From positions 1 to 64,000 of the forward strand of contig JAKPTZ010000064.1 of assembly GCA_029555025.1 (NCBI GenBank): DNA of 64,000 nt. The letters run 5' to 3'. A program made the position numbers and the translations under genes. Below the pieces are notes generated by a model that saw only the letters and a list, made by a program, of their open reading frames with translations, had not been told where the DNA came from and did not search any database. Source of the DNA: Deltaproteobacteria bacterium. GTDB lineage: Bacteria; Myxococcota_A; UBA9042; DTJE01. Positions 1-64,000 of this stretch are shown here, in pieces; position 1 is the stretch's first letter; each line of letters starts with the position of its first letter.

Positions 1-1333
1 GATAGCTCTTGAACATCGCCTTGACCGAGACGCCGTTTCTTAAGACGAACATCTTGAAGATATCGCCAACAAGACCGCCAAGAACTGCGCTGCACCGCGC
101 CCTGGGGCCGAAAAACTTAACTACGTTCGCCGCGCCGTCGGACGTCTGGGCATCGAAACGACCTTCGCGTACCATCCCGACGCCGACAAACATGGTATCG
201 CCGAAGGCCGCCGCGGGATGCAGGATTGAAACTTTCAGTTCGGGAACCTTGGTGATTGAAGATGCGGCATCGACAACCTCCTGCTCCTCGTCCGATGCCT
301 CCGTACCCTCGACGGTCTTACCGGCGGCAATGTCTTCCTTTATTCGTGCCCGCCTGTATGTCTCCCACTGCCTTGCGAGATCGACCACGGCCCTTGAAAC
401 CGCGTCGATTTCACCTTGAAGCGGATTGATGAACCGGGCACTGCCCAGCCCGCGCAGTTGTTCGCCAAGCTTTTCATCGACGGCATCCGGCCTTTCGGCC
501 TTGCCCATGACCCAGTCCGGCAATGACTTGAAACGAGCCCGCCACGCCGCCTTGTCATCCGAACCAAGCGCGGCCTTCAGCGGCTTGACCGTGGTCAGCA
601 GCCCGGTCTTGACCTCGAATGCTTCCGAAAACCGTTTGAACTCATATCCATCGACCGTCACCATGTACATGCCGGGCGACAGTTCAAGCTTGTCCGCGGG
701 CTTCCTGACCTTTGTAAGTCCGACGTAAGCGTCTCCATCCACATCCACAAATGTCATGGTTCCCGGCGCTGCCGCAGACTTTTCCTGAACCTGAACTTTC
801 AAATCGTACGTTCCAGAGGTTCCGCGGCCCTGCCCATACTCCCTGCTCAACCGCTCCGCGGCCTTTTCAACCCCCGCCTTCAAATCGGCATCACCGCATT
901 TCAACCCGGCCACCTCGACCGCATGCTCGGCGGTGGCCTTCCGCAAATCCAGCAACTCGACAATCACCGAGCACTGCGAATCCAGCTTCCATATCGTTGT
1001 GTTCACGTTCTTCGAGGCTGCCATCTCCTGGCCCAGCCTGATCCTGCACGCCTGATCATAACAGTCGGCCGCCGACTTCAGCTTCAGGTCGCTTATCACC
1101 TTGTGCATTTCTTCATATGGGGCGACCTCGAACACGCCGCCCATGGCAATCTTGATGCCCATGTACCTGGTCAGCATGCCGCGCGTCCCGTCCGAAATTT
1201 TCAGGCCCTGCGTCAAAACATCCATCACGGCCACGACCGGCCTGGGCTCCTGGTCGTCCTGCGCCAGTCCCGCAACCGGTGACATCAGCCCGATAACACA
1301 AGCGATCGTTGCCCCGGCCAACACTCTCTTCAT
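1..1333 (-). CDS. Secreted PEGA-like protein (partial, 5' part only)
   Basis: The reading frame opens at an ATG at 1333 and stays open to the left edge, giving about 444 residues with no stop seen. The N terminus (MKRVLAGATIACVIGLMS) is a Sec signal peptide ending near GLAQ. Around residues 200-235 is a beta-rich stretch (TFVDVDGDAYVGLTKVRKP, then LELSPGMYMVTVDGYE) like PEGA surface-layer modules. Before it lies an alpha/beta segment with two Cys (DCYDQACRIRLGQEM), a pattern I associate with periplasmic CsgG/TolB-like domains in myxobacterial relatives. The downstream half is Ala/Glu-rich and unrecognised. It is divergent from the SDR gene at 1558. The cell role is unknown; periplasmic or outer-membrane-associated location is inferred from the signal peptide. 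Confidence 0.65.
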   Translation of the reverse strand, partial: MKRVLAGATIACVIGLMSPVAGLAQDDQEPRPVVAVMDVLTQGLKISDGTRGMLTRYMGIKIAMGGVFEVAPYEEMHKVISDLKLKSAADCYDQACRIRLGQEMAASKNVNTTIWKLDSQCSVIVELLDLRKATAEHAVEVAGLKCGDADLKAGVEKAAERLSREYGQGRGTSGTYDLKVQVQEKSAAAPGTMTFVDVDGDAYVGLTKVRKPADKLELSPGMYMVTVDGYEFKRFSEAFEVKTGLLTTVKPLKAALGSDDKAAWRARFKSLPDWVMGKAERPDAVDEKLGEQLRGLGSARFINPLQGEIDAVSRAVVDLARQWETYRRARIKEDIAAGKTVEGTEASDEEQEVVDAASSITKVPELKVSILHPAAAFGDTMFVGVGMVREGRFDAQTSDGAANVVKFFGPRARCSAVLGGLVGDIFKMFVLRNGVSVKAMFKSY

Positions 1334-1557
1334 AAAAAGACACCCGTTCAAGCGCTTCCCACCAGCGAAAGCATGCCAATCAAGAATCCGTCCCGGTGAT
1401 TATCAACCCCGTCCACCCGCTTCGCAACACCGACTCGCCCGGATAATGCGAAATCCGATGAACACGATGCCGCGACGGTTCGGCTTCCGGATATAATCCG
1501 CCATGAATCGTGCCCGATTCGCCAAATCGGCGACGCCGACACGTCCAGGAGGTTAAG

Positions 1558-2382
1558 ATGCCAGTGTCCGACAAGAAGGTCGCAATCGTAACCGGTGCCA
1601 GCGCCGGAATCGGCAAGTCAATCGTACGCACGTTCCTGGCTGACGGCTGGACCGTCTACGGCCTGGCCCGCCGCGTTCCCCAGATGCAGGACATCCTGTC
1701 CGAAGGTGCAAAGGTCATCGGAGTCGATTTGACCGACGACGCGGCCACAACCGCGGCTGTTCAGCAAATCCTGGATGCGGAGGGCCGCATCGACGCGCTG
1801 ATCAATAACGCCGGCTACGGAAGCCACGGGCCGGTCGAACTGGTTCCGACCGACGAGGCGCGCCGCCAGTTCGAAGTCAACGTCTTCGCGGTCACCCGCC
1901 TGTCCCAACTTGTGATCCCGGCGATGCGTTCAACTGGCCGTGGCACGATCGTTAACATCGGCTCGATCGCGGGCCGCATGTGGATGCCTTTTGGCGGCTG
2001 GTACCACGCGACAAAGTACTCGCTTGAGTGCCTTTCGGATGCAATGCGGCTGGAACTCGCCCCCTTCGGGATCCGCGTCGTCCTGGTTCAGCCTGGCGCA
2101 ATCGCCACTGAATGGGGCGGCATCGCGGTCAACAACCTGCTGGCAAATTCCCGGGGCACGCCTTACGAAAAGCCGGCATCCGCATTTTCCAGCGTCCTGT
2201 CCGGTGAAGGCATGGCGGTCGGTCCGCATCGCGTCGCCGCCGTCGTCCGGCGCGCGGTCAACTCACGTCACCCCTGCCGCCGCTACGCGACCCCGTTCCA
2301 CGCAAAGGCGATCATATTCATGCACTGGCTGCTTCCCACCGCCGTCTGGGACTTCGCGCTGAGGTTGATGTTACGCCGCTGA
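1558..2382 (+). CDS. Short-chain dehydrogenase/reductase
   Basis: A 274-residue classical SDR. Residues 10-17 carry the TGASAGIG cofactor loop, followed by the NNAG motif (NNAGYG) and the catalytic YHATK (YxxxK) with an upstream Ser in NIGSIAG. These predict an NAD(P)(H)-dependent oxidoreductase acting on an alcohol or carbonyl in the cytoplasm; the substrate cannot be read from the sequence. The ATG at 1558 was chosen because AGGAGG lies at 1547-1552, six bases upstream; an in-frame upstream start at 1510 has no such site. The C terminus has a hydrophobic stretch (FMHWLLPTAVWDFALRLML) that may associate with membrane, as in SDRs acting on lipids or retinoids. It appears to be a single-gene unit. 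Confidence 0.9.
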   Translation: MPVSDKKVAIVTGASAGIGKSIVRTFLADGWTVYGLARRVPQMQDILSEGAKVIGVDLTDDAATTAAVQQILDAEGRIDALINNAGYGSHGPVELVPTDEARRQFEVNVFAVTRLSQLVIPAMRSTGRGTIVNIGSIAGRMWMPFGGWYHATKYSLECLSDAMRLELAPFGIRVVLVQPGAIATEWGGIAVNNLLANSRGTPYEKPASAFSSVLSGEGMAVGPHRVAAVVRRAVNSRHPCRRYATPFHAKAIIFMHWLLPTAVWDFALRLMLRR

Positions 2383-2477
2383 CCAGCCACCCAGGCTCGC
2401 GGCAGTCGCTGACGCGTGACAACCATCGCCCGACACCGTAAAATCACGGCTGCTTCTGAAAACATTGGGGGGGCAAT

Positions 2478-5093
2478 ATGAGGGCATTTCTTGCGACAGC
2501 TTTCCTGGCGGCGATCTTTCCCGCGGCCGCGGCCGCAATCCCGGCCGAGGCCACGTTCAACATCGTGGTCGAGGCACACTGCGTCAGCAATGCAACGGTT
2601 TGCGGGTACGGCACGGAACCCCTCTTCGAAAGGGCCACCCGGCAATCCATTTTCGACCTGAACAACTATTGGCGCCCCACCGGCTTCTCTTTTCGCCTGA
2701 AGGAAATCAATTACCACTATGGCGATGATTATTCCGAAATTACCGGTCCTGAGAATACCGCGACTGCACCGGATAACCTGACCAAACTGAACGAACTGCG
2801 GTCGAAGGCATCAAAAAATCCGTCGGACGTCTATTGGTTTGTACTGGACAGCATGAGCGGCGGCTGTTTTTCCGGCGTCCCGGGCACTCACATGGGGCGC
2901 ACCCCGGATCCCAAGGCTCCGGATGAGTACTACGGAGTTTTCTGCACCGGCGTTGACGGCAACACAATGGCGCACGAAATCGGTCACCATTTCTGCCTGG
3001 CGCATCCGTTCAGTCACCAGGATCCGGCATCGCCGGCCGCCGGTGTCAACCACGACGGGGATGGGATTGCGGATACGCCGGAAGACCCGGGTGAATTCGA
3101 ATACTGCGACGTCAATGGAACGCAGGACAAGAAAGCGGAGGTCGATGGGGTTTTCCCGGTCAATACAAACTGTGTCGCCGATGCCGAATCCTGCGCGACC
3201 CAGATTAACGACAACCGTGACTGGTGCGGATACTCGCAGGTCGCGGCCGATGCCGGCAGCTTCATGCCGTTCCACTGTACGTCGGCCTGTCTTCGCAAGT
3301 CCGGCGGTACGATTTCCTCGATCAGCTACTCGCCGACCATGTCGCTGACGATGTCTTATTACTTCCGCCCATGCGGGGGGCCATACGTATATCTCGGCCA
3401 GGCGCATGAAGGCTTCAGTCCCGGTGAAGTCGCGGTGATGCGCTCATGCTACTTCGACGGTAACGAACGCGGCCAGCTTGTCAACCGGTGCGCCGGCGAC
3501 ACGGATACAGACTGGGATGGAATCTGCGACAAGAAGGATCCATGCCCGGCAAACCGCGCTTCGGTATGGGACGCCGACTCAGATAACGACGGAATCCCCG
3601 ACGTCTGCGATTCGTGCAAATTCGTTGACAACCTGGGTATCGATACGGACGGTGATGGCGTTGACAACGCATGCGACCCGAACGACGACAACGACGCATG
3701 CCCGGATGACATCGACGATAATCCGACCAGTGCAACGATGCAAATCGGAACGGTTCAGATGCCCGGATGCAACACCACGACCCACCCCGTCATCGTTTCC
3801 GAAAGCGGCAATTACGACAATGACGACGAATTGGATTGCCAGGACGACGACGACGACAATGACGGCATTCCAGACACCGAGGATCCGTGCCCGCACCTTG
3901 CCGACAGCGAGTTGTGCATAATTCCTGGACAAGGCTGCGCGCTTGAAACCCCCTGGGAAGAGTGCATGGGCGGGGGATGCCAGTTTGACCTGCTGGCGGA
4001 ACTGGAGTCCCTGCGGAATCCAGACGATCCAAGGCAGAGATTCGGCGCCGTCATCATGGACGAACGCGTCTATCTGATGCCGAGGGTCGGGCACACCGCC
4101 GGCGAACTCCGTGGAGCCTTGACCGGTAAGAGCTTCGGACTTGTCGAGGGTGGCGAGAAATTGAAGTTGAGCCTGGTAAACAGGGAATCCGGGGATCTGG
4201 TTGCGGAAGTCGGAACATTCAGGATCGCGGACGTCTCACTGGTGGGCGGGCAGACTGGTTCGGTACTGGGAATCGCTTACAAGGGACTTGCCAACGTCGC
4301 CGTTGACATGACTGGGAAACGCGCGGCCAACCGTGAGGGCGAAACATTGATTAAGCTGGAGGTTGGCCTGACGCATGGACTTGGCGTCCCACCGGGAGAC
4401 TCGCAGCCCGACTTCGATGAAGATGGTGTGCCCGACAGCGCCGACAACTGCCAGATGGTGGCCAACCCGGCGCAGCAGGACATCGATGGCGACCGGTTCG
4501 GCGACGCATGCGACCCCGACATCGACAACGACGGATTCGTGGGCCAGAACGACATCCAGGCCATTGGGGACTGCGTCGGGGTGAAGGTCAGGCCGGACGT
4601 TCACTTCCTGGAGCCCGGACAGTTCATTCCGGATGGCCACGACCCGGTGGCGGCACATGTGGGGGCTTTTTCCTGCCGAAAGGCCGACCTGGACGGCGAT
4701 GGAATCGTAAGCCAGGCCGAAGGAACTTACGCCTTAAACAACGAGGGCCTTACCGCTGGACCGTCGGCCTTCAAGCAGACCGCACCGGTTGAACCACCGG
4801 TTGACCCCGCACCGGAATCTGTGGTCGCGGACTCGGGCTCGGACAGCGGCATGATGGCGGACGTATTGGATGACGTTGGCACGGCCGACGCGAACATAAT
4901 GGACACTTTGGCCGGCGACATCGAATCGCAGGACAACGGTTCCACGGGCAAGTCCGGCGGATGCAGCGCCACGGACGGCCTGGCGGGAAGCGGTGGGGTG
5001 CCCGGGAAATCCGCGCTGCCCCTGGCCCTTCTGCTGATGATCCTTGTTTCCGCATTCGGAACCGCCAGGTTGACGTTCAGGAAGTCCCGCTGA
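2478..5093 (+). CDS. Secreted M43-type metalloprotease with TSP3 repeats and MYXO-CTERM-like tail
   Basis: An 871-residue secreted protein with an N-terminal signal peptide (MRAFLATAFLAAIFPAAAAA). The zinc site is HEIGHHFCLAH at residues 166-176. It is followed by NHDGDGIADTPEDPG and, further on, MSLTMSYY plus FSPGEVAVM, the order seen in M43 (pappalysin/cytophagalysin) proteases, with the latter as Met-turn. The usual Gly of HExxHxxGxxH is Cys here. Residues about 335-480 are calcium-binding thrombospondin type 3 repeats (DTDGDGVDNACDPNDDND). Near residue 640 there is another DxDxD block with a dockerin-like pair (DIDNDGFVGQNDIQ, DLDGDGIVSQAEG). The tail from residue 827 is GGCS, a linker, a hydrophobic helix and RLTFRKSR, like MYXO-CTERM sorting signals. 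Start ATG follows a G-rich site. Cell-surface anchoring is inferred. Confidence 0.82.
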   Translation: MRAFLATAFLAAIFPAAAAAIPAEATFNIVVEAHCVSNATVCGYGTEPLFERATRQSIFDLNNYWRPTGFSFRLKEINYHYGDDYSEITGPENTATAPDNLTKLNELRSKASKNPSDVYWFVLDSMSGGCFSGVPGTHMGRTPDPKAPDEYYGVFCTGVDGNTMAHEIGHHFCLAHPFSHQDPASPAAGVNHDGDGIADTPEDPGEFEYCDVNGTQDKKAEVDGVFPVNTNCVADAESCATQINDNRDWCGYSQVAADAGSFMPFHCTSACLRKSGGTISSISYSPTMSLTMSYYFRPCGGPYVYLGQAHEGFSPGEVAVMRSCYFDGNERGQLVNRCAGDTDTDWDGICDKKDPCPANRASVWDADSDNDGIPDVCDSCKFVDNLGIDTDGDGVDNACDPNDDNDACPDDIDDNPTSATMQIGTVQMPGCNTTTHPVIVSESGNYDNDDELDCQDDDDDNDGIPDTEDPCPHLADSELCIIPGQGCALETPWEECMGGGCQFDLLAELESLRNPDDPRQRFGAVIMDERVYLMPRVGHTAGELRGALTGKSFGLVEGGEKLKLSLVNRESGDLVAEVGTFRIADVSLVGGQTGSVLGIAYKGLANVAVDMTGKRAANREGETLIKLEVGLTHGLGVPPGDSQPDFDEDGVPDSADNCQMVANPAQQDIDGDRFGDACDPDIDNDGFVGQNDIQAIGDCVGVKVRPDVHFLEPGQFIPDGHDPVAAHVGAFSCRKADLDGDGIVSQAEGTYALNNEGLTAGPSAFKQTAPVEPPVDPAPESVVADSGSDSGMMADVLDDVGTADANIMDTLAGDIESQDNGSTGKSGGCSATDGLAGSGGVPGKSALPLALLLMILVSAFGTARLTFRKSR

Positions 5094-5156
5094 AACGCCT
5101 TGTCCCCCTCACCCTCTCCGGCTATTCTTTGCCGTCGATTTTCTTCGGAGACAGAC

Positions 5157-7202
5157 ATGAAAAGGACTCTCTCAATCACGCTGGCGGTGATGGTCGTCAC
5201 GCTCTGCACCGGGGCGCGTGCCGATGAAGGCATGTGGCTGTACAACGACTTTCCGTCAGCCGACGTCAAGGCGGCGCATGGATTCGCTCCGGACGCGAAA
5301 TGGCTGGAAAAGGCGCGTCTGTCCTCCGTGAGGCTGGCCGGCGGATGCAGCGGTTCATTCGTGTCGAAGGATGGCCTGGTTCTGACGAATCATCACTGCG
5401 CAAGCCAGTGCATCCAGCAGCTTTCGACCGCCGAACGCGACCTGATTGAAAACGGTTTCCTGGCACAAAACCTAGCGGACGAAACCAGGTGCCCCGAGAT
5501 CGAACTTAACCAGCTTGTCGAAATCAAGGACGTCACCGACCGCGTGAACTGTTCGACCGCTGGGAAGGCGGGCGAGGATTACAGCAAGGCGCAGAAGGCG
5601 GAGATGACGCGCATCGAGGCCGAATGTGCCCAGGGCGGCAAATGGCGTTGCGACGTGGTAACCCTTTTTCATGGCGGCGCGTACCATCTGTACAGGTACA
5701 AGCGGTTTCAGGACGTAAGACTGGTCTTCGCCCCGGAATTCCGGATTGCATTCTTCGGCGGGGATCCGGACAACTTCACGTTCCCCAGGTATGACCTGGA
5801 CATGTCCCTGCTTCGTGCGTACGAGAATGGAAAGCCGGCAAGGACGCCCGAGTTCTTCAAGATCGACCCGAAGGGCGCGGCCGATGGCGAATTGACCTTC
5901 GTTTCGGGACACCCTGGACGCACCCAGCGGCTTCTTACCGTAGCTGAACTTGAATTCCTTCGCGACGTCGCTTTCCCGTCCCGCCTGATGCGCCTTTCCG
6001 AGGCGCGCGGCATGCTGGCCCAGTTCGGACGTCAGGGCCCCGAGGCAAAACGAATCAGCCAGGAAGGCCTGTTCGGAGTGGAAAATGCTTACAAGGCAAT
6101 CGGAGGCGAGTGGCGGGCCCTTTTGGACAAGACCCGCTTTCAGCAGAAAATCGATGCGGAAAACGCCCTGCGACAGACCGTAACCGATCCCGAAAAGGCC
6201 GGCGCGTGGGACGAAATCGCCAGGGCACAGCGGAATTTCACCGAATTCTACGACGCCTACAACATGCTTGAACGCGGCCAGGCATTCCCGTCCGATCTGT
6301 TCCAGATTGCAAGGATGCTGGTCCGTGGCGTGATCGAGCGCGAAAAGCCGGACGCCGAGCGTCTGCGGGAGTTCACGGACGCCGCACTGCCAACGCTTCA
6401 GCAGTACCTTTTCAGCACGGCGCCGATCTATCCCGACATTGAAGAGGCCTGGATGACCTTCGGTCTTACGAAGTTTCGTGAAATCCTGACGACAGGTCAC
6501 CCGGACGTAATCAAGGTGCTTGGCCGCGAGTCACCCGAAAGCCTGGCAAGGGCTCTCGTGCGCGAATCGAAACTGGCCGATGGCGAAGTCCGCAAGGCTT
6601 TATGGGATGGCGGCATCATGGCGGTACTGGATTCAAGTGATCCAATGATCAAGCTGGCCCTGGCCGTCGATGACTCGGCAAGGGCCCTGCGCGCCAGATA
6701 CGAAACCGAGGTCGAGGCGGTTGTGCGCAGGAACAGCGAAATCATTGCGCGTGCCCATTTCCACAAGGCGGCCGGAAAGACATACCCGGACGCGACCTTC
6801 ACCCTGCGCCTGTCGTACGGCACCGTGAAGGGCTACACCGACCATGGCCGACAGGTTGTCCCCATGACGACCATCGCCGGAGCCTTCGAGCGCCATACCG
6901 GCCAGGATCCGTTTGCCCTGCCGAAATCGTGGCTGGACACGCGCGAGAGCCTTAAGCCGGATACCCAGTTCAACATCGCCACCACGAACGACATCATTGG
7001 CGGCAACAGCGGCAGCCCGGTCTTCAACAAGAAACTGAACCTTGTCGGCCTGATCTTTGACGGCAATATTCAGTCTCTGGGCGGCGCATTCTGGTTCGAC
7101 GAGTCCGTTAACCGCGCCGTGGCGGTATCGTCCGCCGCAATCATGGAATCCCTTAAGAAGGTTTATAAGGCAGATCGCCTGGTCAAGGAGCTTTCCCGCT
7201 GA
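5157..7202 (+). CDS. Peptidase S46 family dipeptidyl peptidase (DPP7-like)
   Basis: A 681-residue periplasmic serine exopeptidase that would release dipeptides from peptide N termini. The start at 5157 gives a clean signal peptide (MKRTLSITLAVMVVTLCTGARA) and is preferred over an in-frame upstream GTG/ATG start at 5100. Catalytic elements of S46 are visible: His in TNHHC (H79/H80), Asp in RYDLDMS (D215) and Ser in GNSGSP (S618). Eighteen residues after this Ser is Gly636 (in FDGN). This is the position equivalent to Gly/Arg673 in DPP7/DPP11, where Gly marks the hydrophobic-P1 DPP7 type rather than the acidic-P1 DPP11 type. It lies 60 bases after the M43-type protease on the same strand, so the two may be expressed together in extracellular protein use. 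Confidence 0.93.
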   Translation: MKRTLSITLAVMVVTLCTGARADEGMWLYNDFPSADVKAAHGFAPDAKWLEKARLSSVRLAGGCSGSFVSKDGLVLTNHHCASQCIQQLSTAERDLIENGFLAQNLADETRCPEIELNQLVEIKDVTDRVNCSTAGKAGEDYSKAQKAEMTRIEAECAQGGKWRCDVVTLFHGGAYHLYRYKRFQDVRLVFAPEFRIAFFGGDPDNFTFPRYDLDMSLLRAYENGKPARTPEFFKIDPKGAADGELTFVSGHPGRTQRLLTVAELEFLRDVAFPSRLMRLSEARGMLAQFGRQGPEAKRISQEGLFGVENAYKAIGGEWRALLDKTRFQQKIDAENALRQTVTDPEKAGAWDEIARAQRNFTEFYDAYNMLERGQAFPSDLFQIARMLVRGVIEREKPDAERLREFTDAALPTLQQYLFSTAPIYPDIEEAWMTFGLTKFREILTTGHPDVIKVLGRESPESLARALVRESKLADGEVRKALWDGGIMAVLDSSDPMIKLALAVDDSARALRARYETEVEAVVRRNSEIIARAHFHKAAGKTYPDATFTLRLSYGTVKGYTDHGRQVVPMTTIAGAFERHTGQDPFALPKSWLDTRESLKPDTQFNIATTNDIIGGNSGSPVFNKKLNLVGLIFDGNIQSLGGAFWFDESVNRAVAVSSAAIMESLKKVYKADRLVKELSR

Positions 7203-7319
7203 CGCCACAACGCCCCATTCCGGACTGATTTCCTGACCTTAGCCGGTTGAAAGGCATTTCGCCCATGCCAGGGTGCGTCACGAGCCAATCATTACGTTCT
7301 GACTGTTCATGTTGGTTTA

Positions 7320-7862
7320 TCAGCAGTTCGTGCCAACAGCATCATCGTTGGTACATTCGCCCAGGTCGGACGCGCTGCCGCCGAAGTCGTGATAGATAAT
7401 CGCCCTTTCACATTCAAGACCAAGATAACACTCATGGATTCCGGCATGGACATCGGCACAGGCCTGGCTGAATTCCTTGTTGCAGCCAGTTATGCATGCG
7501 TTGTGATAGTACTCGTCAGAAATGCCGTCACACATGGTCTTGCATGCTTCGACATCGACGTCGCGGCGACACACGTTGAAGCAGTCCTGATGTTCAGCCG
7601 AGCCGGCAGCGTACCGGTTGTCACACTCGACACAGCAGGTATTGGCTTCGGTACGGGGATCGCATTCCTTTTCACAATCCGCCAGCGAATTCCACTTCAG
7701 AGCGAAAAGCGCCGAGTTACATTCCTGGAACTTCAAACACATCTGCGGACAATAGTCCATCAGCTCCGAAATCTTGGCATTCTCACCGCCATCGCCTGAG
7801 CCGACCGGACAACCAGTGAACGCGGCAACCATGACAAAGGAAAGCGCAAGAATTCGACGCAT
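7320..7862 (-). CDS. Cys-rich lipoprotein
   Basis: A 180-residue protein starting MRRILALSFVMVAAFTGC, a signal peptide with a lipobox-like FTGC, so an acylated lipoprotein is predicted. The mature part has about 20 Cys in repeated CxxxC pairs (CPQMCLKFQEC, CEKEC, CCVEC, CFNVC, CKTMC, CITGC), a helical-hairpin pattern common in secreted proteins of myxobacteria and their relatives. The ATG at 7862 was chosen because the signal peptide begins there; the longer frame upstream adds no signal sequence. It is convergent with the S46 gene. No enzymatic motif was seen, and its function is unknown. Confidence 0.7.
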   Translation of the reverse strand: MRRILALSFVMVAAFTGCPVGSGDGGENAKISELMDYCPQMCLKFQECNSALFALKWNSLADCEKECDPRTEANTCCVECDNRYAAGSAEHQDCFNVCRRDVDVEACKTMCDGISDEYYHNACITGCNKEFSQACADVHAGIHECYLGLECERAIIYHDFGGSASDLGECTNDDAVGTNC

Positions 7863-8036
7863 TCGGAACCCCCATAAGCCTGACGGGGAAAAGACTGCAC
7901 GGAACCACCATGATTCCGTCAATCCTCTGTCAGATTGCGCCAACACTGTGCCTGTAAATCGAATTTGTCAATAATTTGTAAAGACGCTTCCTGAATGAAG
8001 ATTAAATCCGCCCGTACAAGGGCAGGAGGCCTGTGA

Positions 8037-8237
8037 TCAGGGATGACCTTCGGGATAATCGTCGCAGGTGCCGTCGTTCCTGCATGTGCAGGCGTGGCCG
8101 CCCCCATGACGGCACATCACATCGCAGGCATGTTCCTTCAACGGGGTTCGGCTTCCCGCCAGGACTTTCAGGGACAGGGCCAGAACAGCGACGGCGAAGA
8201 TAGCGACTCCAGCCAGAACTGTCAGAAGCAACGTCAT
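8037..8237 (-). CDS. nqrM: NqrM-like small membrane protein (NQR maturation)
   Basis: A 66-residue protein with one N-terminal membrane helix (MTLLLTVLAGVAIFAVAVLALSL), a basic stretch (SRTPLKEH) and a Cys-rich tail (ACDVMC, then ACTC and TC). NqrM (DUF539) proteins have the same layout, a helix followed by K-x-I-x-x-SC and a CxC..C cluster. They are needed to deliver iron to the membrane Fe centre between NqrD and NqrE. The position directly after nqrF, 79 bases downstream on the same strand, supports the assignment. The loop between the first Cys pair and the CxC differs from the proteobacterial NqrM sequences I remember, so this is either a divergent NqrM or an analogous small Cys protein. 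Confidence 0.62.
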   Translation of the reverse strand: MTLLLTVLAGVAIFAVAVLALSLKVLAGSRTPLKEHACDVMCRHGGGHACTCRNDGTCDDYPEGHP

Positions 8238-8316
8238 TTCAAACCATTACAAAAATTGCCCCCGCGGGCGGATGCAATCGGGCCTCGCAGGTCGCGTGAC
8301 TCGATCGGTGAAAACC

Positions 8317-9543
8317 CTAGCCGAAATCGTCGTACCGGATATTGTCCGGCTCGACCCCCAGAGAGTCCAGCATTCTTGTGCAGGCGGCCAGCATCTGTGG
8401 CGGACCGCACAGGTAATATTCGATCTCTTCCGGCGCCGGATGCTTCGACAGGTACTCATCCAGCAATACCTTGTGGATGAACCCTCGATACCCGGTCCAG
8501 TTGTCCTCCGGAAGCGGTTCGGACAAGGCCAGGTGCCACTTGAAATTTGGATTTTCGGCCTGGATCCGGTCGAAATCCTCGTTGTAAAACGACTCCCGAA
8601 GGCTGCGGGCGCCGTACCAGAACGTCACTTTCCGATCCGTGTGCAGCCGCAGGAACTGGTCAAAGATGTGCGACCGCATCGGGGCCATGCCGGCGCCGCC
8701 ACCGATGAAGCACATCTCGGCCTTCGTGTCAGTCGCGAAGAATTCGCCGTAAGGGCCGGAAATGATGACCTCGTCGCCAGCCTTCAGGTTGAAGATATAC
8801 GACGACATCATGCCGGGGGGTGCCTTCGGCTTGTCCGGCGGAGGTGTGGCGATTCGCACGTTCAGCATGATGATGCCGTGCTCGCCGGGATAGTTGGCCA
8901 TTGAATAGCCACGCGTCACGGTCTCGGTAACCTTCGAAACGTAACGCCACATGTTGTACTTGTCCCAGTCGCCCCGGTACTCGGCACCAATGTCAAAATC
9001 ACTGTACCTGACGACGTGCGGAGGGCACTCGATCTGGATGTATCCGCCGGCCCTGAAGGGAACGGCCTCTCCCTCAGGCAGTTCAAGGATCAGTTCCTTG
9101 ATGAATGTCGCGACATTCCGGTTCGAACGAACCTTGCACTTCCACTGCTTGACCGCGAAAACCTCTGCTGGAAGTTCAATCGCGATATCGTCACGCACCT
9201 TCACCTGACAACCAAGCCGGACGCCCTCGCGAGCCTCCTTCCGAGTGATCAGGCTGGCCTCGGTCGGCAGCAGGCTTCCCCCGCCGGACACGACCTTGCA
9301 CTTGCACGTCCCGCACGTCCCCTTTCCACCGCACGCTGACGGCAGGAATATCCCGTTCGAAATCAGTGTCCCAAGCAGGGTTCCGCCGGCCTCAACCTCG
9401 ATCCGGTTTTCCGGGTCGTCGTTGATGTCGATATTGACCTTTCGCTGGCTTACCAGCCTGGATCTGATGGCCGAAAGGGCCGCGACAAGGGCCACGATGA
9501 CCAGAACAAAGACCGCAACGCCGAGTGTGATTACCAACGCCAT
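8317..9543 (-). CDS. nqrF: Na+-NQR subunit F (NADH dehydrogenase flavoprotein)
   Basis: A 408-residue electron-input subunit that oxidises NADH on the cytoplasmic side. It has an N-terminal membrane helix (residues about 4-24), a plant-type [2Fe-2S] ferredoxin domain with [15 protein letters not shown] and a fourth Cys in RLGCQV, then an FAD domain ([11 protein letters not shown], the RxYS motif) and an NADH domain ([14 protein letters not shown]). The order and length match NqrF. It is the last catalytic gene of the nqrABCDEF cluster and is separated by about 50 bases from nqrE. Confidence 0.96.
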
Positions 9544-9594
9544 CAGTCAGCCCCAATCAGTTGGAACCAGCCGGCCAGGTCCCCGAAAAGCGTC

Positions 9595-10212
9595 CTAGAG
9601 CGACACGCCCGAGAACGACATGAAACCAATCGCCATCAGCCCGGTAATGATGAACGCGATTCCCAGGCCCCGTAATCCGACAGGAACGTCGCTGTACCGC
9701 ATCTTTTCGCGAATGGCGGCCAGCGCCACGATAGCCAATGCCCAGCCCAAACCGGATCCGGCCCCGAAAACCGCGCTTTCCCCGACCGTCATATTCCGCT
9801 CGACCAGGAACAGGGAAGCCCCCAGAATCGCGCAGTTGACCGCGATCAGCGGCAGGAAGACGCCAAGCCTTGTGTAAAGCTTCGGCGAATACTTCTCGAT
9901 TATCATTTCGACGATTTGAACCAGCGCCGCGATCGTCGCGATAAACGTCAGGAACGACAGGAAGTTGAGATCCACGGCCGCCAGGCTGGAGTGCGCCCAC
10001 GAAAGCGCCCCGTCCCGCAGGACCCACAGGTACAGGAAGGCGTTCAACGGCGTCGCGATCGCCATAACCATGATGACCGCCGCGCCAAGGCCGATGGCCG
10101 TCTCGACCTTGCGGGAAACCGCCAGGAAACTGCACATGCCCAGGAAAAACGCCAGGGCCATGTTTTCAACAAAGACCGACTTGAACAGTATGCTGAGGTA
10201 ATGTTCCATCAT
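9595..10212 (-). CDS. nqrE: Na+-NQR subunit E
   Basis: A 205-residue integral membrane protein with about six helices, starting [33 protein letters not shown]. The Cys in GMCSF and the second one in [10 protein letters not shown] are the conserved pair that, with those of NqrD, coordinate the intramembrane iron centre. The start overlaps the nqrD stop (TGATG), so translation is probably coupled. Confidence 0.95.
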
Positions 10213-10835
10213 CAGTCCTTTTCCTGCAGTTCGGGCTTCCAGGTCCTGTGCGCCCAGACCAGCAGACCGATAATGAAGAATGCCGCGGGCGACAGCACCA
10301 TCAAGCCGTTCGGGGTGTACCAGCCGCCCTCGCTCGCCAGGGGCAGAACCTGCAGGCCAAGTAACCTGCCGGCCCCCAGGAGTTCCCGGAAGAACGCGAC
10401 AATAAGCAGCACCAGGCTGTATCCGACTCCGTTACCGATTCCGTCGATGAAACTGGCGACCGGGCCGTTCTGCATCGCGTAAGCCTCGGCGCGTCCCATG
10501 ACGATGCAGTTCGTGATGATCAGGCCGACGAAAACCGAAAGCTGGCGACTTATGTCGAATACGAAAGCCTTCAGTATCTGGTCGGTCACGATAACCAGCG
10601 AGGCGATTACAACCAACTGGATGATGATTCGCACCTGCGGCGGAATCCACCTGCGAATCAGCGAAACCGAAAGGTTGGAAAACGCGGTGACCGCGATGAC
10701 GGCCATCGACATGACCAGCGCCGTATCCATCTTCGTGGTGACGGCCAGGGCACTGCAGATGCCCAGAATCTGCACCGATATCGGGTTGTTCGCGAATACC
10801 GGCGACAACAGTGTCTTCATCGCATTGTCAGCCAT
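10212..10835 (-). CDS. nqrD: Na+-NQR subunit D
   Basis: A 207-residue integral membrane protein, homologous to and paired with NqrE. It carries the equivalent Cys in LGICSALAV and in [14 protein letters not shown], the inverted-repeat pair that forms the Fe centre linking NqrF to NqrC electron flow. It begins two bases after the nqrC stop and ends in a one-base overlap with nqrE. Confidence 0.95.
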
Positions 10836-10837
10836 GA

Positions 10838-11626
10838 CTATTCCGCCCCCCCGGCGGCCGCCTTCAGCGCGGCCAGGTAAGGTCCGTACCCGTCCTTCCC
10901 CATCCAGAACTCAAGCATCCAGGTAACGCCCCTGGATGTGATTGTCGCCCCGGAAATCCCGTCAACCGCGTGAGGGTCGTCCCCGGCCAGGCCCTTCTTC
11001 ACATAGAAGACCACTCTGCCGTCGTCCCCATAAACTTTTTTGCCATGGAAGTTGGCCTTCCACTTCGGGTTCTCGACCTCGCCACCCAGGCCTGGAGTCT
11101 CGCCGTGCTGATAGTAGGTGATGCCCCGTATCGTGTTCAGATCGGACTCAAGAGCAAGGTACCCGTAAAGAGTTGACCACAGGCCCTTTCCCTCGATCGG
11201 CAGAAGAAGGCCCGAAAACGGCCGCACGCCCTGACGATCCTTGATCAGATAGACAAGGCCCATCTTCGGCAGCCGTACCAGTCCCGCCCTGTTATCCGGG
11301 GCCTTCAGGCTGGTTGCCGCGTCAGCCGTGGCCTTGCGCTGGTCATATCCAGCCGGATCCGGGCCATCTGTTACGTACTGGCCTGTTTTCAGTTCGATCA
11401 ACCGCGACTCGATGTTTTCGTCAAAAATCTTCTGGATTTCCGCGCGACCCAGCTTCTGACCCGGCTCCATCAGTCCCGCGACCGTCAGGACGTTCTTCAT
11501 CCGATCCAGCCTGAAATTTTCTTCCTGTCGATCCTTCAGCAGAACCGCGGAGGACGTGACCAGAATCGCGAACACGCCGCATACCGCGGCCGCGAAAAGG
11601 ATGGTGTATCGCTTACCGTACTGCAT
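10838..11626 (-). CDS. nqrC: Na+-NQR subunit C
   Basis: A 262-residue periplasm-facing FMN subunit with one N-terminal membrane helix (residues about 7-30). The motif SGATIT at residues 225-230 contains the Thr (T228) to which FMN is bound by a phosphoester through ApbE. The ATG at 11626 was chosen because GGAGGTGA lies seven bases upstream. This start overlaps the end of nqrB by 14 bases; the frame is open further upstream, but that extension would overlap nqrB more deeply. Confidence 0.94.
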
Positions 11627-12908
11627 GCGAGTCACCTCCATTCGCTTCGCTGGCGGCCGCCTGGGCAAGCCTTCTGGCCCTGCGCCGGATATTCGCCCGC
11701 ATGAACCCGAAATCAATCAACGGGGCGAACATGTTCATGAACAGTATCGACAGCATCATGCCTTCCGGATAGGCGGGATTAATCACCCGAATCAGAACGG
11801 CCATGACGCCGATGAAGAATCCATAAATAAACTGCCCCCGGGCCGTGAACGCGCTGCTGACCGGATCGGTCACCATGAAAACCGTTCCGAACGCCCAGCC
11901 GCCAAGAACCATGTGCCACCAGAAAGGCATCGCGAAAGCCGGGTTCGTTTGCGACCCGATCACGTTGAACATCGCCGAAAAGGCGACGGTTCCGAGCACG
12001 ACCCCGAACATCGAGCGCCAGGACGCAACCCGGGTCACAAGAAGCACGGCAGCCCCGATCAGGCAGGCCAGGGCCGAGGTCTCGCCCATTGACCCGGGAA
12101 CCAGCCCGATAAAGGCGTCCCACCAGTTGAACCCGGCGGCAGCCAACGCGTCCATTCCTTCCTGCTTCACCACAGCCAGCGCGGTCGCCCCGCTGACACC
12201 GTCGGCAGTAAGCCCCCTGGCCGCGATCCAGACGGAATCACCGGAAATCTGGGCCGGATATGCAAAAAACAGGAATGCGCGTCCGACAAGGGCCGGATTG
12301 AAAATGTTCTTCCCGACACCGCCGAACACTTCCTTGCCGATGACAATCCCGAAGCTGACACCCATCGCGACCTGCCACAACGGGATGGCTGGGGGAAGGA
12401 TCATCGGGAACAGGAAGCCCGTGACAAGGAAACCCTCGTTGACTTCGTGCCCGCGAACGGCGGCGAACAGGACTTCCCAGACGCCCCCGACCAGGAATGT
12501 GACGATCAGAACGGGAAGGTAGTAAAGCAACCCATGGACCACACAGCCGACGATTGACGCCGAAGAAAACTGCAAACCCATCGCCAGATATAGCGACGTG
12601 CGCCAGTTATCCAGGGCGTAACTGCCGACATCGCCCCCAGATGCGGCCAGCCGCTCGATGGCCAGGTTAGCCTGGTATCCGGTGTTGAAGATGGCCCACA
12701 GGATTGCCGGCGTCAGCGCGACGACCACGGTGATCATCAGACGCTTCAGGTCGGCGCCGTCCCTGACATGTGTTCTTCCCGTGGTCACCTTGCCGGGAGT
12801 AAACGAGAAAGTGTCGATCGCCTCGTACAGCGGGTACAGGCGATGCAGCCGGCCGCCCTTGTGGAACGGTCCCGACATCATGTCCAGAATCCGCCTGACA
12901 GCCTTCAT
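11613..12908 (-). CDS. nqrB: Na+-NQR subunit B
   Basis: A 431-residue membrane subunit that forms the sodium channel and holds covalent FMN and riboflavin. About ten helices can be read. SGAT at residues 239-242 places the FMN-bearing Thr at T242, close to T236 of the Vibrio protein. RGHEVNEGF and the Gly-rich GKEVFGGVGKNIFNPALVGR segment are typical of the family. The start codon shares one base with the nqrA stop (TGATG), showing translational coupling. Confidence 0.96.
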   Translation of the reverse strand: MKAVRRILDMMSGPFHKGGRLHRLYPLYEAIDTFSFTPGKVTTGRTHVRDGADLKRLMITVVVALTPAILWAIFNTGYQANLAIERLAASGGDVGSYALDNWRTSLYLAMGLQFSSASIVGCVVHGLLYYLPVLIVTFLVGGVWEVLFAAVRGHEVNEGFLVTGFLFPMILPPAIPLWQVAMGVSFGIVIGKEVFGGVGKNIFNPALVGRAFLFFAYPAQISGDSVWIAARGLTADGVSGATALAVVKQEGMDALAAAGFNWWDAFIGLVPGSMGETSALACLIGAAVLLVTRVASWRSMFGVVLGTVAFSAMFNVIGSQTNPAFAMPFWWHMVLGGWAFGTVFMVTDPVSSAFTARGQFIYGFFIGVMAVLIRVINPAYPEGMMLSILFMNMFAPLIDFGFMRANIRRRARRLAQAAASEANGGDSHAVR

Positions 12909-14278
12909 CAGCCTTCCTTCCGTATCATGGCAAGCACCTCTGTCAGCGCCTGGCCGTAATCATTCTTACCGGGACAGACCAGCGTGCACAGAGCCAGGTC
13001 TTCCGGATCCAGTTCAAGAGCGCCCAGTTCGGTCGCCCATTCAACATCCTTCATCATCAGTGCCCGGCAAAGCTGAACCGGCATGATGTCGAGCGGCATG
13101 ACCCGTTCCATCATCCCGAATGGCATCACGGCGCGCACGCTTCCGTTTGTTGACGTATTGATCTCGTAATCGGCGCCAGGCAGAAAGCGGGAAAGGAAAA
13201 TCGGAAGCACGCTGAACCTGTGGAGGCCGGCGCCAAGCCAGCCCAGGAATACGCGGTCACGATCCTCGGGAATGGCGGTGACCTGATTGTGGAACCTGCC
13301 AAGGTATGACTGGGGGATATCAAAAACGCCCCGACCAAAGACCGGGGAACCGGAAATCACGCGATTTTCCCCCCTTGCAAGCCGACCGACCAGAAGGGGC
13401 CCAATCGCCGCGCCAAGACGGGTTCGCCATATGACGGGATCGGTAACCGCAGGCCCGGCAACCCCGACTACACGATCCACCATCAACCGGCCGCTGGCCA
13501 GAAGCGCCCCCAGAGCGATGACGTCCTGATAGCCGATATGCCAACGCGGAGCGCCGACGGAAGCCGGGCTGATGAAATGGATATGTGTGCCGGGAAGGCC
13601 AGCAGGATGTGGACCGGTGAAGGTGTGAACTTCCACCCCGGGAACATCGACAATCCCCTCAACCCCGGGCCCGTCACCGACGCAGACAAAAACCGGGCGA
13701 CCACCGGCCAGCCTTACGAGGCCGGCCAGACCATCAAGAAACTCGCCGCGTCGTTCGGAAATCGCGATCACCGGATCGGGGGCAAGCGGATAGGTATCGA
13801 TTGCCGTTACGAAAATGGGCGCAGCGGGCGCATCGACCGGGGGAACCGTGGAAAACGGACGCTGCCGCAAAGCAGTCCACAAGCCGGACTCAACCATAAG
13901 GGCGCGAACTTCATCGCCGGAAAGATCCGCCAGGGCCCGCCCGGAATATGACGGGAAGTCAGCGTATTCACGACTTCCATCAATCGATATCACGATTGAC
14001 GAGACCTGGCGCCGTTCCCCGCGGTTAACCGCTGAAACCGTTCCCGAACCGGGCGAAGTGAAACGAACCCCGGGATTGCGCCGGTCCTCGAAAAGCAGAT
14101 CGCCAATCCTGACCCTGGCACCGACCTCGACGGCAAGCCTGGCGGACACGTCAACCCAGTCATCCGGAATGACAGCCACTTCCGAAATGGGCGGACCCTC
14201 ATAAACGACCTGACCCACACTGCCGCGAAGCGGAAGGTCAAGCCCCTTTTTGATGCGGTGAAATCTGGTGCTGTTCAT
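12908..14278 (-). CDS. nqrA: Na+-NQR subunit A
   Basis: A 456-residue soluble cytoplasmic subunit, the quinone-site partner of NqrB and first gene of the operon. The N terminus (FHRIKKGLDLPLRGSVGQ) is the conserved NqrA opening. The later GSPVFGRGVFDIPQSYLGRFHNQVTAIPEDRDRVFLGWL and FGMMERVMPLDIMPVQLCRALMMKDVE regions also match family memory. The ATG at 14278 was preferred over the longer open frame because the conserved sequence begins at residue 5. The ribosome-binding site is weak. The upstream CPBP gene is 153 bases away on the same strand. Confidence 0.95.
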   Translation of the reverse strand: MNSTRFHRIKKGLDLPLRGSVGQVVYEGPPISEVAVIPDDWVDVSARLAVEVGARVRIGDLLFEDRRNPGVRFTSPGSGTVSAVNRGERRQVSSIVISIDGSREYADFPSYSGRALADLSGDEVRALMVESGLWTALRQRPFSTVPPVDAPAAPIFVTAIDTYPLAPDPVIAISERRGEFLDGLAGLVRLAGGRPVFVCVGDGPGVEGIVDVPGVEVHTFTGPHPAGLPGTHIHFISPASVGAPRWHIGYQDVIALGALLASGRLMVDRVVGVAGPAVTDPVIWRTRLGAAIGPLLVGRLARGENRVISGSPVFGRGVFDIPQSYLGRFHNQVTAIPEDRDRVFLGWLGAGLHRFSVLPIFLSRFLPGADYEINTSTNGSVRAVMPFGMMERVMPLDIMPVQLCRALMMKDVEWATELGALELDPEDLALCTLVCPGKNDYGQALTEVLAMIRKEG

Positions 14279-14431
14279 CGACACCCGCTTATCAAGCTGA
14301 TCCGCGACCGGCACGCCGGAAGACGGACGAACAGATGACGAAAGACATCCGTCGATTGACGGTTTTCGAAAATGTTGCATGAATCGGTGGGGTAAACAAG
14401 AACAATGTTTGAAACCATGCGTCGCAAAAGA

Positions 14432-15160
14432 CTAAATCGGGGGCGTCCTTAAATGGAACTGCTGAACAAGCGCCAGCGCGATATTGCACAGCGCGTGAAA
14501 GATGGCCGGCGCAGCGACAGATCCCGTGCGCTCCCGCAGATAGCCGAACAGCAGCCCGGGAAAGAACACCGCCAGCCTCGCCGGCGACGGGGTGACAACA
14601 AGATGGGAAACGGCGAACAAGGCTGCCGTGATCACGACATGAAGACCGACATCGGCGCCAAAAACGCGGAATCTGGTCTTGAAAACGATGCCCAGTCGCG
14701 ACTGCATCCAGCCGCGATAAAACACCTCTTCCGGCAGAGCGACCGCGAAGACCTGAACGAAAACCAGGTTCACCAGCCATGCCGCGGAAATGACCGGGGC
14801 CTTCGAATACGCGGCCAGCAACCTGCCCGGGAGTTCACCGGAAAGCTTCAGCCACACATCATAGCCGACAACGAAAAGCGGAAAAACCACGATGGAAGCA
14901 ATGCCGACTGCCGCCAGCGCCCTGCCCCAGTGCATGCGGCCAAGGCCCATCGCTTCAAGCGTCACGCCACGCCGGCCCGCCGCGACGACAGGAAAGATCA
15001 GGCAGAAGGCTGGCGGAAGCGAACCGCCGATATCGCCGGCAAAATTCCCGACGGCGACAAGGATTGAACCGATGTATAGCAGGATTGCCAGAACGATGAA
15101 CCAGGCGCCGACTTCCAGGATGATACCCCTGGGCTCCGGAAGGTCAGAAGGCTTGCTCAT
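14432..15160 (-). CDS. CPBP-family intramembrane protease (myxosortase candidate)
   Basis: A 242-residue polytopic membrane protein with the three CPBP/ABI glutamic-protease motifs: EEVFYRG (E144, E145, R149), FAVSH (H186) and FHALCN (H222, N226). CPBP enzymes cleave substrates within the membrane, as Rce1 does. Some bacterial members, the myxosortases, process C-terminal MYXO-CTERM signals that carry an invariant Cys. Two such tails occur in this window (ends of the genes at 2478 and 17871), which makes that role possible but unproven. The start overlaps the preceding CvpA-like gene by four bases (ATGA). Other CPBP roles, such as prenyl-protein processing or bacteriocin immunity, cannot be excluded. 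Confidence 0.85.
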   Translation of the reverse strand: MSKPSDLPEPRGIILEVGAWFIVLAILLYIGSILVAVGNFAGDIGGSLPPAFCLIFPVVAAGRRGVTLEAMGLGRMHWGRALAAVGIASIVVFPLFVVGYDVWLKLSGELPGRLLAAYSKAPVISAAWLVNLVFVQVFAVALPEEVFYRGWMQSRLGIVFKTRFRVFGADVGLHVVITAALFAVSHLVVTPSPARLAVFFPGLLFGYLRERTGSVAAPAIFHALCNIALALVQQFHLRTPPI

Positions 15161-15345
15161 TCAACCTTATCCCCGACCTTGTCCGCCGCATCCTTAACCT
15201 TGTCTCCGGCCTTGTCCGCGGCGTTCCTGACCTTGTCGCCGACCTTACCTGCGGCGTCCTCGACCTTTTCACCGGCATCCGAGGCCGCGCCTTCGACCTT
15301 GTCCGCCACGATGCCGGCAGCATCCTCGACCTTATCCGTCGCCTT
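15157..15345 (-). repeat. 33-base repeats encoding LEA-like 11-mers
   Basis: About five imperfect units of 33 bases code for DKVxDAAGxVG-type 11-mers at the C terminus of the CvpA-like protein. They are coding repeats, not a CRISPR array: there are no unique spacers and the reading frame runs through. Confidence 0.75.
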
Positions 15346-15954
15346 CCCAACGCCTTCGCCAACGGTCTCTTTCAGTTTTCCGGCTTGATCCATCGCCTTT
15401 CCCGTCAGTTCCTGAACCTCGCGGGCAGCGTCGTCGGCCATCTGGCGGATATGAACCTTCATTTCCTCGACCTGCGCGGGGTCCCTGACCGTAAGCCCCT
15501 TGACCGGGTGATCCTGAACGAACTTCACGAACACCGACTTTTCAGCATCCATGACGACCATCTTCCGCCCGGAGCCGGCCTGCGCCGCAAGGGCCACCGC
15601 CACGATAAACCATGCCAGCAGCAGGCCGTTCGCCGCGCCAAGAATCCCGCCGATCAGGCGACTTGGCACGGAAATCCTGGCCGCCGCCGGAGATGCCGCG
15701 TTAAGGATGACCTTTATTATCAATATCATCAGCATGTACAGGACGGCGAAAAGCATGACTGGAAGGCCGTATTCCCTCAACATCATTGACTTCGCAAACA
15801 CGGGCACCGAATCCGCGATGACCGGCGAATACTTCAGCGCGACGTAAATCGAAACCCCTGATGCGACAAGGCGCAACGACTGCAGCAGGGTTCCCGCGAC
15901 CAGGCCAAGAATCCCGAAAAACAGAACCAGCCCGACAGCCATGTAGTCAATCAT
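15157..15954 (-). CDS. CvpA-like membrane protein with LEA-like repeat tail
   Basis: A 265-residue protein. Residues 1 to about 130 look like the CvpA domain: four membrane helices beginning MIDYMAVGLVLFFGILGLVAG and ending in a helix with GGILGAANGLLLAWFIVAVAL. The second half is a charged amphipathic coil. From about residue 190 it consists of 11-residue repeats of the type (A)DKVxDAAGxVG, as in LEA/apolipoprotein-like helices, visible at DNA level as 33-base periodicity. CvpA proteins are inner-membrane proteins tied to colicin V export and envelope stress; a repeat tail of this kind is unusual. The frame overlaps the CPBP gene by four bases, so the two are probably made together. Confidence 0.72.
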   Translation of the reverse strand: MIDYMAVGLVLFFGILGLVAGTLLQSLRLVASGVSIYVALKYSPVIADSVPVFAKSMMLREYGLPVMLFAVLYMLMILIIKVILNAASPAAARISVPSRLIGGILGAANGLLLAWFIVAVALAAQAGSGRKMVVMDAEKSVFVKFVQDHPVKGLTVRDPAQVEEMKVHIRQMADDAAREVQELTGKAMDQAGKLKETVGEGVGKATDKVEDAAGIVADKVEGAASDAGEKVEDAAGKVGDKVRNAADKAGDKVKDAADKVGDKVE

Positions 15955-16108
15955 TTTCCGGCACCTTCAAGTTAACGCCCCAGCGGACGCGCCAAGGATA
16001 TTTCCATCATTCCCCCAATGCAACTTCAGGACGGGTGCAATCGGAATTTCAAAACGGCCTGCGGGATGGTAAGATCCACGCGGCTGGAATGCATCCGGAA
16101 GGAGAACG

Positions 16109-17758
16109 ATGAAAACCCTGCGACCGGCATCCCTTTCTTTCGGCGTAATTATTCTTGCGACGGCAACGTCCTTCACGGCCTGCCGGATCGACGACAACAC
16201 GCCCCTGGAGCAGGATCACAACGCCACACATCGACGGATCATCGACATCAGGGCAACGGCGCTGCAGAAGGATTCCCTGGGCAAGACCACCAAGCCCAGG
16301 CCGTTCGGGATCATCAACGGCTCTCCCGTGGTGCCGGAAGGCAAGGAACTCGGTGCGTTCTACCAGACCTCCGGCGTCAGGGCTGCCAGGTATCCGCTTG
16401 GATGGGGCTGCGACATCACGCTTGATTACATATTCGACAACGAAAGCGCGGATCCCGACAGCAACGAATCCTACAGACGGGTCGGATTCGATTCGGTCAC
16501 CAAGGATCTTATCAGGTACAAGATCCTGCCCATTTACCAGGCCGCATGGGATATCGGGACGGACGGGTGCCAGCCGACTGAAACCATCGGGGTTTCAACC
16601 CGACCGATTGCCGCTTACGACAACTGGGCCCGTGTTGTGGCCGAACAGGCCAGGTATCTTAATTCAACGATCAAGTCGTTCTACAACAAGCCTGAAATGA
16701 TTGAAAAGCTCGCGGAGTCGGGTTGGAGACCGGGATACGTTGAAATATATCCGGATGCGACCGACGCGGGCGGTTACGGGGATCTGGACATCGGCTCCGT
16801 TGCTTCGGCATTCAAGGCATTCCAGGAAATCATTTCCGAAACGATACCCGACGACGGGCACAGGCTGTTCGGCGTCGTGACGCCGGGGCTTCGTATTTCA
16901 TCACCTGCTGAACTGACCGCGGGATATTCGGCCATTGCCGACTTCATTGCGAACCTTCCGACCAACCCGGCCCACCTTCCCGACATGTTCACGATTAAGC
17001 CCGAAGTTGATTCGATTTCATCGCTGATCGCGGTTACCGACGCGGTTCGCGCCGCTCTTGACGACGCCGGCCATGCCGACGTTCCCCTTGCCGCGTTCGA
17101 CCTTAACGTCACACCGGAAACCTGGGAAAACCTTTCCGTTTTCGCCGACACGATCGAATCGCGTAGCGCCTGGCTTGGCGCTTTGACCGCAACCGCATAC
17201 ATCCGGCTTCAATCCAAGCTTCTGACGATTGCGCCCGGCCGCTGGTCAACGCTGGATCAGGCCGAAATGGGACCGAAGTCAGGGGAGGATCTTTTCCAGT
17301 ATCCATCCAGCGGCCTTCAGCTTCCGGCCATGCCCATGGTGAAGGCGATCCGACTTTTCGCCGAGGAGGGGACGGAACTGCTTGCCATCGAAAATGAGCC
17401 GGTCGATGACGCGCCGGGGGATGAAGATGATTCCGGCTTCAAGAACGATCTGTTTTCCGTGCTTGCATCGCGAAGGGCCGACGGCGGCTATCAATTCCTT
17501 GTGGCCGCGCTGAACCCGGCCGACCAGGAACGACGCGGGTTGAACATGCAGTACCAGTTGAACATCACCGACCTGGCGGCTGGCACCACCGGCTGGCAGG
17601 TCGCCGTCTATGAGACGGACGACACGACCCAGTACCTGCCAACGAGCCCTGCAAGACGTGGAATAGTCAAGGTCGATGAAGGAAAGGTCAGCGTTGCCGG
17701 CATTATCAAGGCGCCGGCCGTGCACCTGATTCAGTTGCTTCCACCGTCATCCGAGTAA
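16109..17758 (+). CDS. Lipoprotein with a GH39/TIM-barrel-like fold (probably non-catalytic)
   Basis: A 549-residue protein with a lipoprotein signal (MKTLRPASLSFGVIILATATSFTAC), started by an ATG at 16109 behind AAGGAG. The first 350 residues have the feel of a clan-A glycoside-hydrolase barrel: FGIINGSPVV at the start, then GVRAARYPLGWG, YDNWARVVAEQARYL, GYVEIYPDATD, VTPGLRIS and FDLNVTPETWE. A beta-sandwich-like C-terminal part follows (FLVAALNPADQERRGL). In true GH39 enzymes the acid/base lies in an NEP motif; here the aligned segment reads EIYPDA, so the key Asn-Glu is missing. It could be a binding protein or pseudo-enzyme on the cell surface. The family call is tentative and based on pattern memory only. 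Confidence 0.5.
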   Translation: MKTLRPASLSFGVIILATATSFTACRIDDNTPLEQDHNATHRRIIDIRATALQKDSLGKTTKPRPFGIINGSPVVPEGKELGAFYQTSGVRAARYPLGWGCDITLDYIFDNESADPDSNESYRRVGFDSVTKDLIRYKILPIYQAAWDIGTDGCQPTETIGVSTRPIAAYDNWARVVAEQARYLNSTIKSFYNKPEMIEKLAESGWRPGYVEIYPDATDAGGYGDLDIGSVASAFKAFQEIISETIPDDGHRLFGVVTPGLRISSPAELTAGYSAIADFIANLPTNPAHLPDMFTIKPEVDSISSLIAVTDAVRAALDDAGHADVPLAAFDLNVTPETWENLSVFADTIESRSAWLGALTATAYIRLQSKLLTIAPGRWSTLDQAEMGPKSGEDLFQYPSSGLQLPAMPMVKAIRLFAEEGTELLAIENEPVDDAPGDEDDSGFKNDLFSVLASRRADGGYQFLVAALNPADQERRGLNMQYQLNITDLAAGTTGWQVAVYETDDTTQYLPTSPARRGIVKVDEGKVSVAGIIKAPAVHLIQLLPPSSE

Positions 17759-17870
17759 TTCCGCCGCCCGATGCCCCCGGCACGAATTCGACCAGCCCTT
17801 ACCGATTACTGACCCAGGCGGGGTTGAATCGATAAGCACAACGGGCTTCTTCGAACCGTGTACGCGACTT

Positions 17871-19961
17871 TCAATTGCGGTCGATGATTGACTTGCGGAA
17901 CCTGCGGCCGGCCAGCGCCAGCCCGACAAGTATGAACACGGCGACAAGCGGGGCCGGGTCGCGACCGCCGCCGGAACCGGCCGAGCATCCACCATCGGGA
18001 ACTTCAGCCGCAGTCCTTATGCAGAATTTGCCGGCATCGCGAACCTGGGTGCACTCGAAGCCTTCCGGACACCAGTCATCGACGCACTGCTGGCTGCAGT
18101 AAAGATCATCCTTCGGTCCAAGGCAAAGACCCGAAACACATTCGCTTCCAACCTGGCACGAGTCCCCGACTTCACCGCGATCATCAACCGGCATGCAGAC
18201 GCCCGAATCGACCGCGTCGAAACCGACGCAGGCAGTCCCCGGGGTCGGGCAGAACCAGTCGGCAAGGTCACACTCGACGCGGCAGCGCTTCGTATCCGCG
18301 GCCGTCGGCTGGAAACACAGTCCGCTGCGGCATTCGTCGTCGGAACTGCAGACGTCACCTTCTTCAAGAAGATCCACCGGCGGCTCGCCAGGCAGGCATG
18401 CCCCGGCCGAAAGCTCGGTTTCACAATACCAGCCGTCCGCACAATTGGCGGAGGTTCCACAAGCTTCCCGGCACCGCTTTCCGTCGCTTCCCTGCAAACA
18501 CAGGCCAGTCCTGCAAAACGAAGGAAGCGAACATTCATCCCCGACCTCGAGAGTCGGCTCGACCGGCTCCTGACCAGGCAGACAGGTACTGGACTGTTCA
18601 TCGCAAACGAACCCTTCGCCGCACTTGTCACTGTCCGTGCAGACCAGCCTGCAACGCATTCCATCGTCGCCAAACACGCACTTGCCGCTTTCGCACTGAT
18701 CCCCGGCGGTGCAGTACTCGCCGGTTCCCTTCAGCACAACCTCAACTTCCGGAAAGCAGCCGCCGTAAGTTCCCTTAAACCAGCAGTACTCGCCATCGGG
18801 GCATTCCTTATCGCTGCGGCACATTATCCGACATGACCTCACGCCGTCCGGCCACGTGTCGCACTTGCCCTCGACGCAGTCATCAATGGTCGAACAACGA
18901 CTTCCAATACCGCCGGCCTTGCTGCCGGTCACGCAGATATCCTGCCCGCCCATCGTCTCGCAGTGGTATCCCGAGGGACACAAATCGTTCGCCAGGCTGC
19001 ACTCCTCGGTACATCGCGGCTTGCCGTCGCCGATGTCGGTGCAGATGCCGCCCTTGCAGGCAACATCGTTCTGACAAATCACACCCTGAAGAGTGGTTCC
19101 GGGCTGGCTTCCATACAACCCGATGCAGTATCCACCCGCACAGGAAAGCCGACCGTTGTTGAAATTTTCGTAATCATAGACTTCCTCACCCTTGGAATTG
19201 TGGGTCACAATCCGTGGGCAGTCGGACACTGAAGCGCACTTGTAAAGGCCCTTGTTACCGGCATAGTAGGACTGATCCGGATAAAGGAAGCAGGCGGCCA
19301 GTTCGTCGTCGGCGTTCAGCGTGTCGCCAAGGCCGTAATAATCGACGTAAGGGGCCATCGTGGCCGGATCGTTTTCGTTGTATTCCGACCAGTCGAGACA
19401 CGAATGCTGGACTCCGAAGAAATGACCAATTTCGTGGATGGCGACGGACTTGAAACTGACCTCGCCCCAGCCGAGATCATTCTTGTTGACCGCCCACTTG
19501 CCGTTGTAGTCACAGTTGTTGAAAGCGATGTCCGATTCGTAAATTTCACCAGTGAAGTAGTCCTGCATGGGCAACGTGACGCCAAGTGTCGAAGACCCGA
19601 AATTCCACTTCCTGCATTCCGTGCTGCCCGTAACCCATACAAGTTCATTCTTTCCGTTTACGGTGCCGGTAATCGGCAGGATGTCCTGACTGCTCGAATT
19701 GCCGAGCATCTGGAAAGTCAGGGCACTGCAATCGATATCCTCCCAGTCCTGGAAGGAAGATGTCATCGCATTCTGGGACGCGGTGGCCGAAACACCGGTA
19801 ACGCCACGGCTGTCAACGTAATAAGTCAGATCCCACATCGCCCATCGGGACATATTCTTGTGGCTGTCGTCCATATAGGCCGTCTGGACGGAAAACGCAC
19901 GGGCCACGAGTGGAAGCAACAAAACGGCAATAGCGAGAACGGCTGGAATGCGCGCTTTCAT
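17871..19961 (-). CDS. Secreted matrixin-like metalloprotease with Cys-rich modules and MYXO-CTERM-like tail
   Basis: A 696-residue secreted zinc protease with a signal peptide (residues 1-22). The metzincin site HEIGHFFGVQH is at residues 176-186, with a Met-turn candidate in ATMAPYVDYYG about 20 residues later. Residues about 260-650 hold five to six Cys-rich modules of roughly 50 residues of the form C..DDC..G.C....G...C...C, likely protein- or matrix-binding. The tail from residue 657 is GGCS, a Gly-rich linker, the helix LVAVFILVGLALAG and RRFRKS, a MYXO-CTERM-like sorting signal with Cys659 as the invariant residue. The start overlaps the upstream gene by four bases (ATGA), so the pair is coupled. 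Confidence 0.88.
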   Translation of the reverse strand: MKARIPAVLAIAVLLLPLVARAFSVQTAYMDDSHKNMSRWAMWDLTYYVDSRGVTGVSATASQNAMTSSFQDWEDIDCSALTFQMLGNSSSQDILPITGTVNGKNELVWVTGSTECRKWNFGSSTLGVTLPMQDYFTGEIYESDIAFNNCDYNGKWAVNKNDLGWGEVSFKSVAIHEIGHFFGVQHSCLDWSEYNENDPATMAPYVDYYGLGDTLNADDELAACFLYPDQSYYAGNKGLYKCASVSDCPRIVTHNSKGEEVYDYENFNNGRLSCAGGYCIGLYGSQPGTTLQGVICQNDVACKGGICTDIGDGKPRCTEECSLANDLCPSGYHCETMGGQDICVTGSKAGGIGSRCSTIDDCVEGKCDTWPDGVRSCRIMCRSDKECPDGEYCWFKGTYGGCFPEVEVVLKGTGEYCTAGDQCESGKCVFGDDGMRCRLVCTDSDKCGEGFVCDEQSSTCLPGQEPVEPTLEVGDECSLPSFCRTGLCLQGSDGKRCREACGTSANCADGWYCETELSAGACLPGEPPVDLLEEGDVCSSDDECRSGLCFQPTAADTKRCRVECDLADWFCPTPGTACVGFDAVDSGVCMPVDDRGEVGDSCQVGSECVSGLCLGPKDDLYCSQQCVDDWCPEGFECTQVRDAGKFCIRTAAEVPDGGCSAGSGGGRDPAPLVAVFILVGLALAGRRFRKSIIDRN

Positions 19962-20593
19962 CTGGCACCCCCTTCCGGAGTGGAAGCCGCGCTCGGCACT
20001 TTGGTCGTCCGGAGTCCCTGCTGAATCATTTCAACCAGGTCATCGAAGAGAAGGACGTCCGACTCGGCGGTCGCGTGGCGGGTAACAGAAGCGTTGACGG
20101 GAATCCGGTGAAGGGACGCTGTGTCCCGCCATGCAAGACGGCGCCCCCGATCATCGGTCACAACCTGGAACTTTCCGTTCGAAAGACCCGAGGGAATCCA
20201 TCCGTAAGCGGCCCGCTCCAGGAACACGACAACTTCCTGCCCGACGTCGAACGACGGCATGCCTGGAATGCGCATGATGCGTCCGTCGCGCACCCCACCG
20301 GGAATCGAAATGGTGATCGTCGGCGCCGAGGCGAATCCCTTGAACACCTTATCGACGGCAATCGTGACCTTCGTGGAAGGCAACCCTGACGCGGACGGCT
20401 GATTCTGCCTTACCTGGGTTACGACTCCCGAAATGACCAGTTCGCTGACCCCCGTCATTTCCGGGATGGATCTGTGAATGACGGTTGTGGCGTTCGCCGG
20501 GATACAGAACGCAACGACCACCACAAAAAGGGCTGAAGCGGGCACGATCAACAAATGCCTGATAAGCGAACGAGTTACGGAAAGGATGCTCAA
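19958..20593 (-). CDS. Secreted protein of unknown function coupled to the metalloprotease
   Basis: A 211-residue protein. The start is taken as TTG at 20593, because GGAGG lies six bases upstream and it begins a signal peptide (LSILSVTRSLIRHLLIVPASALFVVVV, cleavage near ANA). No ATG in the frame has a comparable site. The mature part begins TTVIHRSIPEMTGVSELVISGVV and has a beta-rich region (TKVTIAVDKVFKG, TITISIPGG, FDVGQEVVVFLE). This is the arrangement of a secreted OB-fold-like domain often described only as hypothetical. The four-base overlap with the protease gene suggests a protease inhibitor, chaperone or partner; that role is inference from context only. Confidence 0.65.
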   Translation of the reverse strand: MSILSVTRSLIRHLLIVPASALFVVVVAFCIPANATTVIHRSIPEMTGVSELVISGVVTQVRQNQPSASGLPSTKVTIAVDKVFKGFASAPTITISIPGGVRDGRIMRIPGMPSFDVGQEVVVFLERAAYGWIPSGLSNGKFQVVTDDRGRRLAWRDTASLHRIPVNASVTRHATAESDVLLFDDLVEMIQQGLRTTKVPSAASTPEGGAR

Positions 20594-20709
20594 GGGAAGC
20601 CTCCAGAGGGCGCAGCGGCCAGCAGAAAAAACCCGTCCAATAATAATGAAAGGCAGTTCAAATTCAACTGAATTGCTGTAAGAATTCATCGTTCGCGGGG
20701 GTTTGGTTG

Positions 20710-21543
20710 ATGACAGGCATCGAAATCATCGGCAAGGACAGATGCAAGCGACTGGAAGCCGCCGTTGCAAGGGCCGGCTGTGCCCTGAAGGCACGGGCGG
20801 CTTCAATTGCCACGGTCGCCGGCACAAGTCCGCACGACGAGAATCCCCACACAAATCTTGACCGTGAAATCGACGACCTTCTTCTGCAGGTTCTGCCTGA
20901 AGCATGGGGCCAGGATCCGGCGCCGGCGTGGCTTTCCGAGGAGAAGGAGCCGCCACCCGACCGACAGGACTCGGAGTTCGTTTTCATTATCGATCCCATC
21001 GACGGAACCAGGAACGTCCTGAAGGGACGAACCGATGCATGCGTGAGCGCGGCAATGTGGATGCGCGGCCAGGGCGTGATCTGGGGATCCGTCTTCAACC
21101 CGTTCACCAACGAGATGTTTTCAGCCTGCAGGGGCGGCGGCGCCAGGCTTAACGGCAACCTGCTCCAGGTATCCGATGTCCACGACGTGCGGCACGCAAT
21201 GTTCCTGGTTTCCGTTCACGAAAGTGTCAGGGGCATGCTGGATCGGGTTAAACAGGATTTCAAGGTGCGTCCGGTCGGGTCGATTGCCTACAAAATGTGC
21301 CTGGTGGCATGCGGACGCGGCGACGCGACTTTCACGGTCAACCCAAGGAACGACTGGGACGTGGCCGCCGCATCATTAATTGTTACAGAGGCGGGCGGAC
21401 GCGTTACGGACTCCCGGGGGCGATCAATCGACATCAACGGCGACAGCCTGTCCATCGACGGACTTGCCGTGACCAACAGCACCATCCATGACGGTGTCCT
21501 GGCCATCTGCGACATGGCTCGCAGGGCACTGGGTCTTCACTGA
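20710..21543 (+). CDS. Inositol monophosphatase family protein
   Basis: A 277-residue Mg2+-dependent sugar- or nucleotide-phosphate phosphatase. Motifs in order: WLSEEKE (metal-site Glu), IIDPIDGTRNVLKG (the DPIDGTxN signature) and NPRNDWDVAAASLIVTEAGG (the WDxAAxxLIxxEAGG signature). It could hydrolyse inositol monophosphate (SuhB), 3'-phosphoadenosine phosphate (CysQ) or fructose-1,6-bisphosphate; the motifs do not separate these. The ATG at 20710 directly follows a TTG at 20707, either of which could serve. It is divergent from the secreted protein at 20593. Confidence 0.9.
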   Translation: MTGIEIIGKDRCKRLEAAVARAGCALKARAASIATVAGTSPHDENPHTNLDREIDDLLLQVLPEAWGQDPAPAWLSEEKEPPPDRQDSEFVFIIDPIDGTRNVLKGRTDACVSAAMWMRGQGVIWGSVFNPFTNEMFSACRGGGARLNGNLLQVSDVHDVRHAMFLVSVHESVRGMLDRVKQDFKVRPVGSIAYKMCLVACGRGDATFTVNPRNDWDVAAASLIVTEAGGRVTDSRGRSIDINGDSLSIDGLAVTNSTIHDGVLAICDMARRALGLH

Positions 21544-21557
21544 AAAAATGCGGGCGG

Positions 21558-21607
21558 GCGAATTTTCATTCGCACCTACGCCTTGTATGGGCGGATTGCA
21601 TCCGCCC
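21558..21607. terminator. Two short hairpins between convergent genes
   Basis: Two palindromes lie between the stops of the convergent phosphatase and FtsB-like genes. The first is GCGAAT, a TTTC loop and ATTCGC at 21558-21573. The second is GGGCGGAT, a TGC loop and ATCCGCCC at 21589-21607. Neither has a long T-run. They may act as bidirectional terminators or be copies of a REP-like dispersed repeat. Confidence 0.45.
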
Positions 21608-21666
21608 GCTGCGATTCAGTATCGTGCCAGACGCCATCGCTGAAGCTTCGGCTTGAATATCTGATT

Positions 21667-21957
21667 CTACGGTTTGAACCGGATGACGGCCTCGTTCGGC
21701 CTGACGTATCCGAAATCCTGGCGAAGTGTCTTTTCCAGGAACTCCCTGTCGGATGATTCCAGCGCGCGGCACTCGGCCCGCAGCCTGTCCCTTGCAACCC
21801 TGGCTTCACGCGTCTTGTCCTGAACCTGGGCGTACTCGCTGGTCAATCGACGGTACTCTGCGGCGTCCCCGTTCAACTCGTCGGCGAACAACATTCCGCC
21901 GACAAGAGTTAACGCCGAAACGGCCGCGACAATCTGTAGTGTCGTCTTCAACCACAT
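21667..21957 (-). CDS. FtsB/DivIC-like septum formation protein
   Basis: A 96-residue protein with a single N-terminal membrane helix (WLKTTLQIVAAVSALTLVGGMLF), a coiled coil (residues about 30-75, EYRRLTSEYAQVQDKTREARVARDRL) and the family-typical ending in which a bitopic coiled coil is followed by a short acidic Tyr/Pro segment (LRQDFGYVRPNEAVIRF). FtsB/DivIC proteins bridge FtsL and FtsQ in the divisome. On the reverse strand TAGAAT lies upstream at about 21970 with TTGTAT 18 bases further up, a plausible promoter. Confidence 0.72.
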   Translation of the reverse strand: MWLKTTLQIVAAVSALTLVGGMLFADELNGDAAEYRRLTSEYAQVQDKTREARVARDRLRAECRALESSDREFLEKTLRQDFGYVRPNEAVIRFKP

Positions 21958-22052
21958 GATGCACGGATTCTAGAACAGCGGATCACGCCCATACAAAAAG
22001 ACGACGGCATTTTTTTTAACAAATTTCGAACACTTAACACACCCGGACAGTC

Positions 22053-22095
22053 AAAATCGACAGATTGGCCATTTTCACCCCAATCTGTCGATTTT
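22053..22095. repeat. Perfect 16-bp inverted repeat
   Basis: The arms AAAATCGACAGATTGG (22053-22068) and CCAATCTGTCGATTTT (22080-22095) are exact reverse complements around an 11-base loop. It lies in a gene-free region, upstream of the FtsB-like gene on one side and of the tRNA promoter on the other. It could be a terminator, a regulator site or the remains of a small mobile repeat. Confidence 0.85.
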
Positions 22096-22222
22096 CGACG
22101 ATACAAAATGCTGGATCCCCGCCATGGCCCGGCCCCATTACCGATCCCGCAATTCGATCGGCGAACAGTTTCATGCTTCCGACGGATTCGCGATGGACAC
22201 CCGAGGGCTGTCGCTTTTCTGC

Positions 22223-22251
22223 TTGACACCCACTACCCTTCCGGGCATAAT
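22223..22251 (+). promoter_or_regulatory. Sigma-70-type promoter for tRNA-Asn
   Basis: TTGACA (22223-22228) is followed by a 17-base spacer and CATAAT (22246-22251), a near-consensus vegetative promoter about 35 bases before the mature tRNA. Confidence 0.85.
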
Positions 22252-22286
22252 TTTCGCCGGTTCTTTTGATAACCTTCGTTACCGAT

Positions 22287-22359
22287 TTCGGCATAGCTCA
22301 GTCGGTAGAGCAAGTGGCTGTTAACCACTGGGTCGGGGGTTCGAGTCCCTCTGCCGAAG
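22287..22359 (+). tRNA. tRNA-Asn (anticodon GTT)
   Basis: A complete cloverleaf can be drawn over 73 bases. The acceptor arms TTCGGCA and TGCCGAA pair fully. The D-arm is GCTC/GAGC around AGTCGGTA, the anticodon stem is AGTGG/CCACT around loop CTGTTAA (anticodon GTT), and the T-arm is GGGGG/CCCTC around TTCGAGT with one G-T pair. The discriminator is G; the 3' CCA is not encoded. Confidence 0.97.
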
Positions 22360-22378
22360 CAAATTCTCCGTGCCAAGG

Positions 22379-22403
22379 GCCCACTCCGGTGGGCTTTTTT
22401 TTT
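22379..22403 (+). terminator. Rho-independent terminator after tRNA-Asn
   Basis: GCCCAC, a short TCCG loop and GTGGGC are followed directly by nine T residues (22395-22403), a classic intrinsic terminator 20 bases after the tRNA. Confidence 0.93.
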
Positions 22404-22486
22404 ATCCGATCGACGGTACGCTCCGGGCTCTTGCAACCACCCCAAATCAATTTCGAAACCAATACGGGCAACTCGTTGCCGACCCT

Positions 22487-22515
22487 TTGACTACGTTAAC
22501 TGCAATACATATTAT
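22487..22515 (+). promoter_or_regulatory. Promoter for the beta-propeller lipoprotein gene
   Basis: TTGACT (22487-22492), a 17-base spacer and TATTAT (22510-22515) lie 36 bases before the ATG at 22552, which has GAGGT nearby as ribosome-binding site. Confidence 0.75.
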
Positions 22516-22551
22516 TGTTTCGTACTCTTTGACCACGAACGAGGTAGCAAA

Positions 22552-24939
22552 ATGTTTCACATAAATGGATTCCTGAATCGAGCACCGACAACCCGAAACC
22601 GGTTCCGCCTTTCCCTGTCTGCCACGGCCTTGGTTCTTCTTGCAATGCTCGCGGCGTCCGGTTGCGGCAACAGTGGCGTTGACGTCACTCCCGGCCAGGT
22701 CATGAGCATGGACTGGAGCAAGTCGGCCGGATTGACCGCGGCATCGGGATGCGAACAGGCGGAAACATGGATCGAGGACGCCGTCATCACCCAGATGACA
22801 CTTGGCGTCGAAGCGAACCGCCGTTGTGTTCTGACTCCTGACGACTGCGGATGGTACCGTGGCGGCGTCGGCGCGGAGGAGGATTGGGCAAACGAAGGCG
22901 GCAACCCGCCCCAGGCCAACAATCCCGACGATGAGACACCCGACGAGTACAGCCAGACGAACACCCAGGTTGAGGGTGTGGATGAAGCCGACCGCGTGAA
23001 GACCGACGGCGAGTACATCTACGTGTTGAGCGATCGCGACCTGGTGGTCGTAAAGTCCTGGCCGGCAGCCCAGACCGGGGAAGTTGGCCGTCTGACGCTT
23101 GGTTCATGGGCGTACAACTTCTTCCTGGACGGGGATCGCGCCATCGTTCTTGGAAGCGCCAACCTTCATGAAGTCGTCAAGGACGTTCCTTACCGTACCA
23201 ACGAGGGTGGCGACGACGAAAGGCCCGGCACCGGCGGCGGTGATCAGGTTGATGGCGGGGCGCCAGCTGCCGAAGCCGAAGGCATCGCCATCGATGATGT
23301 ATCGCCGGACTATTACTACGATTACCGCCCGGTGACCACCGTCACAATCGTCAGCCTGGCGGACAAGGCAAACCCGACAATCCTCAAGCAGTTCTTCTTC
23401 GAGGGATATACGGCCGACAGCCGACGCATCACCGATAAAATTTACCTTGTCCTTAACAACTACCATTCGGTCTATGACCTGGAGTACTGGCCTTCCGATC
23501 TGGTCATGTACGGTTCTGAGGGCGAGGACATCCGCCCCTCGGACGAGGAAATCAACGCCCTGTTCGATGCGATGATTGCCCGCAATATCGAAAAGATTCG
23601 CGCGCGCACCCTGGCCGAATGGATGCCGGAGTACTGGACATCCACCGATGGCGGGCAGCCGGCCTATGCCGATGGCCAGATGATCGGCGAATGCTCGGAC
23701 GTGCACGCGCCGACTGTCTTTTCCGGCCAGGGACTGCTGAACCTGGTATCGCTTGACACCGATTCGGGCGACATCGTCGGTTCCACCATCCAAGGCTCCT
23801 GGGGAACCGTCTATGCCAGCCTCGAGGCTGTCTATGTCGGATCGACCAACTGGGACTTCTACTGGTGGTGGATGGGTGGCGAGGACATTCCCCCGGTCAA
23901 GACCCACATCCACAAGTTCGCCTTCGATAATGACGGCAACGCTCGCTACCAGGCTTCCGGCGAGGTCCTGGGATATGCGATCAACCAGTTCGCCTATGAC
24001 GAGTATGACGGTTATCTGCGCGTGGCCACGACCGATGGCTTCGGCTGGTGGAACAACGAAGAAACCGAAAGCCGTGTCACGGTGCTGCGACAGGATGATG
24101 AAAAACTGGAACAGGTCGGCGTGGTGACGGGACTCGGACTGGGCGAGCAGATTTACGCAGTCCGCTTCATCGGGGATCAGGGTTACGTCGTGACGTTCAG
24201 GCAGGTCGACCCGCTGTACGTCCTCGACCTTGTGAACCCCGCCGATCCGAAGGTCGCCGGCGAACTGAAGATTCCGGGATTCTCCAGCTACATCCACCCG
24301 CTTGAGCCTGGATTCCTGCTGACGGCGGGGCGTGACGCCAACGAAGAGGGACAGGTTGGCGGAATCAAGGTCGAGATTTTCGATGTTACCGATCCGACCG
24401 CGCCGAAAAGCGTCAAGACCGCGGTTATCGGCGACGGCTGGAACACCTGGAGCGACGTGCTGTGGGATCACAAAGCCTTCACGTACTTCGGCGCCCGCAA
24501 CCTCCTGGCCATCCCCGTCAGCGGCTGGGTGGAAACGCAGGGCGAGGGCGGCTGGTGGGGCGAATACAAGTCCGAACTTGCCCTGTTCCGCGTGACCCGT
24601 GAGGACATCGAAGTCCTGCCTTCCATCAGCCATATGGACTTCTTTGACGACTTCGGCGGAAACGATCACTGCTACGGCTATGGCGGATACTGGCAGGCCC
24701 AGATCTGGCGCGGCCTGTTTGTGGAAGACTATGTTTACAGCCTCAGCCAGCTCGGCATGAAGGTTCATGACACCCGCGATCTGCTGGCCGGCCAGGTGGC
24801 GGAAGTGACGCTTCTGGATCCCGAATACTTCCCGGGTTACGACTGGGGCTGGTGTGGCGAGAGGGTGCCGGTTGACGAAGAGGAACCCGAAGAAATCCCG
24901 CCGGAAGAAGGCGAAGGCGACACCCCCCGCCCCGAATGA
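22552..24939 (+). CDS. Beta-propeller lipoprotein (COG4880-type)
   Basis: A 795-residue predicted lipoprotein: the N-terminal signal ends in the lipobox LAASGC. Residues about 135-170 (YSQTNTQVEGVDEADRVKTDGEYIYVLSDRDLVVV) are the hallmark opening of secreted proteins with a C-terminal beta-propeller (COG4880). The body contains repeated WD-like blades with Tyr/Trp/Gly patterns (ISELVxxxDxxGNA, DDFGGNDHCYGYGGYWQAQ). The end is an acidic Pro/Glu tail (EEEPEEIPPEEGEGD). The family is widespread in archaea and Firmicutes with no settled biochemical role. A large antisense open frame (23104-25011) is an artefact of base composition. A monocistronic unit is suggested by its own promoter and by flanking gaps. 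Confidence 0.85.
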   Translation: MFHINGFLNRAPTTRNRFRLSLSATALVLLAMLAASGCGNSGVDVTPGQVMSMDWSKSAGLTAASGCEQAETWIEDAVITQMTLGVEANRRCVLTPDDCGWYRGGVGAEEDWANEGGNPPQANNPDDETPDEYSQTNTQVEGVDEADRVKTDGEYIYVLSDRDLVVVKSWPAAQTGEVGRLTLGSWAYNFFLDGDRAIVLGSANLHEVVKDVPYRTNEGGDDERPGTGGGDQVDGGAPAAEAEGIAIDDVSPDYYYDYRPVTTVTIVSLADKANPTILKQFFFEGYTADSRRITDKIYLVLNNYHSVYDLEYWPSDLVMYGSEGEDIRPSDEEINALFDAMIARNIEKIRARTLAEWMPEYWTSTDGGQPAYADGQMIGECSDVHAPTVFSGQGLLNLVSLDTDSGDIVGSTIQGSWGTVYASLEAVYVGSTNWDFYWWWMGGEDIPPVKTHIHKFAFDNDGNARYQASGEVLGYAINQFAYDEYDGYLRVATTDGFGWWNNEETESRVTVLRQDDEKLEQVGVVTGLGLGEQIYAVRFIGDQGYVVTFRQVDPLYVLDLVNPADPKVAGELKIPGFSSYIHPLEPGFLLTAGRDANEEGQVGGIKVEIFDVTDPTAPKSVKTAVIGDGWNTWSDVLWDHKAFTYFGARNLLAIPVSGWVETQGEGGWWGEYKSELALFRVTREDIEVLPSISHMDFFDDFGGNDHCYGYGGYWQAQIWRGLFVEDYVYSLSQLGMKVHDTRDLLAGQVAEVTLLDPEYFPGYDWGWCGERVPVDEEEPEEIPPEEGEGDTPRPE

Positions 24940-24987
24940 CGGCGCTTGATTAATCAGTCTTCCACATTCCAACTGAATCCAGTGGCC

Positions 24988-24999
24988 CCTGAATTCAGG
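24988..24999. repeat. 12-bp perfect palindrome
   Basis: CCTGAATTCAGG is self-complementary and lies in the 122-base gap before the P-type ATPase gene. It could be a dimeric regulator site; nothing else supports this. Confidence 0.4.
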
Positions 25000-25061
25000 A
25001 TTCGTATTCAAAGACTCACGATTGCCCTATCATTTCCAGACAACACGGGAGGACCGAAGAC

Positions 25062-27764
25062 ATGCACACGATCCTTCAGAAACACTGGCACCACATTTCA
25101 ACGGAAAATGTCCTTGAGGCTCTTGGTGTAAACCAGGACAAGGGACTGGATCTGTTCGAGATTGGCCACAGGCGCGAGCGGTTCGGCCCCAACAAGTTGA
25201 CCGAGCGACGTGGCCAGGGCCCACTGATTCGCTTCCTGATGCAATTCAACCAGCCCCTGGTCTATATCTTGCTTGCGGCTTCCACCGTGACCCTGTTCCT
25301 TTCCGAGTATGTGGACTCGGCAGTAATTTTTGCAGTCGTGCTTGTCAATTCATTCGTGGGCTTCGTCCAGGAATCCAAGGCGCTCAAGGCCATCAGCGCC
25401 CTTGCGCAAAGCCTGATGAGTGAGGCGACCGTTCTTCGATCCGGCAGGCGCGAAAGGATTCCTTCTTCGGAACTCGTACCCGGGGACATCGTGTTCCTTC
25501 AGTCCGGCGACAAGGTGCCCGCAGACCTGCGCCTGATAACGGTCAGGGATCTTCAGATAAATGAATCGGCGCTGACCGGGGAGTCCGTTCCATCGGCAAA
25601 GGCCGAAGGGGTGCTCGCCGCCGATCTTCCACTCGGAGACCGGCTGAACATGGCCTACTCCTCGACGCTGGTGACCTATGGCACCGGGTCCGGCATTGTC
25701 GTTGCCACTGGCGACCTGACCGAAATCGGTCGGATTTCGGAACTGATCGCCTCGACGAACGTCCTCGCGACTCCCCTGACGAAAAAGATACATGCATTCT
25801 CGAACATGCTGCTGTGGGTCATCCTCGGACTTGCCGGTCTTGCCTTCCTGGCCGGCATGCTTCATGGCCAGAACGCGGTGGACATGTTCATGGCGTCAGT
25901 GGCGCTGGCGGTGAGTGCGATACCGGAGGGACTGCCGGCGGCGGTGACGATCATCATGGCTGCCGGGGTGGCGCGAATGGCCGCCAGACGGGCGATCATC
26001 CGGAAGCTTCCCGCGGTGGAAACGCTTGGAAGCACCACTGTTATCTGTTCAGACAAGACCGGAACGCTGACCCAGAACCAGATGACCGTTCAGTTCATCA
26101 ACGCCGGGGGCCGGCAGTTCTCCGTCACCGGTACGGGATGGGAACCGGCCGGACAGATTCTGTTCGAAGGTGCTCCGGTTGACCTTCAGAATCAGACGGT
26201 TCTGCGCGAATGCCTTTTGGCGGGCCTGCTTGCAAGCGACGCGGAAATTGTAAAGGATGACGGGCAGTTCAAGGCCGTAGGCGACCCGACGGAGGCAGCC
26301 CTGGTTGCGGCCGCACAGAAGACCGGACTCGACCCGCAGAAAGTTCGCCTGGACATGCCGAGGCTGGACACGATTCCCTTCGAATCGCAGCACCAGTATA
26401 TGGCGACCCTGCATGACCGGGGGCCGGACCGGCCGGGAATCGTGTACATAAAAGGATCGCTGGAAAAGATACTCGAACGCTGCCGGGTCGCGATGAGTCC
26501 GGACGGGTCTGCCGAACTCGACACCGATGCAATCCGCCGCGCTGCGGACGATATGGCTGCCCAGGGACTGCGCGTACTGGCTTTCGGGGTCAAGGAACTT
26601 CCCGCAGGGACTCGCCGCATCGACCACCACGATGTCGAGCAGGATGCCGTCTTCCTGGGAATTCAGGCCATGATGGATCCGCCCCGTCCGGAAGCGGCCG
26701 CGGCGATTGCCGCCTGCAGGAAGGCCGGTGTACTGGTGAAGATGATAACAGGAGACCACGCGGTCACGGCGGCGGCGATCGCCGGCCAACTCGGGCTCGG
26801 CAGGGGCAACTCCGCCGCACCGAAGGCTCTGACGGGACGCGAACTGGACGCCCTGTCCGACAGCGAGTTCATTGATGCCGCCGAAGATGTGGACGTCTTT
26901 GCGAGGGTTTCTCCCGAACACAAGCTAAGGCTTGTTGAAGCTCTGCAGGCCCGCGGAAATATCGTCGCGATGACCGGGGACGGTGTCAACGACGCGCCGG
27001 CGCTGAAGCAGGCCAATATCGGGATCGCGATGGCCCTTAACGGTACGGAAGTGGCGCGGGAGGCGGCGGACATGGTGCTTACCGACGACAATTTCGCGAC
27101 CATCGAGGCCGCGGTGGAGGAGGGTCGCGCCGTCTTCGACAACCTGCGCAAGTTCATCGTCTGGACCCTGCCCACGAACGGGGGCGAATGTCTCGTGCTG
27201 CTGATAGCGATTCTGTTCGGCATTACCCTGCCGATACAGCCGCTTCATGTACTGTGGATTAACATGACGACGGCCGCCGTACTGGGCCTTTCCCTGGCCT
27301 TCGAACCGAAAGAGCCGGGGCTGATGAACCGTCCGCCGCAGGATCCGAAGAATCCCATTCTGGACTCCATCCTGATTGGAAGAATCCTTGTTGTTTCGGC
27401 TGTCCTTTGCGCCAGCGCCTTCGCCATGTTCGAATGGCAGATCGCCCGAGGCTTCAGTCTTGCCGAAGCCAGAACCGCCGCCGTCGCCATGATCGTCTGC
27501 GGGGAAATCGCGTACCTTTTCAACTGCCGGTCACTTACAAGGCCCATATTTTCGATCGGACTGCTGTCGAATCCCTGGACGCTGGCCGGAGCCGGCCTGA
27601 TGATTGTGCTGCAACTCGCCTTCACTTATGTCCCGGTGATGAACCGCGTGTTCGAGTCGGCCCCGATCGACATTATCGCCTGGGGCGGAATCGCAGGATT
27701 CAGCCTGCTTCTGGCTGCAATCGTGGCCATTGAAAAAATGGTGCGGGGCAAATCCAGGAAGTGA
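25062..27764 (+). CDS. CtpF-like P2-type cation-transporting ATPase
   Basis: A 900-residue P-type ATPase. It has an N-terminal cation-ATPase domain ([19 protein letters not shown]), an actuator TGES ([14 protein letters not shown]), the M4 motif [10 protein letters not shown], the phosphorylation site DKTGTLT, a nucleotide domain with [11 protein letters not shown], and the hinge [12 protein letters not shown]6 reads [25 protein letters not shown], as in mycobacterial CtpF and related P2 pumps, instead of the NLVTDGLP of SERCA-type Ca2+ pumps. Calcium or another divalent or monovalent cation is exported from the cytoplasm; the ion is uncertain. The start has GGGAGGA nine bases upstream. Confidence 0.93.
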
Positions 27765-27834
27765 CAATCACGCGCCCTTGTCGCTCGTGCCCAGAAGCAG
27801 TTCGGCAGGCACACGACCTTTACGATTCCGATCC

Positions 27835-27863
27835 TTGTCAATTCCTGACCTCTAACCTAAAGT
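27835..27863 (+). promoter_or_regulatory. Putative promoter for nrfHA
   Basis: TTGTCA (27835-27840), a 17-base spacer and TAAAGT (27858-27863) lie 86 bases upstream of the nrfH start. The -10 box matches consensus at four of six positions. Confidence 0.5.
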
Positions 27864-27948
27864 AAAAGGCTGCTGATGCTGATGGACGCACGATGAACCG
27901 CAGAAAGTTCACCGGACGCCTGGCGCCGGCCACAAAAGGGGCCACCAG

Positions 27949-28446
27949 ATGAAGTTTCGCTGGTCCAGGGCCTTGCTGGCCCTTTCAATCCTTGTCGGCG
28001 CGCTGGGCGGCGTGGGCCTGTTCACGTTCAGCTACGCCAACGGCCCGGCGTATCTTGGGAATGATCCCGCCACATGCGCCCAGTGCCACATCATGAACGA
28101 CCAGTTCGACTCGTGGCGCAAGGGACCGCACCACGCGTCGGCGACATGTAACGACTGCCACCTGCCGCCCCAGTTCCCTGGAAAATACGTGGCAAAGGGG
28201 CTGAACGGTTACCACCACTCGATGGGCTTCACTTTCCAGTCCCCGACACCGGACGAGCCGGGCGCCAGGACGGTCTTTCACGAACCAATCCGTATCAAGG
28301 ATTTCAACAGCCAGATTCTTCAGGATAACTGCCTGCGCTGCCATGGCGACATGGTTCACGACATCGTTCGCGGCAGCACTTGGGCGGACGACGCGATCCG
28401 GTGCGTGCATTGCCACAGCGCCGTCGGCCACGGAGCACGGAGGTAA
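27949..28446 (+). CDS. nrfH: Cytochrome c nitrite reductase small subunit (NapC/NirT family)
   Basis: A 165-residue tetraheme quinol dehydrogenase with an N-terminal membrane anchor (LLALSILVGALGGVGLFTFSY). It has four CXXCH motifs: CAQCH, CNDCH, CLRCH and CVHCH. It passes electrons from menaquinol to NrfA on the outer face of the inner membrane. It precedes nrfA by ten bases, and its length is that of NrfH rather than the longer NapC. Confidence 0.95.
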   Translation: MKFRWSRALLALSILVGALGGVGLFTFSYANGPAYLGNDPATCAQCHIMNDQFDSWRKGPHHASATCNDCHLPPQFPGKYVAKGLNGYHHSMGFTFQSPTPDEPGARTVFHEPIRIKDFNSQILQDNCLRCHGDMVHDIVRGSTWADDAIRCVHCHSAVGHGARR

Positions 28447-28456
28447 CGGTTAAAAT

Positions 28457-30019
28457 ATGGAAAAGAAGCTCAAACTCCAGATCGCCGCGTACGCCGTAGT
28501 CGCGGTTGTCACCGCCGTCGCCACGGTGATTATCGCCGCGTTGCTGGTCAACATATTTGACCGCAAGCAGGAGGCGAAAAACCCCTTCCTTAAGGTGGTC
28601 GAGGTCACCGAGGACGACGTTGATCCCGCGAAATGGGGAATGAACTGGCCGCGCCAGTACGACGGCTATCTTCGGACAAGCGAGCCGACCGCCACGAAGT
28701 ATGGCGGTGGCGGCGTGGGGCCGGAAGGTGGACTGCCTCCCCAGAAGGCCGAACGCGACCCATGGCTGACCCGCGTTTTTGCCGGATACCTTTTCGCGGT
28801 CGATTACCGGGACCGGCGCGGCCACGCCTTCATGCTTGAAGACCAGGAAATCACGAAGCGCAACGTGCCCGGCGAAGACAAGCAGTCAGGAAACTGCCTG
28901 CACTGCCATTCATCGATCATGCCGCTGTACCGCGACCTGGGTGAAAAGGAACTGCCGGAAGCCGACAAGTACGACCAGGAACACAAGGGACTGGAACTGG
29001 TCAGCCAGATGGGATACTGGGACGCACACGCAATGCTTGAAAAGACGACCGGTGGAAAGGCTCACCCGGTGTCCTGCGTGGATTGTCACGACCCGGAAAG
29101 CATGGAACTGCGGGTTACAAGGCCGGGATTCATCGGCGGCATAAGGAAACTTGCCGAGTCCGACTCGCCGGTGCCGCACCTGTCAAGTATCGATGCGTGG
29201 CGGCGCGGCAATCGCGACAAACCTTACGATCCCAACACGGACGGCACCCGCCAGGAGATGCGGTCGTTCGTGTGCGGCCAGTGCCACGTTGAATACTTCT
29301 GCGGCAAGGGAATGACCTTGTTCTTCCCGTGGGACAAAGGCCTGAAGGTTGAAGAAATCGAATCGATGTACAACGGCATGCAGGTTCAGGGCAAGGGATT
29401 CAAGGACTGGGTTCACGCCGAGACCGGAATGCCGGTCCTGAAGGCCCAGCATCCCGAATTCGAGATCTGGAGCCAGGGCATCCACGCCCGCAGCGGCGTC
29501 GGTTGTGCGGACTGCCACATGCCTTACAAGCGGGAAGGCGCGCTCAAGGTCTCGGAACACTGGGTTCGCAGCCCTTTGCTTGGGCTGAACCGTTCGTGCG
29601 CGACCTGCCATCCATACGGGGATCAGGAACTTAAGGATCGCGTCGAAGCGATTCAGGATCGTCATTTCGCGTTGATGACCAGGGCCGGCGAATCGGCAGT
29701 GGCGATGCTGGACGCGATCGTGGCACTGAAGAAAACTTACACGGACCAGGCCTGGGCGGACGCGATTCTTGCCGACCCGCAGGTCAGAAAGATCGCCGAA
29801 CTTCAGCGCGCAGCGCAGTGGCGCCTGGACTTCGTGGCAGCCGAAAACTCGATGGGCTTCCACGCGCCCCAGGAAACCGCCCGCATCCTGGCCGAATCGA
29901 TCGACATGTCGCGCCAGGCCCAGGTGCTTGCGGCCAGCCTGCTTCCGCCACCCCCGCCCGTCGAGACGGCCGCCGTCGAACCTGCCGCCGCCCCGCAGCC
30001 GGAAGACCGGGCCAACTGA
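28457..30019 (+). CDS. nrfA: Ammonia-forming cytochrome c nitrite reductase catalytic subunit
   Basis: A 520-residue pentaheme enzyme reducing nitrite to ammonium with six electrons. Heme motifs begin at C147 (CLHCH), C207 (CVDCH), C273 (CGQCH), C350 (CADCH) and C381 (CATCH). The first, active-site heme has CXXCH rather than the CXXCK of the E. coli enzyme; such all-CXXCH forms are known in other NrfA branches. VDYRDRRGH, CHVEYFC and HPEFEIWSQGIHARSGVGCADCHMP carry the catalytic Arg, Tyr and His regions. An uncleaved N-terminal helix (residues 9-33) anchors it. The Ala/Pro-rich tail is extra. No nrfEFG heme lyase is present, consistent with the absence of CXXCK. Confidence 0.95.
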   Translation: MEKKLKLQIAAYAVVAVVTAVATVIIAALLVNIFDRKQEAKNPFLKVVEVTEDDVDPAKWGMNWPRQYDGYLRTSEPTATKYGGGGVGPEGGLPPQKAERDPWLTRVFAGYLFAVDYRDRRGHAFMLEDQEITKRNVPGEDKQSGNCLHCHSSIMPLYRDLGEKELPEADKYDQEHKGLELVSQMGYWDAHAMLEKTTGGKAHPVSCVDCHDPESMELRVTRPGFIGGIRKLAESDSPVPHLSSIDAWRRGNRDKPYDPNTDGTRQEMRSFVCGQCHVEYFCGKGMTLFFPWDKGLKVEEIESMYNGMQVQGKGFKDWVHAETGMPVLKAQHPEFEIWSQGIHARSGVGCADCHMPYKREGALKVSEHWVRSPLLGLNRSCATCHPYGDQELKDRVEAIQDRHFALMTRAGESAVAMLDAIVALKKTYTDQAWADAILADPQVRKIAELQRAAQWRLDFVAAENSMGFHAPQETARILAESIDMSRQAQVLAASLLPPPPPVETAAVEPAAAPQPEDRAN

Positions 30020-30052
30020 TTCTTTAAGAGTTTGAATAACAGAACGGACAGA

Positions 30053-30610
30053 TTATCTGGCGCAGAGTTCGCGGATCAGTTCCAGGCCCTTCTGCTGTTC
30101 GGCTTCAGTCATCTTGCCGGCCTTGATGTAATGAACCTTCTTGTCCTTGCCGATGATAATCACGATGTCCTTGCCATTGGCATCGCCCAGGTTCCATGCG
30201 TTCTTAAGCAGGTGCGACGGGTCGGTCAGGATCAGGGAATTGAACTTCTTCTCCTTGCCGCGAACGACCGATCGGATGATCGCGTTTGCAAGCAGCGTGT
30301 CCTTCATGTTCACGACACCAAGACCGCGGAACTTCGCCAGATCCAGGCCGGACTTGTTCAGCAGCTCGCGGAAAGGTTCGTTCTGGTTCTGGACGTCCGG
30401 GTCGGTGTAGAAGATCGCCAGAACCTTGCTGCCGATGTCCGGAATCTGGGCATCCTTGTCCTTGCTGTCCTTGACCGTGACCGTGCTGACTGTATCGCCC
30501 TTGTTCAGCGCGACCGCCACGGTCGAGGTCATTACGAACGATGCTGCAACGACCAACGCTGCCGCGACGATGAAGCCGCGAATCGAAAGAATCTTGGGTA
30601 CCGAGTTCAT
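30053..30610 (-). CDS. YtfJ-like thioredoxin-fold secreted protein
   Basis: A 185-residue protein with signal peptide (residues 1 to about 34). The ATG at 30610 is chosen because AGGAGGG lies eight bases upstream. The mature part is a small thioredoxin-like fold (KVLAIFYTDPDVQNQNEPFRELLN, DIVIIIGKDKKVHYIKAGKMT) resembling periplasmic YtfJ proteins. No CxxC pair is present in the expected place, so it is probably not a disulfide reductase. It is convergent with nrfA. Confidence 0.68.
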   Translation of the reverse strand: MNSVPKILSIRGFIVAAALVVAASFVMTSTVAVALNKGDTVSTVTVKDSKDKDAQIPDIGSKVLAIFYTDPDVQNQNEPFRELLNKSGLDLAKFRGLGVVNMKDTLLANAIIRSVVRGKEKKFNSLILTDPSHLLKNAWNLGDANGKDIVIIIGKDKKVHYIKAGKMTEAEQQKGLELIRELCAR

Positions 30611-30667
30611 GAAAAGCCCTCCTGGGTCATGTTTACAGGGGGATTCTTGCGCCCGCAGCAAACGGCG

Positions 30668-31399
30668 TCAAGGGGCAGGAACGCGCGATTCCTGCAGCTT
30701 GCGGTAACATTCACTGCGAAGCCACCCGTTTGAATACACTTTGGGGTCAAAGCACTTCACGGCCTCGGGGTCGGCCTTCCAAGCCTTGTAGCAGTCGATT
30801 TCATCTTTCTTCGAGCACGGCTCGGCCAGCACACAGCCACAATCCTCCGGTGTGGGTCCGCATCGCCCGTCAAGGAACTCGGACAAGTTTTCATCGCCCT
30901 TCGGACAGACAAAACGGGGCCCAACCATGCAAGGCCCGACGGTAACCCCGGCAAACGACAGGTTCTTGTCCTTGTAACAATCGGCTGCCGCACGACGCAG
31001 ACGGCACGCCTCGGACTCGGTCGCCCCGCCAAGGCCAAACTGCGGCTGGCCGAACGGCTTGCAATCAACCAGCTTCGAATCGCCGACGCGCCATTCGCAC
31101 TCGGTCGTGGAACCGTTACGGCAACAGATGCTGGACTTCATGAACAGCCGGCACCCGCAGTTCTGGACGGCCGTCAGGTCGAAATCCCAGCAAGTCCCGA
31201 CGTCGGTCAGGTACTGCTGGCCGTTCAGTTCCCTGGTTGGACGATCACCGCCGACGTACTTGCACGCCAGAACCTTTTCGCCGGGAACCGCCGGCGTAAA
31301 GAACTTTTCACAAAGTTCGGTGGAGGGCTTCGCGAAGGCAAACCCGACCCAAAGAATCGTTACCAGCGCACCCAGCACTGCAACAAACCGGAAAAACAT
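30668..31399 (-). CDS. Cys-rich secreted protein of unknown function
   Basis: A 243-residue protein. The start at 31399 gives MFFRFVAVLGALVTILWVGFAFA, a signal peptide, with AGGAG a few bases upstream. The mature part holds more than 20 Cys (CEKFF, CKYV, CWDF, NCGCRLF, ICCRN, CEWRV, DCKPF, CRLRR, CGPTPEDCGC, PCSKK), a disulfide-knotted extracellular or periplasmic protein. No family is recognised. Confidence 0.62.
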   Translation of the reverse strand: MFFRFVAVLGALVTILWVGFAFAKPSTELCEKFFTPAVPGEKVLACKYVGGDRPTRELNGQQYLTDVGTCWDFDLTAVQNCGCRLFMKSSICCRNGSTTECEWRVGDSKLVDCKPFGQPQFGLGGATESEACRLRRAAADCYKDKNLSFAGVTVGPCMVGPRFVCPKGDENLSEFLDGRCGPTPEDCGCVLAEPCSKKDEIDCYKAWKADPEAVKCFDPKVYSNGWLRSECYRKLQESRVPAP

Positions 31400-31601
31400 G
31401 GTCCTGCTCCTGCCGGCCACCCTGCCGGACGGTTTCGGGATGGCCTGATTCTAACCCATGCCGGTACGAATTCGTGTCAACTAAGTCTTCTCGAGCGCCG
31501 GATTCGTGAATCACTTTGCACAAATCATTGAATCAGACGTAGCGCTGGACATTGGATGACGCGTTGCGCGATGATTTGCCAGGCACACCCGGAGCGGGAC
31601 G

Positions 31602-33092
31602 ATGGAAAGAATCCTGATAAAGAACGCAAGAATCGTGGACGTCCAGGCCGGGAAACACCTGCCCGAAGGCACCGGAATTCTGATCGAAGGCGACCGCATC
31701 CAGGCAATGCCGATGCTCGAAGGCCCGGGCGAAAAGCCCGCACTGCCGGGCGACCTGCCGGACTGCCGCGTCATCGACGCCGGCGGCCGAACCCTGATCC
31801 CCGGCATGTTCAACACACACTGCCATCTGCACATGGGCCCACGTGGCATCGTGGGGGCCAGGCAGACGGTCAAGTCCCTGGCCGACTGCATCGACCGCGG
31901 CGTCACGAACATCCGGGACGCGCTGTGCTATGACCTGCGGGACAGCCGGGAGTGGTCAGGGCGGATCGCCAAGGGATCCGTCGCCGGCCCGCGCATCCAG
32001 CAGGCGGTGCACATCAGCATCGAAGGCGGGACGTACGCACCGGTCAGGCACCCGAAAACACTTCTGCAGCTTGCGGCGATCGGTCTGCGGCCCCTGGACT
32101 ACGAACGTGTCGAATCCGGGGTGATAACGCTGCGTCCGGACGCGCCGCCCCAGGATTTCCGGGACGCCGTGAACCGGGCCATCGACCTGCGCGGCGCCGG
32201 GGCAATCAAGCTTTGCGACCAGCCGGAACACTTCCTCTCATACCAGCCGGGCGCGCCCCTGCTGTCACAGGCCCAGCTTGACGCGGCCGTGGACCAGGCA
32301 AGGGTGCGTGGCGTCCCGGCAACCATGCACAACGTTACTGCCGCCGGATTCCGCCGGGCCGTCCGCTCGGGCATGACTTCAACGGCGCACATCCCGCTGG
32401 ACGCGCTCCTGGACCAGGCCGATATCGACGCGTTCATGACCGGACAAACCATGTTCGAGCCGACCCTTTCACTGACGTACTTCCTTTGTTACCACCTTCG
32501 CGGCAGCCGCCTTTGCGGCGACCCCGAAATCGACCGGCTGGACGCAATGCGGTCGCCCACTTACGAACGCGTCATCGACGAATCGTGGATTCCCGAACTG
32601 CGCCCATTCAGGATGGGCATCCACAGGATGCTGGCCGCCGGAAACCCCAAGGTTCTGGGCCTGATCGACGTGGGAACACCATTTAACTACTACCAGCCGA
32701 TAGTCACCACGGGCGCCGAAAACGTGCGCCGCCTGATTGACGCCGGGGCGGCCGCCAGGCTTTCCTGCGGAACGGACGCCGGCGCCTCGAACTGCGGCCC
32801 CGCCGCCATCGACCTTGAAATGACGATGCTGGACTTCGCGCTGAACCGTCCCGGCCGCAATCCCCTGGCTGGCGCCGATTTCCTGCGGACCGCGACAATC
32901 AACAGCGCCCGCAGCCTGGGTCTTGAAGCGGACTTCGGAACGCTGGAGCCCGGCAAGGTGGCCGACATCGCGGTCCTGGACGGCAACCCGCTTGCCGACT
33001 GGAAACTCATCGGACGCCCGGTCGCCGCATTGTTCAAGGCCGGCCGCCTTGTCGTCAACCGCTGTGGACTGCATTTCGATTGCAGAAGTTAG
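31602..33092 (+). CDS. Amidohydrolase family metal-dependent hydrolase
   Basis: A 496-residue TIM-barrel hydrolase related to imidazolonepropionase/dihydroorotase-type enzymes. The metal motif HCHLH (in NTHCHLHMG), the barrel Lys (GAIKLCD), His residues in TMHNVT and STAHIP, and the metal Asp in CGTDAG follow in the expected order. The C-terminal composite domain reads LGTLEPGKVADIAVLDGNPLADW. The substrate is unknown; cytoplasmic because no signal peptide is seen. Confidence 0.88.
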   Translation: MERILIKNARIVDVQAGKHLPEGTGILIEGDRIQAMPMLEGPGEKPALPGDLPDCRVIDAGGRTLIPGMFNTHCHLHMGPRGIVGARQTVKSLADCIDRGVTNIRDALCYDLRDSREWSGRIAKGSVAGPRIQQAVHISIEGGTYAPVRHPKTLLQLAAIGLRPLDYERVESGVITLRPDAPPQDFRDAVNRAIDLRGAGAIKLCDQPEHFLSYQPGAPLLSQAQLDAAVDQARVRGVPATMHNVTAAGFRRAVRSGMTSTAHIPLDALLDQADIDAFMTGQTMFEPTLSLTYFLCYHLRGSRLCGDPEIDRLDAMRSPTYERVIDESWIPELRPFRMGIHRMLAAGNPKVLGLIDVGTPFNYYQPIVTTGAENVRRLIDAGAAARLSCGTDAGASNCGPAAIDLEMTMLDFALNRPGRNPLAGADFLRTATINSARSLGLEADFGTLEPGKVADIAVLDGNPLADWKLIGRPVAALFKAGRLVVNRCGLHFDCRS

Positions 33093-33129
33093 CGCCAAAC
33101 GCCACTTATTGAGACTCAAGTGCAAAGCG

Positions 33130-34647
33130 TCAGGAAATAAACAGGTCCTTGCTGGCGAAGGCGGGGTCGGTGGTCAGGTTGATGCCCAGGCGGCGCAGGC
33201 CGGCCTCGTCGCCGGGTGACGGGATGTGCGTCATGTGCATCTCGCAGCCATTAAGTTCCTTCAACTTGTCCATGGCGATGCCGGCCGTCGGGTTCGTGGT
33301 CGCGCAGATACCCAGCGTGATCATCGTTTCCTTCAAATCCAGGCTGATGTTCTTTTCACGCAGCACGGACTTCTTCAGGGTGCCGATCGACTCGATGATA
33401 TTGGGAGAAAGCAGGTGCAGGTGCTGCGGCAGTCCGGCCAGTTTCTTTATCGCGTTCAGGACCACGGCCGATGCTGCGTGCATCGTCGGCGAGTTATGAC
33501 CGGTCACGATACTTCCATCTGGCAGTTCCAGGGCTGCCCCGCAGCAAACATCGCCACCTGCCATGCCCTCGGTCTCGGCATTCTCTGCGGCGTTGCGGGC
33601 CGGCTGCACCATCGGGCGATCCAGCGGCACGATGTCCATTTCGTTCATCAGCATTTCACAACGCTGAACCGATTCCTTGTCGGCAAGGCCCATCATGTAT
33701 TCGCACGAGTACCTGAAGTAGCGGCGGATGATTTCCTGCTTCGATGCCTGCTGGCAGACCAGGTCGTTGACAATCCCGAAGCCGGCGCGGTTGACGCCCA
33801 TGTCGGTCGGGCTGCGATAGACGGCGTCGTCACCCATGATCCGGGCAAGAATCCTGCGGACGATCGGGAACGCCTCGACGTCGCGGTTGTAATTGACGGC
33901 CTGCTTGCCGTACGCCTCGAGGTGGAACGGATCGATCAGGTTGATGTCGCGCAGGTCGGCAGTGGCGGCCTCGTACGCCACGTTGACCGGATGCTTCAGC
34001 GGCAGGTTCCAGATCGGGAACGTCTCGAACTTTGCGTACCCGGCCCGCACGCCGCGGGCGTGCTCGTGATAGACCTGGGACAGGCACGTCGCCAGCTTGC
34101 CGCTGCCTGGACCGGGGCCGGTCACGATTACCAGCGGACGCGTGGTCTCGATGTACGGGTTCGCGCCGTAACCGCTTGAGCTGACGATCAGATCGACGTC
34201 AGTCGGATATCCCTTGGTGTGGCGGTGCATGAACACCGGCACGCCGCGGCGTTCCAACTTGTCGCGGAAGGCGCAGGCGGCGGGCTGCTCGTCGAACCTG
34301 GTGATAACGACGCCGCGAACCAGGATGCCACGGTCACGCAGGTCATCGATCAGCTTCAACGCATCGAATTCGTACGTAATGCCAAAATCGGCACGAACCT
34401 TGCGCCGCTCGATGTCGCCGGCATAGATGCAGACGATCAGTTCGGCCTGGTCCTTCAGCTTCTGCAGCAGGTGCATCTTCACGTTCGGGTTGAACCCGGG
34501 CAGGATGCGGGCCGCGTGGAAGTCGAATATCAGCTTGCCGCCGAACTCCAGGTAAAGCTTGTTCCCGAACATCTCCGCGCGCTCGAGGATGGCGGCGGTC
34601 TGCTCGTTAAGGTACTTCTCGTTGTCAAATCCAGGGGTTGTGTACAT
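33130..34647 (-). CDS. DUF1846 family protein
   Basis: A 505-residue protein matching the DUF1846 family in length and in its characteristic blocks: FDNEKYLNEQTAAILERAEMFGNKLYLEFGGKL at the start, the Gly-rich loop GPGPGSGKLATCLSQVYHEH, and SSGYGANPYIETTRPLVIVTGPGPGSGK in the middle. The GSGK loop suggests a nucleotide- or phosphate-binding site. The biochemical role of the family is not established; it is soluble and cytoplasmic. It is convergent with the amidohydrolase. Confidence 0.9.
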   Translation of the reverse strand: MYTTPGFDNEKYLNEQTAAILERAEMFGNKLYLEFGGKLIFDFHAARILPGFNPNVKMHLLQKLKDQAELIVCIYAGDIERRKVRADFGITYEFDALKLIDDLRDRGILVRGVVITRFDEQPAACAFRDKLERRGVPVFMHRHTKGYPTDVDLIVSSSGYGANPYIETTRPLVIVTGPGPGSGKLATCLSQVYHEHARGVRAGYAKFETFPIWNLPLKHPVNVAYEAATADLRDINLIDPFHLEAYGKQAVNYNRDVEAFPIVRRILARIMGDDAVYRSPTDMGVNRAGFGIVNDLVCQQASKQEIIRRYFRYSCEYMMGLADKESVQRCEMLMNEMDIVPLDRPMVQPARNAAENAETEGMAGGDVCCGAALELPDGSIVTGHNSPTMHAASAVVLNAIKKLAGLPQHLHLLSPNIIESIGTLKKSVLREKNISLDLKETMITLGICATTNPTAGIAMDKLKELNGCEMHMTHIPSPGDEAGLRRLGINLTTDPAFASKDLFIS

Positions 34648-34833
34648 GTTTGCTCTTGTCCCGGGGAAGCCCGGGCGTTCTCAGGCTGGAATTGTTTTGT
34701 ACGCCGATTCCCGTTTGGACGCAACGGACGATTCGACCCAACGCCAACCTTTGAACAGTTTGTATCGACTGACCGTTTTAAGAAACGAAGACGCCTTCCA
34801 ATCGATAGATGCTTGTGCCCCGTTCTTCATTTC

Positions 34834-34861
34834 ACACACTTAATTGTGTAGAATAGTGTGT
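34834..34861. promoter_or_regulatory. Operator of the vapBC operon
   Basis: ACACACT (34834-34840) and AGTGTGT (34855-34861) form a seven-base inverted repeat separated by 14 bases, with TAGAAT between them as a possible -10 box. The position directly before the antitoxin gene fits autoregulation by the VapB-VapC complex. Confidence 0.72.
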
Positions 34862-34874
34862 GGAGGTGGCGATC

Positions 34875-35081
34875 ATGGCGACAAACCTTGCACTGGATGA
34901 CGAATTGATTGAAGCGGTGAAATCAGCGGGCGGACACAAGACCAAAAAGGCTGCGGTTACGGCAGCGCTTCTGGAGTACCTGAAAGTCCGCGAACGCATG
35001 AAAATTATTGAACTCGCTGGAACCGTGGACTTCGACCCCAACTACGACTACAAGACTGCTCGCCGGAGCAAACAAGCATGA
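34875..35081 (+). CDS. vapB: VapB-type antitoxin
   Basis: A 68-residue protein with an N-terminal ribbon-helix-helix DNA-binding segment (MATNLALDDELIEAVKSAGGHKTKKAAVTAALLEYL) and a C-terminal toxin-wrapping tail (VDFDPNYDYKTARRSKQA). GGAGG lies eight bases upstream of the ATG, preferred over a GTG at 34860. Its stop overlaps the toxin start by four bases (ATGA). Confidence 0.9.
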   Translation: MATNLALDDELIEAVKSAGGHKTKKAAVTAALLEYLKVRERMKIIELAGTVDFDPNYDYKTARRSKQA

Positions 35082-35506
35082 GGGTGCTGATTGACACATC
35101 GGTGTGGTCCCAATTCCTTCGCCGCCCCGCTTCGCCGGCCACGCCGGATCAGGACAGACTGCGCATGGTGGTTGCTGACTTGATTGCGGACGGACGTGTC
35201 GTGCTCCCCGGGGTTGTGCGCCAGGAGATTCTTTCCGGAATAAGGGACGACGCCAGGTTCCACAAGGTGAAGACCGTCCTGCGCACCATTGACGATGAAC
35301 CAATGACGACCGAAGACTTTGAAAGCGCCGCAGCGGCTTTCACAACATGCCGACGGGCCGGCATTGCCCCGACTTTTGTGGACATGACGCTTTGTGCGCT
35401 TGCGATTCGCCTTCAAGCCCCGATATTGACACTGGACAAGGACTTCGCCAGGTACGCCACGGTGCTGCCGATTCAAATTCACGACTGCATGACCAGGATG
35501 CCGTAA
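35078..35506 (+). CDS. vapC: VapC-type PIN-domain toxin
   Basis: A 142-residue PIN ribonuclease. The acidic active site is visible in VLIDTSVW (Asp6), GVVRQEIL (Glu) and the later FVDMTLCALA and TLDKDFARYA Asp residues. VapC toxins cut tRNA or rRNA when free of VapB. The pair is complete and its reading frames are intact. Confidence 0.93.
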   Translation: MRVLIDTSVWSQFLRRPASPATPDQDRLRMVVADLIADGRVVLPGVVRQEILSGIRDDARFHKVKTVLRTIDDEPMTTEDFESAAAAFTTCRRAGIAPTFVDMTLCALAIRLQAPILTLDKDFARYATVLPIQIHDCMTRMP

Positions 35507-35510
35507 GGCG

Positions 35511-36836
35511 CTAGGCCACGACCAGGCCGGAATCATCGAATCGCGTGTAAATGGGCGTGTATATAAGGCGGCCTTCCTGGCGCTTTGCAGAAGCGAGGGG
35601 CGAAAAGACCAGCGCCGCCGGCGAATTTGGATGCGAATCAAGGAACAGGTTCGCGCTGCGCATCCGACCGGCGGCGCCGCTCTTGACTTCGACAGGATAG
35701 ACTTTTCCGCCGCGCGACATTATGAAATCAACCTCGGCATTTCCGCGCTGCCCAGCCCTGGACCAGTAATACATCGACCCATTTTCAGACCCGCCAGACG
35801 CAAGCAGTTCCTGACCCACAAACTGCTCGACGACGGCGCCGCGGTGGACGGCGGAAAGATCATTTCCCGAAAACAGGACGCTGGCTGAAACCCCAAGCAG
35901 GTACTGAAGAAGTCCCACGTCCAGGAACAGTGGCTTGAAACGTTTGTCACTGGCGCCGGCGCCAAGTGGAAGTGCGTCCCCGGCGGTATCGCGAACGGGC
36001 GTAACCAGCAGCGCCCGCGCCAGAATCTGTACCGACGCCTTTGTAACCTCGGTCCTTCTGGCTGGATCGATGTGTGAATAGATCACCTGGCCGCCAACGG
36101 CGCCCGGCAGACTCGAAAAAACTGTCTCAAGACTCTCCCTGTCTGCGCGCCGCTGGTAACGCGCCAGGGATCCCGCAAGCGATGACGCAAGATCGGAGTG
36201 AACCCGCGCCGCGGCCGCAAGCGAATTTTCAGCAATGAACCCCGACACCGCCTCGGGCATGCCACCAACAAGCAGGTATGTCCGAAGTTCGCCCAGCAGC
36301 TTCATGTGAACAGCATCCGAAGCCGTGTGTGGCGATCCAAGTGTCGGAAGGGCCGCTGAAAGCATGTCGAGCCCGCGCGCGACAAGGAATTCGTGAAAGG
36401 TCATTGGGTGCATGCGCAGGAAACTGACGCGCCCCACCGGGAAGGAAACTTCCCCCAACGCGAACTCAAGGGCCGACCCGGCGGCGATGACCGGAATGTC
36501 GGGGCGCTCTTCATACAGATACCTGAGTGCAGTCAATGCGCGTGGCTGGGCCTGTATCTCGTCGATGAAAAGGAGTGTTCGGCCCCCGGACAAGGGATTA
36601 CCGCAAAATGCCTCAAGCTGCGGGATCAGGGCAGAGGCACCCAGGTCACCATCAAATATCGCCCGGGCCGAAGCATCGCGTTCAAGGTCGATCACTGAGG
36701 TATTGTCATAGTATGCGCGACCAAACGCCTTGATGGTCCACGTTTTTCCGACCTGCCTGGCTCCGCGGACGATCAGTGGTTTTCGAGTCGGCGATTCCTT
36801 CCATCTTGTAAGCTCGATTTCTGCAGATCTCCACAC
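35511..36836 (-). CDS. AAA ATPase with DUF4143 C-terminal domain
   Basis: A 441-residue ATPase: Walker A GARQVGKT, Walker B LLFIDEIQAQP, and a sensor region IPVIAAGSALEFAL, then a DUF4143 half with VDFIMSRGGKVYPVEVKSG, a restriction-endonuclease-like motif (D..xVK). The GTG at 36836 is favoured because GAGG precedes it by six bases; a TTG at 36866 lies in frame upstream. These proteins are common in archaea and bacteria and their role is not established. It follows vapBC tail to tail and sits behind tandem repeats (36850 onward), as such genes often do. Confidence 0.88.
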   Translation of the reverse strand: MWRSAEIELTRWKESPTRKPLIVRGARQVGKTWTIKAFGRAYYDNTSVIDLERDASARAIFDGDLGASALIPQLEAFCGNPLSGGRTLLFIDEIQAQPRALTALRYLYEERPDIPVIAAGSALEFALGEVSFPVGRVSFLRMHPMTFHEFLVARGLDMLSAALPTLGSPHTASDAVHMKLLGELRTYLLVGGMPEAVSGFIAENSLAAAARVHSDLASSLAGSLARYQRRADRESLETVFSSLPGAVGGQVIYSHIDPARRTEVTKASVQILARALLVTPVRDTAGDALPLGAGASDKRFKPLFLDVGLLQYLLGVSASVLFSGNDLSAVHRGAVVEQFVGQELLASGGSENGSMYYWSRAGQRGNAEVDFIMSRGGKVYPVEVKSGAAGRMRSANLFLDSHPNSPAALVFSPLASAKRQEGRLIYTPIYTRFDDSGLVVA

Positions 36837-36849
36837 GGCGGGCCTCGAT

Positions 36850-36930
36850 GTAAAATAACAATCCAATTTTCACAACAAGAACGTAAAATATCAATCCATA
36901 TTTTACATTGGAGACGTAAATTTTCGAGGT
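36850..36930. repeat. Three 33-bp-spaced AT-rich repeats upstream of the DUF4143 gene
   Basis: GTAAA-containing elements start at 36850, 36883 and 36916, exactly 33 bases apart. The first two share GTAAAATA and CAATCCA; the second is internally palindromic with nine-base arms (GTAAAATAT and ATATTTTAC). They lie immediately upstream of the start on the AT-rich side of the promoter and would be operator- or promoter-like elements for the reverse-strand gene. Confidence 0.75.
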
Positions 36931-36984
36931 TGTCTGCCGCCCCCGCCCTGCTATCATGGGTCATCCGCCATCGTCGGAGGCCAC

Positions 36985-37305
36985 ATGGAAACCGTTATTG
37001 CCATGACCATTTCGTCGTTCCCCGACCGCGAGCGCGCCCTTGAATGCGCCCGCGCCCTGATCGAGCGCAAGGTAGCGGCCTGCGTCCAGGTGACGTCCCC
37101 GATTACCAGCGTCTATACATGGGATTCAAAGACCTGCGAGGACGACGAAGTCCTGTTGTTTGTCAAGACGACGCTGGACAGAACCGAAGAAGCCATCCGG
37201 CAGATCAAGACGATGCACCCCTATGACGTCCCCGAAATCATCACGCTGCCCGTGATCGACGGCTTCGGCGGTTATTTCGACTGGGTCCGCGACAGCGTGA
37301 AATAG
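36985..37305 (+). CDS. cutA: CutA divalent-cation tolerance protein
   Basis: A 106-residue PII-like trimer-forming protein. The family blocks AALIERKVAACVQV, SVYTWDSK and TMHPYDVPEIITLPVIDG are present, with the length expected. It is associated with copper and divalent-cation tolerance; the molecular activity is unclear. Confidence 0.95.
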   Translation: METVIAMTISSFPDRERALECARALIERKVAACVQVTSPITSVYTWDSKTCEDDEVLLFVKTTLDRTEEAIRQIKTMHPYDVPEIITLPVIDGFGGYFDWVRDSVK

Positions 37306-37386
37306 ATACTCCCCGCGATGAACGATTTGTCTGGCAGGCTTCCGTATGCTAGCTTCGCCTTTGCCTGGCAACCTGGAGTATCCCAG

Positions 37387-39660
37387 ATGGTTCATCGTTC
37401 GCTTGCAAACATTTTCATCATCGCGGCATTGTTCGCTTTCGGATGTGGCGGCGGCCCGACTCCGCAGTCCGACGTTGTTCAGGACACGACCGAGGCGGAT
37501 ACCGTTTCGGACACGGCGCTGCCGGACATTGACCAGGCTGACGTCCCTTCGGACGATTCAAATTCGGACATTCCCTCGGACATTGCACTGCCCGACGGCC
37601 TGGAAAGGCCGGTTGCCGACCCGGTCGCGGCCGCCCGGGCGTTCAGGCTGTACTACGCCGAACGCGTCGATCGCGCGGTGGTGGCTTTCAACCGGTTCAT
37701 GCTGTTTGGCGACACCATGTTCGGCATCAACATCCGGAAGGTGGGCGTGGCGCGCAGCGGCGACACGTTCGAAGTCGTCCCGGGACCAAAGGACAACAAC
37801 CAGATCGGCACGTCGGTCCGGGCCGCGTGGAATGCGTACAGGCTGTACAGGACACGCACCCTTGAGCTGGCATTGATTCGCATGTTTAACGGCATGGAAT
37901 TCATCGGCACGGTCAGCGGCCACGACGGAGTGACCGGACGCAACGCCTATCCGAACTGGACCATGACCATCAACGGGCCTGCCGGAACTGTCGGCCGCAC
38001 GCGGGACGGCACCACGGTCGAATCACCGTACGTTTCTGACGCCGGACTGGAATCCGAAATGATTTCGACGTTCTTTGGCGACATGGACGTGACCTACAGG
38101 CTGGAACCGGCCGACATCCTCTTCAACTACATGCCGGCCGTTGAAACCGGTTCCTATGCCGTGACATATTCCTTCAGCATGCTGCCTGACTTCCTGCGCA
38201 TCAGCGACTGCTGCACTTCGATGATGAAAGTGCCGGATGACTATCCGTGGGCGGGCGCGTTCTGGTCGAACCACAATTCGCGAGACAACTTCCCGGACCT
38301 GGTATTCGGATACCTGGCCGCGGGTGAGGCGATGGACGATCCGGACGCCGGTCCCGAACTGAAGGCCGCCGCCACCGCCGCCTGGGAAGCCGGCCGGAAG
38401 GTTGGCGACCTGGTCCAGCAGAACGACAGCCGGATAATGACGGTTTCCGAACACACCACGTACGACCAGTTGACTGTCAGCGGCGAGATGCGGCCCGACG
38501 GCACGGTCGAGGCCGAAACCCTGGGCGCGATGTCGGACTGCCAGATGAACTACGCCGCCCGCGCGCTTTCGACGGATGGACTTGACGCCCAACTGCCGGA
38601 GCTGCCCCTGCCCGGAGCGCTGGAAAACCTGATTGCGCCGTTCGTCGATGTCGAATCCGGGTGCGAATGGATGGAAGGCGGCCACACATGCACGCGGCTG
38701 GCCGAATCGTTCTGCGGCAAGACCTGGGGCCAGCTTAACGAACTGACGATGGGCGGCAAGGGCCTGATCGACCTGGCGATGGAACTGGACGAAGAGGATC
38801 CCGGCGCGGCCGGCGCGATCCTGGGCCAGTTCTATGGAAACTACGACCAGCCGATGAACGCCGCCCTGGCCGTCGTTGAATACGCCCGGTTAACAGGCAA
38901 GCAGGATCTGCTGGAACTGGCGCAGGCGACGCTTGCGGAAATGACCGACCTGTCACGCACGTTCGCAGACGTCATATTCGGAAGGGCGGACCCCGCCGAG
39001 CAGGCCCAGATGCGATACGAAACGGCGCTGATCGACGGCCTGGGGGGACTGACCCCGCCGGCGACGGACTTCCTGGACTTCGCGGTGGCCGAACAGCAGA
39101 TGGCGGCCATGGAAGGCCTGCTGGAAATGCCGGACTCGACCGTCGCGGCACTGCTGACCGAGCAGGAAATCGCCGACCAGATCGACGACGAACAGTCCGA
39201 CGCCAGCGCTCCCGTGAAAAAGCGATACAGGGACAACTGGGGGGACATTCCCCCGGTTCGTGTCGAGGGTGAAGGCTATCAGGCGAAGGTGTTCGAGCGC
39301 GACACGGCATCGGACTGGCGCCCGGTTGAACGCCCCCATCACAGGAGGATGGGCGGAATCGACCTGCTTGAAGCCCTGCCCCTTTGCGTGACCAATCCGC
39401 AGGTGCTTGACTGCACCTGGGCAAAGGCCGGCTGCGCGCGCCCCGACCTGAACCATGATGGGAAAGTTGACGATGCGGATCGCACCATCTTTCAAACGAC
39501 CGCACAAGGGACCACCGGCTGCCTGCCCGCGAACAACTACTGCGACGGCGCGGACCTGGACCACACCGGCACCGTCGATGCACTCGACACCGCCTTCATG
39601 GACGCCGCCCAGGGCTGCCATTATTTTCTTTCGTCGCAACCTTCTGACAACGCAAGATAA
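37387..39660 (+). CDS. Large lipoprotein with Asp-rich linker and dockerin-like end
   Basis: A 757-residue protein. The start at 37387 has GGAG upstream and yields a lipoprotein signal (MVHRSLANIFIIAALFAFGC). Residues about 20-70 are an Asp/Ser/Thr-rich linker (DTTEADTVSDTALPDIDQ). The main body is an alpha-helical, unrecognised domain with YPNWTM and GDMDVTYRLEPADI; a few Cys pairs occur (DCCTS, CGKTW). The C terminus carries two calcium-type loops (DLNHDGKVDDADR and DLDHTGTVDALDT), a dockerin-like pair followed by a short tail. Cell-surface location is inferred. Confidence 0.7.
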   Translation: MVHRSLANIFIIAALFAFGCGGGPTPQSDVVQDTTEADTVSDTALPDIDQADVPSDDSNSDIPSDIALPDGLERPVADPVAAARAFRLYYAERVDRAVVAFNRFMLFGDTMFGINIRKVGVARSGDTFEVVPGPKDNNQIGTSVRAAWNAYRLYRTRTLELALIRMFNGMEFIGTVSGHDGVTGRNAYPNWTMTINGPAGTVGRTRDGTTVESPYVSDAGLESEMISTFFGDMDVTYRLEPADILFNYMPAVETGSYAVTYSFSMLPDFLRISDCCTSMMKVPDDYPWAGAFWSNHNSRDNFPDLVFGYLAAGEAMDDPDAGPELKAAATAAWEAGRKVGDLVQQNDSRIMTVSEHTTYDQLTVSGEMRPDGTVEAETLGAMSDCQMNYAARALSTDGLDAQLPELPLPGALENLIAPFVDVESGCEWMEGGHTCTRLAESFCGKTWGQLNELTMGGKGLIDLAMELDEEDPGAAGAILGQFYGNYDQPMNAALAVVEYARLTGKQDLLELAQATLAEMTDLSRTFADVIFGRADPAEQAQMRYETALIDGLGGLTPPATDFLDFAVAEQQMAAMEGLLEMPDSTVAALLTEQEIADQIDDEQSDASAPVKKRYRDNWGDIPPVRVEGEGYQAKVFERDTASDWRPVERPHHRRMGGIDLLEALPLCVTNPQVLDCTWAKAGCARPDLNHDGKVDDADRTIFQTTAQGTTGCLPANNYCDGADLDHTGTVDALDTAFMDAAQGCHYFLSSQPSDNAR

Positions 39661-39762
39661 TCTCAGCACCCTCATCAAAGATAAAAACTTTTGCACAAAG
39701 TGAGCGAAGTAGATGGCCTGGACATGAAGATTCCACGGACGGCAGTCGGAACTGGAACAGAA

Positions 39763-40793
<1,031 letters not shown>

Positions 40794-40797
<4 letters not shown>

Positions 40798-42119
40798 GCC
40801 ACCTCCGGGGCCTTCTCGGGCCCGTGCTTGACCTCGCGCACCAGCATGAAGATGTAAAGGCCGCCAAGCAGCACGTACATCAGCCCGATCAGGGCGATGC
40901 TGAACCACAGTTCGGGCACGCCGACCGTGATTGAAACGCTGTCGGCAGTCTTCAGCAACCGATAGACCGACCAGGGCTGACGGCCGACTTCGGCGGTGAT
41001 CCAGCCGACCTGGCTGGCCACCAGCGTCAATGGCGCGACCAGAAGGACAAGCCGGTGGTACCAGCGGCTGATGTCCAGCTTCTGGCGCCAGATCAGCAGC
41101 AGCCCCAGGGCCATCGTGCCGATGAAAAGCAGGCCAAGCATTACCATGGTGTGGAAAGAGAAGAACGTCAGGCCGACAGGCGGCAGTTCATCCTTCGGAA
41201 ATGCATCCATGCCCTTGACTTCGGCCTCCGGGTCACCGAACGCCAGCAGGCTGGCCAGCTTCGGAATCTCGATGGCGTAGTCCAGGCGCTGCTCGGCGGC
41301 GTTCGGAATCCCGAAAGCGACCAGCGGCGCGCCCTTCTGGGTCTTGTAGATGCCCTCGAAGGCCGCGAACTTTTCGGGCTGGGTCTGTGCGACCTGTTTC
41401 GCGTGGCTGTCGCCGGTCGGGAAGGCCGACATCGCGGCAAAGATGAATCCGGCAATGACCGCGATCTTCAGGGCACGGCGGGAAACTTCCTCCTGGTTGT
41501 CACGCAGCAGACGCGCCGCCGCCACGCCGCCAACGAAGAACGCGCCGGTGATCAGGCAAGCGACCAGGGTGTGGAAGAACCGGTACCACATCGAAGGATT
41601 GAAAACCGCGTCGGAAAAGCTGGTCAGGACGGCCCGACCATCGACAACCAGGAAACCTGCCGGGGTCTGCTGCCACGAGTTGGCGACCAGGATCCAGAAC
41701 GCCGATATCGTCGCGCCGACCGCTACCATCAGGATCGAGAACCAGTGAACGCCCTTGCCGACTTTGTTGCGACCGAACAGATAAAGTCCAAGGAAGCTGG
41801 ATTCCAGGAAGAACGCGAACACGCCCTCGGCCGCCAGCGGCGCGCCGAAGATGTCACCGACGAAGCGGGAATAGCTGGCCCAGTTGGTGCCGAACTGGAA
41901 TTCCATGACGATGCCGGTCGCGACGCCGACCGCGAATGTCAGCGCGAACAGCTTGCCGAAGAATTTGCCCATCCTGACCCAAACCTGATCCCCGGTGCGC
42001 CACCCGCGCCACTCCATGAAGACAAGCAGCCAGGCAAGACCGATCGAAATTGGCGGAAAGAGGAAATGAAACCCGATCGTCATCGCGAACTGCAGACGCG
42101 CAAGAATCAGGGCATCCAT
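40794..42119 (-). CDS. cydA: Cytochrome bd oxidase subunit I (short Q-loop)
   Basis: A 441-residue catalytic subunit. MDALILARLQFAMTIGFHFLFPPISIGL carries the first conserved His. GRNKVGKGVHW and FHTLVACLITGAF follow. At 441 residues against 522 in E. coli, the quinol-binding loop is of the short type, as in cyanide-insensitive (Cio) oxidases. It catalyses high-affinity oxygen reduction with quinol and does not pump protons. It is the first gene of a two-gene operon. Confidence 0.95.
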
Positions 42120-42211
42120 TGGTTGCCTCCGTTAAAACCTGTTCCGGGACTTCCGGTCTGGGTCAAGCTTGTCCGAATGTCTTTACAAAAGTCAACGCAG
42201 AACGAAGACCG

Positions 42212-42517
42212 TCATTTGGTGTTCTGCTGTTCCGGCGTTGTCTGCGTTGGAATGGCCCGTGCGGCACGCCTCTTGTTCCATGCGCGCCGAATCGCCCAGG
42301 CCGCAATCGGGAAAAGTACGGCCCCGATTACAAGCCCCCATACCTGGGTCTTGATAAGCAGCCTTGCCGTGTTATCGACCAGTTCGACGCACTGGCACAT
42401 CGCATCCTTCGCACCGGTACTGGCAAGCAGCGTGCGCAAAACGACCGGCGCAAATGCCGTCGCCACGGCAACGCCGGCCAGGGCCCCGAAAACGATCCAG
42501 TTGAACACCCGACGCAT
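42212..42517 (-). CDS. Small membrane protein of unknown function
   Basis: A 101-residue protein with two hydrophobic helices (VFNWIVFGALAGVAVATAFAPVVL and WGLVIGAVLFPIAAWAI), a CQC pair between them and a basic C terminus (RRAWNKRRAAR). GGGAGG lies seven bases before the ATG at 42517. It starts 30 bases after the MscS gene, so it may be the third gene of that operon. No family is recognised. Confidence 0.65.
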   Translation of the reverse strand: MRRVFNWIVFGALAGVAVATAFAPVVLRTLLASTGAKDAMCQCVELVDNTARLLIKTQVWGLVIGAVLFPIAAWAIRRAWNKRRAARAIPTQTTPEQQNTK

Positions 42518-42547
42518 GATCAAACCTCCCGGGAATAGAATCCCGAA

Positions 42548-43519
42548 TCAATCCGGCAGTCCGGCACCGGAAATCCCACCGACTGCGACCATCCCGCCAT
42601 CAGCGTTGCCGACTGATTCCAGGGAAACATTGGCGCTCCGGTGAAGAATGGCCGGCGGCATTATCCTGTTTCGCGCAAACGCATCCATTACGCGAAGATG
42701 AACATCCGTCTCAAAAGCCTTCTCGTGCCTGCTGTCATAGACATATGGACGCGCCCGAACCCTGACCGCCACCATGTTGTCCAGCAACACCTGCTTCACA
42801 CGCATCGGCACCGGCCTGTCCAGGAACACGTATGGACTTGTCAGGCATGCCTCCTGGACAAGCGCCACGGCCTTTCCGACATCCTGATCCGCCCCGATGA
42901 AGAAGTCCATCGGAACCTGCATTTCCAGGCTGCCGTAGTTCCCGCTTGATGTAACGTCGGTAAGTATCTTGTTGTTCGGGATGGTGACGATGTTGTGATC
43001 CAGCGTATTCATCTGGACGCTGCGAAGTCCGATCTTGATGATGTCGCCGTACTCGCCGGCATAAGAGACGCGGTCACCAACCTGGAACGGCCGATCAACC
43101 ATGATTGTGATACCGGCCAGAAAGGCCGCAACCAGATCCCGCATCGCGAAGCCGACGGCGAAAGCAAGGGCGCCGCCGATGACGGTGACTGCTGTCGAGT
43201 CCAGCCTGAAGCTCAACGCCACACAGATGATTGCCGCCGCGATGTACAAAACGAACCGGGCAACCGACTCCAGTTTCTGGATGGCCGGACGTCTGTTCGC
43301 AAACCGGATTCCAAGCCGGTTGGCGATATTCTGAACCAAACGCAGCACGACCATCGTGCCGACAATCACCAGAACCGACAAGGCGACACCGCCCCACCGA
43401 ACAAAATCGGCCAGACGGGAAAGATCAGGCGCCTCCTGGGCCATGGCCGGTACAGAAGCCAGCATGACGCCAATCAAAACCAGTGCACCGCGGGGAATCC
43501 GTAATCGACCGAAGATCAT
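42548..43519 (-). CDS. MscS-family mechanosensitive ion channel
   Basis: A 323-residue channel. After a signal-like segment (residues 1-28) come membrane helices and the pore helix GGALAFAVGFAMRDLVAAFLAGI (TM3), followed by the MscS beta domain (PFQVGDRVSYAGEYGDIIKIGLRSVQMNT, VTIPNNKIL). Such channels release solutes when the membrane is stretched. Its ATG is two bases away from the stop of the preceding NTPase gene, so the two are translated together and may work as one system. Confidence 0.93.
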   Translation of the reverse strand: MIFGRLRIPRGALVLIGVMLASVPAMAQEAPDLSRLADFVRWGGVALSVLVIVGTMVVLRLVQNIANRLGIRFANRRPAIQKLESVARFVLYIAAAIICVALSFRLDSTAVTVIGGALAFAVGFAMRDLVAAFLAGITIMVDRPFQVGDRVSYAGEYGDIIKIGLRSVQMNTLDHNIVTIPNNKILTDVTSSGNYGSLEMQVPMDFFIGADQDVGKAVALVQEACLTSPYVFLDRPVPMRVKQVLLDNMVAVRVRARPYVYDSRHEKAFETDVHLRVMDAFARNRIMPPAILHRSANVSLESVGNADGGMVAVGGISGAGLPD

Positions 43520-43520
43520 T

Positions 43521-46500
43521 TCAACCCCCGAAACGATGGAAAGATGCAAGCAGATGACGACGCTGCAGGAATCTTGTCACCGGCCGGTACCAGTTCCATG
43601 ACACCCGATAACGATCCCCGACAGGTTCAAACCATCCCCTGGCGGTGCCATATCGAAGAAGATCAAGAACACGGCCTTGCGACCTTGTCGATGCCTTCAC
43701 AACATCATCGACCGCTGCTGGCTCAAGCTGGATAATGGCACGAACAACGAACACATCCTCGTCGGACAATCGTTCCAGTTCACGAACATCAGGAACCTGG
43801 AATGGCCGAACAAACACCTTTCCGTCAAGCCCCGCCCCAAGCTGGCGGCGCCAGACGTCAAGAGCCACGCCGGGGTTCCCGTCCGCATAGTCCCAAAGCA
43901 TCCTGAAATAACCCCTGGCAACCCTGGACACGGCTTCCTCACGATCGATACTGTCGCCATCACGTATCGGGCGATCGATTACGGCCTCGAATGATGGTTC
44001 CATGTGAACCTGGGCGCTTCTTGCCCTCAAAAGCGCGATGATTTCCTCTTCCCGCCACGGTTCGATCCGGACGACTTCGTCAAACACAGGGTACGCGCCC
44101 CTCGACCTTTCAAAGAACTGCCAGATCACCTCGTTGAAGACCAGAATCCACGTTGTTCGCTCACTGTGACGACGCGCAATCCCAGCGAATTTGTCAAAGC
44201 CATCCAATCCACCCATGACCGGAAGCACCAGACGATTAGCGTGGTCGATAAGGATTGCGGAATCATCGCCCCTTGACTCGGCCGCAACCGCGCAGTCCTG
44301 GATTGATGCCGCCGGATCCAGGCCCAATGCGACGGCAAGAGTCGCCCGAAGCCCTTCGATTCCATCGACGGGGCATTCAACCAGCGTTGATAAAGGATGG
44401 CCATCCCTGATGCGCTGCAGAAGCCGGGACTTCCCCGCGCCTCGCTCTCCGACAATGGCAAGCAAACCGCCGCCCCTTAACTCGATTTTTTTTTACGATT
44501 TCCATGACCCTGGCATAGGATGCCCCGGAAATCAGAGTCCCGGAAGACCGATCAGGTCCAAGTCGATCAAACACGTCTGGATCAATCGGCATCAACACAG
44601 TACCGGATTCCTGGTCGCCGGCCATCCGATCCATGCCACGCCTGAAAAACCATGCGTGGGCCCGACGTGCCAGGTCAAATCCTGTGATCCAGCCGCGAAT
44701 TATCCAGTAAGCACCCGAAATAAAAAGATAAATACCACCAGAAACCGCGGCAGGGAAACTCTTCCATCCCTTTCGCCGTTGCGCGACCCAATCCTGGAAT
44801 GAAGTCCGTCGCCTTGATGCCTGAATCCGGTCGAAAATGACGTCGCGCCACCATCGAATGATCACCAGGATCACGGGGATGACCGAGAACCAGCAAACCC
44901 AGATTACCCAGCGATAAATGGTGCCCTTGCCCACAAGTTGCGAGCCGATGGTCAGAATCAGTCCAAGGATAACAGTCGTGTAACCGGCCAGTTTCAAGGA
45001 TCTCAGACGTATTGCATCGGTCGCGGCGGTGCCACCCGATCCGGATCTCGAAACGGTCGGCCATGCGACAAGTGCGTCGATTGCCCCGATAACGAAGGCG
45101 CCGCACAGCGTCCAGACGAACACGGTCTTCAGGATGACCACTTCCAGGCGGGTCCTGACGACCGGGGGAAGCACCCACACAAGAACCAGAATGAATGCGA
45201 GCCACTCGATCGGTCTTCGGGCACGCGCCACGAACACAACCAGTCGATGGATCGCGCTGACCTGCGGAATCCTTGCGGCCCTGTCCCGCTGAACAATCCG
45301 TTCAATCCACGCATCGAAAAGTTCTGGACTGCGGCGGCGCCACCACCAGAACAGCAGAATCAGTCCCAGCAACTTAACGGCCGAAGTGCCGGTTGCAAGC
45401 AGGGAATCGGAACGATCAACGCTTCCGTCAGCCAGAGTGATGAACCATGCCGCGGTCGCTGCCAGGTGATACCGAAGAACCAGGGTTACCTGGCGCAACT
45501 CTGCCACCGCCTGATCGAGGCCGGCCCTGGTGAAACCGGTTATCTCGGCGCGACGCTTTTCGGAAAGGATCGACAAAAGCGCCAGGCGGTCGGCATTCAG
45601 CGCCCTGACTTCCTCGTAAAGCTGGGCGGCCCTCTTCTGCCGGTATTCCTGCTCGTCCGATGCAAGCTCGACGGCTGTCTGGACAACCTTCCTGCGGGCT
45701 TGCTCGAGCGTGCTGGTATCGACGCCCGGCGGAACATCCTGAATGATGGAAGAGCCAATTGACGGGACGGCGCTGTCTGCGGTCAGTTCGCGCAACGCGT
45801 CGGCCAGTTCGTCCCGGGATGAGCGCAGAAAGGAACGAAGATCATCATAAAGCGCGTCGGCCGACTTCGCGTCCGGGGCCTTCAGTTCCCGCAGTTCGCG
45901 AACAAGACGCCTGAAACCCGGCACCTGTTCCAGGCGCAGATCCAGAATTTCCAGCCGACCGGCGAGTTCCTTTCGAAATTTCGCCTGGCGTGCCGAAATG
46001 ATCTCAAGTTCATCGAATTCAGCCGATACGGCCCTCTGTGCTTCCACGCGGGCCAGTGCGGCCGCCTCGGCGGCCTTCTGCCGCAGGACCTCGACCGCCT
46101 GGGCTTCCGGGTCGGGGCGTACCTGGATCATTTCATCAACGGCGGCCGACGCGCGATCGATGACATCCCGCATATCCCTGCCGGTTACGCCGGCGGAATC
46201 GGACTCGACCGCCACACCTGGGTCGCCGCCCGGAAGCGCATCGCCCGCTGCTTCATTCGCGGCGTCGGGAGCCCGGACATCCCTGGATGAAGCGTCATCA
46301 TCGGACGAATCCAGATCCGATCGGGTTTGAATCACATCGGCCGACCGACCCGAAGCATCATCCGCGAGCACAGGCGGGGCAGTTAAAACGATGCCAATGC
46401 AAACCAGGCACGCAACCAGGCGCTGTCCCGCAATGAAGCCGTGGATGGATGCGCCGTGCCTGCCCGTCATCAGTAGCTCGGTAAGCATTATCGGCCCCAT
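43521..46500 (-). CDS. Membrane coiled-coil NTPase, split by a frameshift at an A9 tract
   Basis: Reading from 46500, the upstream frame runs 707 residues and stops at 44377. At the A9 tract (44486-44494) deletion of one A joins it to a second frame ending at 43521, giving 992 residues that read VMEIVKKIELRGGGLLAIVGERGAGKS. The N terminus is a signal peptide (FIAGQRLVACLVCIGIVLTAPPVLA). Then come a long coiled coil (residues about 90-340), several membrane helices, and after the tract an AAA/STAND-like domain with Walker A GERGAGKS, Walker B-like SAILIDHANR, sensor WILVFNEVIW and a winged-helix end. No known family was recognised. The start at 46500 has AGGG nearby; ATGs at 46488 and 46470 are alternatives. 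Whether the tract is slippage or a sequencing error cannot be decided from the sequence. Confidence 0.6.
44486..44494 (-). other. A9 homopolymer at the frameshift
   Basis: Nine T residues on the given strand (A9 in the coding sense) sit exactly where the two halves of the NTPase gene change frame. Eight A would give one continuous frame. Confidence 0.85.
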
Positions 46501-46746
46501 GTACACCCTGATTATCACGGATGCCCAAGTCTGACCCACCTCGCGCGCGTAGTAAACAGAATTTACATACTTCGCGGATTTGACGCATGAACGTGCTGCG
46601 GTCTCAACCTTTGAACACACCGGAATCCCGCAGTTATGATTGGACGTCCGATCCGGCGACCTGGACGGCGCTATAATCCGACGAATATGGGGCGGTTCGA
46701 CGACGCGTTGTCGTCGTATTCCGAATCCAATGACCTGGAGACAACG

Positions 46747-48243
46747 GTGACAAAGACCGAAACCGAATCCGAACGACGCGAACGACGACTTGCCGCCGAG
46801 CACGCCGTCTGGCGAATCCTGGCTTCGGCCGACCGTCTCGAAGGCGTTGTACCATCGATTCTGAAGGAAGTATGCCGCGCCGGGGCCTGGGCGCTTGGTG
46901 AACTGTGGACCCCAGGGGACGACGGACAGATCCTGCACCTTACCGACGTCTGGAACGATACGCTTTTCGACCTGGATAGATTTGTCGAAGTGTCGTGGGT
47001 CACGACATTTCAGTCGGGGATCGGCTTGCCGGGACGCGTGCTCGAAACCGGCGCCCCGACCTGGATTCCGGACGTGGCCGCCGACCCCAACTTCCCCCGA
47101 CTGAAACTCGCAGATGAAGCCGGCCTTCACGCGGCCTTTGGGTTCCCGATCAGGATACACGGCCAGGTCATCGGCGTAATGACGTTTTACAGCCCCGACT
47201 TTCGACAGCCTGATCCCGAACTCCTTGAAAGCCTTGATGTGATCGGGGGCCAAATCGGCCATTTCATTGAAAGGGCCAGAACCTTCCAGGCGCTTGCCGA
47301 AAGCGAGGCCAGGTGGCAGCGCATCCTTTCAGGCGCTCCGTTCGGGATTTTCCACTCGACGCTTGACGGCAAGCTGCTGGACGTGAACCCGGCCTTCGCC
47401 ACGATGCTTGGCTTTGAATCGCCGGAGGAAGCAATATCCGCCGTGAACCGAACCTCGATTCCCCAGGCTCTGTACGTGGTTCAGGCAGAGCGGGACGATT
47501 TCCTGCGCCGGCTGCGTGAACAGCCGGGAAGCTGGGTCTCTGCCGAGGTCCAGGGCCGCCGCACCGATGGAACGACCGTAATCGGTGAACTCCATGTCAA
47601 ATGGCTCTATGAATACTTCGGCCACAGCCCGGCAATGGAAGGCTTCGTCACCGACATCACGGAACGCAAGCGGATGGAGCGGGAACTGCGATCAGCACTG
47701 GATCGCGTGCGGGAACTGACCTTGCGGGATCACCTGACCGGCCTTCACAACAGGCGCCATCTGGAAGACCGCCTGGCAATCGAAATCGCGGCGGCCCGCA
47801 GAACGGGCGACGACATCTCGGTCATCATGTTCGATATCGATTTCTTCAAGAAAATCAACGATACGCACGGCCACCAGATCGGGGACGTCGCGCTTCAGGC
47901 CCTGGCCGTCACGCTTGCCGCCGACGTCAGGCCGGAGGATGTTCTTGCAAGGTATGGCGGCGAGGAATTCGTGCTCCTTCTGCGGCAGACAGGCCCCCGG
48001 GAAGCCTGGGAGGCCGCGGAACGATTGCGACGGATGGTCATGACACGACCGATCGCCGTGCCTTTCGGTGAAATCAGGATGACCATAAGCTGCGGCGTGG
48101 CATCCATGTCGGAATGCGGTGCCCGGGATCAGGACAGCCTCATGCATGCGGCCGATCAGCGCCTTTACCAGGCCAAGGCTCAGGGACGGAACAGAACCAG
48201 CGGCGCCGGGGTGCTTGAAGACATTCCGGACTTCGTTCTGTAG
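46747..48243 (+). CDS. GAF-PAS-GGDEF diguanylate cyclase
   Basis: A 498-residue soluble signalling enzyme. Residues about 30-180 are a GAF domain (SILKEVCRAGAWALGELW, GIGLPGRVLETGAPTWIPDV, AFGFPIRIHGQVIGVMTFYS), followed by a PAS domain (RWQRILSGAPFGIFHSTLDGKLLDVNPAF) and a GGDEF domain with DHLTGLHNRRHLEDRL and the active-site GGEEF. The RPED before VLARY-GGEEF is the inhibitory I-site, so it should make c-di-GMP and be product-inhibited. The GTG at 46747 has GGAG six bases upstream; an ATG at 46687 is an alternative. TATAAT at 46672 may be the -10 box. It is divergent from the NTPase gene. Confidence 0.92.
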   Translation: MTKTETESERRERRLAAEHAVWRILASADRLEGVVPSILKEVCRAGAWALGELWTPGDDGQILHLTDVWNDTLFDLDRFVEVSWVTTFQSGIGLPGRVLETGAPTWIPDVAADPNFPRLKLADEAGLHAAFGFPIRIHGQVIGVMTFYSPDFRQPDPELLESLDVIGGQIGHFIERARTFQALAESEARWQRILSGAPFGIFHSTLDGKLLDVNPAFATMLGFESPEEAISAVNRTSIPQALYVVQAERDDFLRRLREQPGSWVSAEVQGRRTDGTTVIGELHVKWLYEYFGHSPAMEGFVTDITERKRMERELRSALDRVRELTLRDHLTGLHNRRHLEDRLAIEIAAARRTGDDISVIMFDIDFFKKINDTHGHQIGDVALQALAVTLAADVRPEDVLARYGGEEFVLLLRQTGPREAWEAAERLRRMVMTRPIAVPFGEIRMTISCGVASMSECGARDQDSLMHAADQRLYQAKAQGRNRTSGAGVLEDIPDFVL

Positions 48244-48310
48244 TCCGTTCCATGCGTGGTTTGTGCCATGAGCCGTCCACGCCACTCTTCTGCGTGCGGA
48301 TCCCCGCGAA

Positions 48311-49759
48311 TCAGGACTTCCACTCAAGCAGTCGGCGCTCGCCCTGCAAGGCACGGATACCGGTAACGTCCTGGCTGACCTCCAGGCATCCGCGGTAGGT
48401 GCCGGCCTTGTCACGAAGCGCGAAATAACGGATGTGGATGAATCTGGGCCCAAGCTGCAGCCAGAACTCGGCCACGCTCTGCCGGCCCGCGCGGAACGAA
48501 TCGAGAATGTCCTGAACCACGTTCAGGCTCTTCGGCGGATGGCAAAACTGAACCTTGCGGCCGATAACGGCCGGACTACGCGGGAAGATCCGGTCGGGGC
48601 CCTCGCTGTAAAACCTGACGGTGTCGGCTTCGTCCACGAAGGACACGTCCACCGGGAGGTTGCACAGGATCAGGTTAAGCTGTTCCATGTCGATGTCGCC
48701 GGTCATCAGGCCCGCAAGCCCTGACAATCGAACCTGGGCGGGAGCCGCAACGTGTCGCTTCGCGGGGAAAGGCGCGGCGGGAGTCGCAAGGACGTAACCG
48801 AGTTCGTCCTCGCCGTGCCGGACTTCCGCCCATTCATCGTCGGTGAACGTCTGCATGGCCATCGGGAAAAGAATCTTTTCTTCCTTGTAGATCATCTCGA
48901 CGATGTCGCGGGCCAGGGCCGGTGCGTCGGCCGCGAATGTAGCGGCATCCCCGGCGACGGCGGCCGCGCGAACCTTTTTCATGGCGGCCCGAATCTGGTC
49001 ATGGACGCCCCACATGACCTGTGACGGCCCCATCACCTTGTATCGTTCAAGCAGTGGGAAAAGCTGATTTTCCTTGCGCTGGTAGTGGTTTTCCAGTCCG
49101 GCCAGCCCGTCCAGGATCCCGATTGCCGAAGAAAGCGCGGCTGCGGCATTCCCTGATCCCGAAACCTGACGGGCAATCTCGCCAAGCCGATTCGCAAGGG
49201 TCGAAATTACCTTGTTGGCGGCCATGTATGTATCCACGGGATGGCCGGGAGGGGCCTGCAGTTCGGCATGACCGTCCAGTGCCTCTCGGAAGGCGCCCAC
49301 GTGCACATCGCACAGACGCTGCACCTCGGAAACGGGAAGTCCACCACGAATCAGTTCTTCCTCCATGGCGGCGATCTCGGTCGCCTCCACGTCCTCGACA
49401 GCGGCGGCGAACTTCTGGCGCGCGGCTTCCAGATCGCCACCCGCGTGGAGGTCGGAAATAACCTCCTTCAGCGCGGCCAGCCTGGATTCGCGTGTCTGGG
49501 CGGGGGCCGTCGACTCGCCTATTTCAGGGAACGCGCCGGTGTGGCGGGCTATCTCGGCGGCGATGGCGGCGACCAGGGCGTCAAGATCGATATTTGCAAT
49601 CCCGGCGGCGGTGCGCACGGTCGCAATGCGACCGATGGTGGCACGGGTCATCTTGTTGCGCAGCATTTCAAACTTCGACTCGTAGGATGCCAGGAAATCC
49701 TCAAGGAACGGATAGGCGTTCAACAGGTCGTTAATCTTCGTGTCGGCTGAAAACTTCAT
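48311..49759 (-). CDS. DUF438/hemerythrin-like PAS sensor protein
   Basis: A 482-residue cytoplasmic protein. The N terminus (FSADTKINDLLNAYPFLEDFLASYESKF) is DUF1858-like, followed by a DUF438 region. A hemerythrin-like His/Glu cage follows (HPVDTY, HYQRKENQLFP, MWGVHDQIRAAM, EEKILFPMAM), then a PAS domain (VDVSFVDEADTVRFYSEG to YRGCLEVSQDVTGIR). Di-iron cages of this sort sense or scavenge O2 or NO. ATG at 49759 has GGAG seven bases upstream. Promoter-proximal 13-bp repeats lie in the divergent gap to the cupin gene. Confidence 0.88.
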   Translation of the reverse strand: MKFSADTKINDLLNAYPFLEDFLASYESKFEMLRNKMTRATIGRIATVRTAAGIANIDLDALVAAIAAEIARHTGAFPEIGESTAPAQTRESRLAALKEVISDLHAGGDLEAARQKFAAAVEDVEATEIAAMEEELIRGGLPVSEVQRLCDVHVGAFREALDGHAELQAPPGHPVDTYMAANKVISTLANRLGEIARQVSGSGNAAAALSSAIGILDGLAGLENHYQRKENQLFPLLERYKVMGPSQVMWGVHDQIRAAMKKVRAAAVAGDAATFAADAPALARDIVEMIYKEEKILFPMAMQTFTDDEWAEVRHGEDELGYVLATPAAPFPAKRHVAAPAQVRLSGLAGLMTGDIDMEQLNLILCNLPVDVSFVDEADTVRFYSEGPDRIFPRSPAVIGRKVQFCHPPKSLNVVQDILDSFRAGRQSVAEFWLQLGPRFIHIRYFALRDKAGTYRGCLEVSQDVTGIRALQGERRLLEWKS

Positions 49760-49792
49760 CTGCATACTCCGCATAAGCCGCGTCCATTATCA

Positions 49793-49805
49793 GACAACTT
49801 TTGTC
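49793..49805. promoter_or_regulatory. 13-bp inverted repeat, copy 1 (GACA-N5-TGTC)
   Basis: GACAACTTTTGTC lies 34 bases before the DUF438-protein start. It shares GACA-N5-TGTC followed by CG with a second copy 72 bases away, a candidate operator for a dimeric regulator. Confidence 0.6.
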
Positions 49806-49864
49806 CGAGTTCAAGAGGGCGCAGCGATTAAACTGCCGAATCGGGATGTTTGCGGGCAATTGAT

Positions 49865-49877
49865 GACATAATGTGTC
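49865..49877. promoter_or_regulatory. 13-bp inverted repeat, copy 2 (GACA-N5-TGTC)
   Basis: GACATAATGTGTC lies 67 bases before the cupin gene start and matches copy 1 in both half-sites and in the following CG. Confidence 0.6.
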
Positions 49878-49943
49878 CGAATATGCAACACTCCGTGGTG
49901 ACGTCATTTTGCGACGTGTGAGCAACTGTTTTGGAGAGTTTAT

Positions 49944-50297
49944 ATGAAAAAGGCCCTCGAACCCGGCATGCCGGCAGCAAGCGCGATCGAAATCGGTGCC
50001 CTGGTTGAATATCAGCAGGATTCCATCGTCAGCAGGACTCTGGTCAAGCACAACGGCGGCACACTGACCCTGTTCGCCTTCGATGAAGGGCAGGCACTTT
50101 CGGAACACACCGCACCGTTCAACGCCATCGTCCAGGTGCTTGATGGAACGGTTGAACTGGTGATCGGCGGCAAGCCGGTTTCAGCGGTGGCGGGCCAGAC
50201 CGTCCTGATGCCGGCGAACATCCCGCACGCTGTCAATGCCATCAAGCCGTTCAAGATGCTTTTGACCATGATCCGGGATGTGCAGACGACTGCCTGA
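49944..50297 (+). CDS. Small cupin-domain protein
   Basis: A 117-residue single-domain cupin. SEHTAPFNAIVQVLDGTVELVIGGKPVSAVAGQTVLMPANIPHAV shows the two cupin motifs with H and P-x-x-x-PH in the second. GGAG lies upstream of the ATG. Such small cupins are often found with nitrosative or oxygen-stress genes; the ligand is unknown. It heads an operon with the YgbA-type gene 23 bases downstream. Confidence 0.88.
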   Translation: MKKALEPGMPAASAIEIGALVEYQQDSIVSRTLVKHNGGTLTLFAFDEGQALSEHTAPFNAIVQVLDGTVELVIGGKPVSAVAGQTVLMPANIPHAVNAIKPFKMLLTMIRDVQTTA

Positions 50298-50320
50298 AAC
50301 CAGACGGGGCGACTACCTTA

Positions 50321-50644
50321 ATGCAGGCGACCAGGGGATTGCGGGAATCCAGAACGGTTCTTGCCATGATTCGAATCTTCTGCCGCGGTTGCCACGGAAC
50401 CGACGGTCGCAACCTGTGCGGGAATTGCGACGAGCTTTTCCGTTATGTCCAGGCTCGCATCGAAAAGTGCAGGTATGACGTCGACAAACCGACGTGCCTG
50501 AACTGCAGGGTCCACTGCTTCAAACCGGCAATGCGTGAACAGATACGGCTGGTCATGAGATACGCCGGCCCCCGGATGCCGTTGCGTCACCCGTATCTTA
50601 CGCTGATGCACATCCTGGACTGTCGCCGGAAGCCGCCGCCTTGA
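50321..50644 (+). CDS. YgbA-type nitrous/nitric-oxide-responsive protein
   Basis: A 107-residue Cys-rich protein matching the YgbA_NO family: RESRTVLAMIRIFCRGCHGTDGRNLCGNCDEL, the middle CRYDVDKPTCLNCRVHCFKP, and MRYAGPRMPLRHPYLTLMHILD. In enterobacteria the promoter of ygbA is NO-induced through NsrR; the protein's function is not settled. Its place behind the cupin gene, divergent from the hemerythrin-like gene, supports a nitrosative-stress group here. Confidence 0.9.
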   Translation: MQATRGLRESRTVLAMIRIFCRGCHGTDGRNLCGNCDELFRYVQARIEKCRYDVDKPTCLNCRVHCFKPAMREQIRLVMRYAGPRMPLRHPYLTLMHILDCRRKPPP

Positions 50645-50715
50645 ACGAATCGACATTTCGGGTATAATCCCCGGCCGCAAGCCGGGTAACTTCCCCGACC
50701 CGGTCGAGGTTCCTG

Positions 50716-51573
50716 ATGAACAAGACTTTCCTGAGGGACAATCTCAAACGCATCCTGCTTGTCCTGCTGGGTTCCTTCCTGGCGGCCCTTGGCGTTCAGC
50801 TTTTCCTGGTTCCGATACACCTGCTTACAGCCGGCATCGCCGGCTTCGCGCTGCTTCTTTCTTACGTAACTCCGATTCCGGCCGGCCTTGGACTGTTCAT
50901 CCTTAACGTCCCGATCTTCCTTTTCTGCATGAAATACCTGGAGAAGGAGTTTCTTGTCTGGAGCATCGTCGGCATGATCACGCTTTCCGCGTCATTCGCG
51001 CTGACGGCGCCGCTTGCGGATCTTCATCCGGTCAAGGACATGTACCTGAACCTGATTGCCGGCGCCGTGGTGTCCGGGTTCGGCTGCGGGCTGGTATTCA
51101 GGGCCCGGGCGTCCCAGGGCGGCACCGACGTCATCGCGGCCGCGGTTCGCAAGATCAGCTCGGTCAGGATTGGATACCTTCTGTTCGTTCTGAACGCGTC
51201 GGTGGTCGTGATCCTGGCGATCATGTACGGGCTTGAACCTGCGCTGGCAACCATCGTCGTAATCGCCATCGAGTCCGTCGTCATCGAACGGACGATTATC
51301 GGCGTGGACGGGAACAAAGCGCTGATGATCATCACCAGGAAACCTGACGAAATCGCGGCCGAACTGATGAAGCGAGTCGACCGTGGCGTTACAATCATTG
51401 AGGCCAGCGGGGCATACACCCACGAAAGGCGGCCGATCGTGCTTTGCATTCTTCGTACCCGCCAGCTTGCCCTTGCCACCAAGATAGTCCGCGACATCGA
51501 CCCGGAATCATTCACGTATGTCCACGACGTCACCGAGGTTATCGGCCACGGCTTCAAGGCGTCGCCGATTTAG
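50716..51573 (+). CDS. YitT family membrane protein
   Basis: A 285-residue protein with five to six membrane helices (RILLVLLGSFLAALGVQLFLVPIHLLTAGIAGFALLLSY to VSGFGCGLVFRARASQGGTDVIAAAV) and a C-terminal DUF2179 domain (KALMIITRKPDEIAAELMKRVDRGVTIIEASGAYT). The family is widespread and its transport role is unproven. GAGG lies six bases before the ATG. Confidence 0.9.
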   Translation: MNKTFLRDNLKRILLVLLGSFLAALGVQLFLVPIHLLTAGIAGFALLLSYVTPIPAGLGLFILNVPIFLFCMKYLEKEFLVWSIVGMITLSASFALTAPLADLHPVKDMYLNLIAGAVVSGFGCGLVFRARASQGGTDVIAAAVRKISSVRIGYLLFVLNASVVVILAIMYGLEPALATIVVIAIESVVIERTIIGVDGNKALMIITRKPDEIAAELMKRVDRGVTIIEASGAYTHERRPIVLCILRTRQLALATKIVRDIDPESFTYVHDVTEVIGHGFKASPI

Positions 51574-51585
51574 TGACGAACGCGA

Positions 51586-52281
51586 CTAGAGAATCCTGAA
51601 GAGATAGACAAGACAGTAGTACCCACCGATCAGAAGGAACACGGACGCAGTCAGTCGGCGCATCCATATTTCGATGATGGTCATTGCGTTGAATGCCTTT
51701 GAAAGGCGGTTAGCTGCGAAGGCCAGGATCACGGAAAAGACGATTACGGGCAGCGCCGTACCGATTCCATAGACGGCCGGCATCATCACGGACGACTCAT
51801 GCTTGACGGCCAGGGGCACCAGACTGCCAAAAAAGATTGCTGCCGAAAGCGGACAGAACGTCAACGCGAACACCAGCCCGAGAAGGCCGGCGCCCCAGAT
51901 TCCAAGCTTATCAACCTTTGCTTGAAGTCTGTTGAAGAAGTTTGACCCGCCGCCGGCCCACGGCCACGGTATGAAATCAAGCAGCAGGATGCCGACCAGC
52001 AGCAGGACTGGCCCAAGTACCTGGTTCATGTTGCGCTGAAGGAACATCGATACCGCAGGCGTTGAAAACAGGCTTTTCACGACAACCAGCGCCACGACGA
52101 AATAGGAAAGCATCCGCCCGAGCATGTACAGCAGACCCGACAGCATCACCAGGCCGGGACGATCCACCCGCTTGCCGACGTAGGATATCGCGGCGATATT
52201 GGTCGCCAGGGGACACGGGCTGATCGATGTCATGATGCCCAGCCACAGCGCACTGCCGACCGCAAATAGCATCGAATCCAT
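51586..52281 (-). CDS. arsG: ArsG-like arsenical efflux permease
   Basis: A 231-residue membrane protein with six helices resembling the CcdA/TauE-like transporters called ArsG, opening with SALWLGIMTSISPCPLATNIAAISYVGK and containing FALTFCPLSAAIFFG. ArsG works with ArsE and ArsF to export trivalent organoarsenicals. The start overlaps the arsF stop by one base (TAATG). Its assignment depends on the neighbours arsF and arsE. Confidence 0.88.
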   Translation of the reverse strand: MDSMLFAVGSALWLGIMTSISPCPLATNIAAISYVGKRVDRPGLVMLSGLLYMLGRMLSYFVVALVVVKSLFSTPAVSMFLQRNMNQVLGPVLLLVGILLLDFIPWPWAGGGSNFFNRLQAKVDKLGIWGAGLLGLVFALTFCPLSAAIFFGSLVPLAVKHESSVMMPAVYGIGTALPVIVFSVILAFAANRLSKAFNAMTIIEIWMRRLTASVFLLIGGYYCLVYLFRIL

Positions 52282-52796
52282 TATTCCGCCTTCAGCTTCG
52301 AGAGATATGCGTTGATGCGCTCGGCCACATAGTCCACAAGGAGGGGCGGCTCATGGCCGAAATCCCAGACCTTGCCGCAGTTTTCCCACTCAAGGATCTT
52401 GTCGTCATCGACCTTCGCGACAATCATCGTCCCGAACGAAAGCTGGAATTCCTGGACGAAGTGCTTGTTCTGTTCCTGCTCGAAATTCACTTCGCGGTAT
52501 TCAAGCCTGCCGGAAGCGGTTTCGGCAGGAAACCTTTCAGCAATCGTCCGTTCGATGGTTTCCTGGATTCCAAGGCATGTCCGACAGCGGCGGTCACCGT
52601 GGAAATAATAGGCGACAATCCTTTCACGCTGCAGGACGGGTGCCGGCGCCGAGGCGGGTACCGTGGAGACCTGACCGGAAGATGCCGCGACCGCCGCGTT
52701 CCTGTCGGTCGGGCCGGAACTGCCGCACGAAGCAGCGGAAACCAGGATCAAAGAAAGGAGAGTTGGAACAAAAAACCTGCAAGTCGGATTCTGCAT
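52281..52796 (-). CDS. arsF: ArsF-like lipoprotein
   Basis: A 171-residue lipoprotein with lipobox-like VSAASC. AAGG lies upstream of the ATG at 52796. The mature domain (RIVAYYFHGDRRCRTCLGIQETIERTIAERFP, LEYREVNFEQEQNKHFVQEFQL, KILEWENCGKVWDF) has a CxxC thioredoxin-like pair (CRTC) typical of ArsF proteins. In the described arsEFG system it assists export or reduction of aromatic arsenicals. Confidence 0.88.
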   Translation of the reverse strand: MQNPTCRFFVPTLLSLILVSAASCGSSGPTDRNAAVAASSGQVSTVPASAPAPVLQRERIVAYYFHGDRRCRTCLGIQETIERTIAERFPAETASGRLEYREVNFEQEQNKHFVQEFQLSFGTMIVAKVDDDKILEWENCGKVWDFGHEPPLLVDYVAERINAYLSKLKAE

Positions 52797-52821
52797 GGTG
52801 TTCATCCTTCGCGTAACTGCG

Positions 52822-53070
52822 TCACGCCGTCTTCGCGGCTTCAACGATCCAGGCAACGATTTCAGCCGTCGCCGGAATGCGGCCGGTCGATTTGACCTGA
52901 TCGCCAACCACCAGGGCTGGTGTCATCATCACGCCGTAATCCATGATTTCGTTGATCTTTTCAACCTTCTCGATTCCAACTGAAAGCCCGGATTCAGCAA
53001 TGGCCTTCTCGGCTTCGGCATACAATTTCTTGCACTTCGGACAACCGGTTCCAAGTACTTTTACTGTCAT
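52822..53070 (-). CDS. arsE: Thioredoxin-like small redox protein (ArsE-like)
   Basis: An 82-residue glutaredoxin/thioredoxin-fold protein with VKVLGTGCPKCKKLY (CPKC) near the N terminus and a cis-Pro stretch MTPALVVGDQVKSTGRIPA. Small proteins of this kind (TM0996 type) are found at the head of arsEFG clusters. GGAG lies seven bases upstream of the ATG at 53070; a longer frame upstream lacks homology. Confidence 0.85.
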   Translation of the reverse strand: MTVKVLGTGCPKCKKLYAEAEKAIAESGLSVGIEKVEKINEIMDYGVMMTPALVVGDQVKSTGRIPATAEIVAWIVEAAKTA

Positions 53071-53105
53071 GATCCAACTCCATTGAAAAGCTGACCAACA
53101 AAACG

Positions 53106-54302
53106 TCATGCCGCTGCATGAACGATTAAACCATATGTCCAGCCCGCGACTGTCGAAAGAACAACAACAAGCCCGACGTAAACAAGCGTCTTCTTCGTTC
53201 CAAGGACACTGCGGATGACCAGCATGCTGGGCAGGGAAAGGGACGGGCCGGCCAGCAGCAACGCCAGCGCCGGCCCCTGCCCCATCCCGGACTTAATAAG
53301 CCCCTCGAGAATCGGCACTTCGGTCAGCGTGGCAAAGTACATGAAGGCGCCCACCATGGAAGCAAAAAGGTTCGCCAGCAGGGAATTTCCACCGACAAGC
53401 CCCTGGATCCAGGCGTTGGGAATCAGGCCCTTGTCCGAGCCCCCGGGCCCGCCCAGGAGGAAGCCGGCGACCAGGACGCCGCCAAACAACAGGGGCAGTA
53501 TCTGCTTGGCGAAGGTCCAACTGGAATCAACCCACGTCGCCAGTTCGTCCTTCCTGAACCAGGCGACGATTGACGCAATCAACCCGACCAGGAATACGCC
53601 GGTGACAATCCACTTTACGGAGTGAACGGCCGCCCAGACGCCACCGTCACCGTCCGCTGGCTTGCCCCAGTTTGCAAAGACCAGGATGCCGACCATCGCC
53701 GCGAAATACAGACCGTCCTTCCAAAGCGGACGCGTCTTTTCCTGGTCGTCGATTATCACGACACCGGACGACTGGCGTTCGGCCTCTTCCTTCCGGAATA
53801 TCAGATGCATCAGGAAACCGATGACGACGGCGAAGACAACCGCGCCGACTGCCCTGGCAATGCCGAGTTCCGGCCCCAGGATTCGGGCCGTCATGATGAT
53901 GGCCAGAACATTGATTGCCGGGCCGGAATACAGGAAGGCGATTGCCGGCCCAAGCCCTGCTCCGCGCTTGTGGATACTGGAAAACAGCGGCAGGACGGTG
54001 CACGAACACACGGCCAGAATCGTGCCCGAAACAGCCGCGACACCGTAGGCCAGCGCCTTGTTGGCCTTCGGCCCCAGATACTTCATGACTGCGCCCTGGC
54101 TGACGAAAACGCTGATGGCGCCGGCGATGAAAAACGCCGGTATCAGACAAAGGATGACGTGTTCACGCGCATACCACTTGGCCAGCGCCAGACTCTCCCT
54201 GATTGCCCCCATGAAGACAACGTTCTCGACCGGCAGAAACCAGAGTGCCGCGAAAGCTGCCACAATAAGAATCAGCTTGGTACGTTCCTTCAAATCGTTC
54301 AC
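53106..54302 (-). CDS. ArsP/DUF318-type permease
   Basis: A 398-residue permease with about ten helices and conserved Cys (LAVCSCTVLPLFSSIHKRG) that may bind the metalloid. ArsP proteins export trivalent organoarsenicals such as methylarsenite. The GTG start overlaps the arsC stop (GTGA). A related Cu/Zn efflux role (SO_0444-type) cannot be excluded by sequence alone, but the setting favours arsenic. Confidence 0.9.
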   Translation of the reverse strand: MNDLKERTKLILIVAAFAALWFLPVENVVFMGAIRESLALAKWYAREHVILCLIPAFFIAGAISVFVSQGAVMKYLGPKANKALAYGVAAVSGTILAVCSCTVLPLFSSIHKRGAGLGPAIAFLYSGPAINVLAIIMTARILGPELGIARAVGAVVFAVVIGFLMHLIFRKEEAERQSSGVVIIDDQEKTRPLWKDGLYFAAMVGILVFANWGKPADGDGGVWAAVHSVKWIVTGVFLVGLIASIVAWFRKDELATWVDSSWTFAKQILPLLFGGVLVAGFLLGGPGGSDKGLIPNAWIQGLVGGNSLLANLFASMVGAFMYFATLTEVPILEGLIKSGMGQGPALALLLAGPSLSLPSMLVIRSVLGTKKTLVYVGLVVVLSTVAGWTYGLIVHAAA

Positions 54303-54712
54303 TTCACCCCCCCCTGCCCAATAAATTCTGCCAGTCTTGATATCAGTTCATCGCGCGTCCTTCGGAAGGCGTTCAGCCGACCTTCTTCGCTGCCCTGGAC
54401 GGCGGCCGGATCTTCCAGTCCCCAGTGCAGGCGGGTAGCACGACCCAGGAACAGCGGACATTCCTGCTCGCCGCAAAGGGTGATGACGGTATCGACAAGA
54501 TCCGGGGGAATTTCCGTAACCGACTTCGAACGCTGGCCGGAAATGTCGATTCCGATTTCCTTCAGCACGGCGATTGCTTCAGGGCGCACGAAGGTCGGAC
54601 TTGATCCCGCCGACAGGACATTCACGCCGGGTGGAACCATCGAACGCGCAAGGCCTTCCGCGATCTGACTGCGCGCGGAATTGGCAACGCACAGGAAAAG
54701 CATGCCTTTCAT
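54299..54712 (-). CDS. arsC: Arsenate reductase, low-molecular-weight phosphatase type
   Basis: A 137-residue thioredoxin-coupled arsenate reductase. The P-loop is LFLCVANSARSQIAEG (CxxNxxRS), and a further Cys pair follows in TLCGEQECPLF, as in S. aureus pI258-type ArsC. It converts arsenate to arsenite for export. GGGGG lies upstream of the ATG. Confidence 0.93.
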   Translation of the reverse strand: MKGMLFLCVANSARSQIAEGLARSMVPPGVNVLSAGSSPTFVRPEAIAVLKEIGIDISGQRSKSVTEIPPDLVDTVITLCGEQECPLFLGRATRLHWGLEDPAAVQGSEEGRLNAFRRTRDELISRLAEFIGQGGVK

Positions 54713-54727
54713 TGGGCCCCCTTTCGG

Positions 54728-55618
54728 TCAGACGACCGGCTTCATGCCGACGAAACGCAGGCTGGCGATTGTGCCGACAAGCTCGGACACGGCCCTTTCA
54801 AGCTGGGCCGGAGTCAGAGCCGAACTGCCGCCGCAGCAACCACCGGATTCGACCGAACCAAGAAGCCCGGAAAGCTGCTGGGCATCATAAACCAGACGGT
54901 CGGTAACCTTTACATCTTCCAGGCCCGCCTCGACCAGGCCCTGAATGTAGGCGGCTTCCGGAATAGCTCCCGAAATGCAGGCCGAATAAAGGTGCCCGGC
55001 CTGGATCGCCCAGTCCGGCATCATTTCGGCGCAAATGTCCGAAATCGAGATCCGGCCGCCCGGCTTCAGGACACGCGCCAGTTCGGCGAAGACCCGATTT
55101 TTTTCGGGGGAAAGATTGATGACGCAGTTCGATATCACCAGATCGACGGTTCCCGATTCGACCGGCAAATCTTCAATGATGCCCTGGCGCACCTCGACGT
55201 TTTTCAATCCGGCCTTTTCCGCGTTGGCCCGGGCCCGCTCGATCATCGCTGGCGTCATATCAACGCCGATGACGCGGCCCGACGGACCGGCCAGGCGGGC
55301 GGCCAGCAGCAGGTCGATTCCCGCGCCGGATCCCAGATCCAGAACCGTATCGCCTTCGCGAATCGCAGCCAGCGCGACCGGATTCCCGCAGCCGAAGGAA
55401 CTGGTCACGGCATCCGGCGGCAGGCCGGCGAGTGCCTCGCGGCTGTATCCGGCAAGTTCGGCCAGGGACTGTTCACTGATCTTCGGGGCGCCGCCGCAGC
55501 AACATGACTTCGAGGGGGCGGATTTCGCCTGTTTCGCCTTGCGACGGGCAAGCGCCGCCTTCACCGCCGCGGAATAGGACTCCGAAACCATCTTCCTGAC
55601 ATCGTCTGCCTTACTCAT
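54728..55618 (-). CDS. arsM: Arsenite S-adenosylmethionine methyltransferase
   Basis: A 296-residue methyltransferase with the SAM-binding site VLDLGSGAGIDLL. It has the conserved As-binding Cys of ArsM: FGCGNP, SNCVINL and YSACISGA. A further CCC cluster lies near residue 40. It methylates arsenite to mono- and di-methyl forms. The ATG at 55618 overlaps the arsR end by eight bases, with AGGTGG upstream. Confidence 0.93.
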   Translation of the reverse strand: MSKADDVRKMVSESYSAAVKAALARRKAKQAKSAPSKSCCCGGAPKISEQSLAELAGYSREALAGLPPDAVTSSFGCGNPVALAAIREGDTVLDLGSGAGIDLLLAARLAGPSGRVIGVDMTPAMIERARANAEKAGLKNVEVRQGIIEDLPVESGTVDLVISNCVINLSPEKNRVFAELARVLKPGGRISISDICAEMMPDWAIQAGHLYSACISGAIPEAAYIQGLVEAGLEDVKVTDRLVYDAQQLSGLLGSVESGGCCGGSSALTPAQLERAVSELVGTIASLRFVGMKPVV

Positions 55619-55988
55619 CACCACCACCTGAAAGGGAACAGCAGGACTGCCGACCAGCCTTCACGTCAAGCCAGCGCCCCAGTGCGACAAGAAGCGACCC
55701 GGCATCCGGAAGCAGCGCCAGCCTGGACTTCAGAATTCCAATCACCTCAGCCTCAAGGACGTCCCCCGGCTGTCTGAGCGAGTAGTACGACCAGGCCCCG
55801 TCGCGCCGGTCGGTCACCAGACCGGCATGCCGAAGGGTCGCCAGGTGCCGGGACGCCTTGGACTGGGTAATTCGGAGGGTTCCCATGATGTCGCAGACGC
55901 AAAGTTCAGGATTGTTGAACAGCAGCCACAGGATCTGAACCCTGGCCGGGTCGGACAGCACCTTGAAGAAAGCAGCCACATCCTTCAT
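55611..55988 (-). CDS. arsR: ArsR-type arsenic-responsive repressor
   Basis: A 125-residue winged-helix repressor with the arsenite-binding motif ELCVCDI in helix 3 and a DNA-recognition helix (TQSKASRHLATLRHAGLVTDRR). It also ends in a Cys pair (QSCCS). The ATG at 55988 has GAGGTG upstream. It is the first gene of the seven-gene operon and should repress it until arsenite binds. Confidence 0.95.
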   Translation of the reverse strand: MKDVAAFFKVLSDPARVQILWLLFNNPELCVCDIMGTLRITQSKASRHLATLRHAGLVTDRRDGAWSYYSLRQPGDVLEAEVIGILKSRLALLPDAGSLLVALGRWLDVKAGRQSCCSLSGGGDE

Positions 55989-56163
55989 GCGGACACCTCG
56001 GGACAACCGCATATTCGTTTATCCGGTTGTCCGAATTTTTGCAAGCTATTTGTTGACAGCAGACCCATCCCAACGCATCTTCTGCCTGATGCAAAGGCAA
56101 GCCCAGGCCGCTGCCGGTCTGTCAGCCGGAACGACCTCACATGCCTGGCGCAAAGGCGGTGCC

Positions 56164-56583
56164 GTGAAACTCAAAAAGGCGTTACTGATTATCGCCGGGG
56201 TCGCGTGCCTGGTACTTGCCGGGATTGGCGTGCTGCTGCCGCTTCTGCCGACCACGCCCTTCCTGCTGCTGGCCGCGGCGGCATTCCTGCGCAGCAGCGA
56301 CAGACTGTACCGATGGATGCATGAAAACCGGGTGTTCGGGGAATACCTGCGGCGTTACCGTGACGGCCTGGGCATACCGCTGGCATCAAAAATCGTCAGC
56401 ATTTCTCTGATATGGATTACGTTGATTACTTCCGTGGTCTTCGTTATGCCGCACAGGCTGCTGTGGGTCGGCGCCGTGCTTTTCGCCATCGGAACGGGGG
56501 TTACCGTCAAGCTGTTGCGGATCCCGACATACCGCAATCAGCCGCCTTCTCCCAGTCGGCCCTCGGGCCGGCCACCAGCCTGA
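56164..56583 (+). CDS. DUF454 (YbaN-like) membrane protein
   Basis: A 139-residue inner-membrane protein with the DUF454 motif LPLLPTTPFLLLAAAAFLRSSDRLYRWMHENRVFGEYLRRYRDGLGIPL followed by two further helices. The start is GTG at 56164 with AAGGCGG upstream; a long frame from 55963 lacks homology. Function unknown. Its 3' end overlaps the convergent DNA-repair gene by about 77 bases. Confidence 0.85.
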   Translation: MKLKKALLIIAGVACLVLAGIGVLLPLLPTTPFLLLAAAAFLRSSDRLYRWMHENRVFGEYLRRYRDGLGIPLASKIVSISLIWITLITSVVFVMPHRLLWVGAVLFAIGTGVTVKLLRIPTYRNQPPSPSRPSGRPPA

Positions 56584-56971
56584 AGAACGGCGACGCCGCC
56601 GGATTCCTTGCGAACTGAAGCACCAGTCGCACCGGGTCGCGAACCGCAAGCTTGCGGTTAAGATGAATCCACTCGCACAAAAGCTGGCCCGCCGTTACGT
56701 CCATGATCGGGCTTGGCGCCCGTCCGAAGACAATCTTGCTGCGGTCGAAATCGTAGCCGCGCGATTCAGCCTCGACCACGATCTCCGAAAGATAGGCGTC
56801 AAGGGCGGAAATCGGATTCGGCTGATCGCGAAAGCGCCGAAGCTGGGGGTGATTCAGATAGCCTCTAGTCTTGCCGGACAGAACCGCGCGCGCCAGAAGA
56901 CCCTCGCGCCACACTGCAACGATGGCCCTGGTGTCAAGAAACCTTGGATGAATCGACCAGAGTCTCATCTG
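56507..56971 (-). CDS. Pyrimidine dimer DNA glycosylase family protein
   Basis: A 154-residue protein matching the Pyr_excise (T4 endonuclease V) family by its opening MRLWSIHPRFLDTRAIVAVWREGLLARAVLSGKTRGYLNHPQLRRF. Such proteins cut the N-glycosidic bond of UV photoproducts and nick the DNA. The ATG at 56971 has GGGGGTG upstream and starts the conserved block. It is co-directional with, and 16 bases after, the lipocalin gene. Confidence 0.85.
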   Translation of the reverse strand, partial: QMRLWSIHPRFLDTRAIVAVWREGLLARAVLSGKTRGYLNHPQLRRFRDQPNPISALDAYLSEIVVEAESRGYDFDRSKIVFGRAPSPIMDVTAGQLLCEWIHLNRKLAVRDPVRLVLQFARNPAASPFFRLVAGPRADWEKAADCGMSGSATA

Positions 56972-56987
56972 GACACCCCCAGGATCG

Positions 56988-57575
56988 CTACATATCGCCT
57001 GGCTGCAAGGTCTTCTGCAGCCGATCCAGTTCATATCCCTGGGCCTTCAGCCGTTCGACGATGCCGCGATAGACTTCGCCGTCCATCTGGGGTGTTCGGG
57101 AAAGAATCCACAGATAATCCCTGCTGGGATCGCCAACAACCGAATACTCATAGTTTTCACCAAGATCAAGGATCCAGTAGTTACCCCAGAACGGCCCGAA
57201 AAAGCTGACTTCAAGTTTCGAGTTGGTGTCTTTGTCAACAACCCTTGCCCGTCCGACCGAAACCTTCTGCTTGCCGTCAAGGCTGCCCTTGCGGCAACTG
57301 TTGACCACCTTGATTTCCCCGTTGTCCTTCAGGCTGTACTCGGCCGTGGTGGCCGTACAGCCCTTCTGGAACCACTGCGGGAAGCTGGCGATGTCGTACC
57401 ACTTGCCCAGGTACCTGTTCAGATCGACCTTTGCAACCGTGGTTGGTGGCTGCAGATTCAACCTTTCGGTCGTCGTGGCACACCCGGCCGACCCGATTCC
57501 GGCAACGGCGGCGCCAAAGACGACCACCGCCGAAAGAACCTTTCCGATCAACCCCTTGTCATTATTAACCGTCAT
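56988..57575 (-). CDS. blc: Outer-membrane lipoprotein lipocalin (Blc type)
   Basis: A 195-residue protein with a lipoprotein signal (IGSAGC) and the bacterial lipocalin signature VDLNRYLGKWYDIASFPQWFQKGCTATTAEYSL, then VVDKDTNSKLEVSFFGPFWGNYWILDLGENYEYSVVGDPSRDYLWILSRTP. Blc-type proteins bind lysophospholipids at the outer membrane. Start taken at 57575 behind GGGGGA; the frame extends upstream without homology. Confidence 0.93.
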   Translation of the reverse strand: MTVNNDKGLIGKVLSAVVVFGAAVAGIGSAGCATTTERLNLQPPTTVAKVDLNRYLGKWYDIASFPQWFQKGCTATTAEYSLKDNGEIKVVNSCRKGSLDGKQKVSVGRARVVDKDTNSKLEVSFFGPFWGNYWILDLGENYEYSVVGDPSRDYLWILSRTPQMDGEVYRGIVERLKAQGYELDRLQKTLQPGDM

Positions 57576-57694
57576 GATTTCCCCCGGATTATCAAAGCGA
57601 ACCGGAACGCGGATGCCAAGCCGGGCGTCCACATCCAATGAAGCTAAACACTGTAATCGGGCTGGTCAATAGGATGGAAATTATCCGGGATGAT

Positions 57695-58741
57695 TCAATT
57701 ATGGCCGAATAGCGACATAAGGCGGTAAATACCCCACCCGAAAAGGCCGGAAGCCGGAATCGTGAACAGCCAGGCCCACAGGATCTTCCTGGCGAGGATC
57801 CATCTTACGCTGCGCAGGCCGCCCACCATCCCGACCCCGATGATGGCGCCGGTTATCGTGTGGGTGGTTGAGACCGGAATTCCCAGGAAGCTGACGCCAA
57901 GGATTGTCACGCCGCCGCCGGTTTCGGCTGAGAATCCGTGCATCGGATCCAGTTTTGTCAGCCTGGTTCCCATCGTCTTGACGATTCGAAGTCCGCCGGA
58001 AAGCGTCCCGGCCGCGATCGCCGCGTAGCAGAGAACCTCGATCCACAGGGGAATGGAGTCGGGGTGAACCGGGTCGTGTCCCCAGACATTGCCCGGAATG
58101 CCGGATGCCAGAAGAAGAGCGAAGATGATTCCCATCGTCTTCTGGGCGTCGTTCGACCCATGGCTGAAGGAATACACGGCCGAGGAAAGAAGCTGAAGCT
58201 TTCGAAACAGCGGGTACAACTTGCCTGGCGGCATCTTGCGCACAATCCACGTCACGATGATCTGGTTTGCCATGCCAAGGATCATTCCGATAATCGGGGC
58301 GATGACGATGAAGGCAGCAATCTTCCCGATACCGGCCAGCTTCAATGCTTCAATGCCGCTTCGGGCAAGCGCCGCGCCGGCATAACCGCCGACAAGTGCA
58401 TGCGATGATGACGAAGGGAGGCCGAACCACCATGTGATCAAGTTCCACACGATCGCGCCCGTCAACCCCGAAAAGATGACTGCGGTCGTGACGTACGAAA
58501 GATCGACGACATCCTTGCCCACCATCTTGGCAACTGCGGTTCCGACCACAAAAAGCGCCGCGAAATTGAAGAAGGCCGCCCAGGCGACTGCGAATCGCGG
58601 ACTCAGTACCCGGGTGGCCACAACCGTGGCGATCGAATTCGCGGCGTCGTGGAAACCGTTGACGTAGTCAAACGCAATGGCAGCAATAAGCGTAATAATT
58701 ACAAGAGGATCAACATGCTGGAATATGCTGGCGAAATCCAC
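57695..58741 (-). CDS. PiT-type inorganic phosphate transporter (copy 1)
   Basis: A 348-residue secondary transporter with two PiT signature halves: AFDYVNGFHDAANSIATVVATRVLSPRFAV and YSFSHGSNDAQKTMGIIFALLLA. Start is GTG at 58741 with GAGGT upstream. It lies 104 bases downstream of the closely related copy 2 and may share its operon with the DUF47 gene. Confidence 0.95.
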   Translation of the reverse strand: MDFASIFQHVDPLVIITLIAAIAFDYVNGFHDAANSIATVVATRVLSPRFAVAWAAFFNFAALFVVGTAVAKMVGKDVVDLSYVTTAVIFSGLTGAIVWNLITWWFGLPSSSSHALVGGYAGAALARSGIEALKLAGIGKIAAFIVIAPIIGMILGMANQIIVTWIVRKMPPGKLYPLFRKLQLLSSAVYSFSHGSNDAQKTMGIIFALLLASGIPGNVWGHDPVHPDSIPLWIEVLCYAAIAAGTLSGGLRIVKTMGTRLTKLDPMHGFSAETGGGVTILGVSFLGIPVSTTHTITGAIIGVGMVGGLRSVRWILARKILWAWLFTIPASGLFGWGIYRLMSLFGHN

Positions 58742-58845
58742 TGGCGACCTCGGACATTCCGGGCGGGAGTATAAGGCCGGACGCCCTGACAGTCACCAGC
58801 GATGTGACGGAAGTGAACAGAAAATTTGTAACCCGAAGTTGACGG

Positions 58846-59892
58846 CTAGCCCTGACCCAGCATCGCCATCAGCCTGAACGTCAGCCAACCGAAAAGGCCG
58901 GCCATCGGCACCGTGAAGATCCAGGCCCAGACAATCTTTTTCGCCATTATCCAGCGAACGCTGCGCAAGCCACTTACAGTCCCGACGCCGATGATCGCGC
59001 CGGTTATCGTGTGGGTGGTTGAAACCGGAATGCCCAGGGCGCTGACGGCCAGAATCGTGACACCGCCGCCTGTCTCGGCGCAGAAGCCGTGCATCGGGTC
59101 GAGCTTCGTCAATTTGCTTCCCATGGTCTTGACGATCCTGAATCCGCCGAACAGCGTGCCGAAGGCGATGAAGGCATGGCAGATAAGGATTATCCAGACA
59201 GGGATATGCTCTGGATTCGTCGGATCCTGGTACCACATGGCCGGCGGCAGACCGGAAGCAACCAGCAGCGCGAAAATTATGCCCATGGTCTTCTGTGCGT
59301 CATTCGAGCCGTGGCTGAACGAGTAAATCGCGGCCGACAGGAGCTGCAGCTTGCGGAAAATCGGGAACAGCTTTCCCGGTGGCTGCCGCCGGACAATCCA
59401 CATCACGATTATCTGGTTCAGCATCCCCAGCATCATCCCAACCATCGGGGCAATCACGATGAACGCGGCAATCTTGGCAAGCCCGGCGAACTTCAGCGCC
59501 GCAATCCCGCTTTTTGCAAGGGCCGCGCCGGCATACCCGCCGACCAGCGCGTGCGACGACGACGATGGCAGCCCGAGCCACCACGTGATCAGATTCCAGA
59601 TAATCGCGCCCATCAGACCGGCGAAGACGACCGGGACTGTAACAAAGGAAAGATCGACGACGTCCTTTCCAACCATCTTTGCAACGGCGGTTCCGAAGGT
59701 GAACGCCGCGACGAAATTAAAGAATGCAGCCCATGCGACCGCAAACTTAGGACTCAGGACACGGGTTGCTACAACGGTTGCAATCGAGTTGGCCGCATCG
59801 TGAAATCCGTTGACGAAATCGAACGCCAACGCCGCGACAAGCGTTATCACAATCAATGGTTCAACGTTGGTCAACGCTTCCAGAAACTGCAT
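58846..59892 (-). CDS. PiT-type inorganic phosphate transporter (copy 2)
   Basis: A 348-residue paralogue of copy 1 with the same halves (AFDFVNGFHDAANSIATVV and YSFSHGSNDAQKTMG). The ATG at 59892 has GGAGG six bases upstream. The two copies clearly arose by tandem duplication but have diverged, most at the N and C termini and in the loop before GLRSVRWI. Confidence 0.95.
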   Translation of the reverse strand: MQFLEALTNVEPLIVITLVAALAFDFVNGFHDAANSIATVVATRVLSPKFAVAWAAFFNFVAAFTFGTAVAKMVGKDVVDLSFVTVPVVFAGLMGAIIWNLITWWLGLPSSSSHALVGGYAGAALAKSGIAALKFAGLAKIAAFIVIAPMVGMMLGMLNQIIVMWIVRRQPPGKLFPIFRKLQLLSAAIYSFSHGSNDAQKTMGIIFALLVASGLPPAMWYQDPTNPEHIPVWIILICHAFIAFGTLFGGFRIVKTMGSKLTKLDPMHGFCAETGGGVTILAVSALGIPVSTTHTITGAIIGVGTVSGLRSVRWIMAKKIVWAWIFTVPMAGLFGWLTFRLMAMLGQG

Positions 59893-60000
59893 CCGCAACC
59901 TCCGCCGCGGTCATCCAGACGACCGCGGAAAACCGGACACACCAGCCCGTTCACGTTATCACGCTCAAATTAACGCCACGGGACAGGGATATTTGCCGTA

Positions 60001-60639
60001 TCAGCCCACGTGCTGGATCAGCAGGCCTTCAACGATGTTGGCCGCGTCCTCGCACTTGTCGATCGCATTTTCCAGGGATTCGTAAAGTTCCTTGATCTTC
60101 ATCAGTTCCAGCGGATCCATCCGGCTGCGGAAAAGTTCGCCGACCCCCGTGCGCTTTACACGATCACCTTCGTTTTCAAGGCGGTTGATTTCCATGCAGA
60201 TGACCGGAATCTGGGCCGCGTGCTTCTTCATCTCGCGCAGGAATCCGACGGCCTGAACCAGTTGTTCCACGGCCTTCATCAGAACGCCGTTAAGCTGCCT
60301 GACACCGTCCGGGCATGAATTGATGTCGTAAAATTCAACCCTATGGGCCGCCGCCTGAATCAAGTCGGCGATGTCGTCAAGGGCGCTTATCAACGTGCTG
60401 GTTTCCTCGCGGTCAAGCGGGGTAATGAAAGTCCTGCGAAGCAGGTCAACGGTCATGTGCGTGTAGTTATCGCACTCGTGCTCGAGTTCCTCGATCCGCC
60501 TGACATGAGAAATCGCGTTCGGCGTCCCGAGTTCCTTCAGCAATTCGTCCATCACGAGGGCCGCCTTCAGAACCGCGGCGGCATGATTTTCAAAAAGGTC
60601 AAAGAATCCATAGTTTTTTGGAAGGATCTTCTGAAGCAT
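60001..60639 (-). CDS. DUF47 (PhoU-like) regulator of PiT transport
   Basis: A 212-residue all-helical protein of the DUF47/TIGR00153 family, usually next to PiT genes. It opens LPKNYGFFDLFENHAAAVLKAALVMDELLKE and contains EELEHECDNYTHMTVDLLRRTFITPLDREE, whose EhE..D..T pattern forms the metal cluster of PhoU-like folds. AGGAG lies six bases before the ATG. It is the first gene of the phosphate cluster, 108 bases before copy 2. Confidence 0.93.
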   Translation of the reverse strand: MLQKILPKNYGFFDLFENHAAAVLKAALVMDELLKELGTPNAISHVRRIEELEHECDNYTHMTVDLLRRTFITPLDREETSTLISALDDIADLIQAAAHRVEFYDINSCPDGVRQLNGVLMKAVEQLVQAVGFLREMKKHAAQIPVICMEINRLENEGDRVKRTGVGELFRSRMDPLELMKIKELYESLENAIDKCEDAANIVEGLLIQHVG

Positions 60640-60757
60640 TCAATTCTCCTTGGCGTTCAGGCCCAGGTATTCCGGTTATGCCGGGCGGAATGTATCACCC
60701 GATCCCGGAAGCCTTCAAGTTAGGAATAAGTTAGCAATCCCATCATCTGTCTATAAG

Positions 60758-61522
60758 TCAGATATCCTCTGGAACATTAAAGGTTTCCGTGCGAATCACT
60801 GACGCGGGAACCCCAAGTTCCGCAAGGTATCCACACACACCGGTCATCATTTCCGGAGTCCCGCAGACAAGATATTCATCGACCGCCGGAAGCCCGTTAA
60901 GGATGTCCCGCAGGATGTCCACGTTAAGCCGTCCCGCACATGCGGACCACCCTTCCGCGTTTTCCTTCAGGACATGGAAGACCCTGAAACGATCGTGATT
61001 CGAATCGACCAGTTCGTTCAATTCCTGCAGAAACATGACGTCGTCCAGACACCTGTTGCAATAAATCAACGAAATCGAAGTGTCCGGCTCGGAAGCGAGA
61101 AGGGTGCGTGCCATCGATATCATCGGTGTCACACCACTTCCGCCGGCAATCAAAACCAGATGCCTTGGCCCGCGCCCTTCCGTCGGCACGAGCTTGCCAC
61201 CGGGGCCCTTCACCACGACTTCATCACCGACCTTCAGGCGATCATTCATGTACCCGCTGACCAGCCCGCCAGGACGCCGCTTCACGCCAAGCCGCAGCGC
61301 GCCGTCAAATTCACCCGGAGCGTTCGTGGCGGAATAAGTGCGTCGAACCATCTGCCCGTCGATTTCCACATTCACCATGAAGAACTGACCCGGCTTGAAA
61401 ACGAACGGTTCACCGGACTCGTCCTTCAAAAGGATTTCAACCGAATCCGCAGTGTTCTTCTTTATGCATACAACCTTGCAGCGCCGCCCGGACACCGGAA
61501 CGGAAGTACCGATTTTTTCCAT
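60758..61522 (-). CDS. FAD/NAD(P)-dependent oxidoreductase (ferredoxin-reductase type)
   Basis: A 254-residue flavoprotein with FAD motif RRTYSATNAPGE (RxYS) and NAD(P) motif LVLIAGGSGVTPMISMARTL, ending in EYLVCGTPEMMTGVCGYLAELGVP. No ferredoxin domain is attached. GGGAGG lies seven bases before the ATG at 61522. It is divergent from a ferredoxin-nitroreductase gene 122 bases away, which could be its redox partner. Confidence 0.9.
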   Translation of the reverse strand: MEKIGTSVPVSGRRCKVVCIKKNTADSVEILLKDESGEPFVFKPGQFFMVNVEIDGQMVRRTYSATNAPGEFDGALRLGVKRRPGGLVSGYMNDRLKVGDEVVVKGPGGKLVPTEGRGPRHLVLIAGGSGVTPMISMARTLLASEPDTSISLIYCNRCLDDVMFLQELNELVDSNHDRFRVFHVLKENAEGWSACAGRLNVDILRDILNGLPAVDEYLVCGTPEMMTGVCGYLAELGVPASVIRTETFNVPEDI

Positions 61523-61644
61523 GATTTGCCTCCCTGCGTGCATTCTATCGCCTTACGGCGCGGAAGCAATCACGATGGCTGCCGTTGGTGCAATTTCCGT
61601 TTCTTGCTGATATACAATCGCTGATTCATTTCGGGGAAGCCCAT

Positions 61645-62574
61645 ATGCAGGACAAAGCGGGAAAGACCGTTTCGACAGGATTCGGCAACCAGGCGGCATC
61701 GCCCGTCATTGACCCAGGCAAGTGCACGAACTGCGGAATGTGCGTGAAGATATGCCCGTCGGTAACAATCATCAATGTTTCCGGGCAGGCCACCGTTGTG
61801 CCCGACAACGGGATGGGGTGCTTCGCCTGCGGTCAGTGCACGGCCATCTGCGCCTTTGACGCCGTTCGCGTCACCGGCAGACGCATGACGCCGGACGACG
61901 TGCTGCCGTGGCCGGCCAGCGACAGGACGGCCGACGACGTGAGCCTTCACAACCTGATGCTGACGCGGCGTTCGGTAAGAACCTTCAAGGATGCCCCGGT
62001 TGAACGGGAACTTATTGATCGCATTCTTGAGATGACGGCGTCAGCCCCGATGGGAATAGCGCCATCGGACGTGGAATGCACCGTTTTCCTTGGACGCGAT
62101 CGGGTTCAGGCATTCGCCGGCGACCTGGATGGAGTCTTCCGGAAATGGAACAGTTTCTTCAACCCTGTCACCATGTTCTTCATGCGGGTGTTCGGGTCGA
62201 AGGCCGCCTACCAGTCGTTTGACGGATTCCTTCTGCCGATTATCAGGGAAATGATTCACGCCAGGGAACACGGCAGCGACATGCTCTTTTACGATGCTCC
62301 CTGCGTGCTGCTGTTTACGACGCACCCGATGGCCGACCCGATCGACGGAACAATTGCATGTACTTACGCCATGCTTGCAGCGCAGTCCCTGGGACTTGGA
62401 ACCTGCATGATCGGAACCGTGGCGCACGCGGTCAACATGGACAAGAAGGTTAAGGCCAGATGGGGCATACCCGCGGATCACAAGGCATGCCTGGCGATGG
62501 TCGTCGGTCACCCGGCACACCGCTACCACCGCGTCGTCAAACGTACGCTGGCCGCGATTCACATCAAGGATTGA
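61645..62574 (+). CDS. Ferredoxin-nitroreductase fusion protein
   Basis: A 309-residue protein with an N-terminal 2[4Fe-4S] ferredoxin (CTNCGMCVKICP and CFACGQCTAIC) and an FMN-dependent nitroreductase domain (LTRRSVRTFKDAPVERELIDRILEMTASAPMG, to AMLAAQSLGLGTCMIGT and LAMVVGHP). It should accept electrons on the iron-sulfur part to reduce nitro or quinone-like compounds. The ATG at 61645 has GGGGA seven bases upstream; the longer frame from 61585 begins with TTG and lacks homology. Divergent from the flavin reductase. Confidence 0.92.
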   Translation: MQDKAGKTVSTGFGNQAASPVIDPGKCTNCGMCVKICPSVTIINVSGQATVVPDNGMGCFACGQCTAICAFDAVRVTGRRMTPDDVLPWPASDRTADDVSLHNLMLTRRSVRTFKDAPVERELIDRILEMTASAPMGIAPSDVECTVFLGRDRVQAFAGDLDGVFRKWNSFFNPVTMFFMRVFGSKAAYQSFDGFLLPIIREMIHAREHGSDMLFYDAPCVLLFTTHPMADPIDGTIACTYAMLAAQSLGLGTCMIGTVAHAVNMDKKVKARWGIPADHKACLAMVVGHPAHRYHRVVKRTLAAIHIKD

Positions 62575-62684
62575 GCCGGGCGGCAAGGCCCGTTGCCCGA
62601 CCTGGAATTGATTCCAACATGCCCAAGTCGTAAACTGACGAAGTTAAACGGACATCTTTCCAAACTTCCGCAGGGGATTTAGTC

Positions 62685-64000
62685 ATGCGAACAGAAATTG
62701 CCCTTATGGTCGCTTTGCTGTCGATTACAGCCGGCCTGCAGGTCGGTTGCGGCGGCGAGTGTGGCTGCGCCGACATCATCGGTATTGATATCAACACACC
62801 GGACGAAGGCGTGGACACGATTCCCACCGACGACGGGGCCGACACCGGGCGGGACTCGGTTGAACCGCTTGACCAGGGGCTGGACAACGGTTTCTGCGAC
62901 ATTCTGCATGATCATATTCCAACCGATCAGGTGCCGGTGGACTCGGTGAACGAAGTGACGTCCGACATCGGGCCTGCCCACGAATGCGACACCGAATACG
63001 ACTGCGACGGCTGCGACATCTGCACCGAGTTGCAGGGCGTGCGCAAGTGCCTGGCCACGCCGGAGGCCGGCATGAAGGAATGTTACGACCTGGTGCCGTG
63101 CGAGGAAGGCAATTCCTGCCACTACGACAACGTCTTCAGACCTGAATGTGGCGGATACTGCGCGGCGAACGCGGAGTATCGCCTGGCCGAATGGGGCGTC
63201 AACGTCGTGACCCCGGAAGGCGGCGCGACGATGTCGGCGGCGCCAAAACAGTATTACGGCGCGGTGGCGGCCAAGCCGGTCATCTACATCTACTCGGAGC
63301 AGCAGTTCACGCTTGACGTCGGCGTCCGTTACGATGAAGGCATCGCTTACGAGACGTGGCCGGAAATCCCCCTTTCGGCCAACGTTGTCTGGGAAAACGT
63401 CCAGGTTGGCACGACGGAATGCACGCCGACCGCAACGCCGGTTCCGGATCCATTTGGAATGATTGAGCCGCCGTCACTGGAAATATACGAACTGCCCGAA
63501 TGGGTCATCCCGGAAGCGAACTGCCTGACGCACGGCGAAACGATTTCGAAACTGCTGTTTTACACAGGGCCGTTCGTGGGGTATCAACCGCCGGTCGCCG
63601 CAAGCCTTTCCATCGACCAGGGCGCCGGCATGGCGACGCTGTCCATCACCAACGGCCTTGACGCCGCGATTCCAAAGGTGATGGTGATTTACCGCGACAC
63701 GCTTTCAAACTGCATGGATCCAAGCTACTGCCCGGTCCATACCGCAAGGATTGCCTGGGGAATCACCGGTCAGGTCAACGCCGGGGAAACGATGAATCAG
63801 GACTTCACATACGCCGAATACACTGTCGAAGCGACCGAACAGGAACCTTATCCAACGGTCGAGGGACTTCTGCCTGAAGGCTGGCTCGAGATGCCGGCAA
63901 ACCTGAAGGCCGAACTTCAGACGGCCGGCTTGACTGAAGATGAAGCCGGCGTTTTCATGAACGCGTGGACCCAGTCGATGTTCGGACTTCTCGGGCAGGA
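62685..64000 (+). CDS. Asp-rich surface lipoprotein (partial, runs off the right edge)
   Basis: The ATG at 62685 opens a frame of about 438 residues without a stop. The signal ends in the lipobox-like LQVGC, followed by Cys-rich (GGECGC) and an Asp/Pro/Thr-rich linker (TPDEGVDTIPTDDGADTG). Then comes a Cys-rich segment (ECDTEYDCDGCDICTEL, KCLATPEAGMKECYDLVPCEEG) and an extended beta-rich region. No known domain was recognised. The linker type matches the large lipoprotein at 37387. Confidence 0.72.
   Translation, partial: MRTEIALMVALLSITAGLQVGCGGECGCADIIGIDINTPDEGVDTIPTDDGADTGRDSVEPLDQGLDNGFCDILHDHIPTDQVPVDSVNEVTSDIGPAHECDTEYDCDGCDICTELQGVRKCLATPEAGMKECYDLVPCEEGNSCHYDNVFRPECGGYCAANAEYRLAEWGVNVVTPEGGATMSAAPKQYYGAVAAKPVIYIYSEQQFTLDVGVRYDEGIAYETWPEIPLSANVVWENVQVGTTECTPTATPVPDPFGMIEPPSLEIYELPEWVIPEANCLTHGETISKLLFYTGPFVGYQPPVAASLSIDQGAGMATLSITNGLDAAIPKVMVIYRDTLSNCMDPSYCPVHTARIAWGITGQVNAGETMNQDFTYAEYTVEATEQEPYPTVEGLLPEGWLEMPANLKAELQTAGLTEDEAGVFMNAWTQSMFGLLGQ

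Follow-up and report, generated by a model that had tools for sequence, protein, structure and literature searches.

In a 64,000-nucleotide stretch of DNA (the window) from a Deltaproteobacteria bacterium (genome G000; 3.49 Mb, 97.6% complete), we identified a CPBP intramembrane protease gene that, judging from its sequence, very probably encodes the myxosortase of this bacterium, an enzyme predicted to trim the tails of about 30 secreted proteins for surface display. The pathway is known from Myxococcus, and the window gene adds a further member to it and no new kind of system. The enzyme family, the active-site residues, the sole candidate, the substrate set and a type II secretin are established by the data below, and for this small genome with one myxosortase the same data yield 30 proteins predicted to reach the cell surface. 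The features assigned in the window are listed in Table 1.

Table 1 Window features, with positions, strands and the basis of each assignment.
Feature	Position	Strand	Basis
Predicted myxosortase, an MrtP-like CPBP intramembrane glutamic protease lacking the long loop	14432..15160	minus	242 aa, Mrt_core
cvpA-like gene (Colicin_V, PF02674) with helical C-terminal extension	15157..15954	minus	48.5 bits, cut-off 29.3
Secreted metalloprotease of matrixin type, predicted substrate bearing a MYXO-CTERM tail	17871..19961	minus	PF00413 35.5 bits, cut-off 24
Sorting tail GGCS-helix-RRFRK of the matrixin	17874..18008	minus	tail alignment
Secreted metzincin-like protein, predicted substrate bearing a GGCS tail and thrombospondin type 3 repeats	2478..5093	plus	PF02412 41.9 bits
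Sorting tail GGCS-helix-RLTFRKSR of the 2478-5093 protein	4956..5090	plus	tail alignment

Assignment of the CPBP protein

Translation of the gene on the plus strand meets stop codons, and the open frame of 242 residues lies on the minus strand. In an NCBIfam scan, the encoded protein passed the Mrt_core model (NF040914) with 130.8 bits at a cut-off of 100, and it was the sole match over this cut-off in the genome (133.4 bits in the genome search; 13.5 bits for the runner-up place). The best-scoring NCBIfam family was MrtP (NF040674; 187 bits, E 6e-55, cut-off 250), and lower scores were obtained with MrtC (NF040594; 148.5 bits, cut-off 195), MrtX (NF040593; 125.1 bits, cut-off 180), MrtZ (90.3 bits, cut-off 325), MrtS (87.1 bits, cut-off 130) and MrtJ (61.7 bits, cut-off 75). 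As far as these models can tell, the product is a myxosortase by its core that lies outside the cut-off of every subfamily model; of the comparison with the Mrt models foreseen in the initial annotation, the core match held and none of MrtX, MrtC and MrtP was passed.

The two findings that the initial annotation had named as speaking against a sorting role, a better match to Rce1-like or bacteriocin-immunity CPBP families and another myxosortase elsewhere in the genome, did not appear. The specific Mrt models far outscore the general CPBP models, and the Pfam match, at 62 bits, is to the Rce1-like family PF02517, an umbrella for CPBP proteins in general and no competing assignment. The genome encodes four further CPBP proteins, all of them far below Mrt_core and none over any myxosortase cut-off; one of these (L032, G000 C15:124228-124488) shows a weak likeness to the archaeomyxosortase model MrtA (58.5 bits, cut-off 200). 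Among other sorting enzymes, exosortase (Exosortase_EpsH) gave zero matches in the genome at E up to 10, and rhombosortase gave none over the 84-bit cut-off, with two weak rhomboid matches at 26 and 23.3 bits.

The CPBP signature EExxxR, H, HxxxN is present, and no catalytic residue is missing: the motif PEEVFYRG supplies E144, E145 and R149, and HALCN supplies H222 and N226, with H186 between the two motifs, as the first reading of the EE/H/HN residues had it, with the minus strand now assigned. All six residues are invariant across 11/11 aligned relatives. The spacing from the first Glu to the two His and the Asn is 42, 78 and 82 residues, near-identical to the 42, 77 and 81 of Myxococcus xanthus MrtX (E146 to H188, H223 and N227), for which PMC11980579 gives the catalytic residues E146, E147, H188, H223 and N227. 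An AlphaFold2 model of the CPBP protein, made together with one relative, was too poor for use (mean pLDDT 44.2), and searches of solved-structure sequences with the protein and with alignment A1 returned nothing meaningful, the best match (E 0.077) being an unrelated synthase.

Sorting tails and their co-occurrence with the enzyme

A genome search with the MYXO-CTERM model TIGR03901 matched 24 places with E values of up to 10, and 11 of these exceed the cut-off, compared with an over-cut-off match in 0/14 control genomes, which places the tails beyond chance. In the frames behind these 24 places, 20 matches are C-terminal tails and 4 are internal; the tail of the 2478-5093 protein was absent from the matches and was found by inspection, giving 21 tails. 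When aligned, these show an invariant Cys and first Arg (21/21), a Gly preceding the Cys that is nearly so, and a helix whose sequence is free. A profile built on the 21 tails, that of the 2478-5093 protein included, found 32 places, namely the 21 training tails, 9 new ones and 2 weak ones, and all 9 new tails stand at frame ends with a Cys, a helix and basic residues. Leaving out the 2 weak places, the count of proteins ending in a Cys-helix-Arg tail comes to 30 in this genome, which provides the genome-wide list of GGC-helix-Arg proteins that had been proposed as a check.

Nearly all of these tails are GGCS-like, and they have the invariant Cys, the transmembrane helix and the Arg cluster at the extreme C-terminus; their 30 proteins are the predicted substrates of the myxosortase. 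The TIGR03901 cut-off is exceeded by 11/30 tails, most lying below it, and for a few the JDVT-CTERM or Synerg-CTERM models also return weak scores that stay under their cut-offs. In this lineage, therefore, the NCBIfam models under-call both the enzyme, which passes none of MrtX, MrtC and MrtP, and its tag.

The two secreted metalloproteases with a GGCS-helix-Arg tail that had been noticed in the window were borne out. The matrixin ends in GGCS...RRFRKSIIDRN and scores 21.9 bits against TIGR03901 in the genome search and 15.9 bits in a whole-protein scan (cut-off 20). The 2478-5093 protein contains the motif HEIGHHFCLAH, has a Reprolysin_5 match below cut-off (22.2 of 27 bits) and ends in SGGCS...RLTFRKSR. 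Both have, by eye, a signal-like N-terminus, and in a crude hydrophobicity test for signal peptides, a score of at least 2 close to a possible start was reached by 15/19 retrieved substrates and missed by 4/19.

A Pfam domain census, covering 21 of the 30 tailed proteins, found peptidases (two trypsins, a papain-type, an S15, an M23, a matrixin and an M12-like peptidase), other enzymes (two GH123 glycosidases, a lipase-like hydrolase and a calcineurin-like phosphoesterase) and EGF, PKD, CARDB and lectin-like domains; two proteins had no match. By these domains, the tailed proteins look like a surface set for digestion and adhesion, and the dominance of proteases, glycosidases and other hydrolases in the list suggests that cell-bound digestion is a main use of the pathway in this bacterium. 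Two of the tailed genes (G000 C76:76143-76435) converge, their tail matches being about 40 bases apart.

In a survey of 89 genomes of the phylum, 74 genomes have a match to the myxosortase core over its cut-off, and one or more tails over cut-off occur in 84. At a completeness of 94% or more, four or more tail matches (E up to 0.02) are present in 45/45 genomes with a myxosortase vs 1/8 without; for all 89 genomes, the figures are 73/74 vs 6/15 (Fisher p = 5e-8 and 7e-8, respectively, with independence overstated because the genomes are related). The sole enzyme-less exception at this completeness is G058 (15 tail matches, 94% complete). Altogether, 6 of the 15 genomes without an over-cut-off myxosortase have six or more tail matches, among them G058 and the only congener of the window genome, G001 (6 tail matches, no enzyme over cut-off, 86% complete). 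Assembly gaps may be the reason for enzyme-less genomes with tails; such exceptions count against a perfect enzyme-tail rule. Eight genomes in families f16, f20, f23 and f26 have 0 to 3 tail matches and no myxosortase over cut-off, which suggests that the pathway is missing, or almost missing, from whole lineages.

These results bear on two other explanations. The CPBP protein could be an intramembrane protease of general function whose targets are other proteins or short peptides, with a different enzyme cutting the tails; the umbrella PF02517 match, the four other CPBP proteins, one of them weakly MrtA-like, and the two weak rhomboid matches would agree with this, but the window protein alone passes Mrt_core, far ahead of the next place, the specific Mrt models score well above the general CPBP ones, and enzyme and tails co-occur, so that we consider such a general role very improbable. 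The GGCS tails could instead be plain C-terminal membrane anchors, or tags of another class, that remain unprocessed. A plain anchor needs no Cys, yet the Cys and first Arg are invariant while the helix sequence is free, and the same GGC(S/T/A) tails are found in related genomes with a myxosortase; although most tails score under the TIGR03901 cut-off and a few resemble JDVT-CTERM or Synerg-CTERM, this explanation appears more improbable still. We therefore retain a myxosortase acting on these tails as the preferred reading.

The long loop and the gene neighborhood

Among 44 myxosortases of the phylum, the stretch from the conserved W103 to E144 measures 29 to 66 residues in 20 and 132 to 190 residues in 24, the long form being the MrtP layout (model length 354). 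The window protein is without this loop of about 130 residues between hydrophobic segments 3 and 4, and it aligns to the MrtP model in two stretches with the loop region missing, which would explain why it falls short of the MrtP cut-off. Within its own family, 7/10 examined myxosortases have the long loop, and the short form also occurs in G002 and G008; across the phylum, the short form is spread over several families. A Pfam scan of three long-form proteins assigned no family to the loop. In a tree built without the loop, parsimony gives six changes of state, at least three of which are forced by well-supported branches. On this tree the window protein has the long-loop members of its family as weakly supported neighbors (85/63; L045 is the closest), and it lies outside a well-supported clade containing the two MrtC-type proteins. 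We infer that the window enzyme is probably an MrtP-type protein without the loop.

If the long loop of MrtP were essential for sorting, the short-loop window protein would have lost its function. The loop is present in more than half of the myxosortases examined and in most of those of its own family, as given above, but the active site of the window protein is intact, 30 tails have been retained in its genome, the 20 short forms occur in several families, and two loop-less proteins (L036 and L058) exceed the MrtC cut-off; we give a loss of function hardly any credence. A functional loop-less myxosortase is thus preferred, and the presence of both loop-bearing and loop-less enzymes in this family offers a natural comparison for tail recognition. 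No link between loop and tail type was found in the family: both forms have GGC(S/T/A) tails, with one GGCQ and one GGCR as exceptions (20 tails from 30 loci examined). The loops of L045, L048 and L052, long-form MrtP proteins of the family, contain a CxC motif (GCGCPA, GCACPA) resembling the MYXO-CTERM signature, and most loops of other families have no Cys.

The stop codon of the cvpA-like gene overlaps the myxosortase start (ATGA), and the myxosortase gene lies directly downstream of cvpA in 9/9 testable genomes of its family; in the tenth, G006, the upstream stretch is lost at a contig end. The CvpA profile found no such neighbor in 32 other neighborhoods examined, L033 included. The cvpA-myxosortase pair is family-specific, a modest addition alongside the loop-less MrtP-like form, and a role of CvpA in sorting is a guess. 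Clustering of other neighbors yielded mostly antisense frames and nothing usable besides the myxosortase. The 16109-17758 gene encodes a protein of 549 residues with no NCBIfam or Pfam match, a relative of which is encoded divergently beside cvpA-myxosortase in G002 and G008. Further along the window, the tandem transporter genes at 57695-58741 and 58846-59898, which we take to be PiT-like, are 76% identical over 347 residues.

The closeness of enzyme and substrates had been taken by the initial annotation as fitting a sorting pathway; the Mrt_core match and the 30 tails uphold the pathway, whereas the closeness itself is weak evidence, linkage being sporadic. The matrixin gene lies about 2.7 kb and the 2478-5093 gene about 9.3 kb from the CPBP gene. 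Poisson estimates, made post hoc with 21 tails, give a chance of about 0.007 for two or more tails within 10 kb either side and of about 0.06 for two or more per 64 kb. Among 42 neighborhoods examined, in 41 of which the myxosortase was recognized, tailed genes were found only in G000, G002, G011 and G038; a fifth automatic match, in G052, was rejected as not tail-like on reading. In G002 (L063 727-7014), the gene for a tailed protein of 2096 residues lies directly downstream of the myxosortase, and in G038 (L102 6563-7888), a tailed matrixin gene is convergent with it across a 3-base gap.

Predicted pathway and comparison with known systems

In the pathway that we propose, the approximately 30 proteins would be exported by Sec via their signal peptides and held in the inner membrane by the C-terminal helix, with the Arg residues on the cytoplasmic side. 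In a hypothetical step, the Cys of GGC(S/A/T) would receive a lipid, and the protease would cut distal to this Cys and free the helix, using E144/E145, H186 and the oxyanion pair H222/N226. The type II system would then carry the lipid-anchored protein across the outer membrane, leading to surface display. We infer the cleavage, the order of steps and the surface display by analogy with M. xanthus MrtX, for which PMC11980579 presents deletion and E. coli co-expression data, and where lipidation is likewise hypothetical.

The secretin GspD, the one type II component tested, was found at 497.8 bits (cut-off 351.35). Three genes of the LGT (lipoprotein diacylglyceryl transferase) family are present in G000 (C61:68734-69282, C114:97089-97805 and C103:23179-23970). 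Genomes of the phylum have between 0 and 7 such genes, with a median of 3 where a myxosortase is present vs 2 where it is not (one-sided p 0.04), and many genomes have an LGT whose Pfam match starts near position 71. A dedicated LGT paralogue as the lipidation enzyme was considered and dropped: co-occurrence singles none out, because 7/74 myxosortase genomes have a single LGT yet 6 to 49 tail matches.

A rather unlikely proposal is that the extra MrtP domain serves for docking at the outer face of the inner membrane, as a detachable module that has been acquired or lost on three or more occasions, and that in this family the translationally coupled CvpA works with the myxosortase as its partner in the membrane and takes part in substrate hand-over. 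If so, the loop-less window enzyme would be a natural deletion, and the module would be dispensable for single-Cys tails.

Among known enzymes, MrtP (NF040674) is the type of the nearest relatives in the window protein's family, one of which (L048) exceeds the cut-off with 287.9 bits; unlike the window protein, which stays under 250 bits, MrtP has the loop of about 130 residues. MrtC (NF040594) is a short form without the loop, like the window protein, which nevertheless scores under the 195-bit cut-off and falls outside the clade containing the two MrtC-type proteins. MrtX (MXAN_2755, NF040593; PMC11980579) is similar in length (239 vs 242 residues), has the same catalytic residues and comes from a genome that, like the window genome, encodes dozens of MYXO-CTERM-type proteins; its substrates carry a generic GCGC motif, or CC in TraA, whereas those predicted here carry one Cys in a GGCS-like motif. 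The window tails share with the MYXO-CTERM tag (TIGR03901) the signature Cys, the helix, the C-terminal Arg cluster and the placement on exported hydrolases and adhesins, but represent a single-Cys GGC(S/A/T) form of it.
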